This document shows positions 1 through 49,164 of a stretch of DNA of 49,164 bases, piece after piece. Every line of letters begins with the position of its first letter. Within the stretch, counting starts at the first letter, position 1. A program made the translations under genes and the position numbers. The notes beneath the pieces were generated by a model. That model made no database searches. It worked only from the letters and a program-made list of their open reading frames with translations, and was not told the DNA's origin. This stretch comes from Candidatus Methylacidiphilales bacterium (GTDB lineage Bacteria; Pseudomonadota; Gammaproteobacteria; JASGCS01). The stretch lies in contig JASGCS010000005.1 of the NCBI GenBank assembly GCA_030054035.1, positions 1 through 49,164 on the forward strand, written 5' to 3'.

Positions 1-517
1 TGGTTCCTTGTTGGGTGATAGTTTTGGCGATGAGTTGAGTTTTTGAGGTGGAGATTTGTCCGAGGGCTTGAATGGAGTTGTTAAGGATGGTGGGATTGAT
101 GATGGTGAGGGTATTGGTGGTTGGGTTGTAGATGGTATTGGTTAGGCTAGTGGTTGCTGCAATGAAGGTGTTTGCTGAAACAGATGAGTTGGCTCCGAAG
201 TAGAAGCCTTGTGGGTTTAAGAGAATGATTCTGCCATTAGCTGAGATAGAACCAAATATCTGGGAAGGGTTGCTATCTAGGATATGGTTAATAGCAATAG
301 CTGTCGTAGAGGGTTGGTTAAAGATTACTTGTTCGTTGGCCTGTACATTAAATGAGTTCCAGGTAATAGTGGTAGCAGATGAGGTTTGATTGATGGTGGT
401 GGTGTTAGGGGATTGACTAACGGTGGCTTGGCCATCTTGGATAGCGTCGAACACAGGAGAAGAAATAGTAGTTTGAATAACCAGTAATTGAATAATTAAA
501 GGAAGTAAAAATTTCAT
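1..517 (-). CDS. Filamentous haemagglutinin-like secreted protein, N-terminal part (partial)
   Basis: The reading frame is open from an ATG at 517 to the window edge, so only the first 172 residues are visible. It begins with a hydrophobic signal-like stretch (MKFLLPLIIQLLVIQTT). It then matches the TPS (two-partner secretion) domain of the haemagglutinin family: DGQATVSQ, TITWNSFNVQANEQVIFNQP, NPSQIFGSISANGRI and LLNPQGFYFGANS, the last being the NPNG-x-x-FG signature. Family knowledge: such proteins are exported by a TpsB outer-membrane transporter and form long beta-helices used in adhesion or competition. No TpsB gene lies in the window. The coding strand is rich in Thr, Asn and Gln codons and poor in G. 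No Shine-Dalgarno sequence precedes the ATG. Confidence 0.85.
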   Translation of the reverse strand, partial: MKFLLPLIIQLLVIQTTISSPVFDAIQDGQATVSQSPNTTTINQTSSATTITWNSFNVQANEQVIFNQPSTTAIAINHILDSNPSQIFGSISANGRIILLNPQGFYFGANSSVSANTFIAATTSLTNTIYNPTTNTLTIINPTILNNSIQALGQISTSKTQLIAKTITQQGT

Positions 518-726
518 TGCCGAATCATAATAATGTGATTTTAACATGTTAGTTAACTGTGACTCAATCGCAATTTCATAACTCATATTTTATTACAGAA
601 AACAACCAGATAAAGGCTGTAAATAAATTGTGTACAAGCTATTAAAAACCTGTATAGCTTAAAAAAAAATCAGTATCTCCTGTGATAAAGTTGTTAGTAA
701 CATGTTAGTAAGCTATTCGCAATAAT

Positions 727-2133
727 TTATTCGTGAATATAGCTACCAGAAAAACATGAATCTTCAAATTTTTTAATTTTTGAATTGAGTTTTGTTAATG
801 CATCGGTAAGCTCTTCAAGAGAAAGATAAATAACTGACTCAGCTCCTATCTCATCAGCAATCTGTTGGTTCGTTCTATTGGTAGCAATGAGCTCCTCAGA
901 TGAAGGGATATCAATACCATAATAATTTGGAAAAAGAACAGGTGGAGACGCTACTGCAAAAAAAACTTTTTTAGCGCCCATTTGTTTAGCCATTTGTACA
1001 ATTTCTTTTGAGGTAGTGCCCCGAACTATGGAATCATCGACTAGTAAAACAATTTTCTCATAAAACTCTTGTTTGACCGGATTTAATTTATGTTTTACAG
1101 AGATTTCTCTCGATAATTGCTTTGGCATTATAAATGTCCTATCAATGTATCTATTTTTAATGAACCCTTCTCGGTAGTTAATCTTTAATTTCATTGCCAG
1201 TTCATACGCTGCAATTCTTGAAGTGTCTGGAATGGGAATTACCACATCTATTTTTTCATTAGGTAAAGATTTTTTTACTTTATTCGCCAACGCTAGACCC
1301 ATTTCCATTCGTGCTGTATACACTGAAATGCCGTCAATGGTACTATCTGGACGAGCAAGATAGACAAACTCAAAAAGACATGGTAATAAAGTTTGGTTTT
1401 TATAGGTGTAAGAAATTGGTTTTTGATTGGATTGAAAATAGATCATTTCTCCAGGTGCGACATCTCGCTCAACGGTATAGCCTAGAATATCAATAGCCAC
1501 ACTTTCTGAGGCAATTATATACTCAGTTCCTTTTTCTGTTTTTTTACTACCATAAATAAGCGGTCTAATTCCATTTGGATCTCTGATTGCAATCATTCCT
1601 TTATCAGCTATTTGAACAATAATACTGTAGCCTCCTCGCGCCTCACGAAATAAATTTGAAACCGCCCACCACAGGTCGTCAGGAGTAAGTGAAGGTAACT
1701 TGCAATATTTTTGTAATTGATAGGCTAGGTAATTAATAATAACTTCTGAATCGTTCTCAGTGTTGAGATGACGAGGTAAATTTTGTTGGATACTTGCTTT
1801 TAATACTTCACAGTTAGTAATATTTCCATTATGACTTAGTGTAATTCCAAATGGCGCATTAACATACAATGGCTGTATTTCATTTAACGCATCAAACGTA
1901 CCTGAAGTGGGGTAGCGAAGATGGGCAATACCAGAATTGCCGAATAGTTCAGATATATCATTATTTGAAAATACAGCTTTAACTAGGCCTAATCCTTTTT
2001 TTGAATAGAATTTACCTTGGTCTTCAGTTATAATTCCTGCGGCATCCTGACCCCGATGCTGAAGCGATATTAGCGCAGAATGAAGTAGAAGCGATACTGG
2101 GCGAGTTGCTTGAATTCCAACTATGGCGCACAT
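727..2133 (-). CDS. purF: Amidophosphoribosyltransferase
   Basis: Catalyses the first committed step of purine synthesis: PRPP plus glutamine gives 5-phosphoribosylamine. An in-frame ATG lies two codons further upstream (2139), but the class II glutaminase needs Cys as residue 2 (MCAIVGI), so the start is placed at 2133. Visible motifs are LQHRGQDAAGI, LRYPTSG, SHNGNITN of the N-terminal amidotransferase domain and the PRPP-binding loop IVLLVDDSIVRGTTSKE near residue 350. Length of 468 residues is slightly short for the family (about 500). It is the last gene of the fimV-to-purF run, 35 nt after the SPOR-domain gene. cvpA, which usually precedes purF, is absent. Confidence 0.97.
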   Translation of the reverse strand: MCAIVGIQATRPVSLLLHSALISLQHRGQDAAGIITEDQGKFYSKKGLGLVKAVFSNNDISELFGNSGIAHLRYPTSGTFDALNEIQPLYVNAPFGITLSHNGNITNCEVLKASIQQNLPRHLNTENDSEVIINYLAYQLQKYCKLPSLTPDDLWWAVSNLFREARGGYSIIVQIADKGMIAIRDPNGIRPLIYGSKKTEKGTEYIIASESVAIDILGYTVERDVAPGEMIYFQSNQKPISYTYKNQTLLPCLFEFVYLARPDSTIDGISVYTARMEMGLALANKVKKSLPNEKIDVVIPIPDTSRIAAYELAMKLKINYREGFIKNRYIDRTFIMPKQLSREISVKHKLNPVKQEFYEKIVLLVDDSIVRGTTSKEIVQMAKQMGAKKVFFAVASPPVLFPNYYGIDIPSSEELIATNRTNQQIADEIGAESVIYLSLEELTDALTKLNSKIKKFEDSCFSGSYIHE

Positions 2134-2168
2134 ATACACATGAACAAAAGAAATTCAATCATTTCCAT

Positions 2169-2777
2169 TTATTTATTTATGGACTTGATTATACCTCTTT
2201 GCTCGGTTATTTTGTATTGTTTTTCTGAATACGCTTTTGCTTCAGTTTCGCTTGCAAAAGGCCCAAGATGAAGTTGGTACTTATTTTTTGAGTCAAGGAA
2301 TTGAAGCACGATTATTTTAGCTGGTATGCCTTTTCTTTTAAGCGCAGTGACTATTCGGTCTGCGTTCTGTTTTTGACTAAATACTCCAATTTGGACTATG
2401 AACTGATTTTGAGACTTGGCAGAGTCTTTAATTGGTGGTTGAGGTAATGGGCTATTAGGTTTCACGCTGATGGGGGGTGTAGATACCTGGGGGGTAATTT
2501 GACTCTGAGCAGACATGTTGCTCAAGCTAGGGTTTTCATTAATTAATGGTTCAGTGGGATTTTGAATTGTTTCTGAAGATAGTTGGTTCGTAAAACAAGA
2601 GATGCCATATACTGAGTCCTGTGTTTCAAGCCAATTTCTTTGAATAATCCCAGCTCGAGAGTAGATGAGCCACAATGAAAACAAAAAAAAGAAGATCAGA
2701 CTAATCGCTCCGATTACAAAAACAACATGTTGTGAATATAATTGAGGTGCTTTTTCAGAAAATTTAAATTGTGTCAT
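2169..2777 (-). CDS. dedD: SPOR-domain inner-membrane protein, DedD type
   Basis: A short cytoplasmic N-terminus is followed by one membrane segment (HVVFVIGAISLIFFFLFSLW, about residues 17-39), a Pro/Ser/Gln-rich linker and a C-terminal SPOR domain (QFIVQIGVFSQKQNADRIV to YQLHLGPFASETEAKAYSEK). SPOR domains bind glycan strands lacking stem peptides and bring proteins to the division septum. The position between folC and purF is the standard dedD place. The start is set at MTQFKF (2777), overlapping the folC end by 14 nt; the longer frame to 2819 would add 14 residues lying inside folC and not resembling the family. Confidence 0.85.
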   Translation of the reverse strand: MTQFKFSEKAPQLYSQHVVFVIGAISLIFFFLFSLWLIYSRAGIIQRNWLETQDSVYGISCFTNQLSSETIQNPTEPLINENPSLSNMSAQSQITPQVSTPPISVKPNSPLPQPPIKDSAKSQNQFIVQIGVFSQKQNADRIVTALKRKGIPAKIIVLQFLDSKNKYQLHLGPFASETEAKAYSEKQYKITEQRGIIKSINK

Positions 2778-4026
2778 TGGTATGTGCCATCGCTTCTCCA
2801 ACAACATAGAACGAACCAAATACTAATGTCGGAATTTTATTTTTAATTATATCATTTAACGCAACCTCTGTAGTACTGGCGATGGCTTGAGTGCGAGGTA
2901 GTATAGAAGTAACTAATGCAGCAAGTTGTCCAGGTGACACTCCCCTTTCCAGATTACTTTGCACACAATACCATCGCTGGATCGGGAGGTCTTTAAATAG
3001 TGCGATCATAGTTGAGATATCTTTCTCTTTGCAAAACCCAGACACCACCACAAATTCTTGGCTACAAAATTTTGTATCTTGTAGAAACCATATTAGCGCC
3101 ACACACGAAGCGACATTATGCGCAACATCAAACAAAATAAAGGGATATGTGGTGCTACTCTGGGTTCGACCGGGTACAAAATGTTTAATAATATGGCTAT
3201 GTATCATATCAAGCCGTACTGGGAAAGATACTTGTAATCGCTCAACGCAGGCAAGCGCTAATGCTAAATTTTCTAGATGAACCAGACTTTTATTTCTTGG
3301 ATACGGTAGTTTTTTATTTTGAAGACTTGGGAGATCAGCCAGCTCCCAATGTTGTGATAATGTTTTTACAGCTAAATCTCTACCGAGTAGCTGTAATGGA
3401 ACATGGAGTTCTTCGCAGCGGTCTATAAACACAGAATCCTGACCCGAGGCATTGACTACTGCATACTTGCTTGTGGACTTGATTATGCCAGATTTTTCAT
3501 ACGCTATTTCTGATAAAGTATTGCCAAGAATCTCGCAATGATCGTAATCAATAGAAGTAATACAAGCAATATGATTAGGAAAAATATTCACTGCGTCAAG
3601 TCTTCCTCCTAATCCAACTTCTAAAATTGCAAGTTGAACATTTCTGCGCTGAAAAGCAAGGGACATAAGTAACGTAGTGTGTTCAAAAAAAGTAAGCGGG
3701 GTAGATTCGCAAACATTTGAGATTTCATTGGTACATTGCAATAATTCAGTAGCGAGTACAGGCACTTGGTTTACACGTATTCGTTCATTAAAATTATTAA
3801 GGTGGGGTGAGGTGTAAGAACCAACTATATACCCTGCATCTGTAAACAAAGAACTTAACAAATGCACCACAGAACCTTTGCCGTTAGTGCCTGCTACTGT
3901 AATACACACTGGGGCAGGAATAGGGCAACCTAATTTCTCCCAAGCTGTAGTAACTCGTGAGAGAGAATAATCCATATAGGTATGGCTTCTACCAATTTGT
4001 CGCTCCAGCGTATTTAATAAATTCAT
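2764..4026 (-). CDS. folC: Bifunctional folylpolyglutamate / dihydrofolate synthase
   Basis: Mur-ligase-family enzyme that adds glutamate to dihydropteroate and polyglutamylates folates. Evidence: ATP loop VAGTNGKGSVVHLLSSLF, YTSPHLNNFNERIRV, LEVGLGGRLDAVN, SIDYDHCEILGNTLSEIAYEKSGII, and the central-to-C-terminal FDVAHN. Start chosen at MNLLNTLER (4026), two nt after the trpA stop, rather than an ATG ten codons upstream inside trpA. Its 3' end overlaps dedD. In relatives accD normally sits between trpA and folC; here the two genes abut and accD is missing from this site. Confidence 0.95.
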   Translation of the reverse strand: MNLLNTLERQIGRSHTYMDYSLSRVTTAWEKLGCPIPAPVCITVAGTNGKGSVVHLLSSLFTDAGYIVGSYTSPHLNNFNERIRVNQVPVLATELLQCTNEISNVCESTPLTFFEHTTLLMSLAFQRRNVQLAILEVGLGGRLDAVNIFPNHIACITSIDYDHCEILGNTLSEIAYEKSGIIKSTSKYAVVNASGQDSVFIDRCEELHVPLQLLGRDLAVKTLSQHWELADLPSLQNKKLPYPRNKSLVHLENLALALACVERLQVSFPVRLDMIHSHIIKHFVPGRTQSSTTYPFILFDVAHNVASCVALIWFLQDTKFCSQEFVVVSGFCKEKDISTMIALFKDLPIQRWYCVQSNLERGVSPGQLAALVTSILPRTQAIASTTEVALNDIIKNKIPTLVFGSFYVVGEAMAHTNDTI

Positions 4027-4028
4027 AG

Positions 4029-4835
4029 CTAAAAGATTTGGTTTATTTGAGAACAAAATGTTTTGATTTTGTTTAAGGAAAGAGCCATATTACCCTTGCT
4101 TGATTCTTGCAGAGAAGCTAAATGTGTCCCTATAATAATCGTATCTGCAAATCGATATAGTTGTTTTGCCCGATCTAATGAATTAATTCCAAAACCAATA
4201 GCTATTGGTAGGGACGCATGTTTTTTAATGCGCTTAAAAGTACTGTTAATGTTTTTAATATTAATTGCCGAACTGCCAGTAACACCATCCACCGCAACCA
4301 GATAACAATATCCACTACCTCCCAAACAACGAGTCTTTATAGTGCTGATAGAAGAATTGAGTGAAACAAGCGGTATAAAAGCTATTTGATTTGCAGCACA
4401 TAATTTTTCAATAGCAACGCGTTCTTTTCCATCATTCGGACAATCGACTAAAATCAAACCATCAACTCCATGCTTAGCTGCCTTATGACAAAATGCTGAG
4501 AATCCAAATTGAAAACAAGGGTTGTAATAACCCATAAGAACTAATGGGGTCTTTTGGTTAGTGCGTCTAAATCTGTGCACGGTTTCAAATACTTGAGTTA
4601 TAGTAACTCCTTGTGCGCATGATCTGGTGTGTGCACGGGTCAATACAGCTCCGTCCGCGATAGGATCTGTGAAAGGTATTCCAATCTCTATCGCGTCAGC
4701 ACCGCTGTCAACTAACGAGTGCATTGCTTGGAGTGTATACTTACTAGTAGGATCGCCACACAAAATAAATGGGATAAACCTTTTTTTTGGATGATTAAAT
4801 AGGACTGAAAGTCGATGGTGAGGTAACAATTTCAT
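4029..4835 (-). CDS. trpA: Tryptophan synthase alpha chain
   Basis: Cleaves indole-3-glycerol phosphate to indole, which is channelled to the beta chain. A TIM barrel of 268 residues, normal for the family. The catalytic Glu and Asp are in DAIEIGIPFTDPIADG (E of IEIG; first D of DPIADG) and phosphate-binding loops are seen as AVDGVTGSS and PIAIGFGI. It starts 3 nt after trpB, the usual BA order, and is followed after 2 nt by folC. Confidence 0.97.
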   Translation of the reverse strand: MKLLPHHRLSVLFNHPKKRFIPFILCGDPTSKYTLQAMHSLVDSGADAIEIGIPFTDPIADGAVLTRAHTRSCAQGVTITQVFETVHRFRRTNQKTPLVLMGYYNPCFQFGFSAFCHKAAKHGVDGLILVDCPNDGKERVAIEKLCAANQIAFIPLVSLNSSISTIKTRCLGGSGYCYLVAVDGVTGSSAINIKNINSTFKRIKKHASLPIAIGFGINSLDRAKQLYRFADTIIIGTHLASLQESSKGNMALSLNKIKTFCSQINQIF

Positions 4836-4838
4836 ACA

Positions 4839-6035
4839 TTATTTTGCAAATTGTTGTATCGTGTCTAAATCTTTATCGCCCCGACCAGAACAATTAACTA
4901 CAATTATTTGCTTGGTTGGTTTCATCGCAAGTTTTAAGGCGTATGAAATGGCATGGCAAGATTCAAGTGCTGCCAAGATGCCCTCACATCGTGCCAAGGT
5001 ATGAAAAGCGCTTAGGGCTTGCTGGTCAGATATCGTACAGTATGTTACTCGACCAATGGAATGGAGATATGCGTGTTCAGGTCCTACCCCAGGGTAATCC
5101 ATACCAGCAGAAATTGAGTGGGTTGGTAAGATTAACCCAGACCGATCACTTAGTACATATGATTTCTGACCATGCAGGACACCAACTACTCCTTTTGAAA
5201 TACTTGCAGAATGTCCGAGACTAGATCCACCTGCCTCAACCCCAACTAATGCTATTTGCTTTTGTTTGATAAAGTCATAAAATATTCCAATCGCATTAGA
5301 GCCGCCTCCGACACATGCCACAATTACATCAGGATTTAAAATGCCGAACTCTTTGAGTTGAGACTTAGTCTCGCGTCCGATAATCCGTTGGAAACTTCTT
5401 ACCATAAGCGGATAAGGATGTGGGCCATTAACTGAACCGATTACATAGTGAGAATTTCGATAACTAGAAACCCAATCGCGTAGCGCCTCATTTAGCGCGT
5501 CTTTTAGTGTTGCGCTTCCTTGAGCAACTTCAATTACCGTTGCGCCAAGCAACTTCATTCGTGCAACATTCGGTGATTGCCGAAGCATATCTTTTTTACC
5601 CATATAGATTCTAGTCGGCATATCTAACAACGCTCCAATCGTGGCGGTAGCTACGCCATGCTGCCCAGCTCCGGTTTCAGCAAGTAGGAATTTTTTTCCC
5701 ATGTATTTTGCTAACAACGCTTGGCCAAGTGCGTTATTAATTTTATGACTACCAGTATGATTTAAATCTTCTCTTTTTAAAAATATTTTAGTTTTGGGAT
5801 TTTTTCTAGGCAACCTTTTACAATCAGTTAAAGGGGTAGGCCTTCCACAATACTGTTTTAATAAAGAGTTATATTCTTTTATAAACTTTTTATCGGTAAC
5901 TAATTTAGTAAAACTATTCGTCAACTCCTGACATGGCTGGACCAGTGTTTCTGGGATATACCTGCCGCCAAATTCGCCAATATACCCATGTTGATCAAAT
6001 TGATTAAGTTCATTATTAGTTACTGAGAATTTCAT
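4839..6035 (-). CDS. trpB: Tryptophan synthase beta chain
   Basis: PLP enzyme that condenses indole with serine. The PLP lysine lies in HTGSHKINNALGQA, followed by LLAETGAGQHGVATATIGA. The PLP phosphate loop is VGGGSNAIG and the C-terminal pocket has EGILAALESCHA and NCSGRGDKD. At 398 residues it is full length. Its ATG overlaps the trpF stop (ATGA), indicating translational coupling. With trpF and trpA it forms a partial trp cluster; trpE, G, D and C are not in the window. Confidence 0.97.
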   Translation of the reverse strand: MKFSVTNNELNQFDQHGYIGEFGGRYIPETLVQPCQELTNSFTKLVTDKKFIKEYNSLLKQYCGRPTPLTDCKRLPRKNPKTKIFLKREDLNHTGSHKINNALGQALLAKYMGKKFLLAETGAGQHGVATATIGALLDMPTRIYMGKKDMLRQSPNVARMKLLGATVIEVAQGSATLKDALNEALRDWVSSYRNSHYVIGSVNGPHPYPLMVRSFQRIIGRETKSQLKEFGILNPDVIVACVGGGSNAIGIFYDFIKQKQIALVGVEAGGSSLGHSASISKGVVGVLHGQKSYVLSDRSGLILPTHSISAGMDYPGVGPEHAYLHSIGRVTYCTISDQQALSAFHTLARCEGILAALESCHAISYALKLAMKPTKQIIVVNCSGRGDKDLDTIQQFAK

Positions 6036-6658
6036 TTTAAGCTATGTCGTAATAGTGCTACTATTTTACGGGTATCTTTAACTCCTCGTGAGCTTTCTAT
6101 ACCAGAACTAATATCAAACTGTGTAATTCCAGTTTGAAGGTGCGCCTTGATAATATTTTTTACATGTATCCCTCCAGAAAGAATTAATTTATGTTGTATT
6201 GATTTTGGCACTTGTTCCCATTCCGAAATGGTGCCTGTGCCACCCATTTGATTGGCTTTATGACTATCTATTAAAAAACCACTTGCACTAGGGTATAGCT
6301 TTATGAAGCGAGCGATACCCTTCCAACCTACACTATTAATTGGAATGCTTTTTAAATAAGGGAGCGAAAATGATTTACAAAACGCTTCACGTTCAATACC
6401 ATGAAATTGAAGCATATTGAGTGGTACGGACCGAATAACCTGATTTACAAATTGTTTGGTTGGGTTCATAAAAACACCTACGAGCTGAACTAACGGTAGT
6501 GCGGAAAGACAAAGTGACTTTGCTCTATGTATCGTAACTTTTCTAACGCTATGTTGCACAAACACCAAACCAATCGCATATACACCATACTTACAAGCAA
6601 TTTCTATCTCCTTATGATTTTTAAGTCCACATAATTTAATTCGTAACTTCATTGGCAA
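6032..6658 (-). CDS. trpF: Phosphoribosylanthranilate isomerase
   Basis: Amadori rearrangement step of tryptophan synthesis. The N-terminal IKLCGLKN carries the general-base Cys, and the general-acid Asp is in QFDISSGIESSRGVKD near the C-terminus, with LILSGGI for phosphate binding. 208 residues is standard. The ATG at 6658 overlaps truA by 23 nt; a second Met two codons on (6652) is equally possible. The truA-trpF pairing is common in gamma- and betaproteobacteria. Confidence 0.95.
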   Translation of the reverse strand: MPMKLRIKLCGLKNHKEIEIACKYGVYAIGLVFVQHSVRKVTIHRAKSLCLSALPLVQLVGVFMNPTKQFVNQVIRSVPLNMLQFHGIEREAFCKSFSLPYLKSIPINSVGWKGIARFIKLYPSASGFLIDSHKANQMGGTGTISEWEQVPKSIQHKLILSGGIHVKNIIKAHLQTGITQFDISSGIESSRGVKDTRKIVALLRHSLK

Positions 6659-7439
6659 GTGAGATAGTAGGTACTATTGGCATGGTAAGGGGCAGCTGAT
6701 ATCGGTCATGATATTTTACATAGGTAAGGTATAAACCGTTAGGGGTCATTGTTTTAGAATTAACTTTTCTATCCTTGCTCTGCAGTACCGTTTCTACCCA
6801 GTGTATACTTTTTCGACCAGTACCAACTTCTAATAAGCAACCAATAATAATCCTAACCATATTTTGCAAAAATCCATTTGCGGTTATATCAAATACAACA
6901 CACGCATTATTTCTATGGATTGAAATTGATTCTATAGTTCTGATAGGGGTTTTTGCCTGACATCCCGCAGATCGAAAAGAACTGAAATCATGAGTTCCGA
7001 GTAAATACTTACTAGCATTTTGCATTTCTGCAATATCAATAGGTGTGTAACACCAGGAAGTCAATCCTTGGAGTAACGCTGAACAAGTAAAATCGTTCCA
7101 AATGATATACCGATAACTTCTTGACAATGCACTAAAACGCGCATGAAATGTATCATCAACTTCCTTTACCCATTTAACTTTAATACTAGAAGGTAAATAA
7201 CCATTAGAGCCTCGCACCCAAGCGTCATCCTTGCGTAAGGACTTTGTGTCAAAGTGAACCACTTGGCAGGTAGCATGCACTCCTCGATCTGTTCTGCCAG
7301 CACATACCAGAGTGACCTCATGATCAGCAATTTTTGAAAAGGCATTTTCGCAAATTTCCTGTACGGTGTTTTTAACTACTTGTTTTTGCCAACCACTAAA
7401 TTCTGTGCCGAGGTATTCAATCGCACATGCAAATCGCAT
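6636..7439 (-). CDS. truA: tRNA pseudouridine synthase A
   Basis: Makes pseudouridine at positions 38-40 of the tRNA anticodon arm. It starts as the family does (MRFACAIEYLGTEFSGWQKQ). The catalytic Asp is in CAGRTDRGVHATCQVVHFDT, and the C-terminal domain carries FLQNMVRIIIGCLLEVGTG. 267 residues, full length. It follows fimV after 5 nt. Confidence 0.97.
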   Translation of the reverse strand: MRFACAIEYLGTEFSGWQKQVVKNTVQEICENAFSKIADHEVTLVCAGRTDRGVHATCQVVHFDTKSLRKDDAWVRGSNGYLPSSIKVKWVKEVDDTFHARFSALSRSYRYIIWNDFTCSALLQGLTSWCYTPIDIAEMQNASKYLLGTHDFSSFRSAGCQAKTPIRTIESISIHRNNACVVFDITANGFLQNMVRIIIGCLLEVGTGRKSIHWVETVLQSKDRKVNSKTMTPNGLYLTYVKYHDRYQLPLTMPIVPTISLANEVTN

Positions 7440-7444
7440 AAAAC

Positions 7445-10400
7445 TTATGTCTTGTTGTTGCCTTCAAGATCAAGCTGTGCCATTTGATTCTCAAATTCTT
7501 TAAGTAACTCATCTGAATCAGCATCAGCTACTTCGCTAACTTCTGGTTCGCTTTCCATATCTTCGGCAGCAGTTGACACAACCTCATTATCATTATCACT
7601 CAGAGATAACTGTTGACTATCAAAAGTTACCTTGCTGTCGTCTTGGAGTTTTTTAGATACATTGATTTGGGTTAGATCATGTTCTTCAGATGACTCGTAT
7701 TTACTAGGAGGGGCGCTACTGGGTGAGTCATTAAGCATCTCTTCGTCAAATAAATTATTAAAGTTTCCATCAAAAGCCTGTGTTTTTTCAATCATCTCTT
7801 CAACACTCTGATTGCTAGCCGCAGGGGGAGAACTGGCTGTAAGCTTGATTTCTTCCTGCACATCAATATTCTCTGATAAACTTTGGTTGCTAGAGTTTTC
7901 AAGAGATTTAACAGCGCTATTTGATAACTCGGTAAGATTCTGACTGGTTTCTTCTGGGCTGATATTTGGAAAGTCTAACATCGCTTCATCTTCAGCATGA
8001 ACAGTAGCGACAGGTTTCATTTCAAAATCTTCAAAAGGTACATTCTCAAATGATGCTTCTAATTTATTAGCGTGCTCTTGGGACGCGGATGGTTCTTGAG
8101 GTGAAGATGGTATCAAATCCTCAGGTTGATCAGATAAATCTCCAACTATGTCTAACAAGTCATTTTCATTTGTTGCAGAAGAAGAAATTTTACCTATATC
8201 TGACCCCCCAACATCTAAATCAGTTTCAAGGATATCTACAACTTTACCTGCGTCAGATAAATCCACATCGGTATCTTTTCGTCGCTCAACCATAAGATCA
8301 GAAACTTTCAATATCGCAGATGAAGATTCATGAGCGAACAATGGATCATTTGGAATTAAATTTTTACCTAATGACACAGCTTTATCCCACAGTAATTCAT
8401 CACCAGAGTTTTTTGCAAGATTTGCAAATTCTTTAAACTTATTTACATTTTTAGTTGTATAAAATAATTCTAATAACTTAGTGTAATAAAAAGACTTATT
8501 CCCCTCATCATTTTGAATTGCTTCGTTTAATACAATTTCAGCCTGTTCATACAGCCCATAACCAAGATAGGTATTAATTTCTTCTAAAAATTCTTGATTT
8601 TCTACAGTTTCTTTTAATGGTTTAGAAGCATGGGCAACATGGCTAGGGCTAGATTGAACACTTTCTAAAGAATCTTCCGATTGAGCTATCCCCGCCCCCA
8701 ATGGAGCTACAACACTAGTCGCATGTTGCATCGTATTGTGCTGAGGTCTGATTTTCCTAACCCCGCCAAAACCATCAGAAACCTCAATACTCGCACCTCC
8801 ACTACCTGGAAGTAGTGATTTAAAATAATTACTTATTTTGGAAAATAAACTTTCAACTTGGCTCTCATTTTGACTCGATATCTCATGGTGACCAGAGTCT
8901 AAGACCTTACTTTGAAAATCGTTTTTTTTTACATTGACTAAATTAATAATGTAACGGATAAGATTAAAGAAGATGATAATGGCGATTAAAGCCACTACGA
9001 TGGCGATTAATACTGATTTACTTTGAAATAATTTACTAAAATCACCAGAAAGCGCCGCAGAAAAAGCCTCTTTCAATTCAACAAACAAACCTTTATCTTC
9101 CTCTACCTTTAGTGGTGGTGGAGTCTGAACAATCGGAGCTTCTGCGATTTTAGGAGTAACTGGCACTTCATTCTTTAGCAACGCAACTTCTTTTTCTAGT
9201 TTAGCTAGTTTTTGTTGCTCAATAGCTATCAGTTTAGCCGTCTCTACAATTTGCCTGTCAGTTGATTCTAAAAGAGACTGTTCTTTTTCAATTAAGCGTT
9301 TAAACTTCTCTACTGCTTCTGCTTTTTTCTTATCAAGTTGAGCAATTAAAGATTTACCACCCTTCGCTCCACTCTGAGACACAGATCCCTTACCGCCAAT
9401 TTCAGAATCAGAAGAGAGTACCTCAAATTGTTTTTTAGCGACTGAACTGGTAGCTTTCTGGACTGCGGTTGGGACAGGAGCATACCTATTCAAGGATGCA
9501 TGGAACTCATCATACTGAGACTGCACTTTCGCTAACGCAACAGATTTACTAATTGAAGACACCACTTCATCGTTAGGAATTTTCAATGATACACCACTCT
9601 TCAAGTAGTTAATATTATTATTTAAAAAGGCGTCAGGATTCTTACTATAAAAAGCAAGCATCATTTGATTTAATGTAAATCCAGATTTCATATAACGAGA
9701 AGCAAGCTGCGATAAAGTATCCCCTTTCACAACACTTACACTTTGCACATCAGAAACCTCAGCAGCAGACTCCTCATCCACCTGCAATCGTATTGGTGCA
9801 GAAGCCACCACAGGCTTTTCAGGCTCAGCTTTCTTTTCCTCAACCTTAACCGTAGGAGCAGTACTTACAGGTTGCTCATTAGTAGCGACTTGCGTATCAT
9901 TAGCAGGCGTACTGGTATCTTTTTCAGAAGGAGTATCGCTAGCAACTTGCGTATCATTAGTAGGCACAGTATCGTCTGGTAATTTCACAACTGTGTCTTT
10001 AGCAGCAGAGACTTCAGACTGTACAGGAGGAGGAGTAACTTTTCTTTCAGCTTTTTCGCTATATTTTTTTAAAGGTACCCCTAATCTTGAAATATCAACA
10101 ACCCCTTTGTTGTCTGGATTTAACTCACGAAAAGTATCAACTTCTGGGTTTCTAATTGCCTCTGCAACAACATCATCGCTGGATGCATAAAAATCAAGTA
10201 ATAGCGGATATTGCCTTATCAAAGCGCCACTTGACCAATTAAACTGTATCAACAAATCTGCAATTGAAAACTTCAATCCCTCAACGGTAGTTAGCTGTAC
10301 AAATGATTCACCTTTACCATTAGTAAAAATCTTAAAAGTAATTGAATTTAATACATAATCTTTACTCAATCCAGCATTCGCATACTCACCATCACCTGCA

Positions 10401-10582
10401 ATGCTAATTTTCAATGCATTTAATTCGCTAGCAGTATGATCATAAATTGGGATAGTGGCCAGCAAAGGCTCATTATAATAAGACTCAACAGTCAAGTTTC
10501 CAAATGAAATAGCATAGACCACCCCATAGCAAGAACACCCTGCACAAAAAGCCACCACTTTCAACAATCTATTCAATCGCAT
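7445..10582 (-). CDS. fimV: FimV-type peptidoglycan-binding inner-membrane protein
   Basis: 1045 residues: signal segment (about 1-24); conserved FimV N-terminal region (ISFGNLTVESYYNEPLLATI onward, to about 135); Thr/Pro/Glu-rich linker with short NDTQVA repeats; LysM (SVSVVKGDTLSQLASRYMKS, ending SLKIPNDE); a charged coiled coil; one membrane helix (SVLIAIVVALIAIIIFF, around residue 530); and a cytoplasmic TPR-like block (FLEEINTYLGYGLYEQAEIVL). Family role: assembly of the type IV pilus secretin, twitching and polar organisation. The tail is acidic and ends DELLKEFENQMAQLDLEG; the conserved C-terminal FimV domain (LDLARAYIDMGD type) is not visible. First gene of the run toward purF. Confidence 0.9.
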   Translation of the reverse strand: MRLNRLLKVVAFCAGCSCYGVVYAISFGNLTVESYYNEPLLATIPIYDHTASELNALKISIAGDGEYANAGLSKDYVLNSITFKIFTNGKGESFVQLTTVEGLKFSIADLLIQFNWSSGALIRQYPLLLDFYASSDDVVAEAIRNPEVDTFRELNPDNKGVVDISRLGVPLKKYSEKAERKVTPPPVQSEVSAAKDTVVKLPDDTVPTNDTQVASDTPSEKDTSTPANDTQVATNEQPVSTAPTVKVEEKKAEPEKPVVASAPIRLQVDEESAAEVSDVQSVSVVKGDTLSQLASRYMKSGFTLNQMMLAFYSKNPDAFLNNNINYLKSGVSLKIPNDEVVSSISKSVALAKVQSQYDEFHASLNRYAPVPTAVQKATSSVAKKQFEVLSSDSEIGGKGSVSQSGAKGGKSLIAQLDKKKAEAVEKFKRLIEKEQSLLESTDRQIVETAKLIAIEQQKLAKLEKEVALLKNEVPVTPKIAEAPIVQTPPPLKVEEDKGLFVELKEAFSAALSGDFSKLFQSKSVLIAIVVALIAIIIFFNLIRYIINLVNVKKNDFQSKVLDSGHHEISSQNESQVESLFSKISNYFKSLLPGSGGASIEVSDGFGGVRKIRPQHNTMQHATSVVAPLGAGIAQSEDSLESVQSSPSHVAHASKPLKETVENQEFLEEINTYLGYGLYEQAEIVLNEAIQNDEGNKSFYYTKLLELFYTTKNVNKFKEFANLAKNSGDELLWDKAVSLGKNLIPNDPLFAHESSSAILKVSDLMVERRKDTDVDLSDAGKVVDILETDLDVGGSDIGKISSSATNENDLLDIVGDLSDQPEDLIPSSPQEPSASQEHANKLEASFENVPFEDFEMKPVATVHAEDEAMLDFPNISPEETSQNLTELSNSAVKSLENSSNQSLSENIDVQEEIKLTASSPPAASNQSVEEMIEKTQAFDGNFNNLFDEEMLNDSPSSAPPSKYESSEEHDLTQINVSKKLQDDSKVTFDSQQLSLSDNDNEVVSTAAEDMESEPEVSEVADADSDELLKEFENQMAQLDLEGNNKT

Positions 10583-10813
10583 TAACTAACCATTTTATAC
10601 TAATAATTAAGGTAATTCAGAATAAAAATAGACAATTTTGACAGCAAAGTACCTTCAATTAATAATAAATTGAACAATTCAGCCTACCAGGTATCCTGAA
10701 GCACTGTTTTTATTTAGTCTAAATCTAGATTTTGTTTCATTAGCGAGCAGTGGAGGTGTGTATTAAACAAAGTTCGAATGTATTTTGAATTAAATCCTGA
10801 TTCCGACTAATCG

Positions 10814-10830
10814 CACGCGCGGAGCGCGTG
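10814..10830. repeat. GC-rich palindromic hairpin (REP-like)
   Basis: CACGCGC-GGA-GCGCGTG: perfect 7-bp arms around a GGA loop. A shorter version with the same GGA loop (CCACGC-GGA-GCGTGG) lies at 16949-16963 near the other end of the island, and a degenerate one (CGCTC..GAGCG) at 11331-11344. Confidence 0.6.
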
Positions 10831-10861
10831 GTGGCTTGAAACTGCCTCGTACGCTCGTATC

Positions 10862-11010
10862 GTTCCGCCACTGCCTCACTTCTCTCGGCAACACCAAAGA
10901 AAAATGTTCCTTGCTTTCTTGATTTGGCGGGGGTGAAATTTCTTTTGAAAGTGGAAAGGACATTTTTCTTTGGTGTTCTGTCCTCCAAGTATTCGGGCAG
11001 GTGGCGGAAC
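10862..11010. repeat. Long imperfect inverted repeat
   Basis: Left arm 10862-10910 and right arm 10958-11010 are imperfect reverse complements. The inner 20-21 nt (10890-10910 against 10958-10977) match except for one indel, and the outer GTTCCGCCA (10862-10870) pairs exactly with TGGCGGAAC (11002-11010). It could form a cruciform or a long RNA stem. Confidence 0.65.
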
Positions 11011-11022
11011 AATGCGGACGAA

Positions 11023-11064
11023 GTTTTGGCAAAACTATTTTTTGGGGAAAGGATTTGCCAAAAC
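11023..11064. repeat. Inverted repeat, 11-bp perfect arms
   Basis: GTTTTGGCAAA at 11023-11033 pairs with TTTGCCAAAAC at 11054-11064, separated by 20 nt. It is one of a series of adjacent stems in this stretch. Confidence 0.65.
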
Positions 11065-11096
11065 CTCGGCTCATTTGTTTTTGAATTCGGATGTCG

Positions 11097-11137
11097 CAAA
11101 TGGAAAAGGATGGGTTTGGAGAGGAATTTTCCATTTG
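11097..11137. repeat. Inverted repeat, 11-bp perfect arms
   Basis: CAAATGGAAAA at 11097-11107 pairs with TTTTCCATTTG at 11127-11137. The right arm is also the beginning of the 47-nt element that recurs inverted at 15881-15927. Confidence 0.65.
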
Positions 11138-11173
11138 CTCCACTTTTTGTATTGGGGGAATTCGGGGCGGACA
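11127..11173 (+). repeat. 47-nt element, left copy of an inverted pair
   Basis: Matches the reverse complement of 15881-15927 at 42 of 47 positions without gaps (counted by eye). The core GGGGGAATTCGGGGCGG is identical. The pair flanks the restriction-modification operon. Confidence 0.75.
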
Positions 11174-11261
11174 AAAAACAGAAAATACAAATTCGATATT
11201 GTGCCTCTACCATTCTACTATTTTTCGTCCCTGATCTAAAGGGGTCCATCCTCGGAATTCG

Positions 11262-11560
11262 CCTCGGACATTTCCGCTAGGGCTACTCGCGCCTAGATGT
11301 CATAGGTTTCCTGCTTATCCTCGCCATTCACGCTCTGCGGAGCGGGAGCGAGGGCAGGAGGCTGTTTGGGGGGAGGAAGGAATCCTCCCCCAGCTTCGGG
11401 CTCCTCCTCGTTCCTTCGGAGTCCGCCCTCGCACAACCCCCCCCTTCTCGTTCTCATATCGGCTGTATGTGGTGTCGCTTTCGCTACTAGATTTTAGTAT
11501 TGCAAGATTACGGCGGCGCTCATCCTTTAGTCATGGACACCCTAGCGGAAATGTCCGAGG
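11262..11560. repeat. Widely spaced perfect inverted repeat (21-bp arms)
   Basis: The 21 nt at 11262-11282 are the exact reverse complement of 11540-11560 (the right arm starts CCCTAGCGGAAATG). The arms enclose a GC-rich 257-nt segment that includes a C-rich run near 11430-11450. The arrangement resembles the ends of a tiny non-autonomous element, but no target duplication is evident. Confidence 0.65.
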
Positions 11561-11648
11561 CTCAAATACAAATGCGCTTGTCCCACCCTCCCGTTCGCGG
11601 GCAATATCCCCGCCGTAGGAAAAAGAGAAGACGGCGTGGATGCTCCCC

Positions 11649-12440
11649 TTAAGTACGAAGACCGATCAAATCCTTTTTCATTCCCTCAAGAGCTTTTACA
11701 AAACCCACGGTAAAATAAAAAAATGTATTAAAATAATTCGCAGTTTCGGTGGTAGTAACTCCGTCAATAAATGCAAAATCTCGGTAGTTTGAACGAATCC
11801 TCATATAATACGGAAAATCAAAAACGGAAACAGAGAAAGAAGCGAGGTATTGCTGACATTTAGTTTTATGAGCTGGCTTCCTTAAATCTATTCGATTTTT
11901 TTGTTTCCAATCATCAAGTTTATATTTAGCAATTTTACGGATTGCCATTTTATACATATCAAACTGACTTGTTCGACTACTTAAATTTGCACCACTTCTA
12001 ACTATATAATTTAAAATTGCTTGATCAAATACTTGATTAAGAATAGGCTCGGAAAACTCAATTTCACCACAGCTTAATTTACGCGAAAACTCCTCAACAC
12101 AACTTGCGTGTGAAAGTCTAAAAATACCTTTTTGTAATTTAAAAATATATTCAATGGTTGCAAGTATATTAAAAATTAAATAATAGGATTTTACTGGAAG
12201 CCAAGAGGTTGAGGCGTAGGAATAATCAGCATCAATCTGAACAATTTTATATTCATCATTTAGAGATTTCTTCGTAAGACTTATTAGATTTTTCTTCTCA
12301 TCAATATCCGAAATACCAGCTTTTTTAAGCGACCCCGTGTATTTAATGCTAACTCCTTTTACTAAATCAGAAAGACACTTTATATAATTTAAGTGCGTGT
12401 CATATGCTTGATGTTCTAGAATTGAGGCATTGTTAGTCAT
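11649..12440 (-). CDS. Uncharacterised protein, last gene of the restriction-modification operon
   Basis: 263 residues, not recognised. It looks cytoplasmic and largely helical, with no signal peptide and no clear membrane helix. Features that stand out are a hydrophobic helix YYLIFNILATIEYIFKLQKG and, near the C-terminus, MRIRSNYRDFAFIDG. The R-S/N-x-x-x-x pattern there is faintly like HEPN-type toxin or nuclease proteins, but the usual His is absent, so this is only a suggestion. It starts 7 nt after the amino-methyltransferase and shares its AT-rich composition, so it is very probably co-transcribed. Its place implies an accessory role in defence or control of the system. Confidence 0.7.
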   Translation of the reverse strand: MTNNASILEHQAYDTHLNYIKCLSDLVKGVSIKYTGSLKKAGISDIDEKKNLISLTKKSLNDEYKIVQIDADYSYASTSWLPVKSYYLIFNILATIEYIFKLQKGIFRLSHASCVEEFSRKLSCGEIEFSEPILNQVFDQAILNYIVRSGANLSSRTSQFDMYKMAIRKIAKYKLDDWKQKNRIDLRKPAHKTKCQQYLASFSVSVFDFPYYMRIRSNYRDFAFIDGVTTTETANYFNTFFYFTVGFVKALEGMKKDLIGLRT

Positions 12441-12447
12441 CTTAAGT

Positions 12448-13080
12448 TTAGCCCAAAATAATATTTGGGACTTTTTCTCGTATTTTAGTTAAAGATTTCT
12501 TATAGTAGTTCTTGTCTATTTCACAAGCCGTCAAATCAAAACCTGCATTATGGCAAGCGATAGCAATTGTGCCACTTCCTAAATGTGTATCTAGTATTTT
12601 ATCTCCTTTTTTGGCAAACATTTTCAAAATCCATTCATAAAGTTCAACTGGTTTTTGTGTCGGATGAGTCTTATTTCGATTTTTCATAACACTAAATCTA
12701 AAAATTTTTGATGGTTTGTCTATAGAAGTCCACGCCATTTCAGCCATAGAAAAATTATTTAAGGTTTCTGGTTGTTTTTTGTCCCATATAATAAAGCACT
12801 TGTTAAATTTGTTCTTTGTCCAAATATATCCAAAATAGTTTCCGCCCCATATTATTTGATTTTTTGAGACACGAAAAAGTTCTTTAAAATATTCGTCATC
12901 AGGTTTTATATCCCATTTACTGTATTCGTCCATATTAAACTTATGATCGCCTCCTCGTTTTGTCTTATTTAAAATCCCGTATGGAGGATCGACAATAGCT
13001 AAATCGAAATATTTATCTTCGTATCTGGCCATAAGTTTAGCATTGTCTTCATTTGTTATTTTTATTATCGGGTTGTGCAT
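12448..13080 (-). CDS. DNA amino-methyltransferase (N6-adenine or N4-cytosine), beta class
   Basis: Catalytic motif IV is DLAIVDPPYG; DPPY is the form most often found in N6-adenine enzymes. Motif X-like HPTQKPVELYEWIL and motif I-like ILDTHLGSGTIAIACHNAGF follow in that order (IV, then X-I), which defines the beta class. At 210 residues it is compact, with a small target-recognition part between IV and X. It lies 3 nt after the endonuclease gene. Having two methyltransferases of different chemistry in one operon fits an asymmetric recognition site, one enzyme per strand. Confidence 0.93.
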   Translation of the reverse strand: MHNPIIKITNEDNAKLMARYEDKYFDLAIVDPPYGILNKTKRGGDHKFNMDEYSKWDIKPDDEYFKELFRVSKNQIIWGGNYFGYIWTKNKFNKCFIIWDKKQPETLNNFSMAEMAWTSIDKPSKIFRFSVMKNRNKTHPTQKPVELYEWILKMFAKKGDKILDTHLGSGTIAIACHNAGFDLTACEIDKNYYKKSLTKIREKVPNIILG

Positions 13081-13083
13081 AAG

Positions 13084-14529
13084 CTAATTTTTTACAGAGA
13101 ATTTATCAATCGTAAGGGTGGAAATATTACGACTAATGTCCTTTCCAAGGTTATTCATAACAATGTTGTCAAAGTCGGCATAGTCAATTTCTCTCACTTC
13201 ATTATCAATGTGATTGTATAGATATTCGGAAAAGGTGCTCGCCCGAATAATAACTATCGGTGCAGATTTAATATCATGCAAAACAGCAGGAACATACCTT
13301 GGGGTAACAACTATCGTATATTCACCACCTATTCTTCTTCTGTGTTCCGCCAATCTTCCAGCGTTCAATCCAGACAGTTTATTTTTTGTTGATTTAGCAT
13401 CTACTGCAAACTTCTTTTTCTTTGTTATGTACAAACATTCCAAATCTGCATTACCAGCACCACCAATTTTTTTAGCTTCTACATTAACAAACATATTAAA
13501 ACCATCAGTAATAATATCTTCAAAAAGATAAGCCTCTGCGCCTTCATTATTATTTGAGTATTGTTCAATAAGTTTTGCCAAATTGAGTAATCCGTATTTC
13601 AAATCATCCTTTTTCTCCCCAATTTCTTCTAATAGAATTTGAGGATAAAAGTTATATATTTGTTTAACGACATCAATTTTCAATCTTTCAGGGTCTTCTA
13701 GTTGCAAAGGTTTTTCGTCGAATGGATATTCAACCATCAATTTCTGACAAAGTTTATTAAGATGTGGATTAAGCGTTACAAAATTACGAGTTATTTTTCG
13801 ATAAGTGCTTTTACCTTGAAGTAATTTACAGATAACCTCGCCCTCAGTCTTTTCTATAACTCCAGCGTTTTTGAATAATTCGCTCACATAGTAATCCCAT
13901 TCGTATGCAGAATTGACATAAGTATGTTCATCTTCTTTAAATGCTTTCTCAATTTCCTCATCACTCCATTTTCTTATTTTAAGAATCTCACTAACTAATT
14001 TTTCATAATTCTGATTATCAATGCTTTCAATGAAAACTAGGAGATAAGAAACTTCATAGGCAAATAACCTGTTTTCTATTCTTTCGTCAGAAAGAAGTTT
14101 AAAGATAAGTCTAAAAGGGTACAAATTAAAAACTTTGTCTGATCCTCCGTGCGGATGTTCAAATTGAATAGCCCAAAGCATTGTAAAAAATATTTTGCTT
14201 AAATTCTCTTTTTTATCTATATGTTTTAAAAATAAATTTCCAAGTGGACTAAAAAGAAATCGGTCTTGTCCGTCAATTGTGTCTTTATACCCAAACATAT
14301 AATACGCAAGGGTATTTATCCGATGGTTGATTGAATCCAATGGAAGCTCGGGATTTCTTTCTTTATAGCACGCAAGGTCTTTTAATTTAAGTAGTAAACC
14401 TAACTTATCATCTTTCGAGATAGATGCTTTAGAGAAATACTTCAAATTAACAGCCACGGCCGTAATTAAATCAAAATTATTTGTGTGTCTATACAATATC
14501 CATTTTTTCTTTTCAATCCTGTAAGTCAT
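13084..14529 (-). CDS. Type II restriction endonuclease, PD-(D/E)XK fold, possibly AlwI-like (type IIS)
   Basis: 481 residues between two DNA methyltransferases. The C-terminal half has a nuclease core pattern: Glu in LFEDIITDGFNMF, then GGAGNADLECLY with the metal-binding Asp, then FAVDAKST as the D-x-K element, followed by GEYTIVVTPRYVP. The N-terminal half (KKWILYRHTNNFDL, later FGYKDTIDGQDRFLFSPLGNLFLKH) recalls the AlwI/MlyI group of type IIS enzymes, which bind an asymmetric site and cut to one side. That assignment is from memory and moderate; the restriction role itself rests on motif plus context. It starts 4 nt after the C5 methyltransferase. Confidence 0.8.
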   Translation of the reverse strand: MTYRIEKKKWILYRHTNNFDLITAVAVNLKYFSKASISKDDKLGLLLKLKDLACYKERNPELPLDSINHRINTLAYYMFGYKDTIDGQDRFLFSPLGNLFLKHIDKKENLSKIFFTMLWAIQFEHPHGGSDKVFNLYPFRLIFKLLSDERIENRLFAYEVSYLLVFIESIDNQNYEKLVSEILKIRKWSDEEIEKAFKEDEHTYVNSAYEWDYYVSELFKNAGVIEKTEGEVICKLLQGKSTYRKITRNFVTLNPHLNKLCQKLMVEYPFDEKPLQLEDPERLKIDVVKQIYNFYPQILLEEIGEKKDDLKYGLLNLAKLIEQYSNNNEGAEAYLFEDIITDGFNMFVNVEAKKIGGAGNADLECLYITKKKKFAVDAKSTKNKLSGLNAGRLAEHRRRIGGEYTIVVTPRYVPAVLHDIKSAPIVIIRASTFSEYLYNHIDNEVREIDYADFDNIVMNNLGKDISRNISTLTIDKFSVKN

Positions 14530-14533
14530 AAAA

Positions 14534-15607
14534 TTATTTGATACCAGAAAGTACCTTTTTTAATAGAAGTGGCGGAACACTTTCCCCGAGACATTTTCTG
14601 ATAAGAATTTCTGGCGTATCTTGTGGCACATTCCATTTTTCAGGCAATGAACTTAATATCATCAATTCCAAAGGGGTTAAAACTCTTGCGTCAGAATATG
14701 TTCCGTCTTTTAACTTTCTTCCCGGATGAACATTTAGTTGAGAGCTAATAGCGTCATTTCTCATTGTGATAGTTGGTGAAGGTTCATCCCATTTTATTCG
14801 GCGATAAGTTGTCATGTAACTTTTGATTGTTTCGCCGTTGTCTTTTTTGGGAAAATATTTCTTGTTTTCAAAAGCAGATTTTCCTGTTGGTGTGTTCTTC
14901 ATCCACAAAATATGATTGTCTGCGTGTTTCCTCGCAAAATGCCAAGATAATTTTGATTTTTGGTTAGCTTCCAAGCTCGGTAGATGACCAATAGCTTCTT
15001 TAACTGTCTTTGATTTTTCTTTTGTCGGCCAAGCCCACTGCAAGCCCTTTTTGTGCATTTTTATAATTGCTCTTTTTCTTTTTTGAGGAACGCCGTATTC
15101 GGAGGTATCCATAACCCGTGCTTCAATTTCGTAATCCTTACCATACAAACTAGACAAAATTTGCTCTAGGGTTAGTAGGTTATTTTTGAATGGAAGTTTT
15201 AGTTTTAGAAAGTTCGGTACATTCTCAATCAGAATATACTTTGGTTTTTTAATGTTTATAAAATCAATAATTTTAAACACTAAATGATTTCTTTGATCAT
15301 TTAACATTGTTTTTTGATCTCTATTCTTTCCAGCCATGCTCATACCCTGACATGGAGGAGTCGATATGAGAAAATCGACATTATTACCAGAGTGTTCCAA
15401 AATACTCTTAAATATTTTTTTATCTAAAATGTCGCCAGCGATCATTTTTGTATCACTGTATAATTTAGAATATAGTTTTGCCCTATCTTCTAGTAACTCA
15501 TTAGCAACTATAATTCTTACCCCAATATCCTTAAAAAAGGCTTCTCCAATGCCAGCACTTGAGAAAAGAGATACTCCCTTTAATATTTTTTTAGTAGTGC
15601 TTCTCAT
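14534..15607 (-). CDS. DNA (cytosine-5-)-methyltransferase
   Basis: 357 residues with the ordered C5-methylase motifs: SLFSSAGIGEAFF (I, AdoMet), the catalytic Cys in STPPCQGMSMAG (IV), LIENVPNFLKL (VI), PQKRKRAIIKM (VIII), a target-recognition segment around ITMRNDAISSQLNVHPGRKL, and CLGESVPPLLLKKVL (X). It protects host DNA against the endonuclease encoded next. It lies 5 nt after the controller gene, so the controller and this methylase are made first. Confidence 0.96.
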   Translation of the reverse strand: MRSTTKKILKGVSLFSSAGIGEAFFKDIGVRIIVANELLEDRAKLYSKLYSDTKMIAGDILDKKIFKSILEHSGNNVDFLISTPPCQGMSMAGKNRDQKTMLNDQRNHLVFKIIDFINIKKPKYILIENVPNFLKLKLPFKNNLLTLEQILSSLYGKDYEIEARVMDTSEYGVPQKRKRAIIKMHKKGLQWAWPTKEKSKTVKEAIGHLPSLEANQKSKLSWHFARKHADNHILWMKNTPTGKSAFENKKYFPKKDNGETIKSYMTTYRRIKWDEPSPTITMRNDAISSQLNVHPGRKLKDGTYSDARVLTPLELMILSSLPEKWNVPQDTPEILIRKCLGESVPPLLLKKVLSGIK

Positions 15608-15612
15608 AGATA

Positions 15613-15819
15613 CTATTTTAGTAATTCATTAACAGAAACACTAACAGCCTTTGCCAATTTTGCGATTGTCGCAAGTGTCGGATTTGTCTTTCCGTTCTCT
15701 ATGGTACTAATAAACCCGCGACTTACTCCTAAGTCCCGCGCTATATCTCCCTGCGATATGCTTTTTTTGGTTCTGATTCTTTTCAGATTCAGACCCAACT
15801 TTGTAGATTCGTTTTGCAT
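15613..15819 (-). CDS. XRE-family controller (C) protein of the restriction-modification operon
   Basis: A 68-residue helix-turn-helix protein (LGLNLKRIRTKKSISQGDIARDLGVSRGFISTIENGKTNP) of the size and type of C proteins that time restriction-modification expression. Start chosen at MQNESTK (15819) instead of an ATG three codons upstream (15828). A consensus -10 TATAAT covers 15832-15827, so transcription should begin about at 15819, giving a leaderless mRNA as known for several C genes. A perfect 18-bp-arm operator overlaps the promoter. It heads the operon. Confidence 0.88.
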   Translation of the reverse strand: MQNESTKLGLNLKRIRTKKSISQGDIARDLGVSRGFISTIENGKTNPTLATIAKLAKAVSVSVNELLK

Positions 15820-15826
15820 TATCCAC

Positions 15827-15856
15827 ATTATATCGCATTGTTATAGTATATCACAA
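15827..15856 (-). promoter_or_regulatory. Promoter of the restriction-modification controller gene
   Basis: On the minus strand: -35 TTGTGA (15856-15851), 18-nt spacer, -10 TATAAT (15832-15827). The expected start point is 6-8 nt later, at the A of the ATG at 15819. There is no room for a ribosome-binding site. Confidence 0.7.
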
Positions 15857-15879
15857 TGTTATGATATACTATAACAATG
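15836..15879. promoter_or_regulatory. Controller-protein operator: perfect inverted repeat
   Basis: Left arm CATTGTTATAGTATATCA (15836-15853) and right arm TGATATACTATAACAATG (15862-15879) are exact reverse complements around an 8-nt centre. The left arm lies between the -10 and -35 boxes of the controller promoter and overlaps the -35; the right arm is upstream. This two-site layout is what is known for C-protein feedback: the distal site activates and the proximal site represses. Confidence 0.8.
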
Positions 15880-15880
15880 A

Positions 15881-15927
15881 TGCCCGCCCCGAATTCCCCC
15901 AAAACAAAAAGAAGAGCGAATGGAAAA
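15881..15927 (-). repeat. 47-nt element, right copy of an inverted pair
   Basis: Reverse complement of 11127-11173 at 42 of 47 positions. It coincides with the point where the serine recombinase sequence starts abruptly without its catalytic N-terminus. Confidence 0.75.
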
Positions 15928-17058
15928 AGGCGAAGCGTCTGGTATTTTGGCGTGGCATCCCGATAGACTTGCGAGAAACTCGGTAGATGGAGGAAAAATC
16001 ATCTACCTCGTTGATACTGGCGTGATCGTAGAAATGAAATTTCCAAATTTTTGGTTTGATCCGACACCGCAAGGAAAATTCATGCTCTCAATCGCTTTTT
16101 CGCAATCCAAGTATTATGTGGACAATTTGAGTGAAAATATCAAGCACGGACATAGAAACAAAGTGAAGGAAGGAATATAGCCTCAAATGTCTCCGATTGG
16201 ATATGTGAACGAGAAAGGAAAAGGTATTGTGCCACATCCTGAACTTTCGATTTTAGTTAAAAAGATATTTGAGGCATATGCAACGGGAAACTTCACTTTG
16301 CGGGAAGTCCGCGACAAATTTAACGGACTTGGATTGAAACGAAAAAGCGGAAAGGAACTTGCGGTGTCGAATTATCAAAAACTTATCAAAAATCCTATCT
16401 ATACGGGATTGATGAGGTATAACGGGGAGATTTTTGATGGCAAGCATGAACCGATTATTACAAAGAAACTTTTTGATTCCGTTGCAGAAGTGATGAGCCG
16501 AAAATCTAAACCGCATAGCAAAGGTTTGAAACCATACATCTATCGCGGATTTTTCCGTTGCGGAGAATGTGGTTGCTTCATTACTACCGAAACGCAGAAA
16601 GGTCATAACTATTTGCGTTGCAACAAACGGATAAATCCTTGTTCACAAAAATATGCTCGCGAGGAAATCATCACTTCAGAAATTCAAAAGGAAATCAAAA
16701 AAGTTTCTTTGCCAGACGATTGGGCTTCTTGGATGTTGGCGGAAAATAGAAAGGATATGTTGAGTGAAGCCCAATCGTCTACGCTTTTTGCAGACAACAC
16801 AAAAACGAATAATCGGTTCGAACTTACCGAAAAGTTTTTGAAATACAATATAGAATTGACAAACGAGTGTACAAATGAAGAAATACTTCATTTGTACAAA
16901 AAAGCCGGTTCGAACTTTCAAATTAAGGATCGAACCGTACTTTTTGAGCCACGCGGAGCGTGGAAAAACCTTTTGAATTCGGGAATTTTTGGCGGGAATG
17001 CGTTTGTGTCGGCACTTCATGCAGACCCCCTTCGGCTTCCGATTCCGATTTTCAAGTA
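15890..17058 (+). pseudogene. Large serine recombinase, decayed (5' truncated, amber codon, internal deletion)
   Basis: The frame enters at about 15881 and reads GILAWHPDRLARNSVDGGKIIYLVDTG, the second half of a resolvase catalytic domain. The N-terminus with the nucleophilic Ser is missing. At 16178-16180 a TAG interrupts the frame (KVKEGI*PQMSPIGYVN); relatives usually have Trp there, so a TGG to TAG change is likely. The frame resumes with the recombinase domain and a zinc ribbon (FRCGECGCFI, then LRCNKRINPC). The coiled coil is shortened after LSEAQSSTLFADN, jumping to FELTEKFLK. The usual ending KKAGSNFQIKDRTVLFEPRGAWKNLL is kept, and the frame then runs into tRNA-Ser antisense sequence. 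It probably once mobilised the island. Confidence 0.88.
16949..16963. repeat. GC-rich palindromic hairpin (REP-like), second copy
   Basis: CCACGC-GGA-GCGTGG with perfect 6-bp arms and the same GGA loop as at 10814-10830. It lies within the last codons of the recombinase remnant. Confidence 0.5.
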
Positions 17059-17150
17059 TGGCGGAGAGAAAGGGATTCGAACCCTTGAAATGGTATTAGC
17101 CATTTACTCACTTTCCAGGCGAGCTCATTCGACCACTCTGACATCTCTCC
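17059..17150 (-). tRNA. tRNA-Ser (anticodon GGA)
   Basis: On the minus strand the gene begins GGAGAGATGTCAGAGTGG, has anticodon GGA in CGCCTGGAAAGTG, a long class II variable arm, T loop GGTTCGAATCC and acceptor TCTCTCC-G pairing perfectly with the 5' end. CCA is encoded at 17061-17059. It lies 7 nt after the DUF1820 stop, so it is probably on the same transcript. The island ends against its 3' end, a usual integration target. Confidence 0.95.
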
Positions 17151-17157
17151 GTTTTTT

Positions 17158-17490
17158 TTATTTTACATTGTTGGGTGGTTGTGAATACACCACTGGACCT
17201 GATTGAAGTTTTTTACTGTCCATAGGTACTATTCTTGCAAGTCCATTGTTAGAAACTTGTTCCACTCTTAAAATGGAGTGGAGTGGAAGGAATAACTTTT
17301 CTGTAAATTTAAACTCTTCGCGAAGCTTCTCTTCTGAAGGATTTGCTATGATGTCAGATTGAAATTCTGTAAAGGTTATACCTTCTATGACGACAAAACC
17401 AAATAGGTCTGCTTGGTAAAAGTTATGCGCAAATAGTTCATAGACTGAGTCTTCAGTTTTAAATTTAATTCTATAGATTTTAGTTTGCAT
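17158..17490 (-). CDS. DUF1820 family protein
   Basis: 110 residues (MQTKIYRIKFKTEDSVYELFAHNFYQADLFGFVVIEGITF, then NPSEEKLREEFKFTEKLFLPLHSILRVEQV). The pattern of YxxxFxxxxxVYEL, DLFGFVxIE and PSEEKLRxEF with LPLHxILRV matches DUF1820, a small soluble family of gammaproteobacteria with no assigned function. It sits between guaA and tRNA-Ser on the same strand. Confidence 0.8.
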   Translation of the reverse strand: MQTKIYRIKFKTEDSVYELFAHNFYQADLFGFVVIEGITFTEFQSDIIANPSEEKLREEFKFTEKLFLPLHSILRVEQVSNNGLARIVPMDSKKLQSGPVVYSQPPNNVK

Positions 17491-17513
17491 TTATTTGATT
17501 ATAGCATAAAAGC

Positions 17514-19088
17514 CTACTCCCACTCAATCGTCGCTGGTGGTTTGCTCGTTATATCATAGACTACTCTTGAAATACTGGGAAGTTCATTGACGATTCTTCT
17601 GGCTACTAGTGATAGGAAGGAGTGAGGTAATTCTGTGTGGGTTGCGGTCATGAAGTCTGTTGTGTTTACTGCTCTGATTGCGATGATGTACTCATACACT
17701 CTGCCATCACCTTTTACTCCGACAGTTTTTTGAGGTATAAAGACACAGAACGCTTGGCTACATTGGTTGTATAGATTGTGCTGATATAGTTCTTTTAAAA
17801 AGATACTGTCTGCAATTCTGAGTATGGCTAACCTCTCTTCAGTAACTTCACCTAGAATTCTTACCGCAAGGCCAGGTCCTGGGAATGGATGTCGGTTAGT
17901 CATTTCGTCCGGGATACCTAACTCTTTGCCAATTGCTCTTACCTCGTCTTTGAATAAATGTGAGAGAGGTTCTAGAATTTTAAGATTCATTTTTTTAGGT
18001 AGCCCCCCAACATTATGGTGAGATTTGATGACCTTTGATTTTTTTGAAAGGACTGCTGATTCAATGAGGTCGGGGTAAATTGTTCCTTGCGCTAAGAATG
18101 CAATGGGCGCCTGTTTTTTAGCATATTGTTCAAATACACTGATGAATGCCGCACCTATTTTTTTTCTTTTTTTCTCAGGATTGGTTTCTCGTTTAATGGT
18201 TTTAAGAAAAATCTTTTTAGCATCGATTACCGTTAAGGTAATCCCAGTCAGTTTTTCAAAAATTTGTTTGACATAAGCGCTTTCTTCTGAACGCATTAAG
18301 CCATTATCAACATGCACACAATGAAGATTTTCTCCAATGGCGCGATGCACCAGTATTGCGCAGACGAGAGAATCTACTCCCCCCGAAAGAGCAAGGAGCA
18401 CATGTTTATTTTCACAGGTACTTTTTATCTGTTCAATTTGTTGGGCAATGATAGATTGTGGTGTCCAGGTTGATTCACAATGGCAGATTCTATGCACGAA
18501 TCTATTTATAATTCTTTGTCCTTGTAGAGTATGGGAAACTTCAGGGTGAAATTGAAGGCCATATATTTTCCTTACATCGTCTGACATTGCAAGTATAGCG
18601 CCTTGGCTGTTTGTGGAATTAATCGTGAATGATGGTGGTGCTGTGAGAACTGAGTCACTATGGCTCATCCAGGTGATGAGCTTTGATTGACCCTTCTCGT
18701 CAAAAGAATCTTCAATACCATTAAGTAATAGACTTTGATTATTGATGAGGATTTCTGATCTACCAAACTCACTACCGGTATGGCTTGCGACTTTTCCACC
18801 AAGTGCTTGTGCGATGAGTTGCATACCATAACAAATTCCAAGTAAAGGTATTGATGCATGTAGTAAGTACTCAGGTAGAATAAAATCGTCCTCAGCTGAA
18901 ACTGAATCAGGGCCACCTGATAAAATCACCCCAGAAGGTTTGTGGCTCATTAAAACCTCTTTGGTAATGTCACAGGGAAGAATAATTGAAAAAACATTCG
19001 CTTGACGAATTCTCCGTGCGATCAACTGGGTGTATTGTGATCCAAAATCAAGAATCACAATAGTGAATTTCTCTGAACCGCTCTCCAT
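17514..19088 (-). CDS. guaA: GMP synthase (glutamine-hydrolysing)
   Basis: Converts XMP to GMP. An N-terminal class I glutaminase has its nucleophile Cys in LLGICYGMQLIAQALGG and the triad His-Glu in GLQFHPEVSHT. The ATP pyrophosphatase P-loop is LALSGGVDSLVCA, and the C-terminal dimer domain ends with VVYDITSKPPATIEWE. 524 residues, full length. The ATG overlaps the guaB stop by one base (TAATG), so the pair is coupled. Confidence 0.98.
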   Translation of the reverse strand: MESGSEKFTIVILDFGSQYTQLIARRIRQANVFSIILPCDITKEVLMSHKPSGVILSGGPDSVSAEDDFILPEYLLHASIPLLGICYGMQLIAQALGGKVASHTGSEFGRSEILINNQSLLLNGIEDSFDEKGQSKLITWMSHSDSVLTAPPSFTINSTNSQGAILAMSDDVRKIYGLQFHPEVSHTLQGQRIINRFVHRICHCESTWTPQSIIAQQIEQIKSTCENKHVLLALSGGVDSLVCAILVHRAIGENLHCVHVDNGLMRSEESAYVKQIFEKLTGITLTVIDAKKIFLKTIKRETNPEKKRKKIGAAFISVFEQYAKKQAPIAFLAQGTIYPDLIESAVLSKKSKVIKSHHNVGGLPKKMNLKILEPLSHLFKDEVRAIGKELGIPDEMTNRHPFPGPGLAVRILGEVTEERLAILRIADSIFLKELYQHNLYNQCSQAFCVFIPQKTVGVKGDGRVYEYIIAIRAVNTTDFMTATHTELPHSFLSLVARRIVNELPSISRVVYDITSKPPATIEWE

Positions 19089-20548
19089 TATCGATTGTAA
19101 TTGGGGGAATCTTTGGTTATGACAACATCATGGACATGGCTTTCTGTTATGCCCGCTGTGGTGATGGTAATGAGGGTAGATTTTTTTTGAAGATCCGGGA
19201 GTGTGGCTGATCCGCAGTAGCCCATTCCAGAACGAAGCCCTCCAATTAATTGGTAGAGCACTTCTTTCACTTCACCTTTGTAAGGAATCCTACCTTCTAT
19301 TCCTTCAGGAACTAGTTTATCCAATCCTCGTTCTTGAAAATATCTATCCGCTGATCCTTGCGTCATAGCGCCAAGTGAACCCATACCTCGATAATTCTTA
19401 TAATATTTTCCTTGATAAATCTCTGCTTCCCCAGGTGCCTCCTCAGTGCCAGCAATAAGGTTGCCCAACATCACCGCATGAGCTCCGGTTGCAAGTGCCT
19501 TTACAATATCTCCAGAATAGCGAATCCCGCCATCTGCTATGATTGTAACTGAAGATCGCTTAAGCGCATTAGCAACATCCTGGATAGCAGTTATCTGAGG
19601 CACACCAACACCAGCAACGATTCTGGTAGTACAAATAGAACCAGGACCAATCCCAACTTTAACACAATTCACACCAAGACTTGCTAGTGCCTTTGCGGCT
19701 TTTGCAGTAGCAATATTACCAACTATTAAATCAGTATTTGGGAATTTCTTTTTTATCCATTTGGTCGCTTCTAAAACCGATTTACTATGTCCATGCGCAG
19801 TATCTAAAGCAATAATGTCAGCCCCTGCTGCAAGTACTTTTTCAGCTCTTTCAAAATCATGAGGCCCAATCGCGGCGCCGACTCTTAGTCTACCTTTTGA
19901 ATCTAACGTTGCAATGGGAAAATTATCACTTTTTGAAAGATCTGATTTTGTAATCATACCAAGTAATTCTCCTTGTGGAGAAACTATCAAAACTCGCTCT
20001 ATTCTATGAGTGCGCAATAGATTTTCTACTTCCTTTTTGGAAGTGTAAGCCGGAAGGGTTACCAGTCGTTCTCGTGGAGTCATGATAGTAGTAACCGACT
20101 TTGAGGAAGCGGTTTCAAATCGCAAATCTCGATTGGTTACTAATCCAGCCACGGTGTTAGTTTTTTCGTCAATGATTGGCATTGACGATACTTTGTGACG
20201 CTGGGTAAGTTCCATAATTTCTGTAATGGTGTGATTGGTGGTTGCAGTAATTGGTTTATGCACCACCCCACTTTGGTAGCGTTTGACATAGTGGATTTCT
20301 TTTGCCTGTAAATCAGGGGTTATATTTTTATGAATAATTCCTAGTCCCCCTTCCTGGGCCATAGCTATAGCCATACGATGTTCAGTTACCGTGTCCATTG
20401 CCGCAGCTATTATGGGTATTTTTAGGGTAAGTTTTTTTGTGAGGATAGTTGACACATCGACATCTTTAGGGAGAACATCCGAATAATCTGGTATCAGTAG
20501 GACATCATCAAAAGTCAATCCTTTATTTGATATGATTTTCTTTATCAT
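19088..20548 (-). CDS. guaB: Inosine-5'-monophosphate dehydrogenase
   Basis: Oxidises IMP to XMP, the rate-limiting step toward GMP. The barrel holds the catalytic Cys loop [20 protein letters not shown], with DTAHGHS and [14 protein letters not shown]; two CBS domains sit near residues 90-200 ([22 protein letters not shown]). The start is put at [18 protein letters not shown] (20548), matching the family. The frame to 20632 would add 28 hydrophobic residues over the xseA promoter and start. Divergent to xseA with 43 bp between, the same arrangement as in E. coli. Confidence 0.97.
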
Positions 20549-20591
20549 TATTGTTGCTATTTTACTGTATTCTATTATGAGGAACAGAGGT

Positions 20592-21800
20592 ATGAATTTC
20601 ACAGAACCATATTGTAGCGTTAGCGAACTCACTCAAGAAATTAAAAAGGTACTTGAATATCAGGTAGCCCCCCGATGGATACGAGGTGAAATTGGCAATA
20701 TGAGTGAGCCGTCATCTGGGCATTGGTATTTTAATTTAAAAGATGCAAACTCAATGATTAGATGCTGTATGTTTAAATTTTCTCAATCGGGAGCAGCAGT
20801 AAAACCAAGAGAAGGTATGGAAGTTATTTTATTTGGTACGATTTCAGTATATGTAGCACGGGGTGAGACTCAAATAATTGTTTCAAAATTAGTGGAATTT
20901 GGGGTTGGCGCTTTGGCAATTACTTTTGAATTGTTGAAAAAGAAATTAGAGGCCGAAGGGCTTTTTGCCCAAGAAAGAAAAAAAGAGTTGCCGACAGCTA
21001 TTGATACAATCGCACTGATCACCTCCCCAACTGGAGCCGCGCAACATGATGTGGTTGTGACTCTTGAAAAAAGGTGGCCTCTCATGGAAGTTAATTTTTA
21101 TCACACTACCGTGCAAGGGCAAGGTAGTGTTGAGGCAGTATGCCACGCACTGCAACAAGCATACCTAGATACTAGCAATCAAGTAATTTTACTCGTTCGT
21201 GGCGGAGGATCTCTCGAAGACCTTTGGACTTTTAATGAAGAAAAAATAATCAGATTGATAGCTAAGTCTCCTGTGCCAATTATTAGTGGGATTGGTCATG
21301 AGAATGACTTTACCTTAACTGATTTTGTCGCTGATGTTCGCGCATCAACTCCTACCGCAGCAGCAGTGTTAGTAACGTTAGATCAATTTGAAGTACGAGA
21401 AACAATCTCGCACTATTCTGACAATATAAAACACACTATGTACACATTGCTAGAGCAACACGCTATGGAACTAGATTATAAACAACGCACCCTTGCACAT
21501 CACCACCCACACATGTTGGTAGAACATTTAGAAAACTCAATTCAAAATAAACAAGACAAATTACAATACTACTGGAAAAGTGTTTTTGACAAAAAATCCT
21601 ATCAACTCTCTGAGCTAATCAATTCGCTTAGATTGAATAATCCCATGGCACTTTTACAGCGAGGGTACGCTATAGTACAGGATCAAAGTGGCAGATTAAT
21701 TACTGACAGCGCTGCATTAACTGAGGGGCAAGTTGTTAAAACAAAAGTCGCTACCGGCGAGTTTAGTTCAAAAGTTACTTCTATTGATAGTGTAAAATAG
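20592..21800 (+). CDS. xseA: Exodeoxyribonuclease VII large subunit
   Basis: Large subunit of the single-strand DNA exonuclease. OB fold at the N-terminus (YCSVSELTQEIKKVLE, PRWIRGEIGN, GHWYFNLKDANSMIRCCMF), catalytic core with ALITSPTGAAQHDV, LVRGGGSLEDLWTFNEE and SGIGHENDFTLTDFVADVRASTPTAAA, then a coiled coil and the C-terminal LQRGYAIV. Start chosen at MNFTEPYCSV (20592), preceded by a GAGGA ribosome-binding site; the frame to 20532 adds an unlikely hydrophobic extension. About 402 residues, slightly short in the coiled coil. xseB is not in the window. Confidence 0.95.
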   Translation: MNFTEPYCSVSELTQEIKKVLEYQVAPRWIRGEIGNMSEPSSGHWYFNLKDANSMIRCCMFKFSQSGAAVKPREGMEVILFGTISVYVARGETQIIVSKLVEFGVGALAITFELLKKKLEAEGLFAQERKKELPTAIDTIALITSPTGAAQHDVVVTLEKRWPLMEVNFYHTTVQGQGSVEAVCHALQQAYLDTSNQVILLVRGGGSLEDLWTFNEEKIIRLIAKSPVPIISGIGHENDFTLTDFVADVRASTPTAAAVLVTLDQFEVRETISHYSDNIKHTMYTLLEQHAMELDYKQRTLAHHHPHMLVEHLENSIQNKQDKLQYYWKSVFDKKSYQLSELINSLRLNNPMALLQRGYAIVQDQSGRLITDSAALTEGQVVKTKVATGEFSSKVTSIDSVK

Positions 21801-21825
21801 ATGACTAATTACCTGGAGGTTTGTG

Positions 21826-22527
21826 ATGATTAAGAAGTTAAAAAAGAAATCTAACAAAATAAAAATTAAACGAACACTATCCAAACGGCCTAGCAAAAAA
21901 ATTACTTCTCGTAAAATTGTTAAGGTAATCGCTAAGACTGCTAAAAAAAAGACTGCGCGCTCTGAAAAATCGCTAACTCCCAAACAAAAATTAATTAACC
22001 TGGTACGAGTTCGTAATACTAAGCTAAAAAGCAAGCTCAAGTCAGAACATATTGTAATTGCAAGGGCAGTTGATAACACTAATTCTACCACCCCGCAAAA
22101 TATATTAGAGTACGAAAAAGCAAAATTAAGTAAATTAAAAAAACAGAGTAATTATCTACAAAAAAAAGATGTTGAATTTTTCAAGCAATATTTTGCCAAT
22201 AAAAAAGATCTTTTACTTAACGAGATGAATCTAACCAAAGATCACCTTCAATCTGATTCAATTAATTTTCCTGACCAAACCGATCGAGCCACACAAGAAG
22301 AAGAGTTTTCTATTGAACTTCGCACAAGAGATCGTGAAAGAAATTTATTAAAAAAGATTGAACACTCAACAAGACTACTAGAAAAAAATCAATTTGGTTT
22401 TTGTGAAAGTTGCGGTGATAAAATTGGTCGAGAACGATTGCTTTCCAGACCAGAAGCAACCCTTTGCATACAATGTAAATCTGCTAAAGAGCGAGAAGAG
22501 AGGCAAACTCGCCATAGTCATGGGTAG
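21826..22527 (+). CDS. DksA/TraR-type regulator with a lysine-rich N-terminal tail
   Basis: The last ~120 residues are DksA-like: coiled-coil arm with DQTDRATQEEEFSIELRTRDRERNLLKKIE, then a four-Cys zinc finger CESCGDKIGRERLLSRPEATLCIQCKS. DksA binds the RNA polymerase secondary channel and works with ppGpp. In place of the usual short start there is a ~60-residue tail very rich in Lys, Arg, Ser and Thr (KKITSRKIVKVIAKTAKKKT), resembling bacterial histone H1-like tails. GGAGG lies 6 nt before the ATG at 21826, favouring it over the GTG one codon upstream. It follows xseA by 25 nt. Confidence 0.85.
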   Translation: MIKKLKKKSNKIKIKRTLSKRPSKKITSRKIVKVIAKTAKKKTARSEKSLTPKQKLINLVRVRNTKLKSKLKSEHIVIARAVDNTNSTTPQNILEYEKAKLSKLKKQSNYLQKKDVEFFKQYFANKKDLLLNEMNLTKDHLQSDSINFPDQTDRATQEEEFSIELRTRDRERNLLKKIEHSTRLLEKNQFGFCESCGDKIGRERLLSRPEATLCIQCKSAKEREERQTRHSHG

Positions 22528-22552
22528 TGTTTGTGTTAGCTAACGTTTTATA

Positions 22553-23989
22553 TTAAACTTCATAACGCTCGAAATTATTTTTATCGTCAGCGTTATCGCT
22601 GGAATGCATAGGAGGGAGTGGCACCACTTCTCTTGAAGTAAATGTTACTATCGGTTTGTTAAACTCAAGTGATATTGAGCCGACTGGGCCATTTCTGTGT
22701 TTTGCAATTATTAATTTACATTGTAAATAATTAGTTTTCTTATTTTCATCTTTTTCGTCTTGATGTATAAAGAGCACAATATCGGCATCTTGTTCAATAG
22801 TACCACTATCGCGCAAGTCGGAAAGCTTAGGCTCTTCCCTGCCTCTTTTTTCAATTTCACGAGATAGCTGTGACAGTGCAAGCACCGGAACTTGGATTTC
22901 TTTAGCTAATTGCTTCAAAGACCTAGTTATCTTTGCGATTTCATTTACTCTATTATTTTCTCTCTCATTTGAGCTCATCAACTGAATATAATCTACTACG
23001 ATAAAAGAAAGTTTATGTTTTCTTACCACCATCCGAGCTATAGTAAACAAATCCAATGGAGTAAGTGCAGAAGCATCTTCAATAAATAGAGGGAACTCCT
23101 GCTCATCTAAACTGAGCACTTTATCTATCATATCAAAATCGGACTGAGATTGTAATTTGCCAGATCGAATGGTCGCGTGATTAATATTGGTTAACGAAGA
23201 TAGCAATCTAACCACCAACTGTTTACACGACATTTCCATGCTAAAAAATAATACTGGTAACTTGTTGAGCGCAACCGCTTGGGTAATGTTTAAGGCTAGG
23301 GCGGTTTTGCCATGTCCTGGCCTAGCTGCTAATACAATCAAATCACCGGGTTGAAAACCTAACGTAATTTTATCTAGTGCTGGAAAACCACTTGAGATTC
23401 CAAGTAAATTGGTTTCTCGGTCTTGGTTTCGCTTGATATCTTCTCGAATAGAAGAAGAGAAGGCGGAAATATGCGCAACATCACTTTTTAACCCACCATG
23501 TTCTTGAATTTTCATCAAGTCAGTCTCAATAATTCGGATGATATCTTTCGCAGACTCTCCCTCAGGGTACAGTGCGTGTTTGGTAGTTTTTTCACCAAAA
23601 ATTGCAAGCGCCCGTAACAGTGAAGCGTTTTTTAAAATTTGCGCATAGGTTTTAACATGGGCAGCAGATGGGTTTTCTGAGACAAGATGTAGTAAGTACG
23701 ATAACCCTCCTACTTGTTCAAGATGGTTATTATTACTTAAGAAATCAGCCACCGCTACTACATCAAAGGTATGGGTATGGATTGCAATTTGTGTAATGGC
23801 TTTAAAGATCTGCCGATGGCTGGTTAAAGAAAAGTCTTCGACTGTAATTTTATCAAATACTTCCACCCAAGCCAGCTCACTTTGCATCAAACAACCAAGT
23901 AATGAGGCTTCAACTTGTTGAAGTCTTTTTAAGTCTTCATTGCGCTCTTTTTGATGCGGGAGTAAACTGTAATGTTGTTCTGGTCCCAC
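22553..23989 (-). CDS. dnaB: Replicative DNA helicase DnaB
   Basis: Hexameric fork helicase. The N-terminal primase-interaction domain (EASLLGCLMQSELAWVEVFDKI) is followed by a RecA-type motor with Walker A VLAARPGHGKTALALN (relatives have RPSMGKTA), Walker B FIVVDYIQLMSS, and LSQLSREIEKRGREEPKLSDLRDSGTIEQDADIVLFI. 478 residues, normal. The start is a GTG with no visible ribosome-binding site. It follows rplI, the common order. Confidence 0.97.
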   Translation of the reverse strand: MGPEQHYSLLPHQKERNEDLKRLQQVEASLLGCLMQSELAWVEVFDKITVEDFSLTSHRQIFKAITQIAIHTHTFDVVAVADFLSNNNHLEQVGGLSYLLHLVSENPSAAHVKTYAQILKNASLLRALAIFGEKTTKHALYPEGESAKDIIRIIETDLMKIQEHGGLKSDVAHISAFSSSIREDIKRNQDRETNLLGISSGFPALDKITLGFQPGDLIVLAARPGHGKTALALNITQAVALNKLPVLFFSMEMSCKQLVVRLLSSLTNINHATIRSGKLQSQSDFDMIDKVLSLDEQEFPLFIEDASALTPLDLFTIARMVVRKHKLSFIVVDYIQLMSSNERENNRVNEIAKITRSLKQLAKEIQVPVLALSQLSREIEKRGREEPKLSDLRDSGTIEQDADIVLFIHQDEKDENKKTNYLQCKLIIAKHRNGPVGSISLEFNKPIVTFTSREVVPLPPMHSSDNADDKNNFERYEV

Positions 23990-24002
23990 GAAAAAACAAA
24001 TA

Positions 24003-24455
24003 TTAAGATTCTTCTGCTTTAACTGTTAATTGAATAGTAGAAATAATATCCAAATGCAACCTGATAGAAATAGGAAAAATACCAACTTCTCGAATCGGGC
24101 CATTGGGCATAAGCACTTGCGAACGTCCAATAGAAAATCCAAGTTTATTAACCGCACTAGAAATTATCGTCGTACCAATAGAACCGAACAACTTCCCTTC
24201 TGAATTGGCAAGTGAATTAACAACAACTGCTAATCCTTCAAGCGCAACTGCTACGCTTTGAGCATCAGTGGTGCGTTTTGACTCTTGATCAAGTAATTTT
24301 TCTTTTAACTTTTCAAAAATTGCAAAATTTTCTTCGGAATAAGGTAGTGCCTTTTTATTTGGTATAAGGTAGTTTCTGCAATAGCCATTCTTAACTTTAA
24401 CTTTCTCCCCAATTGAACCGAGATTTGCAATACGTTCTAATAAAATAACTTGCAT
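24003..24455 (-). CDS. rplI: 50S ribosomal protein bL9
   Basis: 150 residues beginning MQVILLERIANLGSIGEKVKVKNGYCRNYLIPNKKA, the bL9 signature that binds 23S rRNA, joined by a long helix to the C-terminal domain (KLFGSIGTTIISSAVNK). It lies 5 nt after rpsR. Confidence 0.97.
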   Translation of the reverse strand: MQVILLERIANLGSIGEKVKVKNGYCRNYLIPNKKALPYSEENFAIFEKLKEKLLDQESKRTTDAQSVAVALEGLAVVVNSLANSEGKLFGSIGTTIISSAVNKLGFSIGRSQVLMPNGPIREVGIFPISIRLHLDIISTIQLTVKAEES

Positions 24456-24460
24456 AAAAA

Positions 24461-24736
24461 TTATTGTTGTAACGAGTGACTATCTGTGTAGGGAAGTAAC
24501 GCAATAAATCTGGCTCGTTTAACCGCGAGACTAAGTTGTCGTTGTTTTTTTGAATCCATAAATCTAGATTTTGGAGAAAGAATTTTTTTTGTTTCGCTTA
24601 GAAACGGCACAAGCGACGCAATGTCTTTATAGTCAAACATTTTAGGAGGTTCACGTAAGATTGGATAATCTAGTCGAGTAAGTTCAGATTTACTAATTGA
24701 AAAACTTTTGCTTTTTTTATTTTTAGGGGCTGCCAT
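24461..24736 (-). CDS. rpsR: 30S ribosomal protein bS18
   Basis: 91 residues; the conserved core reads FDYKDIASLVPFLSETKKILSPKSRFMDSKKQRQLSLAVKRARFIALLPYT. The N-terminus is Lys/Ser-rich. It starts 8 nt after rpsF, with no priB between them as seen in many gamma- and betaproteobacteria. Confidence 0.96.
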   Translation of the reverse strand: MAAPKNKKSKSFSISKSELTRLDYPILREPPKMFDYKDIASLVPFLSETKKILSPKSRFMDSKKQRQLSLAVKRARFIALLPYTDSHSLQQ

Positions 24737-24744
24737 TTGTTTAG

Positions 24745-25146
24745 TTATATCCGTTCTGTAATTGGTGCTAGAAGAGGGTCATCGCTCAATTCGGAGTTGT
24801 TTTCCACTTCTGAACTTTCTTGCAACTGCTTTCGTTTTAGAAACAACGATGTCTCTGAGATTGCTTTATCCATCCGAATGATCAAAAAACGCATTACTGA
24901 ATCGCTAAATCTAAAAAGTTTTTGAAGTTCATGTAGCACATCGCTATTACATTCTACATTTAATAAAAGATAAATTGCTTTAGTTAATTTTTCAATTGGG
25001 TACGCTAAGGATTGTCTTCCCCAGTTCTCGTTTCTATATATCTTACCGGAGCCTTTTTCAATCATACTTACATAACGCTCAAGCATTGCATCAACCTGAT
25101 CCACTCGATCTGGATGTACTAGAATTACGATTTCGTAATGATTCAT
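24745..25146 (-). CDS. rpsF: 30S ribosomal protein bS6
   Basis: Start placed at MNHYEIVILVHPD (25146), the family N-terminus; an ATG six codons upstream (25164) would add SIKTK. Other conserved parts are GKIYRNENWGRQSLAYPIEKLTKAIYLLLNVEC and VMRFLIIRM. The C-terminal tail is acidic (SSEVENNSELSDD), as in species whose bS6 is glutamylated. Confidence 0.95.
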   Translation of the reverse strand: MNHYEIVILVHPDRVDQVDAMLERYVSMIEKGSGKIYRNENWGRQSLAYPIEKLTKAIYLLLNVECNSDVLHELQKLFRFSDSVMRFLIIRMDKAISETSLFLKRKQLQESSEVENNSELSDDPLLAPITERI

Positions 25147-25200
25147 CTTTGTTTTAATGGACATAAGGGCTGATAGTATACCATAAACAGGGTGTATTGT

Positions 25201-25962
25201 TCAAGCAATCCCTTGATTTCTTTGACGGTTAACTTCGTAACAAAGTATACCACATGCCACCGAAACATTAACACTCCCTATCGCACTTTTCATTGGAATT
25301 GTTGTTATAAGATCGCACGAATTGATGAGCAATTGCTTAAGCCCTTGCCCTTCACACCCTAAACAGATAGCAACAGGGCCAAGTAAGTTTACGTCTTGAA
25401 TATCTGAAGCTTGCTGAGCCACTGTCGCAATACAAGTTACTCCCTGGTCTTGTAATTTTTTTAAGGCAAAGCTTAGGTTTGATACGACCACCACTGGCAC
25501 CGTAGCTCCACTTGAAGCTTTGCTAACTAGAGGCGATACACTTGCAGTCTGATGTTTAGAAATTATCACTGCGGTTGCACCAAAAGCGTCTGCTGAACGA
25601 ATGCACGCACCTAAATTTCTAGGATCAGTAATTCTGTCAAGCACAATGATGAGTGGTGTTGGTTTCGCATGAGGTAATCGGTCAAGTAATTGGTTAAAGC
25701 TGAGTTGCGATTTACTTTCTTTGTTGAGATACGCAATCACTCCTTGGTGATTAATATTTGGAGAAATCTCATCTAATCTAGAACGAGAAACCTCAGAGAT
25801 CGCACAGGATTTAGTATTAGCAATTTTTCTTATTTCCTCCATTCTCTTATCAAGGCGTTTACAATCAATAAGTAGTTGTGACACTCGGCTCGGTTGATGC
25901 GATAGTAACGATAATACCGCATGGATTCCAAAAACTTTCTCAGTAATTTTTTCTTCGTTCAT
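25201..25962 (-). CDS. rlmB: 23S rRNA (guanosine-2'-O-)-methyltransferase RlmB
   Basis: SpoU-type knotted methyltransferase for Gm2251. N-terminal substrate-binding domain (KVFGIHAVLSLLSHQP), then motif 1 IVLDRITDPRNLGACIRSADAFGATAVI, motif 2 VAICLGCEGQGLKQLL and motif 3 IPMKSAIGSVNVSVACGILCYE. 253 residues. It overlaps the end of the upstream RNase gene by 23 nt. Confidence 0.96.
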   Translation of the reverse strand: MNEEKITEKVFGIHAVLSLLSHQPSRVSQLLIDCKRLDKRMEEIRKIANTKSCAISEVSRSRLDEISPNINHQGVIAYLNKESKSQLSFNQLLDRLPHAKPTPLIIVLDRITDPRNLGACIRSADAFGATAVIISKHQTASVSPLVSKASSGATVPVVVVSNLSFALKKLQDQGVTCIATVAQQASDIQDVNLLGPVAICLGCEGQGLKQLLINSCDLITTIPMKSAIGSVNVSVACGILCYEVNRQRNQGIA

Positions 25963-27487
25963 GCTTGGATTGAGGTATTAGTTTAGAACTTACGGTCGTG
26001 GTGATTTTATAACGATCAAAATCAATATCACTAATGGTAACTTCTATAGTTTGTCCAATTGAAAAATAATCTTCTAAGTGAAGTGATGTTCGCGTTCGTG
26101 AACGAAACCTTCTCGATCGTATGGAATCAGTTTTAAATTTGCAAAAGGCCTCTACACCATATTGAGTTAGGTACACAAACGCACCATGTTTATAAAAACT
26201 TACAATTGTAGCTTGGGTTTGGGTAGAGATTTTTTGTTTTACATAGAGACAACCAAGCAATGCTTGATGGGTTCTGCTCGCTTGCTCTGAGGTTCTTTCC
26301 CGGTCTGAACAAATTGTAGACACTTCAGTAAGAAAACTTTTGGAATACGGTACCTGTTTGGTAGTACTAGAGAGCGATTGTAGTAATAGCCTATGTGCGA
26401 TGATATCACTGTATCTTCTAATTGGAGAAGTACAATGAGTGTATTGCTGTAGGGCTAAGCCAAAATGCCCAAATGCATCAATGGTATAACAAGCGTGGGG
26501 TAAAGATTGCAATACTAAAGGATAGAGTTGTGGAGCCAGAACATGCTTTTTAATTTGCTCAAGTAACATTGCATAATAAAACTTTTTTTCTTGACTTGGT
26601 GGTGGTAACGCTATAGCAATACCGTACTTTTTCATGGTGGATTGTAATTTGATTATGTCATCGAGGTGAGGTGGTTGGTGGGTTCGATAAATTGCTCCAT
26701 CTGGGTATTGTTTGAGAAGGTAATTCGCCATACAGGTGTTGGTAAGCACCATACATTCTTCTACAATGGATTGGCTTATCAGGGGTTCTTTTTTACCGAT
26801 CTGTTTAACATTTCTTTCAGCGTCAAGAGTAATTACAGTCTCTTTTCTTTCTACATGAAGTGCTTTTCTAAGCATTTTTTTGTGTTCAAGCACTATGCGT
26901 AATTCATTTAGTTTTAGTAAAAAAACTGTGAGGGGATCTGACTGATTATTTGCAATAAGTAATTCGTCTACCTTTTGATAGGTAAGCCGGTGTTTTGAAT
27001 TAATTATGGCACGCTTAAATTCATATTTTGAAACATCTCCATCGTTAGTCAAATCCATAGTACAAAGTACCACGTACCTATCGGTATGTGGAAGGAGAGA
27101 GCACACACCTTCACTCAGTGCTGGTGGTAACATTGGAATAACAAAGTCAGGGAAATAAATTGAAGTGCCTCTTTTTTGTGCCTCAATATCTAAAGCACTT
27201 TGAGGAGTAACAAAAAAGCTCACATCAGCTATTGCAACATGAAGTTGAAATGTGTTGTTAGGTAGTTTCAACAAACAAATTGCATCATCAAAATCTTTGG
27301 CATCATCTCCATCAATAGTAACAAAGTGTAGATTTCTCGCGTCATATCTGGGTTCTTTTTCAGCTCGGGTACCGGCGTTCGCCAATTGCTCAGCTTGATC
27401 TAACTGCTTAGCGGTAAATTGTGCCCGTAGCGCGTACTGCTTTACAATCAGATCTATATCTTTAGGTATCGTATTAATTCTGTTCAT
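25940..27487 (-). CDS. rnr: RNase R/RNase II-family 3'-5' exoribonuclease, short form lacking N-terminal domains
   Basis: 515 residues; RNase R is normally about 750-850. The RNB domain is complete: FVTIDGDDAKDFDDAICL with the metal-binding Asp cluster, MLPPALSEGVCSLLP and YTHCTSPIRRYSDIIAHRLLL. One S1 domain follows (TQATIVSFYKHGAFVYLTQ to YKITTTV). The winged-helix and two cold-shock domains that normally precede RNB are missing, and only 31 nt separate the ATG from the divergent tRNA-Leu gene, leaving no space for them. The position before rlmB supports rnr. Loss of the RNA-feeding domains should change substrate choice (inference). Confidence 0.9.
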   Translation of the reverse strand: MNRINTIPKDIDLIVKQYALRAQFTAKQLDQAEQLANAGTRAEKEPRYDARNLHFVTIDGDDAKDFDDAICLLKLPNNTFQLHVAIADVSFFVTPQSALDIEAQKRGTSIYFPDFVIPMLPPALSEGVCSLLPHTDRYVVLCTMDLTNDGDVSKYEFKRAIINSKHRLTYQKVDELLIANNQSDPLTVFLLKLNELRIVLEHKKMLRKALHVERKETVITLDAERNVKQIGKKEPLISQSIVEECMVLTNTCMANYLLKQYPDGAIYRTHQPPHLDDIIKLQSTMKKYGIAIALPPPSQEKKFYYAMLLEQIKKHVLAPQLYPLVLQSLPHACYTIDAFGHFGLALQQYTHCTSPIRRYSDIIAHRLLLQSLSSTTKQVPYSKSFLTEVSTICSDRERTSEQASRTHQALLGCLYVKQKISTQTQATIVSFYKHGAFVYLTQYGVEAFCKFKTDSIRSRRFRSRTRTSLHLEDYFSIGQTIEVTISDIDFDRYKITTTVSSKLIPQSKHERRKNY

Positions 27488-27518
27488 ACATCTTTGTTAG
27501 GGTAAAATTATCATGCGT

Positions 27519-29861
<2,343 letters not shown>

Positions 29862-29872
29862 TCGTTACTGCA

Positions 29873-30736
29873 TCAGCGCATATCTTTAAAATAGCGCATA
29901 AATTCAGAATCACCGTCAATTACTAAGATATCATTTCCGGAAGTATAAGATTTTTTGTATGCTTCAAGACTTCTATATAACTTAAAAAATCTAACATTTT
30001 TTCCATACGCCCTTGCATATATTTGTGAAGCCTTTGCGTCGCCCTGCCCTTTTAGTATCTGGGATTGTTTGTAGGCCTGGGCGAGAATCTGCTCACGATC
30101 TCTATCAGCTTTTGCTTGGATTTGTATGGCTTGTTCTTTACCTTCCGATCTGAATTCTTTAGCTACAGAAGCTCTTTCCTTAATCATTCGCTCATAAACA
30201 GAATCACTTACCGATTCTGGAAAATCTACTCGCTTTACTCTAACATCAATCACCGTAATACCTAAATTGCTGGCCTTACTTAACACAGTGTCTAACACTG
30301 CTTTTGTAACGATATCGCGTTCACTCGTAATGGCTTCTCGTACTGTACGACGACTAAACTCACTCTTTAGGATATCATTAACAATTGAAATAAGCCTACG
30401 TGCAGCAATGGTTTCGTCACCTGAGACATTAGTATAAAAATCTTTTAGATTGCTTATTCTGTATCTAATAAAATAATCAACAAGTAAATTTTTCTTTTCT
30501 AATGTTAAAAATCTTTCTGCTGGCTGATCTAAGGAAAGTAACTTTCTGTCGTACAGGTAAATTTGGGTAAGGATAGGAATCTTGAAATGAAAGCCAGGTT
30601 CAATAGTGTCCTCGCCAATTTTTCCTAAAAATTTTGAAATTGCAAATTGATCTTCCCTGACTTGATAAAAAGAAGAGGTGAGAATAGTAAGAGCAAGTAA
30701 CCCTAATCCAATTTTAATAATAATAGTTTCTTTCAT
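29873..30736 (-). CDS. hflC: HflC, FtsH-modulating membrane protein
   Basis: 287 residues. One N-terminal membrane helix (IIIKIGLGLLALTILTSSFY), then an SPFH/band-7 domain (VREDQFAISKFLGKI, DYFIRYRISNLKDFYTNVSGDE, ERMIKERASVAKEFRSEGKEQA). It forms with HflK a large periplasmic cage around FtsH. It follows hflK after 3 nt. Confidence 0.95.
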   Translation of the reverse strand: MKETIIIKIGLGLLALTILTSSFYQVREDQFAISKFLGKIGEDTIEPGFHFKIPILTQIYLYDRKLLSLDQPAERFLTLEKKNLLVDYFIRYRISNLKDFYTNVSGDETIAARRLISIVNDILKSEFSRRTVREAITSERDIVTKAVLDTVLSKASNLGITVIDVRVKRVDFPESVSDSVYERMIKERASVAKEFRSEGKEQAIQIQAKADRDREQILAQAYKQSQILKGQGDAKASQIYARAYGKNVRFFKLYRSLEAYKKSYTSGNDILVIDGDSEFMRYFKDMR

Positions 30737-30739
30737 AGG

Positions 30740-31897
30740 TTATCGCACCAACCTGCTTCTCGTATCAGAATTCTGCTGACGCAATTGATTTTCGTTAGTC
30801 GTGTTTTGATTTTGGCTTGGTGAAGACTGATTAAGCTCTTGATTAGCACTTAGATTTTTCTTAATAGAATCTAAAGGTAGATAGAGTAGCTGTCCTGACT
30901 TTGGATTACCTACATAAACTTTAACATTTCTACTGTATATATCAGAAAGTGTCTCTAACCAAAGTCTTCGTTCAGTTACTTCAGGCGCTTGAACATATTC
31001 AGAAAGAACATTCAAAAACCTAGAAGCGTCCCCCTCTGCTTCAGCGATAACACGAGATTTATAGGCATTAGCTCCCTCAAGGATTTTCTGAGCGTCTCCT
31101 CTTGCAACCGGTATAACTTCATTACTATACGCTTCCGCTTCATTAATGTAACGTTGTTTATCTTCTCGGGCTTTATTGGTATCGTTAAAAGCATTTTGAA
31201 CTTCTTCGGGTGGTTGGGCCTCTTGGATATTTATGGTTTGAAGCGTTATGCCGATTTGATAGTCATCAAGGATTTGAATGGCACGCTCTCTGGACTCTTG
31301 AGCCACTACCGGTCTTCCTTCAAGAAGAACATAATCTAGGGTATTTTTTCCAATTACTTCTCTCACAGTACTATTAACCACTTCGCCCACTACCGCCTCA
31401 GGATTTCTAACATTGAATAAAAATTTAATTGGATCGCTGACGATATACTGCACTTCGTAATGAATTTTGACAATATTTTCATCTCCAGTCAGCAAGGTTG
31501 AACTATAACTTGTTGAGCGAACTTGTTTTATGTTAACTCTGATAGGAGAATCTATAAAAAAAGGCGCCCAATGGATTCCGGGGTTTTGTAAGGTGCTGTA
31601 TTTTCCAAAACGAAGTATCACAGCGCGTTCTTTTTCATCGACGATATAAAACCCTAAAACAAACCAGATTGCAAATAAGATCCCTAATCCGATTAAAAAT
31701 AGTTTTGAAGGAGGCAACGCATTATTGTTAAAAAAGTTAGAGTCATTATCATCTGAACCTTTATGGTTATCTCGATAGTCTTCATTGGAATTCGGCCTAC
31801 CAGAAAGAAAATTTTTTAATTTTCTTCCTACTGAATCTAACCACTCATCAAGATCAGGGGGCCCCTGAGAAAATCGTCTAGTAAACAAATCTAACAT
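30740..31897 (-). CDS. hflK: HflK, FtsH-modulating membrane protein
   Basis: 385 residues: Gly/Asn-rich cytoplasmic N-terminus with DLDEWLDSVGRKL, one membrane helix (FLIGLGILFAIWFVLGFYIV), SPFH domain (VDEKERAVILRFGKY, GDENIVKIHYEVQYIV, TVREVIGKNTLDYVLLEGR) and a Gln/Asn/Ser-rich tail. Partner of HflC. The ATG overlaps hflX by 7 nt. Confidence 0.95.
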   Translation of the reverse strand: MLDLFTRRFSQGPPDLDEWLDSVGRKLKNFLSGRPNSNEDYRDNHKGSDDNDSNFFNNNALPPSKLFLIGLGILFAIWFVLGFYIVDEKERAVILRFGKYSTLQNPGIHWAPFFIDSPIRVNIKQVRSTSYSSTLLTGDENIVKIHYEVQYIVSDPIKFLFNVRNPEAVVGEVVNSTVREVIGKNTLDYVLLEGRPVVAQESRERAIQILDDYQIGITLQTINIQEAQPPEEVQNAFNDTNKAREDKQRYINEAEAYSNEVIPVARGDAQKILEGANAYKSRVIAEAEGDASRFLNVLSEYVQAPEVTERRLWLETLSDIYSRNVKVYVGNPKSGQLLYLPLDSIKKNLSANQELNQSSPSQNQNTTNENQLRQQNSDTRSRLVR

Positions 31898-33012
31898 ACG
31901 ATATTTATTTTACTATAGTTATTATGGATTTGACTTGCTATCAAAGAGTGGATAGTGGGCAATTGCGGTTGATTGAGAGCAGATAGATAGATGCGGTATT
32001 TATTTTGTTCGGGTAAGTATACCGAGCTACTTGGAACGTTTATCAAATCAATTTTATTGTATATTTCAATAATAGGAACCGTGGATAAAACACCGAGCTC
32101 ACTCAATTGATTTTCAACCACAGCGATTCGATCATGGTAACCTACCCTTGCGCAGTCAATGACATGGAGAATCAAATCAGCTGAGAGAATTTCTTCCAAG
32201 CTCGCTGTAAAAGCCTCCTTTAGTTGTTTGGGTAAATGTGAAATGAAGCCCACAGTATCTAACAATACTACTTCGGTAGTCCTTTCTAATCCAGTCACAA
32301 AGATTCGCCTTGCCAGCGGATCTAAGGTTGCAAACCACTGATCCGCTACCACACGGTTAGCGCGACTAAGCGCATTAAATAGTGTGGTTTTACCTGAGTT
32401 TGTGTAACCTACAATTGCAATTCTAAATACAGAGTCACGCTTTCGGTACTGAAACTCTTTTCTTCTTAATGCGACTTTTTTTATTTTTTTTCTAAGCGAA
32501 GTTATTTTAACATCTAGCCCCCGGCGATCAGATTCAAATTGAGTTTCACCTGGTCCGGATCGCGTACCAGTTCCCCCTCGTTGTCGTTCTAAATGAGTCC
32601 AGTGCCCAACTAACGATGCTCTTGAGATTTCAAGCCTCGCGAGTGACACATGGAGCTTGCTATCAGAACTAACCGCATGTTTTGAAAATAATTCTAAGAT
32701 GATAATATTTCTTGTTCTAACTTCTAGTTTTAAAAATTCTTTTATGTTTAGTTCTTGACGAGCCGAAAGCGAGGCATTAAAAATCACCGCCTTTGCATTT
32801 TGCAATTTGGCGGCCTGTTGAATTTGCTCTAAACGATCATTAGAAATAAATGTATTTGTATTAATATGGCTGAGGGTGAATCGTATTTCCTGCATGGTGC
32901 TATACCCAGCTGCGGCGCAGAGTTTGACCAGTTCAAGTTCTTCAAATTGAATTAGCTTTAAGTGCTCTAGGATATAGTGGTTATAGTTAATGTGGATTAC
33001 TAGGCAACGCAT
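31891..33012 (-). CDS. hflX: GTPase HflX
   Basis: Ribosome-splitting and rescue GTPase. Glycine-rich domain with ERQRGGTGTRSGPGETQFESDRR, then G1 IAIVGYTNSGKTTLFNAL, G3 LLDTVGFISHLP and G4 IYNKIDL. Start chosen at MRCLVIHINYN (33012), where ATG overlaps the miaA stop as TAATG; the frame to 33093 would add 27 residues inside miaA. The C-terminal domain is short. hfq, which normally stands between miaA and hflX, is missing. Confidence 0.94.
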   Translation of the reverse strand: MRCLVIHINYNHYILEHLKLIQFEELELVKLCAAAGYSTMQEIRFTLSHINTNTFISNDRLEQIQQAAKLQNAKAVIFNASLSARQELNIKEFLKLEVRTRNIIILELFSKHAVSSDSKLHVSLARLEISRASLVGHWTHLERQRGGTGTRSGPGETQFESDRRGLDVKITSLRKKIKKVALRRKEFQYRKRDSVFRIAIVGYTNSGKTTLFNALSRANRVVADQWFATLDPLARRIFVTGLERTTEVVLLDTVGFISHLPKQLKEAFTASLEEILSADLILHVIDCARVGYHDRIAVVENQLSELGVLSTVPIIEIYNKIDLINVPSSSVYLPEQNKYRIYLSALNQPQLPTIHSLIASQIHNNYSKINIVC

Positions 33013-33722
33013 TATTTTTTTATTGAAGCGATAGCTTGAAAAATTGCTTGAGGGAAAACGCACACTTGACCAAAGAAATAATTTCGTATCCAAGTAAATT
33101 GTTTCTTAGCCAAATGCCGAGTTGCAATAATTGCATTGCTCCTCATTAATTGGTAAGAATATTTTCCTTGGAGGTATTCAAAGACTTGTCTGTAACCAAC
33201 CACTCGAAAAGCGGGGCAATGGTTAGTTAATGAATGTGTTTTTAACAAACATTCGCTTTCAGCAACTAGCCCTTTCTCCAACATTTGATTAAATCTAGTC
33301 TCAATTCTACTATCCAATTCTTTTTTTGTAAAAGGTACAAACACAAAAGGATAAATAGTGATGGGTTTGATGGGATTTACAAACCATCCGCTTAATAAGG
33401 ATTGCACATACATCAAGGTGCCACCCACCATAAGTGCTCGATTGCCTCTCTGTGATATTTCATCACAGAGAGAATACACATCGTTACAAAACCTCGCCGC
33501 GCTGTAACTTTGGTGAGGTTCAATAATGTCAATGAGGTGGTGGGTTACCTCACTTCTCTCTTGGAGGGTCGGCTTATCAGTACCAATATCCATGCCTTTA
33601 TATACCATTCCAGAATCAACACTAATCAATTCAAAATTATATTCTTTTGCAAGCGTTATAGCCAGTGCGCTTTTGCCTGAGCAGGTTGGGCCACTAAGAC
33701 TAAAAAGTGTGAGTTTATTCAT
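33012..33722 (-). CDS. miaA: tRNA dimethylallyltransferase MiaA, internally shortened
   Basis: Adds dimethylallyl to A37 of tRNAs reading UNN codons. Present: P-loop LSGPTCSGKSALAITLA, ISVDSGMVYKGMDIGTDKP, HHLIDIIEPHQSYSAARF, GGTLMYVQSLLSG, and the later FTKKELDSRIETRFNQMLEKGLVAE and VVGYRQVFEYL. The segment between GGTLMYVQSLLSGW and FTKKELDSRI, normally about 80-90 residues including the helical insert, is reduced to about 20. Total 236 residues against about 310. Start set at MNKLTLFSLSG (33722), overlapping amiC by 8 nt. Confidence 0.9.
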   Translation of the reverse strand: MNKLTLFSLSGPTCSGKSALAITLAKEYNFELISVDSGMVYKGMDIGTDKPTLQERSEVTHHLIDIIEPHQSYSAARFCNDVYSLCDEISQRGNRALMVGGTLMYVQSLLSGWFVNPIKPITIYPFVFVPFTKKELDSRIETRFNQMLEKGLVAESECLLKTHSLTNHCPAFRVVGYRQVFEYLQGKYSYQLMRSNAIIATRHLAKKQFTWIRNYFFGQVCVFPQAIFQAIASIKK

Positions 33723-34920
33723 TTCCATATAATTGAATAAAATTAACATTAGTAGTTAAGAATTTTTTTATCCCTTTTGCAATAGCATTAGTTAACGTAT
33801 CTAACCAAGTCGAATTTAAGAGATTTTGCTCATCCTTGCGATTAGATAAAAAACCCATTTCTATAAGCAACGAGGGGAAATCAAAAGACTTCAGCACTTG
33901 AAACGCCGCCTGTTGCACTTGATGATTGTGGATGGCAGATACTTTGCTAATTTCTGGCAATAACATAGCACCAAGCGCAGTGGAATGGATTAAGCTTTTT
34001 TGACTTAAATCAAGCAAGGTTTTTGCTAGGTCTTTTGGTATAGAACGCAATTCAATTTTTCCATAGCCCAACACAGCATCTCCCGGCCGATCTAATAAAC
34101 GCTTAGACTTGCTCGACGCTGCGATAATAGAAAGAGCAAAAACACTTGCACCATTGGCCTTGGTGTTATGCGCTGAGTCAGAATGGAGCGAAATAAATAG
34201 ACCGGCTCGGTATTTTTGCGCAAACTCCACCCTATCTTGAAGTTCCACAAATACATCCTTGTCGCGGGTGAGTTTAACCACTACCGAAGGTATTTTTTCT
34301 AACTTTTCTTTAAGCATTAAGGCGGCTCTGAGATTGATTTGCTTCTCATATACTTTTTTTCCGAGCGCCCCAGGATCCTTGCCTCCATGGCCAGGATCTA
34401 TGACAATGACTAACCGCTGTGCATTACCTGTGATTGATTTTTTTGGAACCAGTGATGTTGTAGGTTGGGTAATAGCTGGAGATGGTGCGGCGGAAGCGGA
34501 GATGGGGGTGGTGGGGGTGGTGCTTAAATCTTTAATGAATCGTATCACTACATTATTTGTTTTTAATTCCTGCTGAATAGAAATGTTTTTAGTAGCGTAT
34601 ATAAAAGTCGCAAATAGGGTAGAATTTTTTTGCTCGACAGTAATCTCAGAAACAAAGTCATTTTTTAAGCGAGATAGTTGTGCTAATAACGCAGAAATAT
34701 CTGTTTGAGTTTGCTCAAAAGAAATTAGAAGTCTTCTCGGGGCTTGTAGCTCATACGCCTTCACTGATTGATTAGCGCTAAGATAAAATTGTATCGTGGC
34801 GTGTTGATTGTCTTCAGCGCGCTGTAACACATATGAAAGTGTGTTAGCGTGAACTGGTAAAAAACACCATGACAGTATCCAGAGTAATACCCACATTGCT
34901 AAGCTGTTAATTCTTACCAT
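33715..34920 (-). CDS. amiC: N-acetylmuramoyl-L-alanine amidase (AmiC/AmiB type)
   Basis: Periplasmic zinc enzyme that cuts stem peptides from glycan during cell separation. Signal peptide ending VHA (about residue 25), an N-terminal AMIN domain (ATIQFYLSANQSVKAYEL), a Ser/Pro/Thr linker, and an Amidase_3 domain: VIDPGHGGKDPGA (Zn His), KVYEKQINL (Glu), LFISLHSDSA (His) and LLIEMGFLSNRKDE (catalytic Glu). 401 residues. It overlaps tsaE by 7 nt. mutL, which separates amiB and miaA in Pseudomonas, is missing here. Confidence 0.93.
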   Translation of the reverse strand: MVRINSLAMWVLLWILSWCFLPVHANTLSYVLQRAEDNQHATIQFYLSANQSVKAYELQAPRRLLISFEQTQTDISALLAQLSRLKNDFVSEITVEQKNSTLFATFIYATKNISIQQELKTNNVVIRFIKDLSTTPTTPISASAAPSPAITQPTTSLVPKKSITGNAQRLVIVIDPGHGGKDPGALGKKVYEKQINLRAALMLKEKLEKIPSVVVKLTRDKDVFVELQDRVEFAQKYRAGLFISLHSDSAHNTKANGASVFALSIIAASSKSKRLLDRPGDAVLGYGKIELRSIPKDLAKTLLDLSQKSLIHSTALGAMLLPEISKVSAIHNHQVQQAAFQVLKSFDFPSLLIEMGFLSNRKDEQNLLNSTWLDTLTNAIAKGIKKFLTTNVNFIQLYGNE

Positions 34921-35327
34921 GACATGAGCGCTATTTGTCTAATTTGATTTTGGAATAAAAAAGTCAAGGTGTGGTTCGGTTTTGGGAGGTATGACTCCCA
35001 TAGGCTAGCCCACTCAATCAAAATTAAATCACATTGCTGATAGACTTGATCTAGTCCGAGTGGATGTAACTCCAGTTCCGAGCTAATTCTATATAAATCT
35101 ATATGGGCCACGGTTGCCCGCTCTAACGAATACCATTCAATAATTGAATAGGTAGGGCTTTTGACTATTTCAAGACAATGTAAAAACGCAAGTAATTGGT
35201 TTGCAAAAAAAGTTTTACCTGATCCGAGTTCGCCTTCAAGATGAATAATCACTTGTTTGTCAGCAATAGTATTTTTTATTTCCTGAAAAAAAGGAAATAA
35301 ATCTTCTTCAGTATTGTTGATTATAAT
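34914..35327 (-). CDS. tsaE: tRNA threonylcarbamoyladenosine synthesis ATPase TsaE, no standard start codon
   Basis: P-loop protein of the t6A37 pathway working with TsaB, TsaD. Core motifs: IIHLEGELGSGKTFFANQLL, SPTYSIIEWY, VAHIDLYRISSELEL, LILIEWAS. The first ATG/GTG in frame is the GTG at 35252, which would remove the conserved first helix. The frame stays open upstream and reads IIINNTEEDLFPFFQEIKNTIADKQV, which fits the family. The only candidates there are ATT (35327), ATA (35324) and ATC (35321), just after the sppA stop. The coordinate given assumes ATT; the minimal form is 34914-35252. Confidence 0.8.
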   Translation of the reverse strand: MIINNTEEDLFPFFQEIKNTIADKQVIIHLEGELGSGKTFFANQLLAFLHCLEIVKSPTYSIIEWYSLERATVAHIDLYRISSELELHPLGLDQVYQQCDLILIEWASLWESYLPKPNHTLTFLFQNQIRQIALMSW

Positions 35328-35332
35328 TTTAG

Positions 35333-36274
35333 TTATGGGAGTAATGTGATGGGGGATGGGTGATTCAATGTAGTTACTAAACTACGTATTCCGAGATTTG
35401 ATGCCAATTCCTCCATTACCGATAATTTTGGAGAATAATCAATCAATGATGCATTTGCATCAATAGATTTGGCTACAGATCTATAATCACCAATTTCATC
35501 TATAATTCCCAATCCCAAGGCCTGCGAGCCTACCCAAGCCCTACCATCAAATAGTGGTTCTGACTCTTTTAGCCTGTCACCTCTCCCTTCCTTAACTGAA
35601 GCAATAAAAGTCTTATGTATTTCGTTAAGCATAGTTATAAGATATTTTTTGTCGCGATCTTTAGAAGGGGAAAAGGGGTCAAGCAAATCCTTGTGATCTC
35701 CAGCAGTGTAGAGTCTACGCTCCACGCCGTAGCGTTTCATGAGTTCTGAAAAACCAAAACTATCAAAACGAACTCCAATTGATCCGACAATACTTGCGTT
35801 ATTTGCATAAATTTTTTTGCATGCCGATGCGATATAGTAACCCCCAGAGGCAGCGTACTCGCCCGCTACGGCAACAATATTTTTTTTAGGGTATGTTTTT
35901 GATAATTCCCTAATTGCACGAAAGATAATATCACTTTCCACAGCACTCCCCCCTGGGCTATTGATATATAAAATAACGGCCTGACTATTTTTATTTTTAA
36001 ATGCATTTTCAAGGCTATCAATAATCGAGTTAGAATTGGTGGTGTGATTTAAAGAATCTATAACCCCTTCTAAGCGAATCAGTGCAATATGATTTTTCTG
36101 AGTTGAAGAAGTGGTGCTTTGGTTTTCTGAAAAAATCAAACGGGCAACTATAAAAGTAACGAAAAAAAGATACCCCCAAAATAACAATCTAAAAAAAATC
36201 GCCCAGCGTTGGGTTTTGCGATTCTCTTTAATACTGGTCAGTACAATGTCTTTTAAAACTGATTGCTCATCCAT
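35333..36274 (-). CDS. sppA: Signal peptide peptidase SppA (S49 family)
   Basis: Short-form (313 residues) membrane serine protease that degrades cleaved signal peptides. N-terminal membrane helix (WAIFFRLLFWGYLFFVTFIV), then VILYINSPGGSAVESD, the nucleophile Ser in GEYAASGGYYIASACKKI, and the Lys base in TAGDHKDLLDPF. It follows rluC by 13 nt, as in Pseudomonas-type genomes where both lie near rne. Confidence 0.94.
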   Translation of the reverse strand: MDEQSVLKDIVLTSIKENRKTQRWAIFFRLLFWGYLFFVTFIVARLIFSENQSTTSSTQKNHIALIRLEGVIDSLNHTTNSNSIIDSLENAFKNKNSQAVILYINSPGGSAVESDIIFRAIRELSKTYPKKNIVAVAGEYAASGGYYIASACKKIYANNASIVGSIGVRFDSFGFSELMKRYGVERRLYTAGDHKDLLDPFSPSKDRDKKYLITMLNEIHKTFIASVKEGRGDRLKESEPLFDGRAWVGSQALGLGIIDEIGDYRSVAKSIDANASLIDYSPKLSVMEELASNLGIRSLVTTLNHPSPITLLP

Positions 36275-36287
36275 ATTGATTTATATT

Positions 36288-37181
36288 TTACATTATAGAA
36301 TCAAAGTATGAAGGAGGCTGGCAACGAAACGCATGTTGACTACCATGATGGTCAATAAATGAAATTGATTCTGCATGTAAGAATAGCGGGGAGTGTTTAG
36401 GCGCGCTGTCATCATACCAACTATCGCCAAGGATCGGTAAAGCCAGATATTTTGCATGGGCTCTAATTTGATGCAACCTTCCATGGGTAATAGCAATACG
36501 CACCAAACTATATTTCTGATTGGTTTTTAATAGCTCAAATTTTGATTCTGCGTCCTTACCTTCTTCAGCCACCACGCTTCGTTTTTGACCACCAACATCA
36601 GATCGGATAATTTGAAGTTTCTTATTAACGGTGATATAGCTCCAGGGAGCAACGCCATTTAAAATCGCAAGGTAATTTTTACGAACCTCACTAAGCAAGA
36701 GTAACCGATGAAAATGCCTTAAGAATAAATGATTTTTCGCCACACATAAGCACCCACTCGTTAGCCTATCTAATCGGTGTGCAAGATGCAGTTTTATGGT
36801 CTCAGGATAAAAACGAGAAAGCTCTGTTAGTACGGTGCTTTTAATCTGTGTCCCCCCATGCACCGCGAGTCCAGGAGGTTTGTTAATTATTATAAAATCC
36901 TCATTTTCAAACAAAATTCTCGACTTCCAGATTTGGGTAACTTTTACATCATACTCTTGCTCACCCCTAGATTGGCTTTCCATCATGTCTGGGTGCATGA
37001 CCAGATCCCCTTCCTGTAACCGATAATGTGCTTTACTTTTTGCTCCATTAATAGTAATTTTTTTAACTCGAATAAGCTTTTGAATCAACGAAGTGGAAAT
37101 CCTCGGTAAAAGACTCTTAATAAAGTGATCTAATCTTCGCAAACTCTGGTCTGCGCCAATAATGGTTGTCCTAAAACGCAT
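36288..37181 (-). CDS. rluC: 23S rRNA pseudouridine synthase RluC
   Basis: 297 residues with an N-terminal S4 RNA-binding domain (RRLDHFIKSLLPRISTSLIQKLIRVKKITING) and an RluA-family catalytic domain with HLAHRLDRLTSGCLCVAKN (catalytic Asp in HRLD), HGRLHQIRAHAKYLALPILGD and FLHAESISF. RluC modifies U955, U2504 and U2580. The divergent position to rne supports RluC over RluD, as in E. coli. Confidence 0.92.
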   Translation of the reverse strand: MRFRTTIIGADQSLRRLDHFIKSLLPRISTSLIQKLIRVKKITINGAKSKAHYRLQEGDLVMHPDMMESQSRGEQEYDVKVTQIWKSRILFENEDFIIINKPPGLAVHGGTQIKSTVLTELSRFYPETIKLHLAHRLDRLTSGCLCVAKNHLFLRHFHRLLLLSEVRKNYLAILNGVAPWSYITVNKKLQIIRSDVGGQKRSVVAEEGKDAESKFELLKTNQKYSLVRIAITHGRLHQIRAHAKYLALPILGDSWYDDSAPKHSPLFLHAESISFIDHHGSQHAFRCQPPSYFDSIM

Positions 37182-37210
37182 TGTAAAGGTCAGGAAGAGT
37201 TAATTTCATG

Positions 37211-37219
37211 TGGTATAAT
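37211..37219 (+). promoter_or_regulatory. Promoter of rne (extended -10)
   Basis: TGGTATAAT is a consensus extended -10 element (TGnTATAAT). No good -35 lies at 17 nt, which such promoters do not require. A start near 37226 gives an untranslated leader of about 130 nt, in keeping with the long leaders through which RNase E controls its own mRNA. Confidence 0.6.
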
Positions 37220-37357
37220 AGGGGTCAACTTGCTTTTGTAAAGCAAAATAAATAACTATGGTCATGTATCAAGAATATTTTAATGCACATTATTTAAGGA
37301 CGCAACAGTCCGATGTACTTTTATACACTGGCTCCACCTTTAACGGAAACAATATTA

Positions 37358-39139
37358 ATGAAAAAAATACTAATCAATGTAACCCACCAAGAAGAACTTC
37401 GTTTTGCTACCGTAGAAAATGGCAAATTGGTGGATCTGGAAACACAGCATACACATTTTAAAAGAAAGCGATCTAACATATATAAAGGAATCATCGGAAG
37501 CTATCTACCTAGTTTAGATTCAGTTTTCGTAAATTTTGGTAGTGAGCGCCATGGGTTTTTACCTATTTCTCATATTGATTTTACTCTTTTGGGATGCGAT
37601 GAAGAGTCTATTAAGTTGAATAAACTAGACTATAAAGAAATTCTCAAAAAAGGTAATACGATAATCGTACAAGTTGAAAAGGAAGAGCGAGACTCAAAAG
37701 GAGCCTTTCTTACTATGAACTTTAGCATAACTGGAAGAAATTTAGTTCTCCTACCTAACTCAACCAAAAGTAGAGGTGTTTCAAAAACCCTGGCAAGTGA
37801 TGAGCGAGCGCAATATCGTGAAATTATCCAGCAGCTCGTGTTACCTGAAAAAATGGGTTTGATCATTAGGACTGCAGCGCAGGGTAAAGAACTTGGGGAG
37901 CTTCAGAACGAGCTTGATGTGCTCATTAATACCTATAAAGAAATCATAGAACAACATGAATCAGTACAAGCCCCTTGTTTGTTGTTTGAAGAAGATAGTC
38001 CGGTATTTAGTTTTATCAGAGATAATTTGAATCAGTCTGTTGATGAAGTATACATAGACGAGCCTACTATTTTTGAGCAAGTAAAGGAAAAAATGGCATT
38101 AAGCATGAGCTCTGAAATTGAAAAACTAAGGCACTACGAAAGCGGCATGCAACTCTTTAACTTTTTCGGCATTGAAACCGATGTTGAGTCAATTCATCAG
38201 CGCAAAATTAAACTTCCCTCTGGTGGTGAGATCATTTTTGATCCCACTGAAGCACTCACCGCTATAGATGTAAACTCAGCAAGAGCAACCTCTGGAGGAG
38301 GTATTGAAGAAACTGCGTTTAATACCAATATTGAAGCTGCCAATGAAATTGTGCGTCAACTTAGACTTCGCGATGTCGGTGGTCTGGTAGTAATAGATTT
38401 TATTGACATGGGCTCAAGCAATAACCAAGATAAAACCTATAAACATATGCTCTCTATTACTGAAAAAGATTCAGCGAGAATTCAAATTGAGCCTATTTCT
38501 AAATTTGGATTGATGGAGCTTACAAGACAACGCTTAAGACCTTCCCTACTGGATAGTAGTTATCCGCTCTGCCCGACTTGCTTAGGTTCTAGGCATGTGC
38601 GATCTATAGAGTCTTACGCAATTAGCACGCTAAATCTAATTGAACAGCAAGCTGCACAGGCTAACAGTGTAGAAACAGTGGTGGTACTTGCCGAAGCTAT
38701 CGCTACATATTTGTATAATGAAAAAATTTATGACTTAGCAAGATTACGGGAACAGTATGGAAGAATTATCTTAATCCCCTCCTATGATTTAATGCTCCAT
38801 CAAATTGAAATTAAAAGAATTGAAAAAGGCAAACAACGCGAATCAACTGAATATCTACAAGAGGTAAAAGAACAGCGGGCAAAAAACCTCTTTAAAGAGT
38901 ATCGAAAAAACAATGACCTTCGTGAAAAGAATCAAGATCGCGCCAAAGTCAGCCTTGTCTATAGACCTGATAAAAAGAGTTTAGCGCAAAAAATTAATTC
39001 ATTTTTCCTAAATTTGTTTAAGAAAAAAAATTTCGTTCCGAGTAAACAAACTGCACCGAATCCTAACTCTCGAAATATGCACCGAAGACGAAAACCAAAA
39101 AAATTTGACAACAGAAATCGGAGACCGACCAATCCATGA
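37358..39139 (+). CDS. rne: Ribonuclease E/G
   Basis: Endonuclease for mRNA decay and rRNA/tRNA maturation. Start set at MKKILINVTHQEELRFATVENGKL (37358), the family N-terminus. Visible are the S1 domain, 5'-sensor region, the metal-binding Asp motifs AIDVNSARATSGGG and LVVIDFIDM, and the Zn-link CPTCLGSRHVRS. The catalytic half is complete. The C-terminal part is short (594 residues total), Lys/Arg-rich and without an obvious degradosome scaffold, so it is intermediate between RNase E and RNase G; the neighbour rluC favours rne. It is followed after 9 nt by tRNA-Leu. Confidence 0.93.
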   Translation: MKKILINVTHQEELRFATVENGKLVDLETQHTHFKRKRSNIYKGIIGSYLPSLDSVFVNFGSERHGFLPISHIDFTLLGCDEESIKLNKLDYKEILKKGNTIIVQVEKEERDSKGAFLTMNFSITGRNLVLLPNSTKSRGVSKTLASDERAQYREIIQQLVLPEKMGLIIRTAAQGKELGELQNELDVLINTYKEIIEQHESVQAPCLLFEEDSPVFSFIRDNLNQSVDEVYIDEPTIFEQVKEKMALSMSSEIEKLRHYESGMQLFNFFGIETDVESIHQRKIKLPSGGEIIFDPTEALTAIDVNSARATSGGGIEETAFNTNIEAANEIVRQLRLRDVGGLVVIDFIDMGSSNNQDKTYKHMLSITEKDSARIQIEPISKFGLMELTRQRLRPSLLDSSYPLCPTCLGSRHVRSIESYAISTLNLIEQQAAQANSVETVVVLAEAIATYLYNEKIYDLARLREQYGRIILIPSYDLMLHQIEIKRIEKGKQRESTEYLQEVKEQRAKNLFKEYRKNNDLREKNQDRAKVSLVYRPDKKSLAQKINSFFLNLFKKKNFVPSKQTAPNPNSRNMHRRRKPKKFDNRNRRPTNP

Positions 39140-39148
39140 TTCACAAGC

Positions 39149-39235
39149 GCCGAGGTGGCGGAACTGGTAGACGCGCCAGACTCAAAATTTGGTAATGGCA
39201 ACATTGTGCGAGTTCGACTCTCGCCCTCGGCACCA
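39149..39235 (+). tRNA. tRNA-Leu (anticodon CAA)
   Basis: The first 28 nt are the same as those of the tRNA-Leu at 27519. Anticodon stem CCAGA/TTTGG around loop CTCAAAA gives anticodon CAA. Long variable arm, T loop AGTTCGACTCT, and encoded CCA at 39233-39235. It lies 9 nt after the rne stop and 2 nt before the next ATG, so it must be cut from a protein-coding transcript. Confidence 0.96.
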
Positions 39236-39237
39236 CT

Positions 39238-39918
39238 ATGGATAGGGCAAAACATATAATTTTGCTACACGGATGGGGACAAGACACTACTAGTTTTCAA
39301 ACGCTTGTTTCCATGTTGGAATCTGAATTCCAAGTTACAACATTTGATTTCCCTGGCTTCGGTACAGGACCAGCCCCAGGATCACACTGGGGAATTCAAG
39401 AGTATATTGAATGGACTGCAGACAAACTCTCCAAACATCCACCCGCAATACTTTTTGGTCATTCTTTTGGAGGAAGAGTGGCAATTGGGTTAGCCGCTCG
39501 CCAACCTGCATGGTTGCGTAGCGTTATCTTATCGGGCACTCCCGGACTGTATCGTCCTTCCCGAAAAGTGAGGAGTAAAATTTTACTCGCGCGCATTTGG
39601 AAATCGCTCAAGTTACCTAACACTAATGTACTAGGCAGCCAAGAACTCCGAGATGCCGATCAAAAAGGCCTGGCATCAATTTTTAAAAAAATTGTACCAG
39701 TCGACCAGAAACAAGAACTTACCCAAATTAAAATTCCAACCCTCTTGATCAGGGGTGAGCATGATACTGCCGTAACCCATGCTACATACCAAGAAATGAT
39801 CTCAGCTATACCTTCACATCCAACCTGCATAACCATACCGAGAATTGGACATAATATACATCTTGAAAATCCCTTTATACTTTTCGGCATAATCAAAAAG
39901 TTTTCTAATGCACTATGA
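39238..39918 (+). CDS. Alpha/beta hydrolase
   Basis: 226 residues with the hydrolase fold: oxyanion loop HGWGQDTTSF, nucleophile elbow GHSFGGRVAI, a late Asp in LLIRGEHDTAVTH and a catalytic His in RIGHNIHLE. The substrate is unknown. The LGSQELRDADQKGLASIFKKIV segment before the Asp resembles hydrolases found beside Mur-ligase and Ddl genes in candidate phyla bacteria (from memory). The ATG is 2 nt after tRNA-Leu with no ribosome-binding site. The end overlaps the MurF-like gene (ATGA). Confidence 0.88.
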   Translation: MDRAKHIILLHGWGQDTTSFQTLVSMLESEFQVTTFDFPGFGTGPAPGSHWGIQEYIEWTADKLSKHPPAILFGHSFGGRVAIGLAARQPAWLRSVILSGTPGLYRPSRKVRSKILLARIWKSLKLPNTNVLGSQELRDADQKGLASIFKKIVPVDQKQELTQIKIPTLLIRGEHDTAVTHATYQEMISAIPSHPTCITIPRIGHNIHLENPFILFGIIKKFSNAL

Positions 39919-41213
39919 TGAGTAAAATATTTCCCTTTAGTGATTTTATGTATCTTGCTCAACTTGAAGAATACGATGTATGGAGATACCTCACGCTCGT
40001 AAAACGATTTTTCTTTAGAAGAAATATTCAAACAAGAGGAAGACTGATCTACACCCAACGCGCCCTAGCTATCTATAGTGGAAGTGTGGCAATATGGCTA
40101 TGGTGTGTGACCAGCACATCATCGCTCACCATCATAGCTATCTCCACATTAGCCATCCCACTTTTGATCGTGCCTCCACTCCTGATTACTGAGCCGATCT
40201 ATGGCTTATTAAAATTAATAAAAATCCGAAAAGCAACTTCCCTGCTCCGTAAAGGACGCACAAAAGTAATTGTGATTGCTGGGAGCTATGGAAAAACTAC
40301 CGTGAAAAATTTTCTTTACCAACTGCTCAAACCTTTTTACAAAACTCAAATGGTGGGAGGAAATATTAACTCTGCGATCGGCATTGCTCAATGGATATTA
40401 CAGAACTATCAAGTTCAGTGCCAATTTCTCATAGTGGAAGTAGATAGCTATGCACTAGGACGAATCGCACGAAGTGTGGCCATGCTTTGCCCAGACTACA
40501 CCATACTAACCTCGATTGGAGATCAGCATGGAGAGCGCTTTGGCTCAAAAAGAAATCTCGCCACGGCTCTCCTAGAAATACACACCCCATGTCATAAGCC
40601 ACAAAACCACATCACCACCAGGGAAGTAGATCAGTATATCCGAGAGCAAAATATTAAAACCGTTCTGTACCACCTTGCACAATCTACTGAGCAAGCAACT
40701 CATTTAAGTAAAACTCAACAACAATGTTTAGATCTTGCCTGTTCGGTAGCGCATCAGCTTGAAATAAAACCGAATGTACTTCAATTATGTAAACAGTCTC
40801 TCACCGTACCAGATCGGAGACAAAAACTCACTTGGTTGCATGGCTTCACTACGATTGATGACTCGTATAATATCAGCTACACCACTGCAATCAGCGCGCT
40901 TACCACCGCCCATGAACTGGCTAGTAAGGAAAAGAAAAATCTATTAGTGCTCTGCGCTGGCATTCCAGAATTGTTACCGAGCGAACGAGATCGCAACCAG
41001 CAACTCGCGCGTGCGATTGGGGAGCGCGCTACCCACACGCTACTGCTAACTAGTATCTTTGCTAAAGAGATGGCTGAGGTATTGCGCGATGCGAACAAAT
41101 CGTTCTCTCTTCACACTTCAATGAGCGATGCGATTCAATATCTAATTACATCACAGGATCCGAAACAAACCCTGCTATTACAATTTCCAGAGTTAACCGA
41201 TCTCTATTATTAA
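39915..41213 (+). CDS. Membrane-anchored MurF-like Mur ligase
   Basis: 432 residues. Two predicted membrane helices (AIYSGSVAIWLWCVT; LTIIAISTLAIPLLIVPPLL) come before a Mur-ligase core: VIVIAGSYGKTTVKNFLYQLL (P-loop), GGNINSAIGIAQWIL, LIVEVDSYALGRI, TILTSIGDQHGERFGS and TIDDSYNISYTT. Standard MurF is soluble and carries an extra N-terminal substrate domain; neither applies here. This type probably joins D-Ala-D-Ala or a related unit to a UDP-MurNAc peptide, supported by the neighbouring ddl. Whether it replaces normal MurF is not visible from the window. Confidence 0.85.
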   Translation: MMSKIFPFSDFMYLAQLEEYDVWRYLTLVKRFFFRRNIQTRGRLIYTQRALAIYSGSVAIWLWCVTSTSSLTIIAISTLAIPLLIVPPLLITEPIYGLLKLIKIRKATSLLRKGRTKVIVIAGSYGKTTVKNFLYQLLKPFYKTQMVGGNINSAIGIAQWILQNYQVQCQFLIVEVDSYALGRIARSVAMLCPDYTILTSIGDQHGERFGSKRNLATALLEIHTPCHKPQNHITTREVDQYIREQNIKTVLYHLAQSTEQATHLSKTQQQCLDLACSVAHQLEIKPNVLQLCKQSLTVPDRRQKLTWLHGFTTIDDSYNISYTTAISALTTAHELASKEKKNLLVLCAGIPELLPSERDRNQQLARAIGERATHTLLLTSIFAKEMAEVLRDANKSFSLHTSMSDAIQYLITSQDPKQTLLLQFPELTDLYY

Positions 41214-41235
41214 CGCGTCATTAGTAACACATGTG

Positions 41236-42357
41236 TCACCTAGTAAATTTTTTTACTAGGTCGCTCGTCTCAACGCAGAGCAGCGGGGAAGAAAACCATC
41301 GCTCCCTGGTTTGCAAAATTAGTTGATGTAATTGAGCTCTAAAGAGCTCACCAGTTGTCTCCCAAAGATAACTTGCTAAAGAGCCAGGAATTGGGTTTAT
41401 CTCGTTACAATAAAGTAACTCGGCATGCACAATCCAATCAATTCTCACCACACCCTGACACCGACATGCGAGATAGACTTTTTTTGCCTCAGCAACGATC
41501 TGAGCAGCAAGGTCTGGAGTAATTGGGGCCGGAACTTTTCTCGGCAAATCACTCATGCCACCTAATTTTTTTGCTCCACGCAGATACTTATCTTCAAAGC
41601 TAAGCATTTGATTTTGTTTAATGGGTTGCTCAATTGGGCTTACCTCAATCTTGCCATTCACCCTACGCACAGAGCAATTGTACTCAGCACAATCAGACAT
41701 ATATTGCTCAACCACAACTTCCCTATCTACTTGCAATGACCCTTGGATCGCTAACTCAAGTTCAGCTAATGAATGCGCAACGCTAATAGCTATGCTTGAA
41801 CCCAAATGCGCAGGTTTTATAATCAATGGAAACCCTAATACACCAACAACTGATTGGCAAAACTCATCTATATATTGGAATTGAACGCGTTGCAGAGATC
41901 TATAGGGAACTATTCTGACACCCGCTTCTTGCACGATAATTTTAGTCAGGGTCTTGTTCATACAAATACTTGCCGACTCTACCGTTTCAGAGGACTGTGG
42001 AATTGAGAAACTCGCCGCCAATCCTGCCATAGCACCACCCTCTCCCCCTCCTCCATGCATTGCATTAATAGCACAGTAAAGCGGGTGCTTAATCTCACAA
42101 CCTTCCAGAACAAAATACGGGCTCATCGTCTCTGCGTCATAACCCAAATACAATCTTTTCTTCAAAGCTGATGCAAATGACTTTCTATCATGGCAACCTT
42201 GTAGATAATATAACTCGCCCTGTCCAGTCACCATCCATGCGAGAGGAAAATACAAATCTCTATCAAGATGCTCCATCACTTGTAAACCAGTAACAATTGA
42301 TACTTCATGTTCTGGAGAAACGCCACCAAACAGCACTGCAATATTTTTTACGGTCAT
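41236..42357 (-). CDS. ddl: D-alanine--D-alanine ligase
   Basis: 373-residue ATP-grasp enzyme. VLFGGVSPEHEVSIVTG at the N-terminus, INAMHGGGGEGGAMAGL, the Lys of GFPLIIKPAHLGSS, EYNCSVRR, and the active-site loop with VVRIDWIVHAELLYCNEINPIPGSLASYLWE. The pattern INPIPGSLASYLWE is closer to VanA-like/Gram-positive and candidate-phyla Ddl than to the DdlB of proteobacterial cell-division clusters (from memory). It converges on the MurF-like gene with a shared hairpin at the ends. Confidence 0.92.
   Translation of the reverse strand: MTVKNIAVLFGGVSPEHEVSIVTGLQVMEHLDRDLYFPLAWMVTGQGELYYLQGCHDRKSFASALKKRLYLGYDAETMSPYFVLEGCEIKHPLYCAINAMHGGGGEGGAMAGLAASFSIPQSSETVESASICMNKTLTKIIVQEAGVRIVPYRSLQRVQFQYIDEFCQSVVGVLGFPLIIKPAHLGSSIAISVAHSLAELELAIQGSLQVDREVVVEQYMSDCAEYNCSVRRVNGKIEVSPIEQPIKQNQMLSFEDKYLRGAKKLGGMSDLPRKVPAPITPDLAAQIVAEAKKVYLACRCQGVVRIDWIVHAELLYCNEINPIPGSLASYLWETTGELFRAQLHQLILQTRERWFSSPLLCVETSDLVKKFTR
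41238..41261. terminator. Candidate bidirectional terminator between murF-like gene and ddl
   Basis: ACCTAGTAAA (41238-41247) and TTTACTAGGT (41252-41261) are perfect 10-bp arms around TTTT. The hairpin forms the last codons of ddl, so it would serve mainly the convergent plus-strand transcript. There is no strong T-run outside the stem. Confidence 0.5.
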
Positions 42358-42363
42358 ACCAAA

Positions 42364-43242
42364 CTATAAGGTTGTATTTTTAATATTATATAAGTATTGT
42401 AAACGAGAAATACCGAGCGCAACACCCGACATATCAGGAAGTCTCGGCATCAGCGCAACCAACTCAGCATCAATTGCCACACTAGGATTGTATTTTTTAA
42501 GTCGCTCAGTGTAGAGCGCCGCATCTCGTAGCTCTCGTGCACCATTGGCAATTTCCACCCTACCAATAAACAACTCAAAGCGATCGCACAAATGTGGTGC
42601 ATGGGGTAACACACAGGACTGATTAGCTAACGACTCTGGAAAATAACGCACAACCGTTATTGATTCTTGGGGTAATTGACGAGTTGCACTGGCGTATAAA
42701 AAATCTAGCACCTGCTCGGGCCTTGCCCCCTTTGCATCTACCAAACCTAATTCACGAGCGAGGTTCATTAATGTTTCTGGCGAGGCGTCCTCAAGCCATA
42801 CCCCAAAAGAACGCTGTAACAATTGATAAAACGATAGTTCTTCTGGTGGCCATAAAAATGTAACTTGCTTTAATAAATCTACCACCTCTTTAATCAACCT
42901 ATCGGTTGTGTAACCCAGCCGATACCACTCACACATTATAAAATCTTGCATATGCAAATCACTAAGCACCGGTTCATCTCTGAACACTACACCAAGTTGA
43001 TAGATATCCTGACCACATGAAACAATGAGTTTTTTCATTTCATGCTCAGGCGAGGTGCGAAGAAACTGTCCATTGATTAATTGCAATGAATGAGTATTGG
43101 TATCTCCACAAGGATACTTACCGATGCTTGGCGTAACCACCTCAAGCACAGTGCGTGCCAAAAAGAATTCTCTAACTATTTTGAGTACCTGTGCATAACC
43201 GAGCAACGACTTGGAACTTGGCGACTGATTGGAATCTGACAA
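42364..43242 (-). CDS. epmA: EF-P--(R)-beta-lysine ligase EpmA
   Basis: Class II LysRS-like enzyme without an anticodon-binding domain; it attaches (R)-beta-lysine to EF-P Lys34. Motifs: FFLARTVLEVVTPSIG (motif 1), FLRTSPEHEMKKLIV, YQLGVVFRDEPVLSDLHMQDFIMCEWYRLGY (motif 2), and DMSGVALGISRLQYL (motif 3). The frame is open to an ATG at 43305 inside efp, but similarity begins near residue 30. A TTG at 43242, 4 nt after the efp stop, gives a family-like N-terminus and is preferred. Confidence 0.93.
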   Translation of the reverse strand: MSDSNQSPSSKSLLGYAQVLKIVREFFLARTVLEVVTPSIGKYPCGDTNTHSLQLINGQFLRTSPEHEMKKLIVSCGQDIYQLGVVFRDEPVLSDLHMQDFIMCEWYRLGYTTDRLIKEVVDLLKQVTFLWPPEELSFYQLLQRSFGVWLEDASPETLMNLARELGLVDAKGARPEQVLDFLYASATRQLPQESITVVRYFPESLANQSCVLPHAPHLCDRFELFIGRVEIANGARELRDAALYTERLKKYNPSVAIDAELVALMPRLPDMSGVALGISRLQYLYNIKNTTL

Positions 43243-43246
43243 TTGA

Positions 43247-43816
43247 TTAAGACTTGGCGCGGGAAAGATACTCTTGCTTTCTAGTATCAACAAGCACCAG
43301 CTCACCTTCCTGCATAAAAAGGGGAACTTTAACTACCGCACCTGTTTCTAATGTTGCGGGCTTTGTTCCACCAGTTGCAGTATCACCCTTAATGCCAGGG
43401 TCGGTTTGCGTGATCAATAACTTAACAGTCTGCGGAGGAGTAACTTGCAGAGGCACACCATTCCAAAGGGTAATAAAACATATTTCTTGCTCTTTTAACC
43501 ACTGCAATGATTCACCCACTACTTGTTTATTGGCAGAAATTTGTTCAAATGATTCAGGATTCATAAAATAACAAAACTCAGCATCTGCATAGAGATACTG
43601 CACTTCAGTATCTAGAATATCAGCCAGCTCAACAGTGTCATTTGACTTAAAAGTCCTATCCACTACCTTACCATTTTTCAAATTTCTAATTCGTACCCGA
43701 TTAAAAGCCTGACCTTTACCAGGTTTAACAAACTCATTTTCAATAATACTGTATGGATCACCATCAAGAATAATCTTAACTCCTGCCTTAAACTCATTTG
43801 TACTTATTTGTGTCAT
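43247..43816 (-). CDS. efp: Elongation factor P
   Basis: Relieves ribosome stalling at polyproline. Start set at [12 protein letters not shown] (43816), which puts the modified lysine of [10 protein letters not shown] exactly at residue 34; the ATG four codons upstream would not. Three beta-barrel domains ([64 protein letters not shown]). 189 residues. EpmA lies downstream and EpmB is divergent, so beta-lysylation is encoded in full. No ribosome-binding site; the leader appears very short. Confidence 0.97.
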
Positions 43817-43835
43817 ACAATAGTGCACTATTGTA
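43816..43835. promoter_or_regulatory. 20-bp perfect palindrome between efp and epmB
   Basis: TACAATAGTGCACTATTGTA lies in the 36-nt gap between the divergent efp and epmB starts and touches the efp ATG. Each half contains TACAAT, a plausible -10 on either strand. It could be an operator for a dimeric regulator or two overlapping back-to-back promoters. Confidence 0.55.
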
Positions 43836-43852
43836 CCAAATTACCAAAATAC

Positions 43853-44809
43853 ATGCACAACTGGAAAACCACTTTCAAAAAAGAAACCGTCCGCTCACCC
43901 CAACAACTGACCACCATCACCAAACGAGCCACCAGCAACCAAGCGCATCAACAATTCCCTACCCTAGCACCGATCAGTTTCTTAAACACAAATAACCCTG
44001 CACTGATCAAGCAAGTACTCCCTAGTAAACAAGAAACCAAAATCACCAAAGGCTTTACCACCGATCCTCTCCAAGAACAAGCACACACCATCACCAATGG
44101 ACTAATTCAAAAATATCAAAGTAGAGCGCTCATTACCACCACAGGTGCCTGTGCCATTCACTGCAGATATTGCTTCAGAAGACATTTCAACTACCAAGAA
44201 CAAAACCCCCTCACCCCCACCAACCTCCAAGCCATTACCAAATCACTAGCCGACGATAAAACTATCCAAGAAATTATCCTCAGCGGTGGCGATCCACTCA
44301 TGCTTGACGATCACAAACTTCAACAACTATTTAACCTCATCCACAAAATCAAGCATATCACCACCATTCGCATTCACACCAGAGTACCAACGGTACTCCC
44401 CAAACGAATTACCCAACAACTCATCAATATCCTCAAACGAATCAAACAACAACTCGTCATCGTTCTCCATATCAATCACCCAGATGAACTAACCACACCA
44501 GCCACCACTGCAATCCAACAACTCCACCAAACTACCCACCACATCCTCAACCAATCAGTGCTACTTAAAGGCATCAATGACAACCCAGAGACATTAATCC
44601 AGCTAAGCAATAAACTCTTCAAACACCATATCACCCCCTACTACCTCCACAGCCTAGACCCTGTCAAAGGCACCAGCCACTTTCAAGTTCCCCTACCCAA
44701 AGCAAAACAGATCATGCAAACACTACGAGACAGCCTACCAGGCTACCTCGTACCTAAATTCGTCAAAGAAGTACCTAACCTAAAAAGCAAAAAGCAGATA
44801 CACTATTAA
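43853..44809 (+). CDS. epmB: L-lysine 2,3-aminomutase EpmB
   Basis: Radical SAM enzyme that makes (R)-beta-lysine for EF-P. Cluster motif TTTGACAIHCRYCFRRHF puts the cysteines at 100, 104 and 107. Also IQEIILSGGDPLMLDD, IRIHTRVPTVLPKRI, LVIVLHINHPDELT, YYLHSLDPVKGTSHFQV and PGYLVPKFVKEVP. Start chosen at MHNWKTTFKKE (43853), 318 residues; the frame to 43808 crosses the palindrome. The coding strand is unusually poor in G and rich in A and C. Broken copies lie at 45647 and 47699. Confidence 0.95.
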   Translation: MHNWKTTFKKETVRSPQQLTTITKRATSNQAHQQFPTLAPISFLNTNNPALIKQVLPSKQETKITKGFTTDPLQEQAHTITNGLIQKYQSRALITTTGACAIHCRYCFRRHFNYQEQNPLTPTNLQAITKSLADDKTIQEIILSGGDPLMLDDHKLQQLFNLIHKIKHITTIRIHTRVPTVLPKRITQQLINILKRIKQQLVIVLHINHPDELTTPATTAIQQLHQTTHHILNQSVLLKGINDNPETLIQLSNKLFKHHITPYYLHSLDPVKGTSHFQVPLPKAKQIMQTLRDSLPGYLVPKFVKEVPNLKSKKQIHY

Positions 44810-44881
44810 TTGAATAAATAGTTATGTTATTTCAGGCATATAACTAATAAAACAGCAATACCCTTCTTCTATTTTCTTCTC

Positions 44882-44914
44882 TTGAAATCACCAGTGTTAG
44901 AACTATGGTAGAAT
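44882..44914 (+). promoter_or_regulatory. Promoter of first Sel1 gene
   Basis: Extended -10 TGGTAGAAT (44906-44914), with TTGAAA at 44882-44887 upstream (21-nt gap, longer than ideal). The same block occurs before the other two Sel1 genes with almost no change. A GAGGG ribosome-binding site precedes the ATG at 44953. Confidence 0.5.
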
Positions 44915-44952
44915 TTATAAATAGATCAAACAAAACACAAGAGGGTAAGTTT

Positions 44953-45624
44953 ATGCAAAGTAGAATTTCAATTGATATGATTAAACATATTGTTTTTTAT
45001 TCAATTTGTTTATTACTTCTACAGTCTCAAGGTTTTGCAGAAGATAAATTCCTACCTAGTCTCAACCAACTGACAGGTGAAGGAGTAACTCAAAACAACG
45101 AACAGACATTCTTAAAGTTTAAACTCGCGGCTGAGCAAGGGAATGCTAAAGCTCAATTTATGCTTGGAAACCTCTACTATTTTGGTAAGGGAGTTGCTCA
45201 AGATTATAGTCAATCGTTCAAGTGGTATAAGTTGGCGGCTGAACAAGGAGTTGCAATCGCTCAATATAATCTTGGTGATCTCTACAGGAATGGCAAGGGA
45301 GTTGCTCAAGATTATAGTCAAACGTTCAAGTGGTTTAAGTTAGCTGCTGTTCAAGGATTTGCATATGCTCAAAATGATCTTGGCTACCTCTACATGAAAG
45401 GTTTGGGAGTTGCTCAAGATTATGGTCAAGCGTTTAAGTGGTATAAGTTAGCGGCTGAACAAGGGGATGACATAGCTCAAAAAAATCTTGGTGATCTCTA
45501 CTATCTAGGAAAAGGAGTTGCTCAAAATTATAGTCAAGCGATTAAGTGGTATAAGTTGGCGGCTGAACAAGGGAATGAAAATGCTCAAGAAAAACTAAAA
45601 TCACTAAACGTAGAAATCAAATAA
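44953..45624 (+). CDS. Secreted Sel1-repeat protein, copy 1
   Basis: 223 residues. Signal peptide IKHIVFYSICLLLLQSQGFA, then a short lead segment and four full 36-residue Sel1/TPR-like repeats (consensus AAEQGxAxAQxxLGxLYxxGxGVAQDYSQAFKWYKL) from 45127 to 45558, ending AQEKLKSLNVEIK. Sel1 solenoids bind proteins; secreted or periplasmic ones occur in signalling and host-interaction proteins. Start at MQSRISIDMIKH by its GAGGG site; the upstream ATG at 44905 overlaps the -10 element. It directly follows intact epmB. Confidence 0.9.
   Translation: MQSRISIDMIKHIVFYSICLLLLQSQGFAEDKFLPSLNQLTGEGVTQNNEQTFLKFKLAAEQGNAKAQFMLGNLYYFGKGVAQDYSQSFKWYKLAAEQGVAIAQYNLGDLYRNGKGVAQDYSQTFKWFKLAAVQGFAYAQNDLGYLYMKGLGVAQDYGQAFKWYKLAAEQGDDIAQKNLGDLYYLGKGVAQNYSQAIKWYKLAAEQGNENAQEKLKSLNVEIK
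45127..45606 (+). repeat. 108-nt tandem repeats, Sel1 copy 1
   Basis: Four full 108-nt units and a 48-nt partial unit, each starting GCGGCTGA or a close form. Units share runs such as GTTGCTCAAGATTATAG, so recombination within and between the Sel1 genes is expected. Confidence 0.8.
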
Positions 45625-45646
45625 GGCATTGTTTCAAGTAAGAGTC

Positions 45647-45916
45647 ATCAAAGGCTTTACTACCGATCCTCTCCAAGAACAAGCACACATCATCACCAAT
45701 GGACTAATACAAAAATATCAAAGCAGAGCGCTCATTACCACCTCAGGCGTCAGTGCTACTTAAAGGCATCAATGACAACCCAGAGACATTAATCCAGCTA
45801 AGCAATAAACTCTTCAAACACCATATCACCCCCTACAACCTCCACAGCCTACCAGGCTACCTCGTACCTAAATTCGTCAAAGAAGTACCTAACCTAAAAA
45901 GCAGATACACTATTAA
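45647..45916 (+). pseudogene. epmB remnant 1
   Basis: Nucleotide copy of parts of epmB. It starts at the ITKGFTTDPLQEQAH region, is joined from LITTSG directly to SVLLKGINDNPETL (losing the radical SAM motif and core), and near the end is joined from LHS to LPGYLVPKFVKE, losing the DPVKGTSHF segment. This last junction lies between CAGCCTA direct repeats. It ends with the same TAA as epmB. It cannot encode an active enzyme. Confidence 0.9.
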
Positions 45917-45922
45917 TACGGT

Positions 45923-46159
45923 TTGTTTCACGACGGAACTTTACCTCTCGTTAATAAAATAGATTTACTCATAGCTTTAACCTTCCTCTTACCATTACTA
46001 CTTGTTGAATTTGCAACTATCGTACGAAGATGCAGTGATGCAGATATAAATCCTTGGTGGATTCTTGCTTACTTGATTCCCATTTTAGGAATTATTGTAT
46101 ATACCGTTATCGGATCACTTCCCTCAGTGAAAAAAACCACTGAAGAAGAATCAATATAA
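45923..46159 (+). CDS. Small DUF805-like membrane protein, copy 1 (possibly truncated)
   Basis: 78 residues from a TTG, shortly after the epmB-remnant stop. Two hydrophobic segments (LLIALTFLLPLLLVEFA; WILAYLIPILGIIVYTVIG) flank VRRCSDADINPWW, like the RRLHDxGxSGWW core of DUF805 proteins. DUF805 proteins usually have a further ~35 N-terminal residues; these are absent and no ribosome-binding site is seen, so this may be a decayed gene. A second copy lies at 47957. Confidence 0.55.
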   Translation: MFHDGTLPLVNKIDLLIALTFLLPLLLVEFATIVRRCSDADINPWWILAYLIPILGIIVYTVIGSLPSVKKTTEEESI

Positions 46160-46194
46160 GACCACCAGCTATACCCTTCTTCTATTTTCTTCTC

Positions 46195-46227
46195 TTGAAA
46201 TCACCAGTGTTAGAACTATGGTAGAAT
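46195..46227 (+). promoter_or_regulatory. Promoter of second Sel1 gene
   Basis: The same TTGAAA (46195-46200) and TGGTAGAAT block as upstream of copy 1, followed by the GAGGG ribosome-binding site before the ATG at 46266. Confidence 0.5.
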
Positions 46228-46265
46228 TTATAAATAGATCAACCAAAACACAAGAGGGTTAGTTT

Positions 46266-47693
46266 ATGCAAAGTAAAATTTCAATTGGTATGATTAAACA
46301 TATTGTTTTTTATTCAATTTGTTTATTACTACTACAGTCTCAAGGATTTGCAGAAGATAAATTCCTACCTAGTCTCAACCACCTGGCAGGTGAAGGAGTA
46401 ACTCAAAACAACGAACAGACATTCTTAAAGCTTAAACTCGCGGCTGAGCAAGGGAATGCTAAAGCTCAATTTAATCTTGGCTACCTCTACATTATAGGTG
46501 AGGGGGTTGCTCAAGATTATAGTCAAGCGTTTAAGTGGTTTAAGTTGGCGGCTGATCAAGGGGATGCTGGTGCTCAAAACAATCTTGGAAACCTCTACTT
46601 TCAAGGAGAGGGAGTTGCTCAAGATTATGGACAAGCGATTAAGTGGTTTAAGTTAGCAGCTGAACAAGGGTATGTACGCGCTCAAAATAATCTTGGCTAC
46701 AACTATATGAAAGGTTTGGGAGTTGCTCAAGATTATGGTCAAGCGTTTAAGTGGCTTATGTTGGCGGCTGATCAAGGAAGTGCTAAAGCTCAATTTAATC
46801 TTGGTGATCTCTACTATGAAGGAAAAGGGGTTGCTCAAGATTATGGTCAAGCGTTTAAGTGGTATAAGTTGGCGGCTGAACAAGGGGATGCCGGCGCTCA
46901 ATATAATCTTGGTGATCTCTACCATGAAGGAAAAGGAGTTGCTAAAAATTATAGTCAATCGTTTAAGTGGTTTAGGTTGGCGGCTGAGCAAGGGAATGCT
47001 ATTGCTCAATTTAATCTTGGTATTCACTACAAGAATGGCGAGGGAGTCACTCAAGATTATAGTCAAGCGTTTAAGTGGTATAAGTTGGCGGCTGAGCAAG
47101 GAGTTGCAATCGCTCAAATTAGTCTTGGCCACCTCTACATGAATGGCGAGGGAGTTGCTAAAAATTATAGTCAAGCGATTAAGTGGTATAAGTTGGCGGC
47201 TGAACAAGGGAATGCCGGTGCTCAAAACAATCTTGGTTATTTCTACTATGCAGGAGAAGGAGTTACTCAAGATTATGGTCAAGCGATTAAGTGGTTTAAG
47301 TTGGCGGCTGAGCAAGGGGATGTAAACGCTCAATTAAGTCTTGGTGGCCTCTACATTAAAGGCGAGGGAGTTGCTCAAGATTATAGTCAGGCATTAAAGT
47401 GGCTTAAGATGGCGGCTGATCAAGGAGTTGCAATCGCTCAAAGTAGTCTTGGCTTCTTTTACTATGAAGGAGAAGGAGTTGCTCAAAATTACAGTGAAGC
47501 GTTTAAATGGTTAAAGTTGGCGGCTGAGCAAGGGGAAGCAAACGCTCAATTTATGCTTGGAAACCTCTACATGAATGGCGATGGAGTTGCTAAAAATTAT
47601 AGTCAAGCGATTAAGTGGCTTAAGTTGGCGGCTGATCAAGGGAATGAAAGTGCTCAAGAAAAACTAAAATCACTAAAGGCAGAAACCAAGTAA
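46266..47693 (+). CDS. Secreted Sel1-repeat protein, copy 2
   Basis: 475 residues. Its signal peptide and lead segment nearly match copy 1. Eleven full 36-residue Sel1 repeats follow (46440-47627) and a final AADQGNESAQEKLKSLKAETK. Repeats differ mainly at the helix-facing positions (GNAKAQFNLGYLYIIGEG, GVAIAQISLGHLYMNGEG). Compared with copy 1 it has seven more units, so repeat number varies between paralogues. Function unknown beyond probable protein binding outside the cytoplasm. Confidence 0.92.
   Translation: MQSKISIGMIKHIVFYSICLLLLQSQGFAEDKFLPSLNHLAGEGVTQNNEQTFLKLKLAAEQGNAKAQFNLGYLYIIGEGVAQDYSQAFKWFKLAADQGDAGAQNNLGNLYFQGEGVAQDYGQAIKWFKLAAEQGYVRAQNNLGYNYMKGLGVAQDYGQAFKWLMLAADQGSAKAQFNLGDLYYEGKGVAQDYGQAFKWYKLAAEQGDAGAQYNLGDLYHEGKGVAKNYSQSFKWFRLAAEQGNAIAQFNLGIHYKNGEGVTQDYSQAFKWYKLAAEQGVAIAQISLGHLYMNGEGVAKNYSQAIKWYKLAAEQGNAGAQNNLGYFYYAGEGVTQDYGQAIKWFKLAAEQGDVNAQLSLGGLYIKGEGVAQDYSQALKWLKMAADQGVAIAQSSLGFFYYEGEGVAQNYSEAFKWLKLAAEQGEANAQFMLGNLYMNGDGVAKNYSQAIKWLKLAADQGNESAQEKLKSLKAETK
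46440..47675 (+). repeat. 108-nt tandem repeats, Sel1 copy 2
   Basis: Eleven full 108-nt units with a shorter final unit. The internal symmetry also opens long spurious ORFs on the minus strand (for example 46653-47333). Confidence 0.85.
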
Positions 47694-47698
47694 GAGCC

Positions 47699-47950
47699 AT
47701 CAATGGCTTTACTACCGATCCTCTCCAAGAACAAGCACACATCATCACCAATGGACTAATACAAAAATATCAAAGTAGAGCGCTCATTACCACCACAGGC
47801 GCCTGTGCCATTCACTGCAGATATTATTTCAGAAGACATTTCAACTACCATATCACCCCCTACTACCTCCACAGCCTACCAGGCTACCTCGTACCTAAAT
47901 TCGTCAAAGAAGTACCTACACTAAAAAGCAAAAAGCAGATACACTATTAA
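47699..47950 (+). pseudogene. epmB remnant 2
   Basis: Starts at the same point as remnant 1 but keeps the radical SAM region (GACAIHCRYYFRRHFNYH), with the third cluster Cys changed to Tyr. It then jumps to the HITPYYLHS region, and has the same LHS-to-LPGYLVPKF deletion junction as remnant 1. It ends at the epmB-type stop. The shared junction shows both remnants descend from one already deleted copy. Confidence 0.9.
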
Positions 47951-47956
47951 TACGGT

Positions 47957-48199
47957 TTGTTTCACGACGGAACTTTACCTCTCGTTAATAAAATAGCTTT
48001 ACTCATAGCTTTAACCTTCCTCTTACCATTACTACTTGTTGATTTTGCAACTACCGTACGAAGATGCAGTGATGCAGATATAAATCCTTGGTGGGTAATC
48101 ACAATGTATATTCCCTATTTTGATTTGGGTCTTTTTGCATATATCGTTATCGGATCACTTCCCTCAGTAAAAAAAACCACTGAAGAAGAATCAATATAA
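47957..48199 (+). CDS. Small DUF805-like membrane protein, copy 2 (possibly truncated)
   Basis: 80 residues, same TTG start context and near-identical ends as copy 1 (VNKIALLIALTFLLPLLLVDFATTVRRCSDADINPWW; VIGSLPSVKKTTEEESI). The middle differs (VITMYIPYFDLGLFAYI against ILAYLIPILGIIVYT), so the copies have diverged within the second membrane segment while keeping the frame open. Confidence 0.55.
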   Translation: MFHDGTLPLVNKIALLIALTFLLPLLLVDFATTVRRCSDADINPWWVITMYIPYFDLGLFAYIVIGSLPSVKKTTEEESI

Positions 48200-48234
48200 G
48201 ACCACCAGCTATACCCTTCTTCTATTTTCTTCTC

Positions 48235-48267
48235 TTGAAATCACCAGTGTTAGAACTATGGTAGAAT
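48235..48267 (+). promoter_or_regulatory. Promoter of third Sel1 gene
   Basis: Third copy of the TTGAAA / TGGTAGAAT block, exactly 2040 nt after that of copy 2. The GAGGG site and ATG at 48306 follow. Confidence 0.5.
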
Positions 48268-48305
48268 TTATAAATAGATCAACCAAAACACAAGAGGGTT
48301 AGTTT

Positions 48306-49164
48306 ATGCAAAGTAAAATTTCAATTGGTATGATTAAACATATTGTTTTTTATTTAATTTGTTTATTACTACTACAGTCTCAAGGATTTGCAGACTTTAA
48401 AGATATACAAAGTGAAGCTTCCAGTACAGGGATTAAGAATATTTATCATGAGAGTAATAAAGACATTATTACTGAACTAAACAAATTTAAATTTAATTTT
48501 GAATTAAATAGCAATTCACTTCAAATCAGCAATAAAGTTTTAAAAATAATCATGCTTGATGCTGAACGCGGACTTGCAGAAGCTCAATTACTACTTAGTC
48601 TGTACTATCTTTCAGATGAAGGAGTAACTCAAAACAATAAACAACAGGCATTTACATGGGTTAAACTTGCAGCAGATCAAGATCTTGCAGGCGCTCAATC
48701 TCTTCTTGGAAATCTCTACTATGAAGGTATGGGAGTTACTCAAGATTATGGTCAAGCGATTAAGTGGTTTAAGTTGGCGGCTGAGCAAGGACTAGTGATC
48801 GCTCAACTTCAACTCGCATATCTCTACATGAATGGCAAGGGAGTTGATCAAGATTATGGTCGAGCGTTTAAGTGGCTTAATATTGCCACAACACAAGGCT
48901 TACCAGAACATCAAAAATATTTTAGAGAACTAAATACAATAAAAACAAAAGGTCAAATTAATTACAATGCTATTTTAAGTGATTGGTATAAATATATTGA
49001 GGTTAAAGTAATTGCATCAGTTCATATTTCTATTGGTTCTCTCTACTACCATGGAAAAGGAGTAACGCAAGATTATAGTGAAGCGTTTAAATGGTTTAAG
49101 TTGGCGGCTGAACAAGGGGATGCTAAAGCTCAATTAAGTCTTGGCCACCTCTACTTTAAAGGTG
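48306..49164 (+). CDS. Secreted Sel1-repeat protein, copy 3 (partial)
   Basis: The frame is open to the window edge (286 residues visible). The signal peptide is that of copy 2 with one change (FYLICLLLLQSQGFA). A unique segment follows (DFKDIQSEASSTGIKNIYHESN), then more divergent Sel1 units (AERGLAEAQLLLSLYYLSDEG, ADQDLAGAQSLLGNLYYEGMG, AEQGLVIAQLQLAYLYMNGKG). A non-repeat insert (HQKYFRELNTIKTKGQINYN) comes before typical repeats resume at GSLYYHGKGVTQDYSEAFKWF. The copied promoter and signal region with a distinct body suggests modular reshuffling. Confidence 0.88.
   Translation, partial: MQSKISIGMIKHIVFYLICLLLLQSQGFADFKDIQSEASSTGIKNIYHESNKDIITELNKFKFNFELNSNSLQISNKVLKIIMLDAERGLAEAQLLLSLYYLSDEGVTQNNKQQAFTWVKLAADQDLAGAQSLLGNLYYEGMGVTQDYGQAIKWFKLAAEQGLVIAQLQLAYLYMNGKGVDQDYGRAFKWLNIATTQGLPEHQKYFRELNTIKTKGQINYNAILSDWYKYIEVKVIASVHISIGSLYYHGKGVTQDYSEAFKWFKLAAEQGDAKAQLSLGHLYFKG

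Follow-up and report, generated by a model that had tools for sequence, protein, structure and literature searches.

The presence of a MurF-type ligase gene and a ddl gene between rne-tRNA-Leu(caa) and epmA in a Candidatus Methylacidiphilales bacterium (contig JASGCS010000005.1, of which the analyzed stretch of 49,164 nucleotides is hereafter the window) raises the question of whether these genes replace the usual murF and ddl or are added to them, and of where they came from. MurF and Ddl are viewed as near-universal, cytosolic and essential enzymes, and as antibiotic targets. A first-pass annotation of the DNA had suggested that the locus may be an acquired cell-wall peptide module, either replacing or supplementing the standard enzymes. 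Our results support this proposal, with phylogenetic trees pointing to the Patescibacteria and a gene census pointing to replacement. We consider it highly probable that the three genes together make up a complete D-Ala-D-Ala module, which has taken the place of the host's normal murF and ddl.

Open reading frames, ARAGORN and domain searches outlined the gene order rne, tRNA-Leu(caa), alpha/beta hydrolase, MurF-type ligase with N-terminal membrane helices (hereafter MurFL), Ddl and epmA, with the three reading frames placed as the annotation had claimed (Table 1). The hydrolase and MurFL genes overlap by four bases, and ddl, convergent with MurFL, lies 22 bases from it and starts six bases past the epmA stop codon. 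The encoded CCA of the tRNA stops 2 nt short of the hydrolase start codon; a search beyond the trio for another copy of this tRNA's 3' end was negative, so the locus bears no mark of integration. The G+C content of the three genes (0.426-0.430) exceeds the window mean (0.385), as a Patescibacteria stretch joined into the contig by contamination or mis-assembly might do. However, the neighboring epmA (0.429) and epmB (0.446) are equally GC-rich, ddl begins almost directly at the end of epmA, identities to the window proteins do not exceed 44% in our trees, and the genome would otherwise be devoid of any MurF and Ddl. On this evidence, contamination was rejected as scarcely credible.

Table 1. 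Features of the locus in window coordinates.
Feature	Positions	Strand	Description
tRNA-Leu (caa)	39149..39235	+	ARAGORN; directly upstream of module
Alpha/beta hydrolase, module gene 1	39238..39918	+	226 aa; Abhydrolase_1 E 1.5e-22
MurFL, MurF-type ligase with predicted N-terminal membrane helices	39915..41213	+	432 aa; Mur_ligase_M E 3e-20
Ddl (D-alanine--D-alanine ligase family)	41236..42357	-	373 aa; E 1.8e-35 and 3.2e-15 for the two Ddl domains

Pfam searches assigned the Mur ligase middle domain (Mur_ligase_M) to residues 121-270 of MurFL, and matched Mur_ligase_C at residues 309-422 with 26.6 bits, under the cut-off of 28.4. No N-terminal UDP-binding Mur domain was present in the Pfam matches of the window MurFL or of the 20 MurFL examined. 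Residues from about 58 to 102 are instead hydrophobic (19-residue Kyte-Doolittle means of 1.6-2.5), which bears out the earlier suggestion that predicted membrane helices stand in place of the usual substrate domain. Scored as a 19-residue mean of at least 1.6 starting within the first 229 residues, N-terminal hydrophobic helices were detected in 50 of 51 MurFL, versus 3 of 24 canonical MurF. The window protein retains a P-loop (GSYGKTT), Glu175, His205, Arg302 and a MurF-type signature (DDSYN, residues 315-319). This type of signature is present in 44 of 51 MurFL and in all 24 canonical MurF, and in none of 13 other Mur-type ligases; two of the seven MurFL lacking it (L068 and L070) are close to the window protein. 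MurFL hence shares with canonical MurF (TIGR01143; PDB 1gg4, which we take to be the E. coli structure) the middle domain, the P-loop, the conserved Glu and His, the signature and, judged by gene order, its place in the pathway, but differs in the replacement of the N-terminal UDP-binding domain by putative membrane helices. A structure prediction of MurFL with two sequences was poor (mean pLDDT 43, pTM 0.32).

The poly-gamma-glutamate synthase PgsB also lacks a UDP-binding domain. The same is described for MurT, of the MurT/GatD lipid II amidase with its lipid-linked substrate (PMC6113224). MurFL might accordingly be a different amide ligase, PgsB/CapB-like or MurT-like, yet the curated murF family (TIGR01143) is its best curated match, at 112.5 bits and far below the cut-off of 288.6, and neither PgsB nor MurT families are among the nine curated families listed for it. 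MurT amidates D-Glu together with a glutaminase, whereas MurFL is accompanied by an alpha/beta hydrolase and a Ddl and carries the MurF-type signature; no MurT C-terminal domain or glutaminase partner appeared in the Pfam or curated-family matches at the window trio. Together with the occupation of the murF slot in other genomes, these features make a PgsB- or MurT-like function very unlikely, and it was rejected.

The hydrolase residues Ser76, Asp176 and His205 are invariant across 21 aligned module hydrolases and probably form a catalytic triad. The window Ddl matches both Ddl Pfam domains above their cut-offs (PF01820, 57.1 bits; PF07478, 122.8 bits) and aligns to solved Ddls, while remaining under the curated NCBIfam cut-offs (e.g. 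203.6 of 245.65); it is likewise below the family cut-offs of Van-type D-Ala-D-Lac/D-Ser ligases (VanG, 141 of 495 bits; VanA, 102.6 of 775). Of the Ddl structures, we take 2pvp to be that of H. pylori and 2i80 that of S. aureus. The loop noted in the annotation, INPIPGSLASYLWE, is indeed present, but is not peculiar to candidate phyla, as the 2pvp chain has INPIPGSLANYLF at this loop in the alignment with the window Ddl.

To establish which enzymes the trio coexists with, the Mur ligases of the host genome (96% complete, 16 contigs) were surveyed. They comprise MurE, MurC, MurD, FolC, Mpl and MurFL, and the census revealed no canonical MurF in this 96%-complete genome. A search for the Ddl C-terminal domain likewise detected no second Ddl in it; the other match was weak (25 bits, cut-off 24) and falls in a 1618-aa frame that we read as carB-like. 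The assembled dcw cluster has no murF between murE and mraY, and no ddl between murB and ftsQ. Neither of the standard genes that the annotation had proposed to look for was thus found, which, within the limits of a genome 96% complete, indicates that the trio replaces them and is not added to them. A search of the host genome for the alanine racemase C-terminal domain was also negative, which, as regards the source of D-Ala, counts against the module explanation.

The comparative analysis extended this pattern to other genomes. Among 369 genomes of the host class, read as Gammaproteobacteria from gene content, MurFL with its N-terminal part occurs in seven, the host included. Canonical MurF is absent from all seven, in which the 36 Mur_ligase_M places all correspond to MurFL, MurC, MurD, MurE, Mpl or FolC. 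Two of these genomes (G473 and G693) present the order ftsI-murE-hydrolase-MurFL-Ddl-mraY, an in-place substitution with the trio in the murF slot, and G594, from the same family, has ftsI-murE-murF-mraY with an ordinary murF. In G555, MurFL lacks an adjoining hydrolase or Ddl. The trio is also present in other Proteobacteria. The trio could still be an addition, making a modified or secondary stem peptide, if canonical MurF and Ddl were encoded in the unsequenced parts of a genome that is 96% complete in 16 contigs, and at least 5 of 53 Patescibacteria genomes with MurFL do hold both types. Against this, the dcw cluster, the normal site of both genes, is assembled without them; the other six genomes with MurFL in this class likewise lack canonical MurF, and two of them carry the trio where murF would lie. 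We therefore regard an extra copy as quite unlikely and rejected it in favor of displacement.

The module also recurs as a unit beyond the host class. A Candidatus Dojkabacteria contig (CALDYZ010000041) carries this trio with identical gene order and orientation, at 36-40% identity to the window proteins, and this independent occurrence indicates that the arrangement is not due to chance. That metagenome-assembled genome, whose completeness is not given, has five Mur ligase places, none of them a canonical MurF. Unlike the hosts of such Patescibacteria loci, the window host lies outside the candidate phyla and has lpxC, along with a dcw cluster that is otherwise complete. In a phylum that we take to be the Patescibacteria, MurFL was detected in 53 of 379 genomes (E<=1e-30). 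Across 42 loci (the window, L010 and 40 of the other 52, with 12 of the 53 MurFL genomes left out), the hydrolase gene lies immediately upstream of MurFL in 40, the exceptions being L099 and L086, the latter on a contig that stops 18 bases past MurFL. Ddl is encoded within 200 bp of MurFL in 24 of these loci, and eight have no Ddl in the examined stretch. A hydrolase or Ddl neighbor was identified in none of 24 canonical MurF loci, with flanks of only about 1.5 kb; the hydrolase and Ddl profiles were partly built from loci that they scored (29 and 22 of 30), a circularity of which this control is independent. MurFL is not absolutely exclusive in the Patescibacteria: at least five of the 53 genomes (G091, G156, G338, G389 and G414) contain a further match to the MurF family (E<=1e-50), and another 11 have one match each, the location of which is not listed. 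Plasmid searches with the window MurFL (7 records), with the window Ddl (4 records) and with the MurFL of G1031 (the best 30 of 49 records) gave matches that extend over just a portion of a MurFL, or Ddl/Van-type ligases; in viral contigs, 31 pattern matches were obtained, and these included no relative.

To investigate the origin of the module, quick IQ-TREE trees with SH-aLRT support only were inferred, taking 31 (Ddl) and 38 (hydrolase) of 40 fetched loci; nine other proteobacterial loci contributed six Ddl and seven hydrolase rows. The window protein falls within a small Patescibacteria clade in the trees of MurFL (SH-aLRT 97 with six rows, 100 with seven), Ddl (99, six rows) and hydrolase (99, seven rows). 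In all three trees this clade includes the Dojkabacteria contig and is apart from canonical genes and from other proteobacterial copies. The three proteins hence group with Patescibacteria and not with gammaproteobacterial orthologs, the outcome that would speak for acquisition, although they sit on long branches (1.04-1.14) and share at most 44% identity with any row. Some sequences depart from the overall partition: a Patescibacteria Ddl (L073) groups with canonical Ddls, and a hydrolase of the host class (L208) lies on the module side of a split with a support of only 89.

The resemblance to candidate phyla noted in the annotation thus holds for the clade and for the Dojkabacteria trio, but the trio is not confined to these phyla, being found in other Proteobacteria and, by the literature, in Campylobacterota. 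One study describes Cj0795c (murF), Cj0796c (hydrolase) and Cj0798c (ddl) of C. jejuni as neighbors, the same three as in the window, and reports that preliminary attempts to delete Cj0796c were unsuccessful (PMC5530802). Four N-terminal membrane domains are reported for H. pylori MurF (HP0740) in another (PMC9448923, citing Blair 2018), versus about two predicted helices in the window MurFL. The H. pylori Ddl itself is placed among the module Ddls (SH-aLRT 99), on a separate branch outside the window clade (clade support 96), its long branch being flagged as unsure by the tree program; for MurF and hydrolase the likeness is drawn from published descriptions. With both species showing the trio or its traits, and copies existing in other Proteobacteria, the source of the module could be Campylobacterota or another proteobacterial lineage. 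The position of the H. pylori Ddl and of the nine other proteobacterial MurFL, all outside the window clade, renders this improbable compared with a Patescibacteria source. As our trees represent the Campylobacterota by Ddl alone, the direction of transfer is inferred. A study of the dcw cluster excluded candidate phyla (PMC8871954), and we found no open papers that deal with a membrane MurF module or with the passage of MurF out of candidate phyla, which is not proof of their being unpublished.

In the displacement scenario, Ddl would join two D-alanines, and MurFL would use ATP to attach D-Ala-D-Ala to the MurNAc-tripeptide made by MurE. Helices in the position taken by the UDP-binding domain in other Mur ligases would hold MurFL on the inner side of the membrane. 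Ligation would then occur at the membrane, where the acceptor could be UDP-MurNAc-tripeptide that is channeled to MraY or, less probably, lipid-linked MurNAc-tripeptide after MraY. The hydrolase would be a regular partner in the module; our least unlikely guess, made with low confidence, is that it serves the D-Ala-D-Ala branch by editing or releasing an acyl intermediate that is wrong or has stalled. A broader conjecture, possible though we would not favor it, is that MurFL here and in Campylobacterota such as Helicobacter adds D-Ala-D-Ala to the lipid I/II tripeptide, so that MurF would follow MraY, contrary to the textbook pathway, with the hydrolase as a dedicated partner and the whole module moving between phyla and repeatedly replacing cytosolic MurF.

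Overall, MurF and Ddl seem to have given way together to a membrane version, and the closest relatives that we found for it are in the Patescibacteria. Other Proteobacteria show this swap too, and one family presents it in the exact murF slot. These findings suggest that the last stem-peptide step has a second architecture. According to the literature, Campylobacterota pathogens share it, and its partner hydrolase may be essential in C. jejuni. Whether MurF acts before or after MraY becomes a testable question, and in such cells this step of wall building would perhaps occur elsewhere in place and time.

The three open reading frames that the first-pass annotation had reported between a tRNA-Leu gene and epmA were all found in the window sequence. 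The first product matches general alpha/beta hydrolase families, and its gene overlaps by 4 bases that of MurFL, a MurF-type ligase with membrane helices in place of the UDP-binding domain. Domain searches matched the Mur ligase middle domain in MurFL, whereas the C-terminal domain scored below cut-off and the N-terminal Mur domain was not matched; the best NCBIfam match was murF, at 112.5 bits far below the curated cut-off of 288.6 bits. Both Ddl domains were matched in the third product, which falls under its NCBIfam family cut-offs (203.6 versus 245.65 bits for TIGR01205). The ddl gene is convergent to MurFL across a gap of 22 bases; it shares its strand with epmA, which it follows after 6 bases. 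A palindrome at the ddl 3' end facing MurFL, CTAGTAAATTTTTTTACTAG, is possibly a two-way terminator. The encoded CCA of the tRNA-Leu ends 2 nt ahead of the hydrolase ATG, so that cleavage of a transcript at the tRNA 3' end would yield a leaderless message.

Coordinates of the trio, of adjoining features and of the murE gene of a second MurFL-bearing genome
Feature	Sequence	Position	Strand	Product
tRNA-Leu region	window	39149-39240
Alpha/beta hydrolase	window	39238-39918	+	226 aa
MurFL	window	39915-41213	+	432 aa
Ddl	window	41236-42357	-
Palindrome	window	41241-41260
murE of G631	L210	6905-8197		430 aa

The trio had been proposed to be an acquired cell-wall peptide module, replacing or added to the usual enzymes. 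In the bacterium's genome, 1.72 Mb in size and 96% complete, a search with the Mur ligase middle domain identified six places, corresponding to MurE, MurC, MurD, FolC, Mpl and the window MurFL; the Ddl C-terminal domain returned, besides the window Ddl, a single weak match within a 1618-aa frame that we read as carB. The dcw cluster was assembled as ftsI-murE-mraY-murD-ftsW-murG-murC-murB-ftsQ-ftsA-ftsZ-lpxC, with gene names read from the sequences and MurE, MurC, MurD and MraY separately confirmed. Since murE overlaps mraY and murB overlaps ftsQ, no gene lies between either pair; canonical murF and ddl are missing from their normal places in this cluster, and the domain searches gave neither a canonical murF nor a second ddl. 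The trio most likely replaces the normal MurF and Ddl enzymes in this 96% complete genome, where it is the only D-Ala-D-Ala branch found, and this branch is of a membrane type. Ddl requires D-Ala, and the alanine racemase C-terminal domain (PF00842) had no match in the same genome; another enzyme, an outside supply or an assembly gap would be needed to explain its source.

A pattern-based scan covering 84,980 species, each represented by one genome, found a single relative, a Candidatus Dojkabacteria (Patescibacteria) contig encoding hydrolase, MurFL and Ddl in the order and orientation of the window, at 36-40% identity; the other Mur ligases of this MAG are MurE, MurD, MurC and one MurE-like protein. 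A two-row profile (E<=1e-30) detected the MurFL family in 53 of 379 Patescibacteria genomes. Across 42 loci (the window, the Dojkabacteria contig and 40 fetched from the remaining 52 MurFL genomes), the hydrolase is directly upstream of MurFL on the same strand in 40. Ddl occurs downstream at a distance of up to 200 bp in 24 of them (13 convergent, 11 codirectional), is more distant in 10 and is absent from the fetched stretch in 8. As a control, hydrolases or Ddls of the module families occurred in 0/24 fetched flanks of canonical MurF loci, versus 29/30 (hydrolase) and 22/30 (Ddl) for MurFL loci with flanks of equal size. The trio is a module. A second MurF-family match (E<=1e-50) in at least five of the 53 genomes argues against strict exclusivity of MurFL, the place of the single match not being listed for 11 further genomes. 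Among the genomes with a second match is a member of the window's own clade (G091; loci L070 and L117), in which the trio coexists with a canonical MurF scoring 333 bits; this pairing may represent a replacement stage or a second use.

Phylogenies were built from 75 MurFL, 62 Ddl and 68 hydrolase rows. In each of them the window protein grouped with the same few members, namely the Dojkabacteria protein plus four or five other Patescibacteria rows, with SH-aLRT supports of 97 (six rows) and 100 (seven rows) for MurFL and 99 for both Ddl and hydrolase. This clade is separate from the canonical MurF and Ddl, as well as the hydrolases, of the Gammaproteobacteria. All 40 fetched MurFL rows fell on the MurFL side (support 100); the exceptions were one Ddl (L073) placed among canonical Ddls and a gammaproteobacterial hydrolase (L208) that joined the module side, the split in that tree being supported at only 89. 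A long branch (1.04-1.14) leads to the window protein, and the G+C of the trio (0.43) is similar to that of the adjoining epmA and epmB, suggesting that a transfer, if into the window lineage, was old. Tree placement points to a Patescibacteria-related source as the most likely origin, with the direction inferred.

A 20-row profile identified MurFL with its N-terminal part in seven of 369 gammaproteobacterial genomes, window included (E<=4.7e-78), the next match (E 2.0e-60) beginning at profile position 116, and in the window plus three more among 398 genomes of its phylum (E<=1e-63). All nine non-window proteobacterial MurFL fall outside the window's clade, and the replacement appears to have occurred more than once. 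Their fetched stretches contain the hydrolase in 7/9 and Ddl in 6/9; in one (L121), which lacks both, MurFL lies between a large sensor-like and an asparagine-synthase-like ORF. A census of Mur ligases in the seven gammaproteobacterial genomes accounted for all 36 places: one MurFL per genome and otherwise only MurC, MurD, MurE, Mpl and FolC, with no canonical MurF, which the same search detected at 438.7 bits in a control genome (G594). Two of the MurFL genomes (G473 and G693) present the order mraZ-rsmH-ftsL-ftsI-murE-hydrolase-MurFL-Ddl-mraY, and the control, from the same family, mraZ-rsmH-ftsL-ftsI-murE-murF-mraY with matching neighbours (names partly read from sequence; MurE and MraY of G473 confirmed). 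Of the evidence that the trio fulfils the role of MurF, this occupation of the murF slot is the strongest.

Counterparts have been reported in the Campylobacterota. In Campylobacter jejuni, murF (Cj0795c), an alpha/beta hydrolase gene (Cj0796c) and ddl (Cj0798c) adjoin; preliminary attempts to delete Cj0796c were unsuccessful, and an extra copy gave filamentous cells in about 1 in 10 transformants (PMC5530802). An essential-gene study lists Cj0795c and Cj0798c in its 'FBA only' row, as predicted by the model and not by transposon data, and its main text does not include Cj0796c (PMC3229698). Helicobacter pylori MurF (HP0740; PMC6501431) is described as having four N-terminal membrane domains (PMC9448923, citing Blair 2018) and as interacting with the cell-shape protein Csd5 (PMC9507126). 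A membrane MurF was hence already known in this phylum, under the name MurF; our literature search found no description of the trio as a module, of its spread or of its replacing canonical MurF. The H. pylori Ddl, its sequence taken from its alignment to the window Ddl, falls within the module Ddls (SH-aLRT 99) on a long branch outside the window's clade (96).

The hydrolase is probably catalytically active, as Ser76, Asp176 and His205 are kept in all 21 aligned members. In MurFL, the P-loop is kept and Glu, His, Arg and Asp positions are invariant (20 aligned members), and a DDSYN-type signature is present in 44/51 MurFL, 24/24 canonical MurF and 0/13 other Mur-type ligases. A membrane-helix-like stretch near the N-terminus occurs in 50/51 MurFL versus 3/24 canonical MurF, and the N-terminal Mur domain was matched in 0/20 MurFL. 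From these features we infer MurF-type ligation at the membrane, without the usual UDP recognition. The Mur ligase MurT, which likewise lacks the UDP-binding domain, provides a precedent: its substrate is lipid II (PMC6113224; see also PMC6085368), and its structural description considers that domain unnecessary and likely to clash with the membrane (PMC6113224). By analogy, MurFL may act on a lipid-linked tripeptide. The murE gene of another MurFL-bearing genome (G631) overlaps the end of an ftsI-like gene and its product starts at the P-loop, and is likewise devoid of the UDP-binding N-domain; a similar N-truncated MurE-like protein is found in the Dojkabacteria MAG (L035). Such truncated MurE proteins would fit late ligases using an acceptor that is not UDP-linked.
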